A DNA stretch of 43,501 bases from contig JAJYTD010000036.1 in NCBI GenBank assembly GCA_021793235.1, forward strand, positions 1 through 43,501. The letters run 5' to 3'. The notes under the pieces are model-generated. The model did not search any database. It was given only the letters and a program-made list of their open reading frames with translations, and was not told where the DNA came from. Of the stretch, positions 1 through 43,501 are shown one piece after another; positions within the stretch are counted from its first letter, which is position 1, and every line of letters begins with the position of its first letter. The DNA is from Actinomycetes bacterium. Lineage in GTDB: Bacteria; Actinomycetota; Actinomycetes; Streptosporangiales; Streptosporangiaceae. Both the position numbers and the translations under genes were made by a program.

Positions 1-61
1 GGACGTGATCGTCCAGATGGACATAGAGTGCAGTCAGAAGGGCGTCCAGGTTGTTTGTCAC
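1..61 (-). mobile_element. 5' end of an IS982-like transposase gene, cut by the window edge
   Basis: Reading the minus strand from GTG at 61 gives 20 open codons beginning VTNNLDALLTALYV and ending LDDHV at the window edge. This matches the N-terminus I remember for actinobacterial transposases annotated as IS982 family (a short 'NLDALLTALYV..DDH' opening). Only the start is present, so the DDE catalytic residues cannot be checked and it is unknown whether the copy is intact. The element would extend leftwards out of the window. No convincing terminal inverted repeat was identified between the start codon and the DUF2470 gene. Family assignment rests on one short motif. Confidence 0.62.
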
Positions 62-205
62 ACATCGATCTTGGCGCCCTTCGCCATGTCCTCAGACCGG
101 CCACAAGATTCCCATCAACGATCTAGGCGAGCACCGCTCGTGGTGCGGGGTCCCGTATCGGGATTTCCCGGTCCGTTGCAGGGGCCGACGGCCCGGCCGC
201 GTGCC
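62..205. other. Spacer between transposase start and DUF2470 gene
   Basis: No gene is supported here. The stretch should contain the insertion-sequence end and its junction with host DNA. A small hairpin-like repeat (GCACC/GGTGC) lies near 131-146. The exact IS boundary and target duplication could not be fixed because the other end is outside the window. Confidence 0.4.
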
Positions 206-520
206 TCAGTGCTCGGCGGTGCCGCGCGCGGGCACTGCGAGGCGTTCGCACGCCTCGCGATACATCCGGACCACTTCCCGCCGGATCTGCGCGCGTTCGG
301 TGAGAGGTGCGGCCCACGGGATCCGGATCGGCACCTCGCCGCCGCCCACTACGGCGATGTAGTCACCGCCCGTGCCGTCCAGACCGGTCATCCGGGCAGC
401 AGACGCCTCCGGGCAGCCGCCCAGGGCCCGGCAGATCACCAGGGTGTCCTCAGGGTGGTCGTCGTTCATGTGTGTGGTGACCGCCTGCACGACTTCGGGC
501 GGGAACGGAGTGGGCGACAC
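206..520 (-). CDS. DUF2470 domain protein
   Basis: A 104-residue soluble protein starting at GTG 520 (VSPTPFPPEV). This start is preferred over in-frame upstream codons because AAAGG lies about 7 bases before it and recognisable homology begins just after it. The core 'THMNDDHPEDTLVICRAL' followed by 'MTGLDGTGGDYIAV' and 'IPWAAPLTERAQIRREVVRMYREA' is the DUF2470 signature. In larger proteins this domain is fused to flavin/pyridoxamine-oxidase-like or haem-utilisation (HugZ-type) modules; here it stands alone. Its biochemical role is unknown. It is transcribed away from sseB, so the 521-750 interval should carry divergent promoters. The neighbouring transposase end suggests this flank is a recombination-prone border. 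Confidence 0.8.
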   Translation of the reverse strand: MSPTPFPPEVVQAVTTHMNDDHPEDTLVICRALGGCPEASAARMTGLDGTGGDYIAVVGGGEVPIRIPWAAPLTERAQIRREVVRMYREACERLAVPARGTAEH

Positions 521-750
521 GAGAGACCTTTCTGTGCCGACGGGACAGGCCGCCGGTGTGCACCGCGGCGTGTTCGAGCTTATCTCCACCGGTCGATCGG
601 CAGCCGTTTCGGACTCGCTGGAACAACCTGTTCCGGTCCGCATGCGCCCGGGCTGCAGATCACGCGCGTGCGCGCGGGGTTAGGCTGGTACCCGGCCTCC
701 CGTAAAGGGATGGATTTTCGATCACTGAAGAGCCAGGAGCCCTGAAACCC

Positions 751-1461
751 GTGGTGAACGGACCGACCATCATCGGTGCACAGCGCTTCCGCGACGACGA
801 CGGATCGGCCGACCCGCGGGTCAGCGAGCAACTCGACGCCTACGCCAGGGGAGCAGCCGGCGACCGGCAGGTACTGGCCGTACTCGGCCCTTCCCGTCTC
901 CTGGTCCCCGTGGTGGCTGTCCCCACCGAGGTCGAAGAGGGTGCCGACGGCCTCAAGCGTGACAAGACGAGCGACGTCGCCCTGCCGGTCATGGTCGGCA
1001 AGGACGGGCGCCGGGGCGTACTCGCGTTCACCTCCGTCGAGAGCGCGCGGCTGTGGCGCGAGGACGCCCGCCCGGTGCCGAACACCACCGCAGAAGCGTG
1101 CCGGGCCGCCATCGACGAGGGGGCCGACGCCCTCGTGGTGGATGTCGCCGGTCCGGTCTGCTATCCCATCCAGGGGCACTTCCTCACCGCCCTGGCCGAG
1201 TACGGAACAGTGCCCGAGCCCAAAGACGACCCCCAGGTACTGGCAGCGATCTACCGCGTCACCCACGCCGAGCCGGGGATCGGCCGCGTCCGCGTCCACG
1301 AATGCGAACGCGCCGACATCGGGGTGCGCCTGGAACTGGACCGGCGCGACGACGAGTCGCTGCGCCGCGTCGCCGATCGGCTCGCCACCGAACTCGCCCC
1401 GATACTGCCCGGCGGTGTGGAACTGAGCGCGGTGGTCCGGGCCAGACGCGATGACCGATAG
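751..1461 (+). CDS. SseB-domain protein
   Basis: A 236-residue protein with two halves. The N-terminal half (about residues 25-130) is an SseB-type domain: a 'VLAVLGPSRLLVPVV' strand, an Asp/Lys-rich turn, 'DVALPVMVGKDGRRGVLAFTSVESARLW' and 'DALVVDVAGP'. The C-terminal half resembles the SseB C-terminal region. SseB is named for enhanced serine sensitivity in E. coli; its molecular role is unclear, and actinobacterial copies are common cytoplasmic housekeeping proteins. GTG 751 is used, with AGGAG about 11 bases upstream; GTG 754 is an equally readable alternative. A TAGGCT -10-like element sits at 681-686. The gene is followed by the prepilin peptidase after about 50 bases. Confidence 0.8.
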   Translation: MVNGPTIIGAQRFRDDDGSADPRVSEQLDAYARGAAGDRQVLAVLGPSRLLVPVVAVPTEVEEGADGLKRDKTSDVALPVMVGKDGRRGVLAFTSVESARLWREDARPVPNTTAEACRAAIDEGADALVVDVAGPVCYPIQGHFLTALAEYGTVPEPKDDPQVLAAIYRVTHAEPGIGRVRVHECERADIGVRLELDRRDDESLRRVADRLATELAPILPGGVELSAVVRARRDDR

Positions 1462-1501
1462 GGATCCCGTCGAGGATTCGGCGGTGTCGCGGGAAGTCCG
1501 C

Positions 1502-1514
1502 TAGGTTCCGCTCA
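1502..1514 (+). promoter_or_regulatory. Candidate leaderless promoter (-10 TAGGTT)
   Basis: TAGGTT at 1502-1507 ends six bases before the ATG at 1514, so transcription would start at the A of the start codon. No Shine-Dalgarno sequence precedes this ATG. The same geometry recurs before murE. A good -35 box is not visible. This is inference from spacing alone. Confidence 0.4.
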
Positions 1515-2359
1515 TGCCTTCTGTCGCCGATGCCGTGCTCGCCGCCGCCTTGGGGCTGCTGGGCGTCCCGGTCGGCCTGGTCGCCGGGCGCCTGGTCTTC
1601 CTCTTCCCCCGACACGACCCCGAGCCGGACGACGACTCCGGGCCGCCGCCCCCGTCCTGCCCGCACTGCGCGGCCGACATCCCGTTCTGGAGCTGGCTCC
1701 CGGCGGCCAGGGTGCGCGCGTTCGGCCTCCACGGGCGCTGCCCCTCATGTGCGCGAACCGTTCCTTCCTCCCGCGCCGTCATCTGGGCGACCGCCCTCCT
1801 CTACGCCCTCATCGGATTGACCATCGGAGCACAGGAGGCGGTGCGCGCTCCGCTGTGGCCCGCGGCGCTGCTGTTCCTCGGCGCGGTGGGCGCCCTGCTC
1901 TCCGTCATCGACGCGCGCGTCCACCGGCTGCCCAACGCGATCGTGCTCCCCTCCTACCCCATCGCGCTCCTTTTGGTCATCGGTGCCGCGTTCACCGCCC
2001 CCGCGTTCGCGGCCGCCGCGCCGGCCGTGCCCTGGCCGGGTGATCTGACCGGTGCCCTGGCCGGGATGGCCGTGCTCGCCGCCTTCTACTGGCTGCTGTG
2101 GTTCATCTACCCGGCCGGTATGGGATGGGGCGATGTCAAACTCTCCGGACTGCTCGGTCTCTATCTGGGATGGGGCGGGTTCAGTAGTGTGGTGTCAGGC
2201 ACGCTCCTGGCGTTCTTGCTCTCCGCCGTCTTCGGCCTGGCCCTCATGGCAGTAGGCCGTGCCACCCGCAAGTCCCAGATCCCCCTGGGGCCGTTCATGA
2301 TCGGGGGTGCGTTCGCCGTCGTCCTCTTCGGCGATCCCGCCCCGCTCCTCCTCTCGTAG
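1514..2359 (+). CDS. A24-family prepilin peptidase
   Basis: A 281-residue integral membrane aspartic protease (type IV leader peptidase family). Visible features: a first hydrophobic helix at residues 3-30; two CxxC pairs (CPHC near 52 and CPSC near 77) forming the zinc-binding cytoplasmic domain of bifunctional enzymes; then about six more membrane segments. The first catalytic Asp lies in '[11 protein letters not shown]' (near 137) and the second in 'GMGWGDVKL' (near 205), both intact. Such enzymes cut class III signal peptides and, when the CxxC domain is present, may N-methylate the new N-terminus. No pilin or Tad gene lies nearby, so its substrate (for example Tad/Flp pilins or competence pseudopilins) is encoded elsewhere. 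The start lacks an RBS. Confidence 0.9.
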
Positions 2360-2445
2360 CGCGGACCGCCGCGGTACGGGAAGCCGGAAAGGGCCGGGGC
2401 CGCCCGATGTGCCGACAACACCCCGGCCATGAAAAGATCGGGGAC

Positions 2446-3624
2446 ATGATGCGCTGGCTGACCGCGGGGGAGTCCCACGGACCGGCACTCGTCGCGATTT
2501 TGGAGGGCCTCCCGGCCGGCGTCTCCGTCACCTCGGATGACATCGCCGCCGCGCTGCGCCGCCGTCGCGCCGGGTACGGCCGGGGCGCCCGGATGAAGTT
2601 CGAGCAGGACACGGTGTCCCTCATCGGGGGCATCAGGCACGGCCGCACCCAAGGGGGGCCGGTCGCCATCGAGGTGGCCAACACCGAATGGCCCAAGTGG
2701 GAACAGGTCATGTCGCCTGACCCCGTCCCCGCGGAAGAACTGGACGGTGTCGCGCGCAACGCGCCGCTGACCCGGCCGCGGCCCGGACACGCCGACCTGG
2801 TCGGCATGCAGAAGTACGGCCACGACGAGGCCCGCCCCATTCTGGAACGGGCCAGCGCGCGAGAGACCGCCGCGCGCGTCGCCATCGGCGAGGTCGCCCG
2901 GGCGTTCTGCCGCCAGGCGCTCGGCATCGAGATCCTCAGCCACGTCGTGTCCATGGGACCGATCGAGGTCCCCGAAGGCGTTCTGCCCGGCCCCGGCGAC
3001 CTGGAACGTGTCGACGCCGACCCGCTGCGCTGCTTCGACCCTGAGACCAGCGCCCGGATGGTCGCCGAGGTCGACGACACCAAGAAGTCCGGCGACACAC
3101 TCGGCGGTGTCGTCGAGGTGCTCGCCTACGGGCTCCCGCCCGGCCTGGGCAGCCACGTCCACTGGGACCGCCGCCTCGACTCCCGGCTGGCCGGTGCGCT
3201 CATGGGCATCCAAGCGATCAAGGGGGTCGAGGTCGGCGACGGGTTCCGCACCGCGGCCCGCCGCGGATCGGCGGCCCACGACGAGATCGAACCCGGGGCC
3301 GACGGGGTCCGCAGGCGCAGCAACCGCGCCGGCGGTGTCGAGGGCGGCATGACCACCGGTGAGCCGCTGCGGGTGCGGGCCGCGATGAAACCCATCGCCA
3401 CCGTCCCGCGTGCGCTCGACACCGTCGACGTGGCGACCGGGGAGCCGGCCCAGGCCCACCACCAGCGCAGTGACGTCACCGCCGTCCCCGCGGCCGGTGT
3501 GGTGGCCGAAGCCATGGTCGCGCTGGTCCTGGCCGAGGCCGCGGTGGAGAAGTTCGGCGGCGACTCGGTGACCGAGACCGCCCGCAACCTGCGCTCCTAC
3601 CTGGACACACTGGCCATCCGCTGA
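2446..3624 (+). CDS. aroC: Chorismate synthase
   Basis: A 392-residue enzyme that converts 5-enolpyruvylshikimate-3-phosphate to chorismate with reduced FMN, the last step of the shikimate pathway. Signatures: '[12 protein letters not shown]' at the N-terminus, '[19 protein letters not shown]', '[17 protein letters not shown]', '[14 protein letters not shown]', '[17 protein letters not shown]' and '[26 protein letters not shown]'. The length is normal. I start at ATG 2446 (adjacent ATG 2449 is possible) because the family begins at this motif and GGGGAC precedes it; the further-upstream ATG 2407 would add a non-conserved extension. It is the first gene of the aroC-aroK-aroB group, about 86 bases after the prepilin peptidase gene. 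Confidence 0.97.
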
Positions 3625-3672
3625 CCGGGGGCGGCGGCCATGCGCGCGAAAGACGCGGACAAGGAGAAACGG

Positions 3673-4197
3673 ATGAGCAAGCCGATCGCTGTTCTCATCG
3701 GCTCGCCCGGCGCGGGCAAGACCACCGTGGGCCGGGCCCTCGCCGAACGCCTGGGCGTGGAACTGATGTGCACCGACACCGAGATCGAGGCGCGCGCCGG
3801 AAAGGCCATCGGCGACATCTTCGTAGAAGACGGAGAGCCCGCTTTCCGCGCGATGGAACGCGAGGTCGTCGCCGAGGCGCTGGCCGGATGGCCGGGCATC
3901 GTGGCGGTGGGCGGCGGCGCGGTCCTCGACCCCGCCACACAGGAGGGCCTGGCCGGACACCACGTCGTCTACCTGCAGGTCGAGTTCGCCGACGCCGCCA
4001 AACGGGTCGGCATGGACCAGGCGCGGCCGCTGCTGGCCGGAAACCCGCGGGCGCGGCTGCGGAAACTGCTGGAAGAGCGGCTGCCGATCTATGAGGGCCT
4101 GGCCGTCACCACGGTGCCGACCAGCGGCTACCACCCCGAGGAGGTCGTCGACGCGATCATCGCCGCCCTTCCGGAGCACCAGGGGGGCACGCGATGA
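3673..4197 (+). CDS. aroK: Shikimate kinase
   Basis: A 174-residue P-loop kinase that phosphorylates the 3-hydroxyl of shikimate with ATP. Walker A is 'GSPGAGKTTVGRALAERLG' (residues about 9-27); 'CTDTEIEARAGKAIGDIFVEDGEPAFRAMER' carries the shikimate-binding Asp and Arg; 'VAVGGGAVLD' is the glycine-rich substrate loop; 'QARPLLAGNPRARLRKLLEERLPIYE' contains the lid and adenine-contact region. ATG 3673 is chosen over ATG 3640 because AAGGAG lies 7 bases upstream and the family starts here. The stop overlaps the aroB start (ATGA at 4194), indicating translational coupling. Confidence 0.96.
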   Translation: MSKPIAVLIGSPGAGKTTVGRALAERLGVELMCTDTEIEARAGKAIGDIFVEDGEPAFRAMEREVVAEALAGWPGIVAVGGGAVLDPATQEGLAGHHVVYLQVEFADAAKRVGMDQARPLLAGNPRARLRKLLEERLPIYEGLAVTTVPTSGYHPEEVVDAIIAALPEHQGGTR

Positions 4198-5273
4198 CGG
4201 CGACGCGCATCACCGTCGGCGGAGCCGCCGCCCCCTACGACGTCGTCGTGGGCAGCAGGATCCTCGCCGAGCTCCCCGGGCTCGTCGGGGCAAGGGCCGA
4301 GCAGGTCGCGGTGGTCCACCCTGAAGGGCTCGGCGAGCTCGCCCGGCCCGTGCTCGCAACGCTCACGGCGGCCGGCTACACGGCTCGCGCCATGGCCGTA
4401 CCGAACGGGGAGGCCGCCAAGGAGACGGCGGTCGCCGCGGACCTGTGGGCGCGGCTCGGACAGGCCGGGTTCACCCGCAGTGACGCCATCGTGGGTGTCG
4501 GCGGGGGCGCCACGACCGACCTCGCCGGGTTCGTCGCCGCGACCTGGCTGCGCGGTGTCCGATGCGTCCTCGTCCCCACCACGCTGCTCGGCATGGTGGA
4601 CGCCGCCGTCGGCGGAAAGACCGGGATCAACACGGCCGAGGGTAAAAATCTCGTCGGTGCCTTCCACCCGCCGGCCGGGGTCCTGTGCGACCTGGAGACC
4701 CTGCCCGGCCTGCCGACCGCCGACTACATCGGCGGCCTGGCCGAAGTGATCAAGGCGGGGTTCATCGCCGACCCCGCCATCCTCGACCTCGTCGAAGCCG
4801 ACCCCGAAGGCGCGACCCGACCCGAAGGGCGGCACACCAGGGAGCTCATCGAACGCGCCATCGCGGTCAAGGCCGAAGTCGTCTCCGCCGACCTGCGGGA
4901 GAGCGGCCGCAGGGAGGTCCTCAACTACGGACACACCCTCGGCCACGCCATCGAACGCGTCGAGAACTACACCTTCCGCCACGGCTACGCGGTCTCCATC
5001 GGCATGGTCTTCGCCGCTGAACTGGCCCGGCACGACGGCCGGATCGACGCCGCGGCGGTGCGCCGCCACCGCACAGTCCTGGCCTCGGTCGGGCTGCCCA
5101 CCGGATACGCCGAAGGGGCGTGGCCCCGGCTGCGCGAAAGTATGCGGGTGGACAAGAAGACACGCGGGGCGACCCTTCGTTTCGTCGTGCTGGACGGCAT
5201 CGCCGAGCCCGCGATCCTCGAAGGCCCCTCCGCTGGCCTGCTGGACGCCGCCTACAGTCACGTGAGCGTCTGA
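4194..5273 (+). CDS. aroB: 3-dehydroquinate synthase
   Basis: A 359-residue NAD+ and divalent-metal-dependent enzyme that cyclises 3-deoxy-D-arabino-heptulosonate 7-phosphate to 3-dehydroquinate, the second shikimate step. Visible motifs: 'AIVGVGGGATTDLAGFVAATWLRGV' (dinucleotide-binding glycines), 'VPTTLLGMVDAAVGGKTGINTAEGKNLVGAFHPP', 'GGLAEVIKAGFI' and the metal ligands around 'EVLNYGHTLGHAIE' and 'RHGYAVSIGM'. The length is normal. It overlaps aroK by four bases. In Streptomyces aroQ and a peptidase gene lie between aroB and efp; here efp follows directly after about 140 bases. Confidence 0.97.
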   Translation: MTATRITVGGAAAPYDVVVGSRILAELPGLVGARAEQVAVVHPEGLGELARPVLATLTAAGYTARAMAVPNGEAAKETAVAADLWARLGQAGFTRSDAIVGVGGGATTDLAGFVAATWLRGVRCVLVPTTLLGMVDAAVGGKTGINTAEGKNLVGAFHPPAGVLCDLETLPGLPTADYIGGLAEVIKAGFIADPAILDLVEADPEGATRPEGRHTRELIERAIAVKAEVVSADLRESGRREVLNYGHTLGHAIERVENYTFRHGYAVSIGMVFAAELARHDGRIDAAAVRRHRTVLASVGLPTGYAEGAWPRLRESMRVDKKTRGATLRFVVLDGIAEPAILEGPSAGLLDAAYSHVSV

Positions 5274-5295
5274 ACTCCGCGCCGCCGAAACCCAC

Positions 5296-5301
5296 TAGAC
5301 T
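5296..5301 (+). promoter_or_regulatory. Candidate -10 element upstream of efp
   Basis: TAGACT in the aroB-efp gap fits the actinobacterial TAnnnT -10 pattern; the best -35 candidate (TGAACT, 5271-5276) has a long 19-base spacing. It would give efp-nusB their own promoter with a leader of roughly 110 bases. Confidence 0.3.
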
Positions 5302-5415
5302 GCGGATACGACGGCAACGCCGGTCCCGATGTCCGCGTCCCCGCACGGGTCGACGCCACCGGCCGGGATCCGTCCCACCATCGACCATGCCCGACCTCTG
5401 GGAGAGACTACCGAA

Positions 5416-5979
5416 GTGGCAACGACGAACGACCTCAAGAACGGCATGACCCTGAAGCTCGACGGCGGTGAACTCTGGAACGTCGTGGAGTTCCAGCACG
5501 TCAAGCCTGGCAAGGGCGGCGCGTTCGTCCGCACCAAGCTGAAGAACGTCACCTCGGGGAAGGTCGTCGACAAGACCTTCAACGCCGGCACCAAGGTCGA
5601 GACCGCCAACGTCGACCGGCGCGAGATGCAGTACCTCTACAACGACGGCGACTCCTTCGTCTTCATGGACACCCAGACCTACGACCAGGTGTCGGTCAGC
5701 AACGACATCGTCGGTAAAAGCGCCGATTACCTGCTGGAGAGCGCGGTGGTCACGGTCGCCGTCCACGAAGGCAACCCCCTCTACATCGAGCTTCCCGCCG
5801 CCGTCGAGATGGAGATCTCCCAGACCGACCCGGGCGTGCAGGGCGACCGCTCCACCGGCGGTACCAAGCCGGCCACACTGGAGACCGGTGCCGTCATCCA
5901 GGTCCCCCTGTTCGTCACCACGGGTGAGCGCGTCAAGGTCGACACCCGCACTGGCGACTACCTCGGCCGTGTGAGCTGA
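5416..5979 (+). CDS. efp: Elongation factor P
   Basis: A 187-residue, three-domain beta-barrel factor that relieves ribosome stalling at polyproline sequences. GTG 5416 is chosen because the family begins '[10 protein letters not shown]' and GGGAGAG lies about 9 bases upstream; an upstream in-frame ATG at 5329 would add a non-conserved extension. The domain I loop reads '[12 protein letters not shown]' with the functional lysine at residue 33 (K32 in usual numbering). The C-terminal EF-P signature is intact ('[24 protein letters not shown]', ending '[12 protein letters not shown]'). The loop is PGKGG here, whereas the streptomycete protein I recall has PGKGP. It is followed by nusB after 37 bases, probably in one transcript. 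Confidence 0.97.
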
Positions 5980-6016
5980 TGCAGCGCGGACCGATCACTA
6001 CCGAGCGGGGGAACAC

Positions 6017-6430
6017 ATGAGCGGTGCGCGACGCAAAGCGCGCAGACGCGCGGTCGAAGTGCTCTACGAAGCCGAGCTGCGGAGCATCTCCGTGGCCGAA
6101 GTGATCGAGCGGCGCCGGGCTCAGCCCGAGCCGCCGATCAACGAGTTCACCGAGCACCTCGCCGCGGCCGTCGACGAGCGACGCGAGCGCATCGATGCCC
6201 TGCTCAACGACTATGCCATCGGCTGGACGCTGGACCGTATGCCGGTGGTGGACCGCAACATCCTCCGGATGGGAGCCTATGAACTGCTGTGGGCCGCCGA
6301 CATCCCCGACGGCGTAGCGATCTCCGAGGCGGTCGCGGTGGCCAGAGAACTGTCCACCGACGAATCGCCGACCTTCATCAATGGGCTGCTCTCGCGACTG
6401 ATGGAGAACAAGGCGGAACTCACGCTGTAG
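6017..6430 (+). CDS. nusB: Transcription antitermination factor NusB
   Basis: A 137-residue all-helical protein that joins NusE (S10) and boxA RNA in rRNA antitermination complexes. The opening 'SGARRKARRRAVEVLYEAEL' is the conserved Arg-rich RNA-binding helix; 'LDRMPVVDRNILRMGAYELLW' and 'DGVAISEAVAVARELSTDESPTFINGLL' are the family signatures in the second half. The length is usual. GAGCGGGGG precedes the ATG by about 7 bases. In Streptomyces nusB is followed by the developmental regulator bldD; here the next gene is a methyltransferase, so conserved synteny breaks at this point. Confidence 0.96.
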   Translation: MSGARRKARRRAVEVLYEAELRSISVAEVIERRRAQPEPPINEFTEHLAAAVDERRERIDALLNDYAIGWTLDRMPVVDRNILRMGAYELLWAADIPDGVAISEAVAVARELSTDESPTFINGLLSRLMENKAELTL

Positions 6431-6510
6431 GGGGCCGGGGTCCCAGCGCGTCCCCGCACGGCCCGGGGCGGGCGCGCAGGCGGTGCAGCAGGTGAGCGAG
6501 AAGGGAACCC

Positions 6511-7308
6511 GTGGTGAACGACAAGGGCGGCGGCACGCCTGCGGGGAGCATGTCCGCGTCAGGTCCGCAGAGAGCGGCCAGCACGGCGCGCACTGCCGTG
6601 GTCTGGGACGTGCTGCAGAATCTGCTTTCCGGGCTCGCCCCCGGCTCCGCTCCGCTGGAGATCGTCGACGCGGGCGGCGGTACCGGGGGTGCCGCCGTTC
6701 CGCTCGCCGAGTTGGGCCACAACGTCACCGTAGTGGAGCCCAGCCCCGACTCCCTGGCGGCCCTGGAGCGCAGGGCCGCCGATGCGGGCGTGCGCGTGCG
6801 CGCTCTGCAGGGGGAGGCCCGCGAGCTCACCTCCCTGCTTCCCGCCGACCACGCCCATCTGGTGCTCGTGCACAACGTGCTGGAGTACGTCGACGACCCG
6901 TACGGCGCACTCGGCGACATCGTCGCGGTCACCCGGCCCGGCGGCGCCGTCAGCCTCGTGGTGGCCAACGCCGTGGCCGGAGCGCTGCATCGTGCGCTGG
7001 CCGGCCACGTCGCCGATGCGCGGCGGCTGCTGGCCGACCCCGACGGGCGCTGGGGCGAGACAGACCCCATGCCGCGCCGATTCACCGCCGAGCAGCTCGT
7101 CGAGGTGGCCGAAAGGGCCGGGCTGACCGATCCGGAGATCCGCGGTGTCAGGGTTTTCGCCGACCTGCTCCCGGGGCGTACGTTCGAGGGCGATCCCCAG
7201 GCGGGCCGCCAACTCGTCGAACTGGAGAAAGCCGCCGCGGTCCACCCCGCTCTGTCCGGGATCGCCACCCAATTGCACTTGCTGGCCCGCAAACCCGACG
7301 CTCATTGA
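6511..7308 (+). CDS. Class I SAM-dependent methyltransferase
   Basis: A 265-residue Rossmann-fold methyltransferase. Motif I is 'EIVDAGGGTGGAAVPLAELG' (about residues 51-70), motif II 'VTVVEPSPDSL', motif IV 'HLVLVHNVLEYVDDP' and motif V 'VTRPGGAVSLVVANAVA'. The sequence recalls the SmtA/CmoM-like group (tRNA carboxymethoxyuridine methyltransferase in enterobacteria), but the substrate cannot be assigned from sequence. GTG 6511 is supported by GAGAAGGGA about 6 bases upstream; GTG 6514 is an alternative. It lies 80 bases after nusB and 57 bases before dinB on the same strand. Confidence 0.85.
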   Translation: MVNDKGGGTPAGSMSASGPQRAASTARTAVVWDVLQNLLSGLAPGSAPLEIVDAGGGTGGAAVPLAELGHNVTVVEPSPDSLAALERRAADAGVRVRALQGEARELTSLLPADHAHLVLVHNVLEYVDDPYGALGDIVAVTRPGGAVSLVVANAVAGALHRALAGHVADARRLLADPDGRWGETDPMPRRFTAEQLVEVAERAGLTDPEIRGVRVFADLLPGRTFEGDPQAGRQLVELEKAAAVHPALSGIATQLHLLARKPDAH

Positions 7309-7365
7309 CACCCTCGCCGCCCATCGGGTTCGCGCTGGTCGCACCGGAAACGGCACACTGGCCCA

Positions 7366-8637
7366 ATGAGTCGACGCCAACTCGAACGCGGTACGGCGCT
7401 GCGGGGAATGATCGGCCCGCGGGGCATCGAGCCGCTCGCCGCCGGCACCGACGAGGACGCGGGCTGCCACATCCTGCACATCGATATGGACGCGTTCTTC
7501 GCCAGTGTCGAGCAGCTGGAGCACCCTGAGGCGCGCGGGAGGCCGGTCATCGTCGGCGGGACCGGGCCCCGAGGAGTCGTCGCCTCCGCCGACTACATCG
7601 CGCGCACCTACGGGGTGCATTCGGCGATGCCCATGGTCCGCGCGCTGCGTCTGTGCCCCGACGCCATCGTCTTCCCGCCGGACGGGGCCTCCTACCGGCG
7701 CGCCTCGGAAGCGATCATGGACGTTTTCCGCTCCTTCACTCCCGCGGTCGAGCAGGTGTCGCTGGACGAGGCGTTCCTCGATGTCTCCGGGGCACGGCGC
7801 CTGTGGGGCGGCCCTGTGCGCATCGCCGAGGCCATCCGCGAACGGGTGCGGCGCGAGCAGCGGCTGACCTGTTCCGTCGGCATCGCCCCCACCAAGTTCG
7901 TTGCCAAGCTCGCCTCGACCCGCTGCAAACCCGACGGGTTGCTGCTGGTTCCGACCACCCGCGTCACCGACTTCCTGCATCCGCTTCCGGTCGGTGCACT
8001 GTGGGGCGTGGGGGATAAGACCGAGCAGGCACTGGTCCGGCTGGGCTTGCGTACTGTCGGCGACGTCGCCCGCGCTGAGCCGGACATGCTGCGCCACGAG
8101 TTCGGGCAGGCTCTCGGCGGGCGGCTCGTTGCGCTCTCCCAGGGGCAGGACGATCGCCCGGTCGTTTCGCACACCCCCGACAAGAGCATCGGGTCAGAGG
8201 AGACCTTCTCCAGCGACGTCGACGATCCCGAAGTGATCCGCCGCGAACTCCTCCGGCTGTCGGAGAAGGTGGCCCGCCGTCTGCGGGCGAGCGGCCACGT
8301 GGGGCGCACCGTCGTGGTGAAGCTGCGTCGGGCCGACTTCACCACGATCACGCGGTCGCGGACACTGGGCGAAGCGACAGACGTCGCTCGGGAAGTGAAT
8401 GCCGCGGCCCGCGAACTGTACGCGGCGGCCGGCCTGGAGCGGGAGCGGCTGCGCCTGGTCGGCGTACGGGTGGAGGGGCTGACCGCTGCCGCGGAAACGC
8501 CCCGGCAGCTGGCCTTCGGCGAGCAGGAGAACGGCTGGCGCGAGGCGGAGCAGGCGATGGACCGGGTCGCCCAGCGGTTCGGGCCCGATGCCATCCTTCC
8601 GGCGGCTTTGGCCAAGAGTGACGAGAATGACGTATAG
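7366..8637 (+). CDS. dinB: DNA polymerase IV (Y-family translesion polymerase)
   Basis: A 423-residue Y-family polymerase that extends past damaged template bases. The palm motifs carry both catalytic acidic sites: 'HIDMDAFFASVEQLEHP' (near residue 39) and 'SLDEAFLDVSGARRLWGGP' (near 134). 'SVGIAPTKFVAKLAS.KPDG' and the helix-hairpin-helix 'LWGVGDKTEQALVRLGLRTVGDVA' follow, then the little-finger domain with 'KSIGSEETFSSD'. 'PRQLAFGE' near residue 382 is a plausible internal beta-clamp-binding motif (QLxxF-like). An N-terminal extension of about 35 residues precedes the first motif. No full LexA box (CGAAC-N4-GTTCG) is visible upstream. Confidence 0.95.
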   Translation: MSRRQLERGTALRGMIGPRGIEPLAAGTDEDAGCHILHIDMDAFFASVEQLEHPEARGRPVIVGGTGPRGVVASADYIARTYGVHSAMPMVRALRLCPDAIVFPPDGASYRRASEAIMDVFRSFTPAVEQVSLDEAFLDVSGARRLWGGPVRIAEAIRERVRREQRLTCSVGIAPTKFVAKLASTRCKPDGLLLVPTTRVTDFLHPLPVGALWGVGDKTEQALVRLGLRTVGDVARAEPDMLRHEFGQALGGRLVALSQGQDDRPVVSHTPDKSIGSEETFSSDVDDPEVIRRELLRLSEKVARRLRASGHVGRTVVVKLRRADFTTITRSRTLGEATDVAREVNAAARELYAAAGLERERLRLVGVRVEGLTAAAETPRQLAFGEQENGWREAEQAMDRVAQRFGPDAILPAALAKSDENDV

Positions 8638-8784
8638 TACGGCAACTTCACAGCGTCGGTGTGCGTTACTCCATAAGGCGGGCTTTCGTCTCGGGAAGAC
8701 TTCTCAGCGGTCTTGGGGATCCCTTGACCAAGGATGGAAGAAGGGGATGCGATCCGGTGTTGCGGCTAGGCAGTGAGGGTAATG

Positions 8785-8800
8785 TGGCCCATGTGGGCCA
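8785..8800. promoter_or_regulatory. Perfect palindrome upstream of the DUF3040 gene
   Basis: TGGCCCA-TG-TGGGCCA is a perfect 7-base inverted repeat in the 285-base gap between dinB and the DUF3040 gene, about 120 bases before the GTG. It could be a dimeric-regulator operator or a small RNA hairpin. This gap is visibly richer in A and T than the surrounding coding DNA, as expected for a promoter region. Confidence 0.4.
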
Positions 8801-8922
8801 GCTACACGCGCATCTTTTCTTCCCAGTAGGCGCTAAGGCACCGTATTCTGGGCATATCACTGAGTATCAGAACGTTGTTCAGTACCCGTTGCCCCACCCG
8901 GGGACTGTCATTGGGAGGCGCC

Positions 8923-9312
8923 GTGCCGCTCTCTGAACACGAGCAGCGCATGCTCGACCAGATCGAGCAGGCGCTGTACGCCGAGGACCCGAAGTTCGCC
9001 AACACCGTGCGTCAGACGAACCCTGCGGTCCACTACAAGCGTTGGATCGCCAAGGCGTCGATCGGGTTTGCCATCGGTATCGCGCTTCTTATGAGCGGCG
9101 CGGTATTCCAGCAGGTGGCGATCGGGGTCATCGGATTCATCGTCATGCTGGCCTGCCTCCTGTGGGGACTATCCGCATGGCGGCGCGTCGCAGGCGGGGG
9201 CGGTGAGGCCAAAGCGGCCCCCGAGCCCAAGCAGCGCCGCCGCGCACAGCGCCCCGGCATGATGCACCGCTTCGAAGAGCGGTGGCGCCGCCGCCAGGAA
9301 GGCGACTACTAG
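8923..9312 (+). CDS. DUF3040 membrane protein
   Basis: A 129-residue protein starting at GTG 8923 (VPLSEHEQRMLDQIEQALYAEDPKFA), with GGGAGG about 5 bases upstream. The opening 'PLSEHEQRMLDQIE..L..DPKFA' is the DUF3040 signature found almost only in actinobacteria. Two adjacent membrane helices follow at about residues 47-64 and 69-87 ('GFAIGIALLMSGAVF' and 'IGVIGFIVMLACLLWGL'), then a basic, Arg-rich cytoplasmic tail. Function is unknown; homologues commonly lie close upstream of mraZ/rsmH, which suggests a link to envelope or division. Confidence 0.88.
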   Translation: MPLSEHEQRMLDQIEQALYAEDPKFANTVRQTNPAVHYKRWIAKASIGFAIGIALLMSGAVFQQVAIGVIGFIVMLACLLWGLSAWRRVAGGGGEAKAAPEPKQRRRAQRPGMMHRFEERWRRRQEGDY

Positions 9313-9611
9313 CTTCGGGCTCGCCGCGGGCTCTTGCCTGAACCTCCCCGCGTGGACACCCCGGCTCCGGCCGGGGAGGAAACGCGCCCTCGCCGCAGGA
9401 GCACGGCGGTGTACCGGATGCGCGTGCCGGTGTGGCTTCGTCCGGGCGGCCGGGGCGCGGCGGGGAGCGGGATCCGCGGACAGAGACCACTGGGGCGAAG
9501 CCGCTGCCCCTGCCGGTGGTCCGCAGGCGGCCACGGGCCGTGAAAGAGAAGGATCCGGGCCCGCGAGGGCGGGATCCCCCTCCGTTCACGGAGAGGAAGC
9601 CAAGCGAACGA
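9313..9611. other. Non-coding convergent gap between DUF3040 and tgpA genes
   Basis: Apart from short palindromes (CTCCG-TTCA-CGGAG at 9580-9593) no gene is supported. Open frames here lack RBSs and recognisable families, and none shows conserved composition. The strong terminator hairpin lies at the right end. Confidence 0.5.
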
Positions 9612-9642
9612 GAGCGCGCTCGCCGGGTCGGCAGGCGCGCTC
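9612..9642. terminator. Bidirectional hairpin terminator
   Basis: GAGCGCGC (9612-9619) pairs perfectly with GCGCGCTC (9635-9642), and a GCCG/CGGC inner stem lies between them. It sits 300 bases after the DUF3040 stop and 9 bases after the end of the convergent transglutaminase gene. No U-tract is obvious, as is usual in high-GC actinobacteria. Confidence 0.6.
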
Positions 9643-9650
9643 GGTGGAGA

Positions 9651-11996
9651 TCAGGCGGTTTTTGGCCGCGCCGGGCGCCGTTCCCCGGACCAGGGGATCC
9701 GGAGCACCGACGCAGGCAGCAGGGCCGCCCGCAACCGGACACCAGGGCCCTGTGCGGCGCGCAGTGCCGCCCGCACGGTGCGGCAGTCGGCATCCAGGGA
9801 CTTCGGGACCTCGGGTCGCGGGGCATAGCGCGCGCTCTCCTCTGCCATGGCGATCCGCCACAGCGCCTCCCGCGCGGAGTGGGGCACTTCAGAGCCGAGC
9901 CGGTGGGCCACCGCTCGGGGGCTTTTCGCGGTATTCCACACCAGTCCCAGATCCGCGGTGTCGTCGCACAGCTCCGACCACGCGGCGTGGGCTCGGGCCG
10001 CGCCCTGAGCCGCTGTGGCCCAGCGGAACCGGCGGACGAGTGAGCGGGCCAGAGCGGGTACTGCTGCCAGCAGCAGTACCGCCGCGCCCGCGAGAGCGGC
10101 AGTCCACCACCGCGGCGAATCGGAGAGGCCGCCCGATGCGTTCTCGTCGTCGGAGCCGGAGGCGGCGGGTCCCTTCGACGGCTCTTCTGATGGCTCCTCG
10201 GAGGGTTCCGACTCCGCAGCAGACACGCCCTCTTCAGCAGGTGCGGAATCTTCAGGGCTCTCTGCCGGGGTCGGGGACGCGTCGCTGGTCTCGGCCCCGT
10301 CCCCGGACGCGGGATCGGCGTAGGAGGGGACCGATGCGCTGCCCTGCCCGTCCGAGGAGGCAGGCGTCGGCTCGAACCGCAGCCAGCCCTGCCCCTCGAA
10401 GTACAGTTCCGGCCACGCGTGGGCGTCGGACCCCGAAACCTGCCATGTGCCGTCGCCCCCCCGCGTCCCCGAGGTGTAGCCGATGGCGACCCGGGCGGGA
10501 ATGCCGGCCTGGCGGGCCATCAGGGTCATCGCGGCGGCGAACTGTTCGCAGTATCCGATGCGGCTGTCGAAGAGGAAGTAGGCCAGCGGGTCCTCGCCCT
10601 GAGGGATGGGCGGCGGGCGCAGATCGTAGTCGAACCTGCCATCAGCGGTGAACCAGTTCTGCAGCGCCATGGCGCTCTCGTACGGGGTCTCGGCCTCCGA
10701 GACGATGGACCGGGTGAGCCCTTCCACCCGGGAGTCCACCTCCTCGGGCACGGCCAGGTAGCGCCTGTCCAGGTCAGCGCTGGGCGGGATATCCCGCCTC
10801 AGGGACGGGGCGTCGGGGGCGGGGCGGTAGCTGTCGACCTCGTATTCCAGCCCTTCCTGTTCCCGGGTGCTGAAGACCATCAGGCTCTCAGGGTCGGCGA
10901 ACCACTCGCCGTCGATGGTGACGTCACTCGGGGGATAGGGGACCGGCAGGAAATCGAAGGCGGTGTCCTCGGCGAGGGTGACCCTGGTCATCACCCGATC
11001 CCCGGTGGGATCCGTCTGCCCCGGCGGGGCGGGCAGCGGTCCGCCGCCGATCAGGTTGTCGCTGTCGGCACGCAGGGAGGACATGGTCCAGTTCTCGCCG
11101 TCGAAGGTGTCGAGAACATACATGCGCAGGTAGTCCGGTCGCGGCATGCTGGTCCGGTACTCCAGGACGGGACGGTCGGAGGTCGAGGTGAGATCGCGGC
11201 GCAGGCTGACCAGTGGATGGGTCGTGGTCATGGTCTCCTCGTCGAGGCGGGAACCATCGGCCATCGCGTACAGCGAGTTCGAGGAGAGTCCGGGGACGGC
11301 CAAGGGCAGCAGCAGGGCGAGGGCGATGGCGACCGCAGCGACGCCGGCACTGGTGAGGACGTGCCGGAGGCCGCCGAGCACGGGGGAGACGGTATCGTGG
11401 CCGGCCCCTACCCGTGTGCCCCATTCCGCGTTTCGGGTCCAGCCATCGACAGCGAGCAGCAGCACGTAGCCGACCGCCACGAACGCGAATGCCGCCCAGT
11501 CCACGCCTTGGTCCTCCACCACCAGGGGCACGATCAGTAGAGCCGTGAGAGGGAGGATGACGAGCGCGGAGGCGCGGGCGGTCACGGCGAGGAAGTCCGC
11601 GACGATGGCGACCAGTCCGAGGCAGGTCGCGATGAACAACGTCACGCCCGCGCTTGGTGAGATCGGAGAGGGCTCCCGGTCGATCTCGGCTTGACCGTCG
11701 GCGAAAGTGGAGAGCAGCGTGTCGAGCGACGACGGTGTGGGGATGATGCCCGCCACCGCCTGCTCCGGGGCGAACATCGCGGTCAGCGCGCAGACGGCCG
11801 TGAGCGCCTGGACCAACGGCACTAGCACGACCGTGATCCGTACCGCGCGGACACCGATTCCGGTCAGCGCGACGACGACCACGCAGATGAGGCCGGTCCA
11901 CCACCAGCCGTCTCCAGAGATGAGCGGCGCGAGAACCGGCATCGCCAGCAGTACCGCCGCCATCGACGCGAGAGTGAGCGATATCTTCGCGATCAC
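9651..11996 (-). CDS. TgpA-like membrane transglutaminase (DUF3488 + transglutaminase core)
   Basis: A 781-residue protein starting at GTG 11996, chosen for GGAGG 6 bases upstream; earlier in-frame codons overlap the DUF58 gene. The N-terminal 230 residues contain about seven membrane helices (DUF3488/TgpA_N). An extracytoplasmic transglutaminase-like core follows, with the probable nucleophile in 'RIGYCEQFAAAMTLMARQAGIPARVAIGYTSG' (Cys483), His in 'SDAHAWPELYFEGQGW' (His526) and an acidic third position in 'LRFEPTPA'. A Ser/Glu/Pro-rich linker leads to one more helix near residues 615-635 and a cytoplasmic domain of about 140 residues. It closes the moxR-DUF58-tgpA operon, a widespread envelope-related trio whose substrate is not established. 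Confidence 0.92.
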   Translation of the reverse strand: MIAKISLTLASMAAVLLAMPVLAPLISGDGWWWTGLICVVVVALTGIGVRAVRITVVLVPLVQALTAVCALTAMFAPEQAVAGIIPTPSSLDTLLSTFADGQAEIDREPSPISPSAGVTLFIATCLGLVAIVADFLAVTARASALVILPLTALLIVPLVVEDQGVDWAAFAFVAVGYVLLLAVDGWTRNAEWGTRVGAGHDTVSPVLGGLRHVLTSAGVAAVAIALALLLPLAVPGLSSNSLYAMADGSRLDEETMTTTHPLVSLRRDLTSTSDRPVLEYRTSMPRPDYLRMYVLDTFDGENWTMSSLRADSDNLIGGGPLPAPPGQTDPTGDRVMTRVTLAEDTAFDFLPVPYPPSDVTIDGEWFADPESLMVFSTREQEGLEYEVDSYRPAPDAPSLRRDIPPSADLDRRYLAVPEEVDSRVEGLTRSIVSEAETPYESAMALQNWFTADGRFDYDLRPPPIPQGEDPLAYFLFDSRIGYCEQFAAAMTLMARQAGIPARVAIGYTSGTRGGDGTWQVSGSDAHAWPELYFEGQGWLRFEPTPASSDGQGSASVPSYADPASGDGAETSDASPTPAESPEDSAPAEEGVSAAESEPSEEPSEEPSKGPAASGSDDENASGGLSDSPRWWTAALAGAAVLLLAAVPALARSLVRRFRWATAAQGAARAHAAWSELCDDTADLGLVWNTAKSPRAVAHRLGSEVPHSAREALWRIAMAEESARYAPRPEVPKSLDADCRTVRAALRAAQGPGVRLRAALLPASVLRIPWSGERRPARPKTA

Positions 11997-12066
11997 GGGC
12001 GGCCTCCGATCATTCGTGCGGCACGTGGAGCCGGTCCGCTCATGCGGCGCCTTTCGGCCGCGGCGG

Positions 12067-13305
12067 TCACCTCCGGCCTCCCCGGGCGCCGGAATGAGCG
12101 GGAAGCCGGTGCCAGACGCCCGCCAGTTCGCGTATCGAGCCGATCTCCAGGACCAGCCATCCCGCCTGGGACAGGGCGTCCGCGGCCTGCCGCGCGGTAT
12201 CCGGGGAAGGCCAGGCCGCCGTTTGGCACAGGACGGCGACGCATCGGTGCTCCCGCGCACCGCGCGCCTGCACGAGCGCACCGAGATCGGCCGACCCGAG
12301 TGCGCCGAGGACCGTGATGAGAAGTCCGTTTCCGGTGATCGAAGCGTCGGCGAGCACGCCGGTCTCTCCGCTCAGGTCCGCGGTCGCCGACGGCCCCAGC
12401 ACGGCGAGGGCGTCGAGCACGCTCTCGGCACGCGACCTCGCGATTTCTCGGCCCCCGGACAGAAGACGCAGGTCCTGGCCCCGTCCGAGCAGGTGCAGCG
12501 CGATCGATCCCGCAGTGCCCACCGCCGTTTCCAGTGAGGAGTCCGGGCCGACGCCCGCGTGCGCGCTCGCCCGCATGTCCACAAGGACGGCGCTGCGGTC
12601 GCTCCACTGGTGCTCCTCCCGGCGGACCATGAGTTCGCCGTGGCGGGCGGTGGAGCGCCAGTGCACCCGGCGCAGGTCGTCGCCGCGCCGGTAGACGCGG
12701 GGTACCGGGTCGTCTTCGCCGCCCCCGCTCATCGACCGCGCCGGGGTGTCGCCGCCGTTGGCCGAACCGCCCGGAAGAGGCGCTTGCGGCAGCGGTACCA
12801 CCGATGGCGTCACGAGAAGGGACATGTGCGTCCCGACCTCCCGCCGGATCCGCACGCAGCCGAGCGGGTCGGTGCAGGACAGCTTCAGCGGGCCGATCGG
12901 GTACAGGCCGCGGACATGGGCGCGTACCCGGTAGGTGATGTCGCGTGCGGCGCGGGGCCGCAGGTACCCGATGCTGAACCGGGGTTCCTGGCCGAGGGGG
13001 AACGGAAGGGTGTCCGCGGCCAGCAGCCCCCCGATCGGCAGGACGGCGGAGGAGTTGGCCACCCGGATGAGGACGCGGGCCTCGGACCCGGCCGTGACCC
13101 GGGGCGGCTGCAGTGCGCGGCTGTGGACGGCCCGGCGCGGTGCGCCGATGACCGTCAGCATCGACAGCAGGGGGAGCGTGAACGCCAGTACCCCGAGGGC
13201 GACCAGATCACGCTCGCCGATCGCGAAGCCTCCGATCGCGAGGGCGAGGCCCAGACAGATGAGCCCCAGGCCCCGGGCGGTGAAGGCGCGCAGCGGATTC
13301 GCCAT
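12067..13305 (-). CDS. DUF58 domain protein
   Basis: A 412-residue protein with two N-terminal membrane helices (about residues 12-28 and 34-54), a beta-rich region and the DUF58 signature 'VYRRGDDLRRVHWRSTARHGELMVRREE' near residues 205-232. A von Willebrand factor A-like fold follows ('AVLVDMRASAHAG' retains part of the metal-site motif). DUF58 proteins are encoded beside MoxR ATPases and are thought to be their partners in maturing or inserting metal-dependent or envelope complexes; this is family context, not seen directly. ATG 13305 lies 4 bases after the moxR stop, implying translational coupling. Confidence 0.92.
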   Translation of the reverse strand: MANPLRAFTARGLGLICLGLALAIGGFAIGERDLVALGVLAFTLPLLSMLTVIGAPRRAVHSRALQPPRVTAGSEARVLIRVANSSAVLPIGGLLAADTLPFPLGQEPRFSIGYLRPRAARDITYRVRAHVRGLYPIGPLKLSCTDPLGCVRIRREVGTHMSLLVTPSVVPLPQAPLPGGSANGGDTPARSMSGGGEDDPVPRVYRRGDDLRRVHWRSTARHGELMVRREEHQWSDRSAVLVDMRASAHAGVGPDSSLETAVGTAGSIALHLLGRGQDLRLLSGGREIARSRAESVLDALAVLGPSATADLSGETGVLADASITGNGLLITVLGALGSADLGALVQARGAREHRCVAVLCQTAAWPSPDTARQAADALSQAGWLVLEIGSIRELAGVWHRLPAHSGARGGRR

Positions 13306-13309
13306 CTGG

Positions 13310-14302
13310 TCAGCGAGGGCTGGGAATCGGCAGGTGCGCGACGATGTCGGAGACGACGCGTTCGGGTGTGCGGCGCTCCATCTGGGCCTCGGGGCTGGGC
13401 AGGAGCCGGTGTGCCAGAACCGGTACGGCGAGGGCCTGGATGTCGTCGGGTACGACGTAGGACCGGCCTTCCAGAGCGGCGTAGGCGCGTGCGGCGCGGA
13501 CCAGGTGCAAAGTCGCGCGCGGCGAGGCTCCGAGACGCAGCGCTGATGAGGTGCGGGTGGCGCTGATCAAGTCGACCGCATAGCGGCGGATTCCGGAGGC
13601 GACGTGGATGGTTCGGACGTGATCGACCATGGTCCGCACGTCAGCGGCCTCGGCCACCGCCCGCAGGTCGTCCAGCGGCGAACGGGAACTGTGCGTGTCG
13701 ATCATGTCCAGTTCGGCCTGCGGAGTCGGATAGCCGACAGAGATGCGTGCCATGAACCGGTCCCGCTGCGCTTCCGGTAAGGGATAGGTGCCCTCCATGT
13801 CGGCCGGGTTCTGGGTGGCGACCACCATGAACGGGCGTTCCAGGCTGTGGGTCGCACCGTCGACGCTGACCTGCGTCTCCTCCATGCATTCCAGCAGCGC
13901 CGACTGCGTTTTGGGGGAGGCCCGGTTGATCTCGTCGCCCAGCACGATATTGGCGAACACCGGCCCCGGGTTGAATTCGAATTCGTGGCGTTCCTGATGG
14001 TAGACGCTGACGCCGGTGATGTCGGCCGGCAGCAGGTCGGGCGTGAACTGGATTCGCTGCACCGAGCAGTTCACCGCGCGGCCGAGAGCCTTGGCCAGCA
14101 TGGTCTTTCCGACTCCGGGGATGTCCTCGATGAGCAAGTGTCCTTCAGCGAAAAGCACGGTGAGCGCGATCCGCACGACATCGGGCTTGCCCTCGATGAC
14201 CGTCTCGATGGCCTGCCGGATCCGCGCCGCGGTGGCGAGGACGCCGTCGGGGTTTCCGGGGAGCCCGTCGCCATGGCCGTTGTAGCGCGTGTCGAGTGAC
14301 AC
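13310..14302 (-). CDS. MoxR-family AAA+ ATPase
   Basis: A 330-residue AAA+ chaperone-like ATPase. Walker A is in 'LIEDIPGVGKTMLAKALGRAV', Walker B in 'NIVLGDEINRASPKTQSALLECMEE', sensor 1 in 'VVATQNPADMEGTYPLPEAQRDRFMAR', and the C-terminal lid region is 'SATRTSSALRLGASPRATLHLVRAARAYA'. GTG 14302 is chosen because a GGGGAGAGGGGAC ribosome-binding stretch lies just upstream. A TTG further upstream at 14368 falls on the putative -35 box and is rejected. First gene of the moxR-DUF58-tgpA operon, transcribed away from mraZ. Confidence 0.94.
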   Translation of the reverse strand: MSLDTRYNGHGDGLPGNPDGVLATAARIRQAIETVIEGKPDVVRIALTVLFAEGHLLIEDIPGVGKTMLAKALGRAVNCSVQRIQFTPDLLPADITGVSVYHQERHEFEFNPGPVFANIVLGDEINRASPKTQSALLECMEETQVSVDGATHSLERPFMVVATQNPADMEGTYPLPEAQRDRFMARISVGYPTPQAELDMIDTHSSRSPLDDLRAVAEAADVRTMVDHVRTIHVASGIRRYAVDLISATRTSSALRLGASPRATLHLVRAARAYAALEGRSYVVPDDIQALAVPVLAHRLLPSPEAQMERRTPERVVSDIVAHLPIPSPR

Positions 14303-14340
14303 GTGTCCCCTCTCCCCGAATGCACGAACCGACGAATTTG

Positions 14341-14368
14341 AGGCTAGGGCCAAAGCGGTGGAATGCAA
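14341..14368 (-). promoter_or_regulatory. Candidate moxR promoter
   Basis: On the minus strand TTGCAT (14368-14363) and TAGCCT (14346-14341) are separated by 16 bases, a good sigma-70-type match. Transcription would begin near 14334, about 30 bases before the moxR GTG. Confidence 0.55.
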
Positions 14369-14563
14369 ATCAAAACGGCGAAAGCCGTCGACGTTCTTGA
14401 GGATACCGCTGTTTCGGTCCTGCTTCGGTTGTGTATTGAGCGTGTCGGGTACTTACGGTGCGGGCGGCCGATTCGCTGGCGGCCTTGGGGATCTCCGTCA
14501 CGTTATACCTCTGTGAGCTGCAGTTTCATCGTATTAGTGGGGGTGCGGTAACGGTTGAAACTG

Positions 14564-14591
14564 TTGACCGTGGGGAAGAGTGGAGTAGAGT
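14564..14591 (+). promoter_or_regulatory. Candidate mraZ promoter
   Basis: TTGACC (14564-14569) and TAGAGT (14586-14591) with a 16-base spacer. The -10 lies inside the array of MraZ boxes. The start site would fall near 14598, leaving a leader of about 46 bases before the mraZ ATG. Confidence 0.6.
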
Positions 14592-14609
14592 GGGGCATCG
14601 TGGGGCAGG
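14570..14609 (+). promoter_or_regulatory. MraZ operator: four direct repeats with exact 10-base period
   Basis: Four units begin at 14570, 14580, 14590 and 14600: GTGGGG, GTGGAG, GTGGGG, GTGGGG, each followed by four spacer bases. This matches the known MraZ target in E. coli and Mycoplasma, tandem TGGGN boxes spaced one helical turn apart. The array spans the -10 of the mraZ promoter and the probable start site, so bound MraZ would block its own operon. Confidence 0.8.
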
Positions 14610-14643
14610 AGACTGCTCTGCAGAGGCTTGGGGGTGCGGCCGA

Positions 14644-15075
14644 ATGTTCCTCGGCACTCACACGCCACGCCTCGACGAGAAGGGGCGACTGTTCCTTCCG
14701 GCGAAGTACCGCGACGCACTGTCGGGGGGGCTGGTGATCACGAAAGGCCAGGAGCGCTGCCTCTACGTCTTTCCCATGGATGAGTTCCAGCGGATCACCG
14801 AAGCCCTCCGGTCGGCTCCGGTCACCGCCAAAGCAGTTCGCGACTACAGCCGCGTCTTCTTCGCCAGCGCGTCCGATGAAACCCCGGACAAGCAGGGGCG
14901 CATCACCGTTCCGCCGGGCCTGCGCTCGTATGCGGGTCTGCAGCGGGAATGCGTTGTCATCGGGGCCAATACGCGCCTGGAGATCTGGGACGCACAAGCC
15001 TGGGCCGATTACGAGGCCGAACAGGAACAGGTGTTCGCGGGTCTGTCGGAGGAGGTGTTGCCGGGGGTGCTGTGA
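14644..15075 (+). CDS. mraZ: Transcriptional regulator MraZ
   Basis: A 143-residue protein of two AbrB-like swapped-hairpin repeats. Repeat one has '[25 protein letters not shown]' and '[17 protein letters not shown]'; repeat two has '[23 protein letters not shown]' and '[25 protein letters not shown]'. MraZ forms ring-like oligomers and represses the dcw operon by contacting tandem GTGGG boxes, which are present just upstream. ATG 14644 is where homology starts. It is the first gene of the dcw cluster and is separated from rsmH by an unusually long leader. Confidence 0.96.
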
Positions 15076-15397
15076 CTCGGCGGGATCGCCGCACCGGCCT
15101 CGACACCCGGACACAGCGGAAATCATCGCCGGCAAAGCCCTGCCTGGATTCCGGCCTTCAGACGCGGCCGGGTGCCAGCTGACGCATCTTCCCCGGCGCC
15201 AGGTGGCGGCCGCGAGATTTCGCGGCCACAGAGTCGACCGCGTCTGGAGGCCCGTCCAGCGGGAGAGCAGCACGCGAACGGGGAAGTGCCAAGAGCTCCG
15301 CAAGCGGCAAGCAGGGGCGCTGGTGTAGGGACCGAGGAGAATACCGCAAAGCCCTCGGAGGTGGACGGGGCAGCAGAGCAGGGGATGAGGGGACACT
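15076..15397 (+). other. Long mraZ-rsmH intergenic leader with a strong hairpin
   Basis: No gene is supported in these 322 bases; the open frames crossing it read low-complexity Arg/Pro/Ala peptides. A perfect 8-base stem, GGCCGCGA (15208-15215) and TCGCGGCC (15220-15227) with a GATT loop, lies in the middle. It could be an attenuator, RNA processing site or partial terminator separating mraZ from the essential genes. Confidence 0.5.
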
Positions 15398-16366
15398 GTG
15401 CTCATGGCGGACACGGCGGATGGGGCGGCCCATATCCCCGTAATGCTCGGCCGGATCACCGAGATCCTCTCACCGGCCCTGGCCTCGCCCGGGGCGGTAC
15501 TGGTCGATGGCACACTCGGCCTCGGCGGCCACGCTGAGGCGCTGCTCACCGCCCTCCCCGGCCTCCGCCTGGTCGGTATCGACCGCGACACGACCGCCCT
15601 GGAGCGCAGCCGCCGCCGCCTCTCCTCCTTCTCCGACCGCGTGGACCTCGTGCACGCGGAGTACGACAGCATCCCCCGCGCCTTGGCCGACCTCGGCATC
15701 CCCGAGGCCCACGGCATCCTGCTGGATCTGGGGGTCTCCTCGCCGCAGCTCGACGAAGCCGGGCGCGGGTTCGCCTACTCCTACGACGCGCCGCTGGACA
15801 TGCGGATGGACCGTACCCAGGACCGCACTGCGGCCGAGGTCGTCAATACCTACCCCGTTGCGGCCCTCACCAGGATTCTCCGAGACTACGGCGAGGAGCG
15901 CTTCGCGGGCCGTGTCGCGCAGGCTATCGCGCGCGAGCGGGCCAAGGGACCCATCGAATCCACCCGGCACCTGGCCGAACTGGTCCGCGCGGCGATCCCG
16001 GCCGCCACCCGGCGCACGGGCGGCCACCCCGCCAAACGCGCGTTCCAGGCCCTGCGGATCGAGGTCAACGCCGAACTCGCCATCCTGGAGCGCGCGCTGC
16101 CCGCCGCCATCGCCCGGCTTGCTGTGGGCGGGCGCATCGCGGTGCTGTCCTACCACTCCCTGGAGGACCGCATGACCAAGCGGGCGCTCGCCGCGCTCGC
16201 CACCGATACCACGCCTCCCGACCTGCCCGTGCCGCTCCCCGAACTGCAGCCCGAGCTCCGGCTTCTCACACGGGGGGCGGAATCGCCCTCCGACGAGGAG
16301 AACGACCGCAATCCCCGTGCGGCGTCGGCCCGGCTGCGGGCGGCCGAACGGGTCCGTCGGCCCTGA
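15398..16366 (+). CDS. rsmH: 16S rRNA (cytosine-1402-N4)-methyltransferase RsmH
   Basis: A 322-residue SAM-dependent methyltransferase that N4-methylates C1402 of 16S rRNA in the P site. Signatures: '[15 protein letters not shown]', SAM motif '[16 protein letters not shown]', '[13 protein letters not shown]', '[33 protein letters not shown]', '[19 protein letters not shown]', '[18 protein letters not shown]' and '[16 protein letters not shown]'. GTG 15398 or ATG 15404 are both possible starts; GATGAGGGGAC lies upstream. The C-terminus is rich in charged residues and ends 80 bases before ftsL. Confidence 0.96.
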
Positions 16367-16447
16367 AGGCCCGGGGTCGCGGGGACAGGAGAGAACAGAG
16401 CAGGAGCCGCGGAGCGACAAGCGGGAGAGGCAGCGGGGAGAACGACC

Positions 16448-16906
16448 ATGAGCACCGCGACAGGAAACACCACGCCCAAGGGCACAGCCCGGCCCCGGAC
16501 GGCGGCTGACACCCCGGGGCGCAAGCGCTCCTCGCCCAAGAGGCCGGAACCGCGCCACGCGGCCGGGCGTCCGCCCGCCCCCGCGAAGCAGTCCGCGGCA
16601 CGCGCCCCCCGCATGCCGTTCGTCCTGCTCGTCCTCGGCCTGCTCAGCGGAGCGCTGATCAGCCTTCTCGCACTGCGGAGCGTGCTGATCGAGGACGCGT
16701 TCACCATCAGCACGCTGCAGCAGGAGAACAAGGAGCTGAGCAACAAGGAGGAGGCCCTGCGCGAGGAGGTCCTCGGCCTCGAATCGCCGGATCGGATCGC
16801 ACAAGAAGCCGAGGATCTCGGAATGGAACCGGGCGAGGCGCCTCTCTTCATCGACCTGGAGACCGGCGAGGTGATCGGCGAGCAGCCTTCCGCGGGTACG
16901 CGGTGA
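16448..16906 (+). CDS. ftsL: Cell division protein FtsL-like
   Basis: A 152-residue bitopic membrane protein. A basic Pro/Ala-rich cytoplasmic region (residues 1-56) precedes one membrane helix ('PFVLLVLGLLSGALISLLAL', about 57-77) and an extracytoplasmic coiled coil ('ISTLQQENKELSNKEEALREEVLGLESPDRIAQEAEDLGM', about 85-125) typical of the FtsL/FtsB (DivIC) class. FtsL joins FtsQ and FtsB to hold and activate FtsW-FtsI at the septum. Assignment rests on position between rsmH and ftsI plus topology, since sequence in this class is poorly conserved. GGGAG precedes ATG 16448. Confidence 0.88.
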   Translation: MSTATGNTTPKGTARPRTAADTPGRKRSSPKRPEPRHAAGRPPAPAKQSAARAPRMPFVLLVLGLLSGALISLLALRSVLIEDAFTISTLQQENKELSNKEEALREEVLGLESPDRIAQEAEDLGMEPGEAPLFIDLETGEVIGEQPSAGTR

Positions 16907-16947
16907 AGCGCAGGCCCGGTCCGAAAGGCGCGAGCGGAGGGACACGG

Positions 16948-16992
16948 ATGAGCGGAGATATGGAAGTCGCGGCCGCAGGGGGCAGAGGTTGA
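16948..16992 (+). CDS. Candidate 14-codon leader ORF overlapping the ftsI start
   Basis: ATG 16948 has a strong GGAGG seven bases upstream and encodes a 14-residue peptide beginning MSGDMEV and ending GGRG. Its TGA (16990-16992) overlaps the TTG start of ftsI (16989-16991) as TTGA. The ftsI TTG itself has only a weak CAGAGG in front of it, so ribosomes finishing this leader could reinitiate on ftsI. An indel moving the true ftsI start into this frame is the alternative. Confidence 0.4.
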   Translation: MSGDMEVAAAGGRG

Positions 16993-18968
16993 GCTCTTCG
17001 CGCGACGGCCGGTCCCGTGATCCTCGCCGCCCCGGTTCCGCTGCACGCTCTTCCCGGGGACCCGCCCAGCGGGGCGACCGGCAGGCGCGTTCCCCCTCGG
17101 GGGAGGAACCGCGGCGATCGGCGCGCAAACGCGGAGGCGCACCGCCGCGCCGCGCCTCCGGAGGCTCTCCGCCGCGGTCGCCTCGTTCCGGTTCTTCCCG
17201 CGGGGGCTCGGGACACGTGCCGCCCCTGCGCCGCACGTTCCGCCGAGGCGACCCGCAACGGCGAATCCGGCTCGCCGGTGTGCTCATGACCGTTGTGCTG
17301 GTGCTGTTCGCCGGTCGGCTGATACAGATCCAGGGGATCGACGCCGCCACCTACGCCTCAGAAGCCGCCGATCTACGGCTCAGCACGATCACCATCCCCA
17401 CCACCCGAGGGCAGATCACCGACGTCAACGGCAACGCTCTCGCGCTGTCCACCGAGGTCCGCACCGTGTTCGTCGATCCGGTCGACGTACCCGACGACCA
17501 GCGCGCAAAGATCATCGGCGAACTCTCCGAGCGGTTCGACCTGGATCGTGACGAGGTCGCGGCCAAGGTGGGCGCCGAACCGAGCCGCTACGAGGTCATC
17601 GCCAAGAACGTCTCTCCCGCGGAGTGGACGGAACTGGACGGGCTCGGCTTGCCGGGCGTGGGCGCGCTGACCGACTACAAGCGCGTCTACCCCGAGGAGA
17701 CCGGCGCGGCCGACCTCATCGGCTTCACCGGCTCCGACGGTCGGGGACTGGAAGGGCTCGAAGGCGTCCTGGACGACACACTCGCGGGCGAGCCGGGTGA
17801 GCACCAGGTGGAGATCGGGGTTTCCGGGACGCAGATCCCCATGGCCAAAGGACTGGTCAAGGAGCCCGTTGCCGGCAAGGACGTCCGGCTCACTCTCGAC
17901 CAGGACGTGCAGTGGCACGCCCAGCAGGCACTGGCCGAGCGTGCCGAAGAGCTCGATGCCGAAAGCGGCAGCGTCATCGTGATGAGGCCCACGGGCGAGA
18001 TCGTGGCGATGGCCGACTACCCCACCTACTCGCCGTCGGACATCGAGGGATCTGACCGGGAGGACCGCTCCAACGGGGCGGTGGCCGAGGCCTTCGAACC
18101 GGGCAGCACCAACAAGGTCATCACGGCCGCAGGCGCGCTGGAAGAGGGGCTCACCACCCCCGAGACGGTCTACACCGTGCCCTACTCCATCCAGCGCTAC
18201 GACCAGACGTTCAAAGACTCCCACCAGCACGAGACCCAGCGGATGACGCTGAACGGCATCATCGCCCAGTCCAGCAACGTGGGCACGATCCAGGTGGGCG
18301 AGCAGTTGGGCGCGGAGAGCCTCTATGACTACCTGGGCAAGTTCGGCTTCGGCAAACCCACCGGTCTGGACCTGCCCGGGGAGAACGCCGGCATCCTCAC
18401 CGACCCCGACGACTGGTGGGGCACGCAACTGCCGTCCATCTCCTTCGGCCACGGGCTCTCGGTCAATGCTGTGCAGATGGCGAGCGTCTACGCCACCATC
18501 GCCAATGGCGGCGTGCGCGCCGAGCCGACACTGGTGGCCGGGACGGTCGGCGAGGACAAAGAATTCACTCCGGCTGAGGAGCCCCGGCAGGAACGGGTGA
18601 TCAGCGCCGGAACAGCTGGTGAAATCCAGCTCATGCTGGAGGCGGTGACGGGCGACGAGGGGACGGCCGCCGAGGCGCGCATCCCCGGCTACCGGGTGGC
18701 GGGCAAGACCGGTACCGCCAACCGGGTCGACCCAGAGACCGGGGAATACGAGGGCGGCGGCTATACCTCGACGTTCGTGGGCTTCGCCCCGGCCGACGCC
18801 CCCGAGCTGATCGTGCAGGTGGTCCTGCACGGCCCGGAGGGGACCTACCACGGCGGGGAGGCCGCGACACCGGTCTTCACCGACATCATGTCCTTCGGGC
18901 TCAAGACGATGAAGATCCCGCCCACAGACACCGAGCCGCCCAACATCCGGCTCTTCGAGGACAAGTGA
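16989..18968 (+). CDS. ftsI: Septal peptidoglycan transpeptidase FtsI (class B PBP)
   Basis: A 659-residue class B penicillin-binding protein that crosslinks septal peptidoglycan with FtsW. A long Arg/Ser/Gly-rich cytoplasmic tail (1-95) precedes one membrane helix (about 97-117, 'LAGVLMTVVLVLFAGRLIQIQ'), the pedestal domain ('TIPTTRGQITDVNGNALA') and the transpeptidase domain with SxxK in 'FEPGSTNKVITAAGALEEG' (near 372), SxN in 'IIAQSSNVGT' (near 428) and KTG in 'VAGKTGTANRV' (near 572). All active-site motifs are intact. TTG 16989 opens the frame; downstream GTG/ATG codons would shorten only the tail. The start overlaps a tiny leader ORF. Confidence 0.95.
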   Translation: MSSSRDGRSRDPRRPGSAARSSRGPAQRGDRQARSPSGEEPRRSARKRGGAPPRRASGGSPPRSPRSGSSRGGSGHVPPLRRTFRRGDPQRRIRLAGVLMTVVLVLFAGRLIQIQGIDAATYASEAADLRLSTITIPTTRGQITDVNGNALALSTEVRTVFVDPVDVPDDQRAKIIGELSERFDLDRDEVAAKVGAEPSRYEVIAKNVSPAEWTELDGLGLPGVGALTDYKRVYPEETGAADLIGFTGSDGRGLEGLEGVLDDTLAGEPGEHQVEIGVSGTQIPMAKGLVKEPVAGKDVRLTLDQDVQWHAQQALAERAEELDAESGSVIVMRPTGEIVAMADYPTYSPSDIEGSDREDRSNGAVAEAFEPGSTNKVITAAGALEEGLTTPETVYTVPYSIQRYDQTFKDSHQHETQRMTLNGIIAQSSNVGTIQVGEQLGAESLYDYLGKFGFGKPTGLDLPGENAGILTDPDDWWGTQLPSISFGHGLSVNAVQMASVYATIANGGVRAEPTLVAGTVGEDKEFTPAEEPRQERVISAGTAGEIQLMLEAVTGDEGTAAEARIPGYRVAGKTGTANRVDPETGEYEGGGYTSTFVGFAPADAPELIVQVVLHGPEGTYHGGEAATPVFTDIMSFGLKTMKIPPTDTEPPNIRLFEDK

Positions 18969-19031
18969 CGCGCGGCCCGTTTGCCCGCACCACCAAAAGG
19001 TATGGATTAACCTCATGAACGCTACAGCCGA

Positions 19032-19044
19032 TAGCCTCTCGGCG
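19032..19044 (+). promoter_or_regulatory. Candidate leaderless promoter of murE (-10 TAGCCT)
   Basis: TAGCCT at 19032-19037 ends six bases before GTG 19044, so the transcript would begin at the start codon. There is no Shine-Dalgarno sequence before GTG 19044 or ATG 19056. No strong -35 is visible. Confidence 0.45.
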
Positions 19045-20657
19045 TGCCACCGGTAATGCGACCCGATCACAACCAGACACGCCCCTTGTCCGGACTCGCC
19101 CGCCTGCTCGGGCCGGACGCGTTCGTCACCTGTGTCGAAACCGAGGAGGTCCCGCTGACCACCGGCGACCCTGCGCCGCCGGGCGAGGGCGGTGAACCGC
19201 CCGGTACGGTCGAGGCGGCGATCACGGGGGTCACCCACGACTCCAGGAGAGTACGTCCCGGTGACCTGTACGCGGCGCTGCCGGGAACAATGGCGCACGG
19301 GGCGGACTTCGCCGCCCAGGCCGCCGACGCCGGAGCGGTGGCGATCCTCACCGATCCCTCCGGCTACGACCGCGCGGCGGCCACCCGGCTGCCGGTTCTC
19401 ACCATCCCCGATCCCCGGGCCCGCCTCGGTGAGGTGGCCGCCTGGGTCTACGGTGATCCGGCCGAGGACCTGCTGCTCATCGGCACGACCGGTACCAGCG
19501 GCAAGACCACCGTCACCTATCTGGTGGAGTCCGGGCTGCGCCGGGCGGGACTGCGCACCGGGCTCGTCGGCACCGTCGAGATGCGTGTCAAAGACGAGCG
19601 CGTGGCGTCCTCCCTCACCACACCCGAGGCCACCGATCTGCACGGGTTGTTCGCTGTCATGCGCGAACACGGCGTCTCCGCGGCGGCCATGGAGGTCTCC
19701 AGCCATGCCCTGGCGATGGGCCGCGTGGGCGGAACCGGCTACGACGTCGCGGTCTTCACCAACCTCTCACAGGACCACCTGGACTTCCATCCGGACCTGC
19801 GCGACTACTTCGACACCAAGGCCCGGCTGTTCACTCCGGAGTTCTGCCGCATCGCCGTCGTCAACCGCGACGACCGGTTCGGGCGCGTCCTCATCGACAT
19901 CGTGTCCGACCGCGGTGACGTCCCAGTGACCACGTTCTCCACCGAAGGCGACCCGGAGGCCGAGTGGCAGGCCGTCGACGTGCGGCTGGGAGCAGGCGGG
20001 AGCACGTTCCGCGTCGTGGGCCCCGGTGGAATGGAGGCGGACGCCTCCGTGGCCCTCCCCGGGCCGTTCAACGTCTCCAACGCCATGGCGGCGATCGTCG
20101 GCCTCGTCGAGGCCGGCATCCCCCTGCAGACGGCCCTGGAGGGGGTCGCAGCGGCTCCCGGGGTGCCCGGGCGCATGGAGCGCGTGGACGAAGGGCAGGA
20201 CTTCACCGCCCTTGTGGACTACTCGCACAAACCCGGTGCGATCGAGGCGGTGCTCAGCTCGCTGCGCGCCATCGCAGACGGGCGCGTCACCATGGTCATC
20301 GGCTGCGGCGGCGACCGGGACCGCACCAAACGGCCGCTGATGGGCGAGGCCGCCGCCCGGCTCGCCGACAGTGTGGTCCTCACCGACGACAATCCGCGCA
20401 CCGAGGACCCGATCCAGATCATCACCGCCATGCTCGATGGCGTCGCGAAGGTGCCGATGGACCAGCGTGCCCGCGTCACGGTCGAGCCGGATCGCGCCTC
20501 GGCCATCGAACTCGCGGTGGCACGCGCACGGCCCGGCGATGTCCTCGTCGTGGCGGGAAAAGGCCACGAACACGGCCAGTACGTGGCCGGGCAGGTGCTG
20601 CCCTTCGATGACCGCGAGGTGCTGTGCGACGCGCTGCGCCGTCGCGTGGGCGGCTGA
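19044..20657 (+). CDS. murE: UDP-MurNAc-tripeptide synthetase (meso-diaminopimelate type)
   Basis: A 537-residue Mur ligase adding the third stem residue to UDP-MurNAc-L-Ala-D-Glu. 'GVTHDSRRVRPGDLYAALPG' marks the N-terminal UDP-binding domain, 'LIGTTGTSGKTTVTYLVESGLRRAG' the ATP loop, and 'NLSQDHLDFHPDLRDYFDTKARLF' the carbamylated-lysine/metal region. 'LTDDNPRTEDP' (near residue 449) contains the DNPR motif specific for meso-diaminopimelate rather than lysine. The N-terminal extension before residue 55 is long and poorly conserved; ATG 19056 is an alternative start. No RBS is present, consistent with leaderless translation. It begins 75 bases after ftsI. Confidence 0.96.
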   Translation: MPPVMRPDHNQTRPLSGLARLLGPDAFVTCVETEEVPLTTGDPAPPGEGGEPPGTVEAAITGVTHDSRRVRPGDLYAALPGTMAHGADFAAQAADAGAVAILTDPSGYDRAAATRLPVLTIPDPRARLGEVAAWVYGDPAEDLLLIGTTGTSGKTTVTYLVESGLRRAGLRTGLVGTVEMRVKDERVASSLTTPEATDLHGLFAVMREHGVSAAAMEVSSHALAMGRVGGTGYDVAVFTNLSQDHLDFHPDLRDYFDTKARLFTPEFCRIAVVNRDDRFGRVLIDIVSDRGDVPVTTFSTEGDPEAEWQAVDVRLGAGGSTFRVVGPGGMEADASVALPGPFNVSNAMAAIVGLVEAGIPLQTALEGVAAAPGVPGRMERVDEGQDFTALVDYSHKPGAIEAVLSSLRAIADGRVTMVIGCGGDRDRTKRPLMGEAAARLADSVVLTDDNPRTEDPIQIITAMLDGVAKVPMDQRARVTVEPDRASAIELAVARARPGDVLVVAGKGHEHGQYVAGQVLPFDDREVLCDALRRRVGG

Positions 20658-20733
20658 GAGGTCGCCACCGGGGATGCGGTCACGAACCGGATCCGTTCTG
20701 GACTGAGCGCAACCCCGACAACCAAACATGTTC

Positions 20734-20739
20734 TAAGGT
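20734..20739 (+). promoter_or_regulatory. Candidate -10 element in the murE-murF gap
   Basis: TAAGGT in the 222-base murE-murF gap fits TAnnnT, and the surrounding sequence is locally AT-richer. No convincing -35 pairs with it. The gap size itself suggests an internal promoter for murF-mraY-murD. Confidence 0.3.
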
Positions 20740-20879
20740 AGGTCCGGCAATCGCAGCCCGGCCCCGCGGCGTGATGACGCCGCCTCACGGTTGACGAATC
20801 GCGCCATCCCCGTATCAGCGCCGTCGATCCATCGAGGCGCCCCAGACGTGGAGGACCGGGCCAGACATGAGGAGTGGAT

Positions 20880-22292
20880 TTGATCGCGCTGACGCTCGAT
20901 CGGATCGCTGAGATCACCCAAGCCCGACTATGCGGACCGGCGCGTCCAACGGACACGGTCACCGGTCCGGTCGTCATCGACTCACGGCAGGCCGGGCCCG
21001 GCTCGCTCTTCGTGGCGTTGGGTGGCGAGCGGGTCGATGGCCATGACTTCGCCGATGCCGCCGTCGCGGCGGGCGCAGCAGCCGTTCTGGGATCCCGGCC
21101 GGTCGCCGTGCCGCAGCTGCTGGTCGACGGCGGCGACGACGAGGTCGTGGCCGCGCTGGGCCGACTGGCCAGGGCCGTGGCGGGGGAGCTGGGCGACGCC
21201 GACATCATCGCCGTCACCGGTTCCTCCGGCAAGACCACGACCAAGGACCTGCTCGCCCAGGTACTGGGTCGGCTCGGCCCCACGATCGCGCCGACCGGCT
21301 CGTTCAACAACGAGATCGGCCATCCGCTCACCGTATTGCGCGCCGACGCCGACACCCGGTTCATCGCGCTGGAGGTCGCCGCCCGCGGACTGGGGCACAT
21401 CGCGCACCTGTGCTCTGTCGCACCGCCGCGCATCGGGATCGTGCTCAATGTCGGCAGCGCTCACATGGGCGAGTTCGGCAGCAGGGAGGCCATTGCCCAG
21501 GCCAAGGGCGAACTCGTTGCGGCGCTACCGGATGCCGACGCCGGCGGGGTCGCTGTTCTCAACGCGGACGACGACGCTGTGATCGGTATGGCCGAACGGA
21601 CCAGAGCCCGGGTCGTCTCCTACGGCCTCGCCGAGGACGCCGACGTTCGCGCTCGCGATGTCGGGCTCGACGGATCCGGCCGTGCGACGTTCACCTTGGA
21701 GATCGCGGGCCGTTCGGCCGGAGTCCGACTCGCGCTGGTCGGTGTGCACCAGGTGCACAACGCGCTGGCCGTCGCGGCCGCCGCGACCGAGCTCGGCATG
21801 GGGATCGATGCCATCGCGGCGGCGTTGAGCGAGGCCGGCCCGGTCAGCCGGTGGCGGATGGAGGTCACCGAACTCAACGGCGGCATCACCGTTGTCAACG
21901 ACGCCTACAACGCCAATCCCGAATCCATGGAGGCGGCACTGCGGACCCTCGAAGCACTCGCCGGCCAGCGGCGCTCCTTCGCGGTCCTCGGGCACATGGC
22001 CGAACTGGGTGGGCGGTCCCGCGCCGAGCACGAGGACATCGGCCGGCTCGCCGCCGCTACCGGAGTCGAAACGATCATTGCCGTCGGAGAGGAAGCCGCG
22101 CCCATCGCCGATGGCGCGCGGAGTGTACAGGCGTGGCAAGGGGAGGTCATCCGGGTCTTTGATGCCGCGGAGGCCGCCGCCGCATTGCAGGGTCGCCTGC
22201 GGCCCACGGACGTCGTCATGGTGAAGGGATCGCGTGTGGCCGGGCTGGAACAGGTCGTCGAGCAGCTTGCTTGCGGGGAGGCCGCCAAGTGA
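20880..22292 (+). CDS. murF: UDP-MurNAc-tripeptide:D-Ala-D-Ala ligase
   Basis: A 470-residue Mur ligase adding D-Ala-D-Ala to the UDP-MurNAc-tripeptide. TTG 20880 is chosen: AGGAG lies 5 bases upstream and the protein then begins (M)[16 protein letters not shown], like streptomycete MurF; GTG 20874 sits on the RBS. '[26 protein letters not shown]' is the N-terminal domain, '[19 protein letters not shown]' the ATP loop, '[16 protein letters not shown]' and '[23 protein letters not shown]' the central domain, and '[20 protein letters not shown]' the C-terminal signature. It overlaps mraY (GTGA at 22289). Confidence 0.96.
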
Positions 22293-23344
22293 CCGGCATT
22301 CTCGTCGCAGCGGGCCTTTCCCTCATCGTTTCGCTGCTGGCCATGCCGCTGGTGATCCGGATCCTGTTCCGGTTCAAGTTCGGCCAGGAGGTCAGAGACG
22401 ACGGCCCTGAGGGTCACAAGACCAAGCAGGGAACGCCCACGATGGGCGGCATCGTCATCATCCTGGGCGCGATCATCGGCTACTTCGGGGCGCACCTGGT
22501 GCTGATGACGCGTCCCACCGTGTCGGGCCTGCTGGTCATGTTCCTGTTCGTCGGCATGGGCTGCGTCGGCTTCCTCGACGACTTCATCAAGATCTACAAA
22601 CGCCGCAGCCTCGGTCTGCGCAGTGGCGCGAAGATGCTGGGGCAGACCATCGTGGGCGTGGGTTTCGCTGTTGGCGTCACCATGTTCCCCAACGGCTATG
22701 GCTACACCCCTGCCTCCCCCCAACTGTCGTTCCTGCGCGATTTCGGCCCGCCGCTGATGCTCGGCGTCTTCGTCATCTGGGCGCTGTTTCTGATCGTGGG
22801 CTTCTCCAACGCGGTCAACCTCACCGACGGCCTGGACGGTCTGGCCACCGGTGCCACCATCCTCTCCCTGGTCGCCTACGTCCTCATCGGCAACTGGCAA
22901 CTGCGGCAGAGCTGCGTAGCCTACCTGTCGCCGAGCTGCTACCCCGTCCGGGACCCGCTGGACCTCGCGGTGGTCGCCGCGGCGGCCCTCGGCGGCTGCA
23001 TCGGTTTCCTCTGGTACAACGCCCCGCCCGCCAAGATCTTCATGGGCGACACCGGGTCCCTGGCATTGGGCGGCCTGATCGTCGGCCTGGCCATCACCAC
23101 ACGCACCCAGCTGCTGCTGCTCGTCATCGGCGGCCTGTTCGTCCTCATCACCATGTCGGTGATGGTGCAGATCAGCTCTTTCCGCCTCACAGGCAGACGC
23201 ATCTTCCGGATGGCGCCCCTGCAGCACCACTTCGAACTCAAGGGCTGGGCCGAGACGACGATCGTCATCCGGTTCTGGATCATCCAGGGCCTGTTCGTCG
23301 GGGTCGGTGTCGGCCTGTTCTACCTGGAATGGATGCCGAGGTAG
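22289..23344 (+). CDS. mraY: Phospho-MurNAc-pentapeptide translocase
   Basis: A 351-residue, ten-helix membrane enzyme that transfers phospho-MurNAc-pentapeptide to undecaprenyl phosphate, making lipid I. GTG 22289 overlaps the murF stop and has GGGAGG upstream. Signatures: '[15 protein letters not shown]', the Mg2+/catalytic Asp pair in '[18 protein letters not shown]', '[15 protein letters not shown]', '[20 protein letters not shown]' and '[24 protein letters not shown]'. All catalytic Asp positions are present. An Asn/Tyr/Pro-containing periplasmic loop with three Cys ('[16 protein letters not shown]') is longer than in E. coli. murD starts 2 bases after its stop. Confidence 0.97.
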
Positions 23345-23346
23345 CG

Positions 23347-24780
23347 GTGACCGCGAACGAGGATGACCGAAATTTCGTGACGGGGCTGGACAACCGCGAG
23401 GTCTGCGTGGCCGGGCTGGGCGTGTCCGGCCCACCCGTGGCCCGAGCCCTGCTGCGCCGCGGTGCGCGCGTGACCGTTGTGGACGGCCGCGACGACGAGG
23501 CGGCGCGGCGCGGTGCGGAGGAGCTGCGCGCCGAGGGCGCGAAGGTGGTGCTGGGCGACAACGGGCTTCCCGCGGGCACCGGACTCGTCGTCACCTCACC
23601 CGGCTGGCGCCCGGACGCACCCCTGCTCGCTGCCGCCGCCCGCACGGGCATCGAGGTCATCGGCGACGTCGAATTGGCCTGGCGGCTCAAACCCGCCGAG
23701 CAGACGTGGCTGGCCATCACCGGAACCAACGGCAAGACCACCACCGTGCGGATGCTGGAGGCGATGCTGCGCGCCGACGGGCGCGATGCCGTGGCCGTCG
23801 GCAATGTCGGTACGCCCATCATCGACGCCGTACTGCCCGGCGACCACGGCCGCTCTCCCGGGATTCTCGCCGTCGAACTGTCCAGCTTCCAACTGCACTG
23901 GTCGTCGTCACTGCGCCCGCACGCCGCTGCCGTGCTCAACGTGGCTCCCGACCACCTCGACTGGCACGGCGGCCTCGAGCCCTACGCCGAGACCAAAGGG
24001 CGCGTCTACGCCGCCGGGGCCGTCCGGGTGGTGAACTGCGCGGACCCCTGGTCGGTACGGCTTGCCGACGCCTGTGGCGACCCCTCGGCGCCCCGGATCG
24101 GCTTCACCCTGGACACGCCCGGACCGGGCGAGCTGGGGGTCGTCGAGGACCTGCTGGTGGACCGCGCGTTCGTCGAGGATCCGAGGAACCGCGCGGAGGA
24201 GCTGGCGTCGCTGGACGATGTGGTACCCGCCGCCCCGCACAACGTCGCCAACGCTTTGGCCGCCGCGGCGCTGGCCCGCTCGGCGGGGGCGTCTTCGGGC
24301 TCGGTGCGCGCCGGCCTGGCCGCGTTCGCGCCCGAGCCGCACCGCATCTCCCACGTCGCGACTGTCGACGGAGTCGACTACGTCGACGACTCCAAGGCCA
24401 CCAACCCGCACGCGGCAACGGCATCCCTGGCCTCCTACCGGTCCGTCGTCTGGGTCGCCGGAGGGCTGCTCAAGGGAGCCGAGGTCGAGGACCTGGTACG
24501 CACCGCGGGACCGCGGCTGCGCGCGGCGGTGCTTTTGGGGCGCGACCGGGAGCGGCTGCGCGCCGCCCTCGGCGACCACGCGCCCGAGGTGCCCGTGGTG
24601 GACATCGAGAGCACGGCTGAAACCGCCATGGCCGAGGCGGTCACGGCGGCGGCCGGAATGGCCCGCCCCGGCGACACCGTCCTGCTCGCCCCCGCAGCGG
24701 CGTCGATGGACATGTTCGCCGACTACAACGTGCGCGGCGACCGCTTCGTCGAGGCCGTGCGGGCTCTGCAGGCCTCGTAG
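23347..24780 (+). CDS. murD: UDP-MurNAc-L-alanine:D-glutamate ligase
   Basis: A 477-residue Mur ligase adding D-Glu to UDP-MurNAc-L-Ala. 'EVCVAGLGVSGPPVARALLRRGARVTVVDGR' is the N-terminal UDP-binding fold, 'LAITGTNGKTTTVRMLEAML' the ATP loop, 'VELSSFQLHW' and 'VLNVAPDHLDWHGGLEPYAETKGRVY' the central motifs, and 'HRISHVATVDGVDYVDDSKATNPHAATASL' the C-terminal signature. GTG 23347 lies 2 bases after the mraY stop; ATG 23329 inside mraY would add six residues. The end is followed by an unusually long 251-base gap before ftsW. Confidence 0.96.
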   Translation: MTANEDDRNFVTGLDNREVCVAGLGVSGPPVARALLRRGARVTVVDGRDDEAARRGAEELRAEGAKVVLGDNGLPAGTGLVVTSPGWRPDAPLLAAAARTGIEVIGDVELAWRLKPAEQTWLAITGTNGKTTTVRMLEAMLRADGRDAVAVGNVGTPIIDAVLPGDHGRSPGILAVELSSFQLHWSSSLRPHAAAVLNVAPDHLDWHGGLEPYAETKGRVYAAGAVRVVNCADPWSVRLADACGDPSAPRIGFTLDTPGPGELGVVEDLLVDRAFVEDPRNRAEELASLDDVVPAAPHNVANALAAAALARSAGASSGSVRAGLAAFAPEPHRISHVATVDGVDYVDDSKATNPHAATASLASYRSVVWVAGGLLKGAEVEDLVRTAGPRLRAAVLLGRDRERLRAALGDHAPEVPVVDIESTAETAMAEAVTAAAGMARPGDTVLLAPAAASMDMFADYNVRGDRFVEAVRALQAS

Positions 24781-24916
24781 TACCTCGACTCGCCAGGGCG
24801 AACCGCCGCGGACGCCTCCCGAGCACGGTCGGCCGCGCCGCCGTCGCCGTTTCCCATGTGCGGTGTGGCCGAATCCGGTGATCGGGACGGCCGCCGTGTC
24901 CGGGGCCCCAGAGTGC

Positions 24917-24933
24917 TCTGACACCGTGTCAGA
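24917..24933. promoter_or_regulatory. Perfect 17-bp palindrome in the murD-ftsW gap
   Basis: TCTGACAC-C-GTGTCAGA is a perfect inverted repeat with 8-base arms and a single central base. Odd-centred palindromes of this size are typical operators of dimeric regulators such as TetR-family proteins. It lies 99 bases before the ftsW ATG, where a separate ftsW-murG-murC promoter would be expected. Confidence 0.55.
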
Positions 24934-25031
24934 AAGAACCCCAACACGCGCGATATGTCCGACGCTCCGGGGCTGTTTACCGCCAGACTTGGTCGACGCT
25001 GGAAGAAGCACGGCGTAGGCGGAGATGGCGT

Positions 25032-26399
25032 ATGGCGGTGTCGGCATCGGCTCCTTCGGCCGCCGGAACGGGCGGAGCGGGAACGGCCAGGGACGGGAGC
25101 CGGGTATGGCTGCGGGAACTGCCGCAGGTAAGGAACCGGCCCCTCACGTCCTACTACCTGATCTTCGGCAGCAGCGCGCTGCTCATCGCACTGGGGCTGA
25201 CCATGGTGCTGTCCTCCTCCATGGTCGACTCCTTCACCGAGACCGGATCGGCGTTCTCGCTGTTCCAAAAGCAGATCGCCGCCGCGGCCGTGGGCCTGCC
25301 GCTGATGGTGCTGGCCTCGCACCTGCCGATCAAGGCGTTCCGGGCGGTGGGCTATCCGGCGGTGCTCATTTCGTCCGCGCTGCTGATCATCACCGCATTC
25401 AAGGGGGTGGAATACGGTTATGGCGCCGTCCGCTGGCTGGAGATCGGCGGCATTACCGTGCAGGCGTCCGAGCCCGCCAAGCTCGCGTTCGCGCTGTGGG
25501 GGGCGAACGTGCTGGCCCGCAAGGAAGAGCTGAAGCAGCTCGTGGAGTGGCGCCAGTTGCTGCTTCCGCTGCTGCCGGGGTGCGGTGTGCTGGTGCTGCT
25601 GGTACTGCTGGGCACCGATTTGGGTACATCGTTCGTACTCCTGAGCACGTTTCTGGCGCTGCTGTGGGTCGTGGGCGCACCGAGCAAGCTGCTCGTGGGC
25701 ATGATCGGTCTGGTCGCCTCGCTCGCGACGATCATGGTCGCAGTCGAGTCCTTCCGCGTGGCGCGCATCACCTCGTTCCTCAACCCTGAGGCCGACCCGA
25801 CCGGTTCCGGCTACCAACTGCTGCACGGCCTCTACGCGTTGGGCACCGGAGGCCTGTTCGGCGTCGGCATCGGTGGAAGCCGCGAGAAGTGGGGGTTCCT
25901 GCCGCATCCGGAGAGCGACTTCATCTTCGCGATCATCGGTGAGGAACTCGGCCTCATCGGCACGCTCGTCGTCGTGGGACTGTTCGGCGTCCTGGGCTAC
26001 GCTGGATTGCGCGTCGCGTCGCGGGCCAAGGACCCCTTCACCCGGTTGGCGGCCACGTCGGTGACCGCCTGGATCGTGATCCAGGCACTGGTCAACATCG
26101 GTACGGTCATCGGCGTTCTGCCCATCACGGGAATCCCTCTTCCCCTGGTGTCCGCGGGCGGATCATCGCTGATCCCGACGATGGCGGGCATGGGCATCCT
26201 GCTCGCACTCGCCAAAGCCGAGCCGGACGCCCGCAAGGCATTGGCCGCACGCGGTCCGAGCCGGGTACAAAGGGCTCTAAGCTGGCTTGGCCTGCAGAAC
26301 ACGGGAAGCGGGGACGCGAAGCGTCCCGGCGCCGCGACGCAGGCGAACAACGCATCGCGTCCGACGCAGGTTCGAGCGAGGAGGAATCGGCAACGATGA
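25032..26399 (+). CDS. ftsW: Septal peptidoglycan glycosyltransferase FtsW (SEDS family)
   Basis: A 455-residue SEDS protein that polymerises lipid II at the septum with FtsI. About ten membrane helices run from 'LIFGSSALLIALGLTMVLSSS' (near residue 43) to residue 395. 'WRQLLLPLLPGCGVLVLLVLLGTDLGTSFVLL', 'GFLPHPESDFIFAIIGEELGLIGTLVV' (putative catalytic Asp near 295) and 'ITGIPLPLVSAGGSSLIPTMAGMGILL' are SEDS signatures. The N-terminal 37 residues and C-terminal 55 are cytoplasmic and basic. ATG 25032 has GGAG 7 bases upstream; ATG 25025 is out of frame. The stop overlaps murG (ATGA at 26396). Confidence 0.96.
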   Translation: MAVSASAPSAAGTGGAGTARDGSRVWLRELPQVRNRPLTSYYLIFGSSALLIALGLTMVLSSSMVDSFTETGSAFSLFQKQIAAAAVGLPLMVLASHLPIKAFRAVGYPAVLISSALLIITAFKGVEYGYGAVRWLEIGGITVQASEPAKLAFALWGANVLARKEELKQLVEWRQLLLPLLPGCGVLVLLVLLGTDLGTSFVLLSTFLALLWVVGAPSKLLVGMIGLVASLATIMVAVESFRVARITSFLNPEADPTGSGYQLLHGLYALGTGGLFGVGIGGSREKWGFLPHPESDFIFAIIGEELGLIGTLVVVGLFGVLGYAGLRVASRAKDPFTRLAATSVTAWIVIQALVNIGTVIGVLPITGIPLPLVSAGGSSLIPTMAGMGILLALAKAEPDARKALAARGPSRVQRALSWLGLQNTGSGDAKRPGAATQANNASRPTQVRARRNRQR

Positions 26400-27559
26400 G
26401 GGTAGCCCTCGCCGGAGGCGGCACGGCCGGGCATATCGAGCCCGCACTCTCCCTGGCCGATGCGCTGCGGCGCATCGACCCCCAGACGCAGATCATCTGT
26501 CTGGGCACCGAGCGGGGACTGGAGACCCGGCTCGTTCCCATGCGGGGCTACGAACTGGCGGAGATCCCAGCCGTGCCGTTGCCGCGCAAACTCACCCCCA
26601 AACTCCTTTCGGTCCCGGGCAAGCTTGCCAACGCCGTTGGTACTGCTGGAGACCACCTGGATCGGATCCAGGCCGACGTCCTCGTCGGCTTCGGCGGGTA
26701 CGTGGCGACCCCCGGCTATCTGGCCGCCCGCCGGCGCAAGATCCCGATCGTGATCCATGAGGCGAACCCTCTGCCCGGACTGGCCAACCGTCTCGGTGCC
26801 CGGCTCACTCCGCACGTCTTCACCGGTCATCCGCACGCCGAGATCCGCAACGGGCGCTATATCGGAATCCCGCTGCGTGAGCAGATCTCGACCCTGGACC
26901 GGCTGGCGGTGGGCGACAAGGCGCGCGCCCATTTCGGGCTCCGCCCCGAACTGCCCACACTGCTGATCTTCGGTGGCTCCCAGGGCGCGCAGGCGGTGAA
27001 CCAGGCCGCCTTCGACGCGGCCGATCACTTCCGGCAGTCGAATGTGCAGGTGCTGCATGTCGTGGGGCCGAAGAACGCCAGCGAACCTGAGGACCGCACC
27101 CGCGACGGCGTGCCCTACGTGGTCGTTCCCTACGTCGACCGGATGGATCTCGCCTACGCCGCCGCCGACGTTGCCATGTGCCGGTCCGGCGCGATGACCT
27201 GCGCCGAACTCACTGCTGTGGGGCTGCCCGGCGCTTTCGTCCCTCTGCCCATCGGCAACGGCGAACAGCGGCTCAACGCCGAACCGATCGTCGACGCGGG
27301 CGGCGGGCTCATGGTGGCCAATTCCGACCTCACCCCGCAGTGGATCAGTGAGAACCTCATTCCGCTGCTGACCGATACCGACCATGTGGTGGCGATGTCG
27401 GAAGCGGCCGCCAAGATGGGGCGGCGCGACGCCGACATGGAACTCGCCCGCGAGGTCATGGCGATCGCCCGCGGCGACCGTCCAACCCCCGACCTGCCCG
27501 TCGACGACTCCGACGATGACGATGACGAGTTCGTCGACGACGGGAAGGACGCCCGATGA
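26396..27559 (+). CDS. murG: Lipid II synthase MurG
   Basis: A 387-residue GT28-family glycosyltransferase that adds GlcNAc from UDP-GlcNAc to lipid I on the inner membrane face. 'VALAGGGTAGHIEPALSLADAL' is the N-terminal glycine loop, 'VGFGGYVATPGYLAARRRKIPIVIHEANPLPGLANR' the acceptor-side signature, 'LLIFGGSQGAQAVNQA' the C-domain loop and 'VAMCRSGAMTCAELTAVGLPGAFVPLPIGNGEQRLNAEPIVDAGGG' the UDP-GlcNAc-binding stretch. The last 20 residues form an unusually acidic tail (DDSDDDDDEFVDDGKD). It overlaps both ftsW and murC by four bases. Confidence 0.96.
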   Translation: MRVALAGGGTAGHIEPALSLADALRRIDPQTQIICLGTERGLETRLVPMRGYELAEIPAVPLPRKLTPKLLSVPGKLANAVGTAGDHLDRIQADVLVGFGGYVATPGYLAARRRKIPIVIHEANPLPGLANRLGARLTPHVFTGHPHAEIRNGRYIGIPLREQISTLDRLAVGDKARAHFGLRPELPTLLIFGGSQGAQAVNQAAFDAADHFRQSNVQVLHVVGPKNASEPEDRTRDGVPYVVVPYVDRMDLAYAAADVAMCRSGAMTCAELTAVGLPGAFVPLPIGNGEQRLNAEPIVDAGGGLMVANSDLTPQWISENLIPLLTDTDHVVAMSEAAAKMGRRDADMELAREVMAIARGDRPTPDLPVDDSDDDDDEFVDDGKDAR

Positions 27560-28983
27560 ATCTGGTCGAACCGGCCGATCCGGTCCCCGTCGAGAAACTC
27601 GGCCGGGTGCACTTCGTGGGTATGGGCGGGGCTGGTATGTCCGGTATCGCCCGGGTACTACTTCAATGCGGTGCGGAAGTGTCGGGCAGCGACGCCAAGG
27701 ACACCCCGCTGCTGCGCGAACTCGAACGGCTCGGTGCCGAAGTGCACGTGGGCCACGCCGCGCAGAACGTCGGCACGGCCGACACACTCGTCGTCTCCTC
27801 CGCCATCCGCGCGGACAACCCCGAGCTCGTCGAGGCCCGCGGACGCGGTCTGCGCGTGCTGCCCCGCGCCGCCGCCCTCGGCGCACTGCTGCTGGACCGC
27901 CGTGGTGTCGCCGTCGCCGGCACCCACGGCAAGACCACCACGACGTCCATGCTGACCGCCGTCCTGCAGCACGTGGGCGCCGGTCCCGGGTACGTGATCG
28001 GCGGCACACTCGTCACCACCGGTCTGGGGGCCGACGCCGGCACCGGCGAGGTGCTCGTCGTCGAGGCCGACGAGAGCGACGGCTCGTTTCTGATGCTCTC
28101 GCCCTCGATCGCCGTCGTCACCAACGTCGAGGCCGACCACCTCGACAACTACGAGGGGCTTGAGGCCATCCACGCCAATTTCGCGGCGTTCGTCGACCGT
28201 GTGGCACAGACGCTCGTGGTCGGCATCGACGACCCCGGTGCGCGCCGGGTCGCCGATATCGCCCGTGAACGCGGTAAACGGGTGCGTACCTACGGAGAGG
28301 CGGCAGCAGCCGACTACCGGGTGTCCGGGATCACCGCGAAGGGGTTCGCCACATCCTTCACCCTGAGCACTTCCGGAGGAGCGGTCCTGGAATGCACGCT
28401 ACCCGTGCCCGGGCGCCACAACGTGCTCAACGCCGCCGCGGCGCTCGCCACCGCCGACGAGCTCGGCTATGACATTCGCTCCGCCGTCGGCGGGCTCACC
28501 GGCTTCACCGGTGCGGCCCGGCGCTTCGAACTCAAGGGCGAGGCCGGCGGTGTGGCCGTCTACGACAGCTACGCTCACCACCCCACCGAGCTCACCGCCG
28601 ACCTGCGGGCCGCCCGGGCCGCGTTGGACTCCCGCGAGGCATCCGACGAGCCGGGCCGGGTCGTCGCCGTGTTCCAGCCCCACCTGTACAGTCGCACCCG
28701 GATCTTTGCCGCGGAGTTCGCCGAAGCGCTCACCCTGGCCGACGAAGTTGTGGTACTGCCCATCTACGCCGCACGCGAGGACCCTGAGCCCGGGGTCAGC
28801 ACCGAGCTGATCACCAGCGGCATCGGTCACGATCGAGTCCACCACATCCCCGACCGGGCCGAGGCCGCCGCACGGGCCGCGGCCCTGGCGCGGCCCGGTG
28901 ACATCGTATTGACCATGGGTGCGGGCGACGTGACCGAACTCGGCCCGGACATCGTCGAGGTGCTGCGGGACAGAGCCTCCTGA
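27556..28983 (+). CDS. murC: UDP-MurNAc:L-alanine ligase
   Basis: A 475-residue Mur ligase adding L-Ala to UDP-MurNAc, the first peptide-forming step. 'VHFVGMGGAGMSGIARVLLQCGAEVSGSD' is the N-terminal Rossmann loop, 'VAVAGTHGKTTTTSMLTAVL' the ATP loop, 'VVEADESDGSFLMLSPSIAVVTNVEADHLDNY' the central signature and 'AVYDSYAHHPTELTADLRAAR' with 'VAVFQPHLYSRTRIFAAEFAEAL' the C-terminal domain. Normal length. ATGA overlap with murG; ftsQ begins 61 bases downstream. Confidence 0.96.
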   Translation: MNLVEPADPVPVEKLGRVHFVGMGGAGMSGIARVLLQCGAEVSGSDAKDTPLLRELERLGAEVHVGHAAQNVGTADTLVVSSAIRADNPELVEARGRGLRVLPRAAALGALLLDRRGVAVAGTHGKTTTTSMLTAVLQHVGAGPGYVIGGTLVTTGLGADAGTGEVLVVEADESDGSFLMLSPSIAVVTNVEADHLDNYEGLEAIHANFAAFVDRVAQTLVVGIDDPGARRVADIARERGKRVRTYGEAAAADYRVSGITAKGFATSFTLSTSGGAVLECTLPVPGRHNVLNAAAALATADELGYDIRSAVGGLTGFTGAARRFELKGEAGGVAVYDSYAHHPTELTADLRAARAALDSREASDEPGRVVAVFQPHLYSRTRIFAAEFAEALTLADEVVVLPIYAAREDPEPGVSTELITSGIGHDRVHHIPDRAEAAARAAALARPGDIVLTMGAGDVTELGPDIVEVLRDRAS

Positions 28984-29044
28984 TCCGCTCCGTATCCGAA
29001 AGGGCCGAACGGGAACGGGAGAATCGAAGGGCAGGGGTGCGGAC

Positions 29045-29812
29045 GTGAGCGTGGCGACCGGTGGAGCTGCCGCCGGAGGTCCCGCGGGGGATCGGCGCGG
29101 AGAGGCGGCCACCGCCCCGGGTCGGTCCCACAGGTCCGACCCGTGGAAGGCCGCCTTCGTCATGCTGCTCATCGTCGCGTTGCTGGCCGTGGTCGCCTGG
29201 CTGCTGTTGGGGTCGCGGCTGCTGGTCGTGCGCAGCGTCGAGGTGATCGGAACCGACCGCCTCGACTCCGACTCGGTCGCCGCGGCGGTGGACGTCCCGA
29301 CCGGGACCCCGCTGGCCAGGGTCGACACCGACGAGGCCGCGGGCAGGGCGAGCGAACTGCGGCTCGTCGAGTCGGCTGAGGTGACGCGGGGCTGGCCGGC
29401 AACGCTGCACGTGCGGATAACCGAGCGCACACCCCGGCTGAGTATCAAGGTCGGAGACGGCTACCGGCTGGTCGACCACGACGGGATACGGATCGCCGAC
29501 TCCAGCACACGCCCGCAGCGCTACCCGCTGATCAGTATCACGGGTGAGGCTGAAGGCAACGCCGCCATCGCCGAGGCTGCCTCGATCACCGACGGGATGC
29601 CGGATGCGGTCCTCGGCAAGGTCGACGCGATCGACGCCGCAGACCCCTCCGACATCACCTTGATCCTCGACGACGGCGCGAGCGTGGCCTGGGGCGACAG
29701 TGAGCGTACAAAGGAGAAGAGCGACATCCTGACGATCCTGATGGAAGAGCACTCTACCGGCGCGGAGCGCCACTACGATGTCAGCGCTGCCGGCATGGCG
29801 GTCGTGAAGTGA
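29045..29812 (+). CDS. ftsQ: Cell division protein FtsQ
   Basis: A 255-residue bitopic protein that scaffolds the FtsQLB complex. A cytoplasmic tail (1-36), one membrane helix ('AAFVMLLIVALLAVVAWLLLG', about 37-57), the POTRA domain ('VRSVEVIGTDRLDSDSVAAAV' to 'HVRITERTPRLSIKVGDGYRLVDHDGI') and the FtsQ beta domain follow. GTG 29045 is used, with AGGGG about 9 bases upstream. It ends 438 bases before ftsZ. Confidence 0.93.
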   Translation: MSVATGGAAAGGPAGDRRGEAATAPGRSHRSDPWKAAFVMLLIVALLAVVAWLLLGSRLLVVRSVEVIGTDRLDSDSVAAAVDVPTGTPLARVDTDEAAGRASELRLVESAEVTRGWPATLHVRITERTPRLSIKVGDGYRLVDHDGIRIADSSTRPQRYPLISITGEAEGNAAIAEAASITDGMPDAVLGKVDAIDAADPSDITLILDDGASVAWGDSERTKEKSDILTILMEEHSTGAERHYDVSAAGMAVVK

Positions 29813-30250
29813 CGGCCCTGCTCTTGCGAACGCGGACCGGTTGCGCGATCGACTGGCCGTTCGCGGCTCCGCGGACCGGCGGGCGGACATTCCAGACGCG
29901 ACGCGCCGAGGACGCACATCGCCTCCTCGCGCGACACGCGGTTAGGCTGAGCTCGTGGTTAGTTGCCCATCGGCAGACCTCGGCCTACTGTCGATAAGCA
30001 CGACCTTTGGTTGACATAAGTGTGAACGTGAAGCGTTAGGGCAGATGAGGGTGAGGTTCCCGATTCAGGATTCCTCCCCTCAGAACGTGATGGGAACCCG
30101 ATCGGCCTCCGGCCGGTCCGAGGGCCCCAGGGAAAGACTGTAGAACCGGACAGCCAGCCGGTCGGTCCGTCCTCGGGGGGAGCGGCGCAGGCCCCTCAAC
30201 CCGGGCGGAGCGAGACGGTTGGCAGGATGCGAGCGGAAAGGCCCCTCGTC
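29813..30250 (+). promoter_or_regulatory. ftsQ-ftsZ intergenic promoter region
   Basis: This long gap carries no convincing gene. It contains two promoter-like sites: TAGGCT (-10-like, 29943-29948) and TTGACA (-35-like, 30012-30017) with only an imperfect -10 (TTAGGG/TAGGGC near 30037-30043). A CGGCC-TCC-GGCCG hairpin follows near 30099-30115 in the ftsZ leader. Multiple developmentally regulated ftsZ promoters are known from the same gap in Streptomyces, so a cluster here is expected; assignment of each is tentative. Confidence 0.5.
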
Positions 30251-31636
30251 GTGGCAGCACCGCAGAATTACCTCGCGGTCATCAAGGTCGTCGGTATCGG
30301 CGGCGGCGGCGTCAATGCCGTCAATCGGATGATCGAAGAGGGACTCAAGGGCGTCGAGTTCATCGCCATCAACACCGACGCTCAGGCGCTGCTTATGAGC
30401 GATGCCGACGTCAAGCTCGACGTCGGACGCGAACTCACCCGGGGGCTGGGCGCCGGCGCGAACCCGGACGTGGGGCGCAAGGCCGCCGAAGACCACCGCG
30501 AGGAGATCGAAGAGGTGCTCAAGGGCGCCGACATGGTCTTCGTCACCGCCGGCGAAGGCGGCGGCACCGGAACGGGGGGTGCGCCGGTGGTCGCCAATAT
30601 CGCCCGTTCGCTCGGCGCGCTGACCATAGGAGTCGTCACCCGGCCGTTCGGATTCGAGGGCAAGCGCCGTGCGACACAGGCCGAGTCCGGGATCGCGATG
30701 CTGCGCGAAGAAGTCGACACGCTCATCGTGATCCCCAACGATCGCCTGCTGTCGATCTCTGACCGCCAGGTCAGCGTCCTGGACGCGTTCAAGGCGGCCG
30801 ACCAGGTACTCCTGTCCGGTGTCCAGGGCATCACTGATCTCATCACCACGCCCGGCCTGATCAACCTGGACTTCGCCGACGTGAAGTCGGTGATGTCGGG
30901 GGCCGGGTCCGCGCTCATGGGAATCGGGTCGGCCAGGGGAGACGACCGGGCCGTGGCGGCGGCGGAGATGGCGATCTCCTCCCCGCTGCTGGAAGCCAGT
31001 ATCGACGGGGCGCACGGAGTGCTGCTGTCCATTCAGGGCGGTTCCGATCTCGGCCTGTTCGAGATCAACGAGGCGGCACAGCTCGTCGCGAACTCGGCTG
31101 CCCCCGAAGCCAACATCATTTTCGGCGCGGTCATCGACGATGCTCTCGGCGACGAGGTCCGGGTCACCGTTATAGCGGCGGGTTTCGACGAGCCCCATTC
31201 CGAGGTGCCGAGCCCGCAGAGAGCGAGCGCCGTACCGGAGACACCGCCGCGCAGGGACCCTGCCGGGCAGGCGAGCACGATTCCGCCGGCCGCCGCCGAA
31301 CCGGTCGGGGAGCCCGAACCGATCCGCGAAGAGCGGCCGCGCCCCAAGGCCGTGGCCCCCATCGAGCCGAAGCCCGAGCCCGAACCGGAGCCCGCCCCCG
31401 AGCCCGAACCGCTCCGCGGCGAAGAGGCCGCTGAGCCGGAGTTCGAGGAATCGGTGGAGACCGAGTCCGAAGAGGAGGCGTATCGGGCTCGCAATATCCA
31501 CGCGGTCAACGACGGCTATGCCCGCCGGACCGGAACGGAAGGCTCCTTTCCGCGTTCCGGCGAGATCCACACGCCCCGGCGCCGGGTCGTCTTCGACGAC
31601 CCCGACGACTTGGACGTACCGGACTTCCTCAAGTAG
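30251..31636 (+). CDS. ftsZ: Cell division GTPase FtsZ
   Basis: A 461-residue tubulin homologue that assembles the Z-ring. GTG 30251 is chosen because actinobacterial FtsZ begins '[14 protein letters not shown]' and GGAAAGG lies about 10 bases upstream; ATG 30227 is non-conserved. '[29 protein letters not shown]' is the nucleotide fold, '[14 protein letters not shown]' (near 99-112) the tubulin signature, '[11 protein letters not shown]' the catalytic T7 loop. A long linker (about 316-440) rich in Pro and Glu, including an [12 protein letters not shown] run, precedes the conserved C-terminal peptide '[10 protein letters not shown]', the SepF-binding site. A strong terminator follows. Confidence 0.98.
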
Positions 31637-31640
31637 AGGG

Positions 31641-31655
31641 CAGTACGGGGTACTG
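31641..31655 (+). terminator. Small hairpin just after ftsZ
   Basis: CAGTAC-GGG-GTACTG, a perfect 6-base stem starting 5 bases after the ftsZ stop. It may stabilise the ftsZ mRNA end or act with the larger terminator downstream. Confidence 0.4.
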
Positions 31656-31662
31656 ACGCGCC

Positions 31663-31699
31663 ACCGGCGGCGGGGCCCTCCCGCCGCCGGTACGCTTTT
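31663..31699 (+). terminator. Rho-independent terminator after ftsZ
   Basis: ACCGGCGGCGGG (31663-31674) and CCCGCCGCCGGT (31680-31691) form a perfect 12-base stem with a GCCCT loop, followed closely by TTTT. It separates ftsZ from pgeF by transcription and is the clearest intrinsic terminator in the dcw region. Confidence 0.85.
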
Positions 31700-31738
31700 C
31701 GCTGTCCCCCACTTCTCGCAGGAGGAGCAGCGCAGACG

Positions 31739-32473
31739 ATGAATGCCGTGACCGAATTGGGGCCGGGTGTCTTTGCCGCGTTCACCCAGCGTTACGACGG
31801 CGGAGTGAGTTCCGCGCCCTTTGACACCCTCAACCTCGGTATGGGGGTGCCCGACGATCCCGGAGCGGTCGCCGAGAACCGCCGGATCGCCGCGGCCCGT
31901 CTCGGATTCGATCACGATCGCGTGGTGTGGATGGACCAGGTGCACAGCGCTGACGTCGCCGTTGCCGAGAAACCTGGAGATGCGGGCCGGGTCGACGCGG
32001 TCGTCACTACCCGAACCGATCTCGTGCTGGCCGCCTTGGCGGCCGACTGCCTGCTGATCCTGGCGGCCGACCCTGAGGCCGGGGTGATCGGCGCGGCCCA
32101 CTCCGGACGACTCGGCACCGCCAATGGCGTGGCCGCGGCACTCGTGGCGCGGATGGTGCAGCACGGTGCCGTCCCCGGCCGTATCGCGGCCGCGCTGGGG
32201 CCGTCCATATGCGGCCACTGCTACGAGGTGCCGCCGGACATGCAGGCGGAGATCGCCCGGGCGATCCCCCAAGCGGCCAGTCGGACCAGGAACGGGACCA
32301 CGGGCATTGATATCCGTGCCGCGGTGGCCGCCCAACTCCGAGCGGCCGATATCGGCCACATCACAGTGGATGAGCGCTGCACTCTGGAGAGCCCCGAGCT
32401 CTTCTCGCACCGCCGTGACGCGACGACCGGCCGGTTCGCCGGTTACATCTGGCGGCCCGGGAGGCAGGGATGA
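31739..32473 (+). CDS. pgeF: Peptidoglycan editing factor PgeF (YfiH/laccase-domain family)
   Basis: A 244-residue protein of the multicopper-oxidase-like YfiH family. E. coli YfiH clips mis-incorporated L-Ser from UDP-MurNAc, and other members act on purine nucleosides. Metal/active-site residues are visible: His in 'VWMDQVHSADV', Cys in 'LAALAADCLLILAAD' and His in 'GAAHSGRLGTANGV'; 'LGPSICGHCYEVPPDM' is the C-terminal signature. The usual 'HAGWRG' is 'HSGRLG' here. AGGAGG lies about 13 bases before ATG 31739, a long spacing. It overlaps yggS (ATGA). Confidence 0.9.
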   Translation: MNAVTELGPGVFAAFTQRYDGGVSSAPFDTLNLGMGVPDDPGAVAENRRIAAARLGFDHDRVVWMDQVHSADVAVAEKPGDAGRVDAVVTTRTDLVLAALAADCLLILAADPEAGVIGAAHSGRLGTANGVAAALVARMVQHGAVPGRIAAALGPSICGHCYEVPPDMQAEIARAIPQAASRTRNGTTGIDIRAAVAAQLRAADIGHITVDERCTLESPELFSHRRDATTGRFAGYIWRPGRQG

Positions 32474-33210
32474 CAGAAACAGGGCACACGGGAGAGAGCG
32501 CACGGGCGCGGCGTATCCGGGCGAACCTGGATGCCGTGCGGGAACGTATCGCCACCGCATGCGCCAAGGCGGGCAGGCCGGCAGACGATGTGACCATCAT
32601 CGCGGTCACAAAGACGTTCCCCGCCTCGGACGTGCGGATCCTGGCGGACCTCGGCGTGCTCGACGTGGGAGAGAACCGTGACCAGGAGGCGTCGCCGAAG
32701 GCCGACCACTGCCGTGACCTCCCTCTCACATGGCATTTCGTGGGCCAATTGCAGACCAACAAGGCCCGGTCCGTAGCCCGCTACGCCGACGTGGTCCATT
32801 CAGTGGACCGCGAGCGCCTGGTGCGCGCTCTGGGCGCGCGCAGCCGCGTTGAGAACCGCACGCTGGAATGCCTGGTTCAGGTGAATCTGGATACGGAGTC
32901 AGCCCCGGGGGTGATCGGGCCCCGGGGAGGAGCAGACCCGCGCGACGCCATGGCCGTCGCCGATGCCATCGCCGCCGAGGACGGACTCGAGCTGGGGGGC
33001 GTGATGGCGGTGGCGCCGCGCCAGGGCGACCCTGCCGAGGCGTTCGAGCGGCTATATGCGGTCGCTCAAGCGGTCCGTGGTCGCTACCCTCGGGCAAAGG
33101 TGGTTTCTGCGGGAATGAGCCGCGACCTCGAAGCGGCCATCGAGCAGGGGGCGACACATGTCCGCCTGGGGGCGGCGTTGCTCGATGATCGGGGCCCGAA
33201 CGTGGGGTAA
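32470..33210 (+). CDS. YggS-family pyridoxal phosphate homeostasis protein
   Basis: A 246-residue single-domain, alanine-racemase-N-fold protein that binds pyridoxal 5'-phosphate without known catalysis and helps keep free PLP and amino acids balanced. The PLP lysine lies in 'VTIIAVTKTFPASDVRIL' (near residue 45); 'VGENRDQEASPKAD', 'WHFVGQLQTNKARSVARYADVVHSVDRERLVRAL' and 'VSAGMSRDLEAAIEQGATHVRLGAALL' are family signatures. A Gly/Pro-rich insertion (VIGPRGGADPRD) lies in the middle. It is translationally coupled to pgeF and, as in most actinobacteria, stands directly before sepF. Confidence 0.93.
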   Translation: MTETGHTGESARARRIRANLDAVRERIATACAKAGRPADDVTIIAVTKTFPASDVRILADLGVLDVGENRDQEASPKADHCRDLPLTWHFVGQLQTNKARSVARYADVVHSVDRERLVRALGARSRVENRTLECLVQVNLDTESAPGVIGPRGGADPRDAMAVADAIAAEDGLELGGVMAVAPRQGDPAEAFERLYAVAQAVRGRYPRAKVVSAGMSRDLEAAIEQGATHVRLGAALLDDRGPNVG

Positions 33211-33228
33211 TGTCCCCACATGGACATT
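33209..33228. promoter_or_regulatory. Inverted repeat at the yggS stop
   Basis: AATGTCC (33209-33215) and GGACATT (33222-33228) form a perfect 7-base repeat with a 6-base centre. It could be an operator for sepF or a weak terminator; there is no U-tract. Confidence 0.4.
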
Positions 33229-33324
33229 GGCGCCCATCTGTCGAGTTCGCCCGTCCGGCGGACCGGGGCGGATACGGAATAGTCATCTGCGGTGCAGCAC
33301 CACAGGGACGACGGAGGACAAGAG

Positions 33325-33843
33325 ATGGCCGGCGCGATGCGCAAAATGGCGGTCTACCTCGGCCTCGTGGAGGACGACCGCTACGATCACCGCTATGCGG
33401 ATGAATATGATGACTTCGACGACTTCGAGGACAGTGTCGAAGACAGGCGCGATCGGGACTCCGACCTTGATCCTCGAGTCGACTCCGTGATGGATTCGGA
33501 TGACTACGCCATGTCCCCGGCGGAGCGGCGTGCCACCGGGCACAGCCTGCCCGCGACCGCCGATCTTGCGCGAATCACCACACTCCATCCGCGTACCTAC
33601 AACGAAGCGCGTACTATCGGAGAGCATTTCCGGGAAGGCATACCGGTGATCATGAACCTGACCGAGATGGTCGACAGCGACGCCAAGCGTCTCGTCGACT
33701 TCGCGGCCGGCTTGATCTTCGGTCTACATGGCAGTATCGAACGTGTGACCAACAAGGTGTTCTTGTTGTCCCCGGCCAATGTTGAGGTGACCGCTGAAGA
33801 CAAGGCACGGATCGCTGAGCGAGGGTTCTTCAATCAGAGTTAG
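33325..33843 (+). CDS. sepF: Cell division protein SepF
   Basis: A 172-residue membrane-associated FtsZ anchor. The amphipathic N-terminus '[17 protein letters not shown]' would bind the membrane; an acidic Asp/Arg-rich linker (about 20-55) follows; the C-terminal SepF fold runs from '[34 protein letters not shown]' to '[34 protein letters not shown]'. ATG 33325 is chosen for GGAGG seven bases upstream; earlier codons are unsupported. It should bind the FtsZ C-terminal peptide encoded nearby. Confidence 0.95.
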
Positions 33844-33882
33844 ATCATCACAGATGTCCAGAGATTGGGTCGGGGAACGACC

Positions 33883-34167
33883 GTGAGTATCGTCCAGACC
33901 GTGCTCTACATCATCCTGAACGTGTTCTTGCTGGTGTTGATAGGGCGGCTTGTCTTCGAACTCGTACAGGCGTTTGCTCGATCGTGGCGGCCGAGCGGGT
34001 TCGTTCTGGTTCTCGCGGAAACGGTCTACACAATCACCGACCCGCCGCTGAGGTTCTTGCGTCGGTTCATCAAGCCCATACGTTTGGGGAGTGTGGCGCT
34101 GGATCTGAGCTTCACCGTCCTCTTCTTCTTCGTGGTGATCCTCATCCAGATCGTGCAGTGGATCTAG
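33883..34167 (+). CDS. YggT-family membrane protein
   Basis: A 94-residue protein with two membrane helices ('TVLYIILNVFLLVLIGRLVFELV', about 5-27, and 'LDLSFTVLFFFVVILIQIVQWI', about 71-93) flanking a conserved loop 'VYTITDPPLRFLRRFIKPIRLG'. This is the YggT (CCB3-like) signature. The family sits next to sepF and divIVA in Gram-positive bacteria; a role in envelope or division is inferred from context only. GTG 33883 has CGGGGAA just upstream. Confidence 0.92.
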   Translation: MSIVQTVLYIILNVFLLVLIGRLVFELVQAFARSWRPSGFVLVLAETVYTITDPPLRFLRRFIKPIRLGSVALDLSFTVLFFFVVILIQIVQWI

Positions 34168-34239
34168 GTCGTTTGCGAGGCCATGGGCACTGGAACGGTA
34201 AGCTCCGGTTCCGATATGTGGTCTTGGTCATGATCCGGA

Positions 34240-34267
34240 TTGCCGCAAGGTCACGATCAGGTAGCGT
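34240..34267 (+). promoter_or_regulatory. Candidate divIVA promoter
   Basis: TTGCCG (34240-34245) and TAGCGT (34262-34267) with a 16-base spacer, placing the start site near 34274 and giving a leader of about 32 bases. Just upstream GGAAC and GTTCC (34192-34212) form an additional inverted repeat. Confidence 0.55.
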
Positions 34268-34305
34268 CCCTACGGACAGAGTCCAAGCGCGCCAAGGAGA
34301 CGAAC

Positions 34306-35199
34306 ATGCCGCTGACGCCCGCGGATGTGCGGAATAAGCAGTTCAGTACAACCCGGCTAAGGCCGGGATACGACGAAGAGGAGGTCGACGCTTTCCTCGA
34401 CGAGGTCGAGTCCGAACTCGACCGGTTGATTCAGGAGAACGAGGAACTGCGCGGCAAGCTCGCAGAGTGCCTGCGGGGCAAAGTGCCCAACGCCGGCATG
34501 CAGGACTTCCAGCAGCAGCAATCGCAGGAACAGCTTCCGCCCGAACCTCCGCCGCAGCCCGAGCCGGTCCGTCCGGAACCCGTTCCCCAGCCTCAGGCCA
34601 TGGAGCAGCAGCTCCCGGCGATGGCCGCCAGCATGGGCCTTCCGGGGTCGGAGGAGAACATGGACACCGCCGCGCGGGTCCTTGCTCTGGCTCAGCAGAC
34701 CGCGGACCAGGCCATCTCCGACGCTCGCCGGGAAGCCGACGAAACCCTCGGCCGCGCCCGCCACGAGGCCGACGACATCCTCGGCAAGGCCCGCCGCCAG
34801 GCCGAGCAGATCGTGAACGAGGCTCGTGCCCGCTCCGAGAACCTGGACCGGGACGCCCAGGAGCGCCACCGCCAGGTCATGGGCTCCCTCGTGCAGCAGC
34901 GCGAGGAGCTGGAACACAAGGTCAGCGAGCTGAAGGACTTCGAGCGCGAGTACCGCAGCCGGCTCAAGGACTACTTCGAGCGCCAGTTGCGCGAACTCGC
35001 CGAGGGCGCGAACGACTACAACGCCCCCAACCCCAACCCCAACACCACCGGCGGCTTCCAGACGATGGCACCGAGCGGGGGCTCACCGGCCATGCAGCAC
35101 GGGGGACCGGGCGGTGCGCCGGGGAACCCGTTCGCGCAGCCGGAGCCGGCCCAGCACGGCGGTTTCCACCCGGGCGAGGTACCCAACGACCGTCGTTGA
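34306..35199 (+). CDS. divIVA: DivIVA/Wag31 polar growth protein
   Basis: A 297-residue coiled-coil scaffold that marks poles and directs apical wall growth in actinobacteria. The N-terminal DivIVA domain is 'PLTPADVRNKQFSTTRLRPGYDEEEVDAFLDEVESELDRL' (1-43), followed by a Gln/Pro/Glu-rich linker (about 66-115), a long coiled coil (about 118-240, 'AISDARREADETLGRARHEADDILGKARRQAE...') and a Gly/Pro/Asn-rich tail. ATG 34306 has AGGAG 8 bases upstream; upstream in-frame codons fall on the promoter. Confidence 0.96.
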   Translation: MPLTPADVRNKQFSTTRLRPGYDEEEVDAFLDEVESELDRLIQENEELRGKLAECLRGKVPNAGMQDFQQQQSQEQLPPEPPPQPEPVRPEPVPQPQAMEQQLPAMAASMGLPGSEENMDTAARVLALAQQTADQAISDARREADETLGRARHEADDILGKARRQAEQIVNEARARSENLDRDAQERHRQVMGSLVQQREELEHKVSELKDFEREYRSRLKDYFERQLRELAEGANDYNAPNPNPNTTGGFQTMAPSGGSPAMQHGGPGGAPGNPFAQPEPAQHGGFHPGEVPNDRR

Positions 35200-35264
35200 C
35201 CGGCAGATCGCGGGCGCAGCGCACGCGAACAAGTCGATCCTTGTAGTAAAGGCTCTCTCTTTCC

Positions 35265-36599
35265 GTGTTCATCCTCAGCCTCGCCACCTGCGTGGCGGCT
35301 CTGGTCGTCATCGTGGTCGCGGTGGTGCTCGCAGAGACGACCCTGGTCTACATCGCTCTCGGGCTGGGCGGCATCGCCGCCCTCATGCTCGTGCTCGAAG
35401 TGGTGGGCTACCGCCCTTACCTGAGCGGTCAAGGACGGGAGGGAACCGAGAGGCGGGGGGCTTCTCCCGTAGCGGCATCACGGACGGACGGTTTGGGGAA
35501 GGCGTCCGTCCCACCCGCGGCGGCTGCGGGTCCGATGCCCGCCACCGGGGCCACTAAAGACCGTATGCCCGCGTCGGTTGATGAATCGACGCGGGCTACG
35601 GCGTTCGGGGAGTCGGAGCCGTGGAAGGTCCCGCGGTCCGCAGAGGAGCCGGAAACCCACGAGAGCGGCGGTGGAGCCTCCGCAGAGACGGCAGAGATGG
35701 CGGAGCCTCCGCCTACCGTGGGTCACCCGAAGGATGCGGAACCGGCCGAACCGGCCGAGGAGGAGCCCCAGGCAGCAGAGCCCGAACCGCCGGAGCCCGA
35801 GCCGTTGCCCGAGGTTTTCGCCGAGTCCGCGGTGGAGCCGCCGCCCGCCGGGGAGGTATCGGCTGCGGGCGGCAGAGCAGGACAGGGCGATCGCGGCGCC
35901 TCCGAGCCGGGCACCGGCGCCGACCCGGACCGTGATTCCAGCCACGGCCGGGACCCGGATCAGCTCTCGGGCACCGGCGTGGCCATGTCGGATCCAAAAG
36001 CCGAGGGCGTCGGCGATGAGGAAGCGGGTCCGCAGCCGCCCGGCGGTGCGGACGCGTTCGACGGTGATTCCTTCGGCTCCTTCGTCCAGCGGCTGCAGGA
36101 GGACGGCACGCCGAAGACGCGAGCGCCGCAGAGCGGCAGCGGAACAGACGATGCGGTGGTGGACGCGTTCGCCACCGCGGATGGGGCCGCGGAGCCCGAA
36201 GAGCCCGCGGAGCCCGGCTCTTCCGGCGGCGAGGACGGAATCGGGGCCGCCGATGACGCGTGGCCCGCAGCAGATGAGCCTGTCGGCGCGCCGGAGGCCG
36301 AAGCCGCGGACACGGATTTCGCGCCGGTTGAGAGCAGCGGCACCAGCGGCGCCATCGATGGCACAGACGATGCTGAGGAGGACGAGGAGGCCGGTGCGGC
36401 CGGTGTCTCTGCCGAGGCGGCCGGCCCCGCCGAGGACGCCGAGGACACGGCCGGGGGTAAAGCCGGGCACGAGGCCGGTGGTGCGCCGGACACAGAGGGC
36501 ACCGAAGCCGGCGAGACCACCGGGGCCGCACCGTCAGCAGCGCCCGAACCCGCCGAGGACCCGGACTCGGCCGTCGAGCGCCGACCCGACACGGACTGA
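35265..36599 (+). CDS. Unrecognised two-helix membrane protein with a long acidic tail
   Basis: A 444-residue protein with no family I recognise. Two adjacent membrane helices ('FILSLATCVAALVVIVVAVVLA', residues 2-23, and 'VYIALGLGGIAALMLVLEVVGY', about 28-49) are followed by roughly 390 residues of predicted-disordered, Glu/Asp/Ala/Pro/Gly-rich sequence with PEPEPLPE-type runs. One more ordered island is possible at 'DSFGSFVQRLQEDG' (near 268). GTG 35265 is preceded by AAAGG about 12 bases upstream. It lies 65 bases after divIVA on the same strand, where ileS directly follows divIVA in Streptomyces, and ends before a bidirectional terminator. The composition is biased but the reading frame is long and continuous, so I treat it as a real gene. 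Confidence 0.75.
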   Translation: MFILSLATCVAALVVIVVAVVLAETTLVYIALGLGGIAALMLVLEVVGYRPYLSGQGREGTERRGASPVAASRTDGLGKASVPPAAAAGPMPATGATKDRMPASVDESTRATAFGESEPWKVPRSAEEPETHESGGGASAETAEMAEPPPTVGHPKDAEPAEPAEEEPQAAEPEPPEPEPLPEVFAESAVEPPPAGEVSAAGGRAGQGDRGASEPGTGADPDRDSSHGRDPDQLSGTGVAMSDPKAEGVGDEEAGPQPPGGADAFDGDSFGSFVQRLQEDGTPKTRAPQSGSGTDDAVVDAFATADGAAEPEEPAEPGSSGGEDGIGAADDAWPAADEPVGAPEAEAADTDFAPVESSGTSGAIDGTDDAEEDEEAGAAGVSAEAAGPAEDAEDTAGGKAGHEAGGAPDTEGTEAGETTGAAPSAAPEPAEDPDSAVERRPDTD

Positions 36600-36658
36600 G
36601 CCCCCTTCGCAGGACCGTAGCCAGAGCCGCGGTGCCGCACCAGAACCGCGGGGATGTG

Positions 36659-36693
36659 CGAAGGCCGGGAGAGCGCCGCTCTCCCGGCCTTCG
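36659..36693. terminator. Bidirectional terminator between the acidic-tail gene and ileS
   Basis: CGAAGGCCGGGAGAGC (36659-36674) pairs perfectly with GCTCTCCCGGCCTTCG (36678-36693), a 16-base stem with a GCC loop. It lies between two convergent genes and should stop transcription from both. Confidence 0.85.
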
Positions 36694-36705
36694 TGCAGCG
36701 AGCCC

Positions 36706-39700
36706 TTAGGCGGACCGCGCCTTGCGCAGGGCCACAGTGACGCCGAACTCCTCCGAGGCCACCGTGTAGGCCGCGCCCTCAGGACGGCCCTCGGCGAACG
36801 TGCGGGCGAGCACCTCGCCTGCGATGGAATCCGCGTGCTCGGTCAGCGCCTGCCCGGTGGCCGTGTCGGTGGCCGACCACCACAGGTCGATGCGGTCGGA
36901 GACGTCCAGCCCACTGGACTTGCGGGCATCCTGCACCAGCCGGATCATCTCGCGGGCCAGCCCGGCACGCTGCAGTTCGGGCGTGATGTCCAGGTCGAGC
37001 GCAACCGTCTCGGCGGCCTCCGACGCCACGGTCCATCCCTCGCGCGGCTGCTCGGTGATCAGCAGCTCCTCGGCGCTGATCTCGACCGGCTCGCCCTCGA
37101 CCCGCACGTGCGCCCACCCCGTGGAGCGCACCTGATCCACCAGGGACGCCGGGTCGGCTTCCCGTACGGCATTGGCCACCAGCGGCGTGCGCTCGGCGAA
37201 CCGCTTGCCCAAAGCGCGGAAGTTGGGCTTGACCACGTAGTCCACCAGGTCCCCGCCGACCGCCGACAGGGGGTCGAGCTGCATGACGTTGAGCTCCTCG
37301 GTGACCTGCGCGCGCAACTGCTCCGGAAGCCGGTCGAAGCCGGCCGCGCCCACCAGGGCCCGGGACAGCGGCTGGCGGGTGCGCACCCCCGAATCGACCC
37401 GGGCGGCCCGGCCCAGCTCCACCAGGCGGCGGGTGAGCGCCATCTGCTCGGACAGCTCGGTGTCGATGAGGTCCTCGCGTACCGCGGGCCACGCGGACAG
37501 GTGCACCGACTCCGGTGCCTCGGGCCTGCGCAGCGCCGCCCACACGTGGTCGGTGAGGAACGGCACCAGCGGAGCCATCACCTGGGTGAGCGTCTCCAGC
37601 GCCTCGAACAGCGTGGCGAACGCGGACGCTCCCTCGGATGTCTGCGCCCCGGCCCAGAAACGGCGGCGGGAACGGCGTACGTACCAGTTGGACAGGTCGT
37701 CGACGAACGCGGTGAGCAACCGCCCGGCCGAGGTGGTGTCGAACGCCTCTAGGGCCTCGTCGACCCCTTTGACCACCCGGTTGAGCTCGGAGAGCAGCCA
37801 CCGGTCCAGCAGCGGGCGGTCGGCCGGGGCCGGTGCGTCCGCCAGTCGGCCGTGGTGCCAGGTCTCGCCCGCGTTGGCGTAGAGCGTGAAGAAGGAGACC
37901 GTGCTGTAGTAGGTCAGCAGGACCTTGCGGACGATCTCCTCCAGGGCCGCGTGTCCCACGCGGCGCGGCGCCCACGGCGAACCGCTGGCCGCCATGAACC
38001 AGCGCAGTGCGTCAGCGCCGTGCCGCTCCATGACCTCCATCGGCTCCAGGACGTTGCCGAGGTGCTTGCTCATCTTGCGGCCGTCCTCGGCCAGGATGTG
38101 CCCCAGGCAGACGACGTTCTCGTAGGAGTTGCGCCCGAAGACCAGGGTGCTGACGGCCATGAGCGAGTAGAACCAGCCGCGGGTCTGGTCGATGGCCTCA
38201 CAGATGTACTGGGCGGGGAAATTCGCCTGGAACTTCTCCTCGTTGCGGTGCGGCGCCCCCCACTGGGCGAACGGCATGGAACCGGAGTCGAACCATGCGT
38301 CGATCACCTCAGGGACACGGCGCGCCTCGGCTCCGCAATCGGGGCAGCCGAACACCACGTCGTCGACATAGGGCCGGTGCGGATCGAGTGCGCTGAGATC
38401 GCGGCCGGCGAGTTCGCCCAGTTCGGCGAGTGACCCGACGACCGTGAAATGCTCGTCAGCGCAGTGCCAGACCGGTAGCGGGGTGCCCCAGTAGCGGCTG
38501 CGGGACAGCGCCCAGTCGATGTTGTTGCGCAGCCACTCGCCGTAGCGGCCCTCCTTGACGTTCTCCGGGAACCAGTTGGTCCGGGCGTTCTGCCGCAGCA
38601 ACTGCTCCTTCATCGCCGTCGTCTTGATGTACCAGGACGGCAGCGCGTAGTAGAGAAGCGGGGTGTGGCAGCGCCAGCAGTGCGGGTAGCTGTGCTCATA
38701 GGACTGGCTGCGAAACAGCAGGCCCCGATCGTCGAGATCAGCGGTCAGCGTCGTGTCGGCCGTCTTGAAGAACACCCCGCCCACCAGGTCCAGGCCGGAT
38801 TCGAACGTGCCGTCGGCGCGCACCGGATTGACGACGGGCAGCCCGTAGGCGCGGGCGACCGCCATGTCGTCGGCGCCGAACGCGGGAGACTGGTGCACCA
38901 GGCCGGTACCGTCGTCCACCGTTACGTAGTCGGCGAGCACGATGAAATGCGCGGGCTCCTCGAAGCCGACCAGTTCGAACGGGCGCTGATACGTCCAGCG
39001 CTCCATTTCGGCGCCTTCGAAGCGTTCCCCGGTGAGTTCCCACCCCTCACCCAGAACGGTGGTGACCAGCGTCTCGGCCAACACCAGCCGCTCAGTGCCG
39101 TCCGTGGCGACGACATAGCCCACGTCGGGGTGCACCGCGACGGCGGTGTTGGACACCAGTGTCCACGGTGTCGTCGTCCATACCAGCAGCGAGGTCGGGC
39201 GTTCAGGGGCGGCCAGCGGGCCCGACGTGATCGGGAACCGCACATAGACCGACGGGTCGACGACGGTCTCATACCCCTGCGCCAACTCGTGGTCGGAGAG
39301 GGTCGTGCCACAGCGCGGGCAGTAGGGGCTGATCCGGTAATCGCGGACGAGCAGGCCCTTCTCCCAGATCGTCTTCAGCGCCCACCACGCCGACTCCACG
39401 TACTCCGGGTCCATGGTGCGGTAGGCCTCATCCATGTTCACCCAGTAGCCCATGCGCCGAGTCAGCTCCGTGAAGGCGTCGACGTTGCGCAGGACCGACT
39501 CGCGGCAGCGGGCGTTGAACTCGGCGACCCCGAACTCCTCGATATCCTTCTTGCCGCTCAGCCCGAGTTCCTTTTCGACCGCGACCTCCACGGGCAGGCC
39601 GTGACAGTCCCAGCCGGCCTTGCGGTCGACGTGGAACCCCTTCATCGTCTTGAAGCGGGGGAACACATCCTTGAACACGCGGGCCTCGACATGGTGCACT

Positions 39701-39903
39701 CCCGGCTGCCCGTTGGCGGTCGGGGGACCCTCATAGAAGACCCAGCTCGGACCGCCCCGGGTCTGCTCCAGGGAGCGCTCGAACACCTTGTGCTCGGCCC
39801 AGCGCTCCAGCACGTCGCGCTCCATCCCCGGCAGGTCCACCTGGGCGGGGAGAGCGGGAAGCGAGCGGGATGCGGGGCGTTGCTCATCCGACAACGAAGG
39901 CAC
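36706..39903 (-). CDS. ileS: Isoleucyl-tRNA synthetase (IleS2-like)
   Basis: A 1065-residue class Ia synthetase charging tRNA-Ile. The HIGH-equivalent site is 'PPTANGQPGVHHVEARVFKDVF' with GVHH at residues 68-71; the KMSKS loop is 'GRKMSKHLGN'. The CP1 editing domain is intact ('LLVWTTTPWTLVSNTA' and 'GLVHQSPAFGADD'). The length, the GxHH form and KMSKH indicate the eukaryote-like IleS2 type, which tolerates mupirocin in characterised members. GTG 39903 is used; TTG 39894, eight bases after AAGAGG, is a good alternative. The frame open further upstream is the T-box leader, not protein. Confidence 0.96.
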   Translation of the reverse strand: MPSLSDEQRPASRSLPALPAQVDLPGMERDVLERWAEHKVFERSLEQTRGGPSWVFYEGPPTANGQPGVHHVEARVFKDVFPRFKTMKGFHVDRKAGWDCHGLPVEVAVEKELGLSGKKDIEEFGVAEFNARCRESVLRNVDAFTELTRRMGYWVNMDEAYRTMDPEYVESAWWALKTIWEKGLLVRDYRISPYCPRCGTTLSDHELAQGYETVVDPSVYVRFPITSGPLAAPERPTSLLVWTTTPWTLVSNTAVAVHPDVGYVVATDGTERLVLAETLVTTVLGEGWELTGERFEGAEMERWTYQRPFELVGFEEPAHFIVLADYVTVDDGTGLVHQSPAFGADDMAVARAYGLPVVNPVRADGTFESGLDLVGGVFFKTADTTLTADLDDRGLLFRSQSYEHSYPHCWRCHTPLLYYALPSWYIKTTAMKEQLLRQNARTNWFPENVKEGRYGEWLRNNIDWALSRSRYWGTPLPVWHCADEHFTVVGSLAELGELAGRDLSALDPHRPYVDDVVFGCPDCGAEARRVPEVIDAWFDSGSMPFAQWGAPHRNEEKFQANFPAQYICEAIDQTRGWFYSLMAVSTLVFGRNSYENVVCLGHILAEDGRKMSKHLGNVLEPMEVMERHGADALRWFMAASGSPWAPRRVGHAALEEIVRKVLLTYYSTVSFFTLYANAGETWHHGRLADAPAPADRPLLDRWLLSELNRVVKGVDEALEAFDTTSAGRLLTAFVDDLSNWYVRRSRRRFWAGAQTSEGASAFATLFEALETLTQVMAPLVPFLTDHVWAALRRPEAPESVHLSAWPAVREDLIDTELSEQMALTRRLVELGRAARVDSGVRTRQPLSRALVGAAGFDRLPEQLRAQVTEELNVMQLDPLSAVGGDLVDYVVKPNFRALGKRFAERTPLVANAVREADPASLVDQVRSTGWAHVRVEGEPVEISAEELLITEQPREGWTVASEAAETVALDLDITPELQRAGLAREMIRLVQDARKSSGLDVSDRIDLWWSATDTATGQALTEHADSIAGEVLARTFAEGRPEGAAYTVASEEFGVTVALRKARSA

Positions 39904-40165
39904 CTCTTTTCCATCAGGGATGATCACCTGACGGAGGGACGAGGCCGCAGGCCCCGCGGTACCACCCTCCTTGGGCGACGCCTGATGCGCGCCCCGCTCA
40001 ATTGCCGTTGCTGCCGGTTCTACTGGGCCGCACGCCGACCGGCGCGCCGGGGCCGTTCTTCCGGCGGCTCCGGGGTGATCTTCCCGACGGGCATGCCCCC
40101 GGGCTTCCACCGTCCCCGGGTCGCTCTCGGCTGTGTCCGGCGGTACTCCTCCCCATCCACGCCTT
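39904..40165 (-). ncRNA. T-box riboswitch of ileS (short-stem actinobacterial type)
   Basis: On the minus strand the T-box core AGGGTGGTACCGCG lies at 39968-39955. It forms the antisequestrator bulge, GGAGGG pairing with CCCTCC (39938-39933 region) across GGCC/GGCC. Upstream, AGTA (40147-40144) and GAA (near 40082) make a loop-E pair, and the triplet just after it, ATC (40079-40077), is an isoleucine specifier codon. No U-run terminator follows, so control should be at translation initiation, as described for actinobacterial ileS T-boxes: uncharged tRNA-Ile would free the ribosome-binding site. Confidence 0.88.
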
Positions 40166-40176
40166 GCTGTGACACG

Positions 40177-40230
40177 AGGATAACCCAATCCGGCCCCGCC
40201 TTCCCGTGGTTTTCGGGGCCGGGCATACTA
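40177..40230 (-). promoter_or_regulatory. Candidate ileS promoter elements
   Basis: Two minus-strand -10-like hexamers precede the T-box: TATCCT (40182-40177) and TAGTAT (40230-40225). Neither has a good -35 at standard distance. The first would start the RNA near 40170, just before the T-box. Confidence 0.35.
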
Positions 40231-40270
40231 GCCGCGGAACACCGGAGGATCGGCGACCAGGGGGCAGAGC

Positions 40271-40534
40271 ATGGGCGAGGCGGAGCGGTCGGGGAGCGTA
40301 CTGGTGACACTGCCCGACCGGGAGGACGCAGAGGAGCTGGCCGAGCAGCTGCTGGGGCAGGGATACGAGCCGTGCCTGGTCCACCGCGACATGCTCGCGG
40401 GCGAGGACGACGCGGAGGACGCCGACTGGGTGATCGAGGTCCGCACCGGCCCGCACGGGGGCCCGGCGGTATTCGACGAACCCCACCTCTCGGTCCTCGC
40501 CGAGGACTACGGAGGATTTGCAACGGCCGGATAG
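40271..40534 (+). CDS. Small acidic hypothetical protein
   Basis: An 87-residue acidic soluble protein, 'SGSVLVTLPDREDAEELAEQLLGQGYEPCLVHRDMLAGEDD' then 'ADWVIEVRTGPHGGPAVFDEPHLSVLAEDYGGFA'. The beta-alpha-beta pattern suggests a small ferredoxin-like fold similar in outline to RraB/DUF2007-type proteins, but I do not recognise the family. ATG 40271 has GGGGGC about 5 bases upstream. It is transcribed divergently from the ileS T-box. Confidence 0.7.
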   Translation: MGEAERSGSVLVTLPDREDAEELAEQLLGQGYEPCLVHRDMLAGEDDAEDADWVIEVRTGPHGGPAVFDEPHLSVLAEDYGGFATAG

Positions 40535-40651
40535 GCGGACGGGTGTCCGGATCGGCCCATCGCAGGGACAGCCGGGGCAGGCCACCGGTAAAGGAGCGAA
40601 ACCGGGCGGGCCCGAGGCAGGCCCGGCCTGTACGCGTTGCGCCGTGGTTGG

Positions 40652-40680
40652 TTGATTCGCCCCTGCCGGCCGTTTAAGCT
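40652..40680 (+). promoter_or_regulatory. Promoter for the dksA-like/lspA/rluD operon
   Basis: TTGATT (40652-40657) and TAAGCT (40675-40680) with a 17-base spacer, one of the best sigma-70-type matches in the window. The leader to ATG 40787 would be about 100 bases. Confidence 0.6.
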
Positions 40681-40786
40681 ACCCGGCACCGCGTGGGAAG
40701 AACGCGTGCTTTTTGCCCGTTCTCCCATGTCGGAACGGGGTTCAATGGCCGTTGCCAGGGGGCGCGGCCGGTTGATGAGGAGCCGG

Positions 40787-41266
40787 ATGGTATCGACGAC
40801 CACGACACCGGGGGCAGGGGAACAGGAGTTCCGCGGGGAAGGAACCGAGGGGAAGGCGGACATGAACGAAGCCGCTGATCTGCCTGTCCGCCCGGGTGAG
40901 GACCCGTGGAGCGAAGCGGAGCTGGCCGAGGTGCGCCAGGAACTGGCGGCCGAGGTCGCCCGGCTGCGCGCGGACATCGCCGAGGCCCAGTCGGAGCTGC
41001 AGGAGCGGCTCGCTGATTCCGTGGAGGGGGCCGGTGACGACCCCACCGACACCGGGGCCAAGGCCTACCAGCGCGAGCACGCCCTCGCACTGGCCTACAA
41101 TACTCGTGACCTGCTCGCTCAGAGTGAGCGGGCGATCGAACGGATGGATGCGGGAACCTACGGGGTCTGTGAGTCGTGCGGCAACGCCATCGGCAAGGCG
41201 CGCCTGCAGGCGTTTCCGCGTGCCACACTGTGTGTGCAGTGCAAACAGCGCGAGGAGCGTCGCTGA
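40787..41266 (+). CDS. DksA/TraR-family zinc-finger regulator
   Basis: A 159-residue protein with a low-complexity N-terminus, the actinobacterial motif 'DLPVRPGEDPWSEAELAEVRQEL', a coiled-coil hairpin (about 42-80), 'DTGAKAYQREHALALAYNTRDLLAQSERAIERMDAGTYG' and a C-terminal C4 zinc finger 'CESCGNAIGKARLQAFPRATLCVQC'. Proteins of this group bind RNA polymerase through the secondary channel, but the two-Asp DksA coiled-coil tip is not clearly present. ATG 40787 has GAGGAG four bases upstream; ATG 40862 with GGAAGGCGGAC is an alternative. Confidence 0.88.
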   Translation: MVSTTTTPGAGEQEFRGEGTEGKADMNEAADLPVRPGEDPWSEAELAEVRQELAAEVARLRADIAEAQSELQERLADSVEGAGDDPTDTGAKAYQREHALALAYNTRDLLAQSERAIERMDAGTYGVCESCGNAIGKARLQAFPRATLCVQCKQREERR

Positions 41267-41301
41267 CTGACATAGAGCCCTCCGGGGACGGACATCGGAC
41301 G

Positions 41302-41964
41302 GTGAACGGATCCGTCGCGAGCAGACCGCGGCGGTTCGTTCTTCTGCTCATCGTGGCGGCGCTCGCGCTCGCGGCCGACTACGCCACCAAAGAGATCGCG
41401 CTGGACCGGTTCGTACCCGGCGAGAGCGTCGAAGTCGTGGGCGATCTGCTGAAGTTCACCCTGGTCTTCAACACCGGAGCGGCGTTCTCCATCGGTTCCG
41501 GCGTGCCATGGGTATTCTTCCTGATCGCCTCCGGGGTGGTCGGCTACATCCTGTTCATGGCCCGCAAGTTGTACAGCGTGGGCTGGGCGGTCGCGCTCGG
41601 CCTGATCCTGGGCGGCGCCACCGGCAATCTCATCGACCGTGTGATGCGTCCGCCGGCGCCGCTGCACGGTGCGGTCGTCGACTGGATCCAGATCCCCAAC
41701 TGGCCGGTGTTCAACCTGGCCGATTCCGGCATCGTCGTGGGCGGCGCGCTCGCCATCGTGCTCGCTTTCAAGGGCATCAACCTCGACGGCACCGTGGAAG
41801 CCGAAGGCACCGCGGCACAAGGCGCGCGAACAGGAACCGCCGCACCGCGGACCGCTGGGGGCGAGGACCGCGAGCAGCCCGCCGCACCAGTGCGGGACCA
41901 GCACGAGGACCGGCCGGAACCCGAAGGGGACGCGGAAGAGGACACGGGAGGGGGGCGGCAGTGA
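41302..41964 (+). CDS. lspA: Lipoprotein signal peptidase (signal peptidase II)
   Basis: A 220-residue, four-helix aspartic protease that cuts signal peptides of prolipoproteins. '[23 protein letters not shown]' is helix 1; '[18 protein letters not shown]' the substrate-side motif; catalytic Asp residues are in '[15 protein letters not shown]' and '[22 protein letters not shown]'. A 55-residue acidic tail follows the last helix. GTG 41302 has a weak RBS; a CTG at 41263 has GAGGAG 5 bases upstream and would overlap the previous stop (CTGA), so it is a real alternative start. It overlaps the next gene by four bases (GTGA). Confidence 0.93.
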
Positions 41965-42905
41965 GCCACCAGGCGACATCCGGCGACCACCGCAGCATGC
42001 CCGTACCGGACGGCCTTGAGGGCGACCGGCTCGACGCGGCCATCGCCCGGCTGTTCGGACTGTCGCGCACCCGCGCCGCCGAACTCATCGCCGACCGGCA
42101 CGTCCTGGTCGACGGTGGCGAGGCGGCCAAGTCCGACCGGGTCCAGGCCGGGGCCTGGCTGGACGTCACCCTGCCGCCGCCCGTGAGCGCACCCGTTGCG
42201 CGTCCCGAGCCCGTTCCGGGGTTGGGCGTCGTCTTCGAGGACGCCGACATCGTCGTCGTGGACAAGCCCACCGGTGTCGTCGCCCACCCCACAGTGGGCT
42301 GGACCGGTCCCACGGTGCTGGAAGGGCTGCTGGCCGCCGGTGTCCAGCTGAGCACCAGCGGGGCCGAGGAACGGCAGGGGATCGTGCACCGGCTGGACGC
42401 CAACACCACCGGCCTCATGGTGCTGGCCAAGAGCGAGGCCGCCTACAGCGTTCTCAAGCGCGCCTTCAAGGAGCGCACCGTGGACAAGCGGTACCACACC
42501 CTCGTCCAGGGCCACCCGGACCCGCTGCGCGGCACCGTCGATGCGCCGATCGGCCGCCACCCCGCCGGGGACGGCCGGTTCGCCGTGGTGACGGGCGGGC
42601 GCCCGTCGCTCACCCACTACGACGCCATCGAGGCGTTCCGCGCCGCCAGCCTGCTGGAGATCCGGCTGGAAACCGGCCGCACCCACCAGATCCGGGTGCA
42701 CATGGCGGCCCTGCGCCACCCCTGTGTCGGCGACCACCTCTACGGGGCCGATCCGACACTGGCCGAGCGGCTCGGTATCCGGCGGCAGTGGCTGCACGCC
42801 GTGGGCCTGGGGTTCGAACATCCGACCGAGGGCCGCCCGATGGAGTTCGAAAGCCCCTACCCCGAGGACCTCGCCCGGGCCCTGGATCAGCTTCGCGAGG
42901 ACTGA
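41961..42905 (+). CDS. RluA/RluD-family pseudouridine synthase
   Basis: A 314-residue enzyme that isomerises uridine to pseudouridine, probably at 23S rRNA helix 69 positions if it is an RluD orthologue. An S4 RNA-binding domain ('[31 protein letters not shown]') precedes the catalytic domain: '[27 protein letters not shown]', catalytic Asp in '[29 protein letters not shown]' (near 146), '[13 protein letters not shown]', '[32 protein letters not shown]'. GTG 41961 has GGGAGGGGGG upstream and overlaps lspA. Its 3' end overlaps the convergent transporter gene by 19 bases. Confidence 0.93.
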
Positions 42906-43501
42906 GCCGGCGGCACGGTAGTGCGCCGCCGCGGCAGGCGCAGCATCCCGTGGGACAGGGCGGCGCCGATGAGGATGATGGCCGCGCCCACAGGGTGGTT
43001 CCAGGCCAGCGATTCCCCGAGCAGCACACCGGCGCTCACGGCCACGATCGGAATGACATAGGTGACGGTCGAGGCGACAGTGGCGCCGGCTTCGGTGATG
43101 ACGGCGTACTGCAGCACGTAGGCCAGGCCGGTGCCCAGGGCGCCGAGGGCGACCATCGACAGGACCACCCGCCACGGCAACGTGGTCGGGGCGTCGGTGG
43201 CCAGCGGGGTGACGATCATCAGTTGCGCGGTTCCGGTCAGCAGTTGCGCGGTGGCGAGCTCGAGTGTGCTGTGCCCGGTTCCGGTGAGGTTGCGGCGCAG
43301 GTAGGGGTTGCCGATGCCGTAGCACACGGTCGCGCCCACGGCCAGCAGCATTCCTGTGGCGGTGGCGCCGGCGAATCCGGTCCACACGCCGAAGACCACC
43401 AGTACGCCCAGGAATCCGGTGGCCAAGCCGATGAGCCGCCCCGGTGTCGGGCGCTCATCGGAGAGCATGAGCAGTGAGAACACCAGCGCGAAGAGCGGGG
43501 T
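42887..43501 (-). CDS. EamA/DMT-family transporter, 5' end outside the window
   Basis: At least 205 codons are present and the frame is open through the window edge (a TPLFAL stretch precedes the internal GTG at 43483), so the N-terminus is missing. Five to six membrane helices are visible, and '[32 protein letters not shown]', '[21 protein letters not shown]', '[55 protein letters not shown]' form the second EamA repeat. Substrates of this family vary (amino acids, metabolites) and cannot be read from sequence. It converges on the rluD-like gene and overlaps it. Confidence 0.88.

Follow-up and report, generated by a model that had tools for sequence, protein, structure and literature searches.

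A DivIVA-linked membrane protein of the Nocardiopsaceae with a candidate structured RNA inside its coding sequence

Directly behind divIVA in the window (the whole stretch of 43,501 nucleotides that was analysed) lies a gene for a membrane protein with a long acidic tail, and folded into the codons of that tail are two hairpins, here called HP1 and HP2. Comparison with homologues makes it reasonably probable that the gene encodes a membrane protein linked to DivIVA and that its mRNA holds, within the coding sequence, a cis-acting element for post-transcriptional control. A sequence-only reading of the same DNA had proposed the protein as a new component of division or polarity; its interpretation is partly supported, having missed both a widespread family and the RNA hairpin.

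The gene, its neighbours and its family

34306 to 35199, forward strand: divIVA (wag31-type), matching PF05103 at E 2.7e-20 and NF050102 at E 6.1e-52
35248 to 35252, forward strand: AAAGG, the likely ribosome-binding site of the gene
35265 to 36599, forward strand: the gene, 444 aa from a GTG start, for a membrane protein with a long acidic tail, predicted to be disordered
36655 to 36697, unstranded: hairpin with a 20-bp stem between the gene and ileS (fold of 36600-36720, z -3.44)
36706 to 40188, reverse strand: ileS, the convergent neighbour, named from its translation, with similar ORFs in relatives

Rival open frames of 226-724 aa overlap ORF 35265-36599 on both strands, so that in GC-rich DNA its length is weak proof. 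Nor does its codon-position GC (0.79/0.60/0.79) settle the matter; it is conservation that decides, and the ORF is genuine. The coordinates, the 444 residues and the hydrophobic N-terminus described in the sequence-only reading were all confirmed, as was its acidic tail of some 390 residues (389 aa at residues 56-444, net charge -68). With starts as placed, GTG opens the gene in 30 of 30 homologous loci, and AAGG lies at most 25 nt upstream in 27 of them, the exceptions having GAAAG (L015 and L016) or GAGG (L031). The ribosome site sits within a gagt(a/g)aaggctctc-like block of the leader (35233-35264), which recurs in many of the 30 homologues (L008-L036) and perhaps exceeds the needs of a ribosome site alone.

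Upstream, divIVA probably starts at MPLTPADVRNKQF (34306), where the ORF list has 34240, and it scores 177 bits with NF050102, below the model cut-off of 260. The 65 bp between divIVA and the gene hold no structure beyond chance (fold z 0.30). Because this gap is unstructured and a hairpin parts the gene from the convergent ileS, the two genes are likely to be co-transcribed. The hairpin at 36655-36697, which has no T run and does not appear in the terminator-scan output, is possibly a terminator common to the gene and ileS. On the far side of ileS, an 87-aa ORF (40271-40534) stands before a DksA/TraR-type gene and has no family match above cut-off.

No Pfam or NCBIfam model matches the gene product up to E 1, in keeping with the earlier view that no family could be recognised. 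The N-terminal profile search which that view had proposed as a check was productive: of 200 genomes in the family to which the window belongs, 68 have a match to the first 72 residues (E 0.01 or better), and the best 30 of the 68 loci, examined with their flanks, all lie directly downstream of divIVA. Alignment A1 was built from 20 of the 30. Named loci of the window's clade (35, found partly via the TDGLGK pattern considered below) belong to Nocardiopsis, Streptomonospora, Thermobifida, Marinactinospora and relatives. When the first ~83 residues served as a profile, short ORFs (109-163 aa) in family f6 matched as well. We call f6 Mycobacterium-like, since the nine genomes with a DivIVA over the Wag31-model cut-off are all f6; the f6 loci inspected adjoin divIVA, with the exception of G508.

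With a broader profile, A2, and a threshold of E 1e-6, the matches in the class rose to 107 of 394 genomes, 41 of them from the window's own family, which is absent among the unmatched genomes listed; the window gene, itself a row of A2, matches at E 2.0e-18. Of 82 genomes with a profile match whose neighbourhood was inspected, 78 have a same-strand divIVA upstream at a distance below 300 nt, about a dozen of the stretches having been taken around divIVA, where the whole-genome A2 matches fall at the same place. Conservation of the divIVA neighbourhood, another check that had been proposed, is therefore found well beyond related genera, and it holds with ileS convergent, co-oriented or outside the stretch. 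Among the 107 strong matches, 80 were inspected for neighbours and 77 were adjacent to divIVA, leaving G508 (1,600 nt away), G475 (705 nt) and G555 (no divIVA found, near a contig end); of two weaker matches also inspected, G335 adjoins divIVA and G382 has no divIVA found. At the level of the phylum, the profile matches 28 of 198 genomes at E 1e-4, and 22 of the 28 belong to other classes. Furthermore, profile-profile comparison links the Nocardiopsaceae proteins to the Mycobacterium-type at 91% and to a Zn-type at 98%, and the latter two to each other at 98% (the Zn-type set including L171, which is without intact ligands), against at most 5.1% for YggT and SepX control profiles with the two-TM sub-alignments.

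The family is not universal. Among 40 stretches from a diverse set of genomes, most of them centred on divIVA, a two-TM ORF stands downstream beside divIVA in f1, f6, f12, f16, f18, f24, f33, f39 and f48, and none was found downstream of divIVA in f20 (which we take to be Streptomyces-like), f21, f28 and f30, among others. In three f20 genomes divIVA and ileS are adjacent, as had been claimed for Streptomyces, and convergent, and no ORF of 60 aa or more with a TM segment lies between them on the same strand.

On these matches, the first ~55 residues, that is the membrane segment, define an actinobacterial family encoded directly after divIVA, and the window gene is the clade-specific (Nocardiopsaceae) form of this widespread family, for which there seems to be no existing name. 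It is gene order that suggests the link of the family to DivIVA, and the protein might be a bystander, a passenger of the operon with no functional tie to its neighbour: its absence from Streptomyces-like and several other families marks it as dispensable for polar growth generally. A mere passenger, however, would hardly be expected to stay beside divIVA in those 78 of 82 inspected genomes, across many families, while ileS moves or turns. We consider a passenger unlikely, and a role as DivIVA partner plausible on the genomic evidence.

The protein and its likeness to known systems

35268 to 35408, forward strand: residues 2-48, the membrane segment common to the whole family, with AETT between two hydrophobic stretches
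36069 to 36101, forward strand: tail motif SFGSFVQRLQ, a predicted helix (270-279, pLDDT ~79)

AlphaFold2 models residues 1-50 of the window protein with a pLDDT of 93-97 and gives 303 of the 444 residues a value below 50; the tail is predicted to be disordered. Residues 2-48 are drawn as a single helix, not a hairpin. As a hydrophobic helix of 47 residues misfits a bilayer, we infer a two-helix hairpin; in the model of the Zn-type relative L169 there are two helices, 2-21 and 26-59. In all 21 aligned relatives a lysine or arginine stands no more than 15 residues past TM2, and in 19 of the 21 the loop is free of both, a charge pattern that argues for a cytoplasmic location of the tail and both termini. 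The surface role suggested in the sequence-only reading is thus unlikely, since these charges would put the acidic tail in the cytoplasm.

Within the tail, SFxAFVxxL occurs in 17 of 51 homologues and in none of the shuffles, and FxYx(I/V/A)P in 20 of 51, exceeding shuffles. Both look like true peptide motifs, as their codons vary synonymously. In Zn-type relatives (L132, L133, L134, L168, L169 and L170) the tail bears an Ada-like YHxxxC...CxxC domain, in some cases two, with H/C/C/C invariant in 12 of 12 aligned. This domain weakly resembles Ada (PF02805) by sequence and by Foldseek, which returned two weak Ada matches only for the Zn-type model; a PDB sequence search with the Zn-type alignment found Ada chains at E 0.02-0.04 and an unrelated chain at E 0.03, and E. 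coli Ada (1u8b) is the closest structure among 12 chains (Z 5.0, rmsd 1.9 over 48 residues). It differs in that all Zn-type Pfam scores fall below the gathering cut-off, and the window protein is without the domain. The two-TM profile found nothing better than E 0.15 in a PDB sequence search.

Among known systems, GlpR/SepX of actinobacteria is alike in being anchored in the membrane and in exposing an acidic, disordered region to the cytoplasm. GlpR differs in its TM helices, of which three are predicted, and in having another IDR that is basic; it binds Wag31 with a Kd of 43 uM and the N-terminal DivIVA domain of Wag31 with one of 14.9 uM (PMC10522489). Kinship, hinted at by matches of ~20 bits between two relatives and NF050099 (SepX/GlpR, cut-off 150), was rejected, as hhalign gave at most 5.1%, like the controls (the SepX alignment containing one wrongly picked ORF row, L242). 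The window protein itself has no match to NF050099, and the NCBIfam models of PspM and SCO2097 match relatives similarly weakly. The only SepX/GlpR match in the window's own genome (G000:C30:315-806, E 3.5e-15, below cut-off) is a separate, divergent SepX/GlpR-like gene.

Another likely counterpart is Rv2144c, the M. tuberculosis gene after wag31 and, judged by gene order, a probable orthologue. The comparison runs through the position of the gene in Mycobacterium-like genomes. Like the window protein, the Mycobacterium-like relatives have two TM segments and an acidic tail, are encoded directly after divIVA and share the 91% profile match, but their g30 proteins are shorter (106-163 aa among the matches listed), with tails of about 50-110 residues against about 390, and no HP1 match was found in the Mycobacterium-like family. 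Rv2144c is tabulated among exported proteins whose expression is induced in vivo (PMC5405230), a listing that, if Rv2144c is the orthologue, may conflict with a cytoplasmic tail. In openly licensed PMC literature this was the one paper found for Rv2144c, and none was found for MSMEG_4216.

Two hairpins within the coding sequence

35482 to 35511, forward strand: HP1, 9-bp stem with loop GTTTGGGGAAGG, encoding TDGLGKASV, in 51 of 51 distinct homologues
35513 to 35531, forward strand: variable short hairpin between HP1 and HP2 (acccgcgg-cgg-ctgcgggt), also in the regional fold
35567 to 35596, forward strand: HP2, 13-bp stem gcccgcgtcggtt-GATG-aatcgacgcgggc, the window's form of a CCCGCACCGG-n8-CCGGTGCGGG hairpin

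TDGLGKASV, or a close variant, occurs in every one of 51 distinct Nocardiopsaceae homologues (from 65 loci, 14 having been dropped for sharing the same first 150 residues), and HP1 is present in 30 of 30 loci retrieved without HP1 in the query. A peptide motif was the first reading of this stretch, dropped in view of identical nucleotides across genera: in a set of 41 genomes, a DNA pattern for TDGLGKASV had a single match in each of 6, and the 26-mers of four of these were identical. The codons are near-frozen across the 51 homologues (ACG 51, TTG 50, GGG 51, AAG 51, TCC 50), including a rare TTG which elsewhere in the same ORFs makes up 3.3% of leucine codons. Mean identity at codon positions 1/2/3 is 0.961/0.983/0.969 in HP1, compared with 0.866/0.924/0.687 in the best-conserved membrane stretch (7 of 51 omitted as lacking the anchor) and 0.48-0.50 at the third positions of the flanks. 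Seven of the nine third positions in HP1 are invariant, and it is the first and second that change (giving D→G, G→D/E, A→S and S→P).

Compensatory base changes keep the HP1 helix, as is asked of a structured cis-acting RNA. They affect three base pairs, and none of 500 shuffles attains the covariation score; one pair compensates through purely synonymous R/V codons (G-C 45, A-T 4, T-A 2; n=51). Paired cells amount to 99.8%, against at most 56.2% in slid controls. From the 51 homologues, 49 distinct 45-mers were aligned (A3 used 29 of the 51). The 12-nt loop reads (G/A)(T/A/G)(T/G)TGGGGAAG(G/T), with 8 of 12 positions invariant and a possible 2-bp inner helix.

HP2, too, has a covarying stem. 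What appears in the protein as a PAPxxxPVR motif is at the DNA level the inverted repeat CCCGCACCGG-n8-CCGGTGCGGG, beginning 69-147 nt after the first TDGLGKASV codon. It is present in 43 of 51 homologues and missing or degenerate in 8 (an initial 44 became 43 when the stem of L097, misplaced and out of phase, was excluded), while codon-shuffled tails yield HP2-like stems in 3-12 of 51. The window species has another HP2 sequence and another peptide, and the same hairpin shape.

Both stretches could still be short linear peptide motifs that bind DivIVA or a partner, their nucleotide conservation being incidental, as might be argued from the TDGLGKASV pattern in 51 of 51, from the single reading phase that the hairpins hold and from the genuine look of the other tail motifs, SFxAFVxxL and FxYxIP. 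Selection on peptides, however, does not account for third positions that are fixed while first and second vary, for changes that track base pairing down to purely synonymous compensations, or for a window HP2 whose peptide differs and whose shape does not. We hold this explanation to be very unlikely; the best-conserved stretch of the tail would be an RNA hairpin rather than a protein feature, though TDGLGKASV may have a peptide role as well.

The pairs that deviate from Watson-Crick geometry bear on whether the structure belongs to RNA or to DNA. In the 43 rows of HP2, 405 pairs are Watson-Crick and 23 are sense G-U, A-C is absent and there are 2 other mismatches (one each in L017 and L098; the excluded L097 has two A-C), and HP1 has 5 sense G-U and no A-C, so that the two hairpins together hold 28 sense G-U and no A-C with the L097 row excluded, under scoring symmetric for both strands and in related homologues whose wobbles and covariations are not independent events. 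Because the wobbles are sense-strand G-U and never A-C outside L097, they point to the mRNA as the molecule that folds. The HP1-HP2 region folds at z -4.18 on the sense and z -3.65 on the antisense strand against shuffles; stems of at least 8 bp near 35513-35531 are found only in a minority of homologues. As inverted repeats, one of them with a single strong copy at a fixed locus, HP1 and HP2 might alternatively be operator-like palindromes in duplex DNA, bound by a transcription factor or a chromosome organiser, but a symmetric duplex site would not predict an asymmetric centre among the most conserved parts, nor one-sided changes which, apart from L097 and the two HP2 mismatches, all fall on the sense G-U side. 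To such an operator we give a slim chance. Neither are the hairpins intrinsic terminators, the terminator scan being blank there and neither stem preceding a T run.

HP1 is a feature of this gene in this clade. A covariance model (R1) found one strong match each (E 3.5e-7 or better) in 37 of 180 family genomes, all 37 adjoining the match of the gene's first 72 residues in the same genome, and in a scan of 296 genomes of the class the 17 that had HP1 all came from the family of the window, with one further, weak match at E 0.005; both scans used strict filters and may have missed weak copies. The exact HP1 pattern occurs in 105 of 269 loci, once each and always in this gene, most loci sampled being of this gene. 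No second strong copy was found in the window or in the family and class genomes scanned, and the exact pattern was absent from IMG/VR viral contigs. Of the next-best matches three were examined: G179 (E 3.6e-5) and G116 have different loops and were put down to chance, as was G148 (E 0.0019), whose loop is partly similar (TTGGGGGAA) but which is intergenic and at another locus; this last (L307 2040-2083) is a terminator-like hairpin with loop TTGGGGGAA, away from divIVA. Rfam gave four matches to 33000-37500 up to E 5, all below gathering. In other families no common hairpin of the HP1 or HP2 type was found; the loci compared were 15 of Mycobacterium-like genomes, 16 of the Zn-type in f1 and 8 more, with some genomes supplying more than one locus. 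HP2-type inverted repeats occur elsewhere in G001, G002, G005, G011 and G014, genomes without a strong HP1. Separately, 9-11 bp inverted repeats (for example gctggtgac/gtcaccagc) lie in the TM-coding part of the Mycobacterium-like relatives L137, L182, L184, L195 and L197, where they may be codon repeats or another RNA element.

How the hairpins and the protein may act

Beyond terminators and operators, a structured mRNA can act on the ribosome that reads it. HP1 begins 9-41 codons past the end of TM2 (measured in 44 of 51), a spacing comparable with the length of the ribosomal tunnel, and the stems are strong, as might suit a translational pause for insertion of the membrane hairpin, or else a programmed frameshift. 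A pause, however, has no need of a conserved loop, and the spacing varies more than fourfold; we regard such a role as quite unlikely. As the conserved loop sits on a covarying stem, we infer instead a sequence-specific reader of HP1. HP1 would be bound by a trans-acting factor (an RNA-binding protein, an RNase or a small RNA), and the HP1-HP2 segment would set the stability or translation of the divIVA-orf message post-transcriptionally. In actinobacteria, cleavage of a message by RNase III is a known way of regulation, as with adpA mRNA in the differentiation of Streptomyces, where we found no conserved loop element of the kind seen in HP1 described (PMC2936110). A bolder reading makes HP1-HP2 an address label in the divIVA-operon mRNA, recognised by protein or RNA, that couples the place and time of synthesis of the protein, and perhaps of DivIVA, to the growing tip; it would then be a coding-region cis element for the localised or pause-coupled synthesis of a polarity component, to which we would grant a small chance.

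The protein itself would be anchored by two helices, with both its ends in the cytoplasm, where its tail, which is specific to the lineage, would also lie. It may work with DivIVA at the membrane and offer this tail to partners at the pole or septum, much as GlpR, the nearest functional analogue, does for Wag31.

Judged by titles and the beginnings of abstracts in openly licensed PMC literature, no report of the gene or its hairpins was found, and an intragenic structured-RNA candidate inside a widespread DivIVA-linked gene appears to be new. It also carries a general caution: a structured RNA in coding sequence can mimic a conserved peptide motif, and codon-level analysis tells the two apart. 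For the bacteria concerned, HP1-HP2 is likely to be a point at which a growth operon is controlled post-transcriptionally, and its conserved loop is a ready bait for the factor that would read it. The gene keeps its tie to divIVA in many families, Mycobacterium-like genomes among them, and is a direct candidate for a partner in polar growth.
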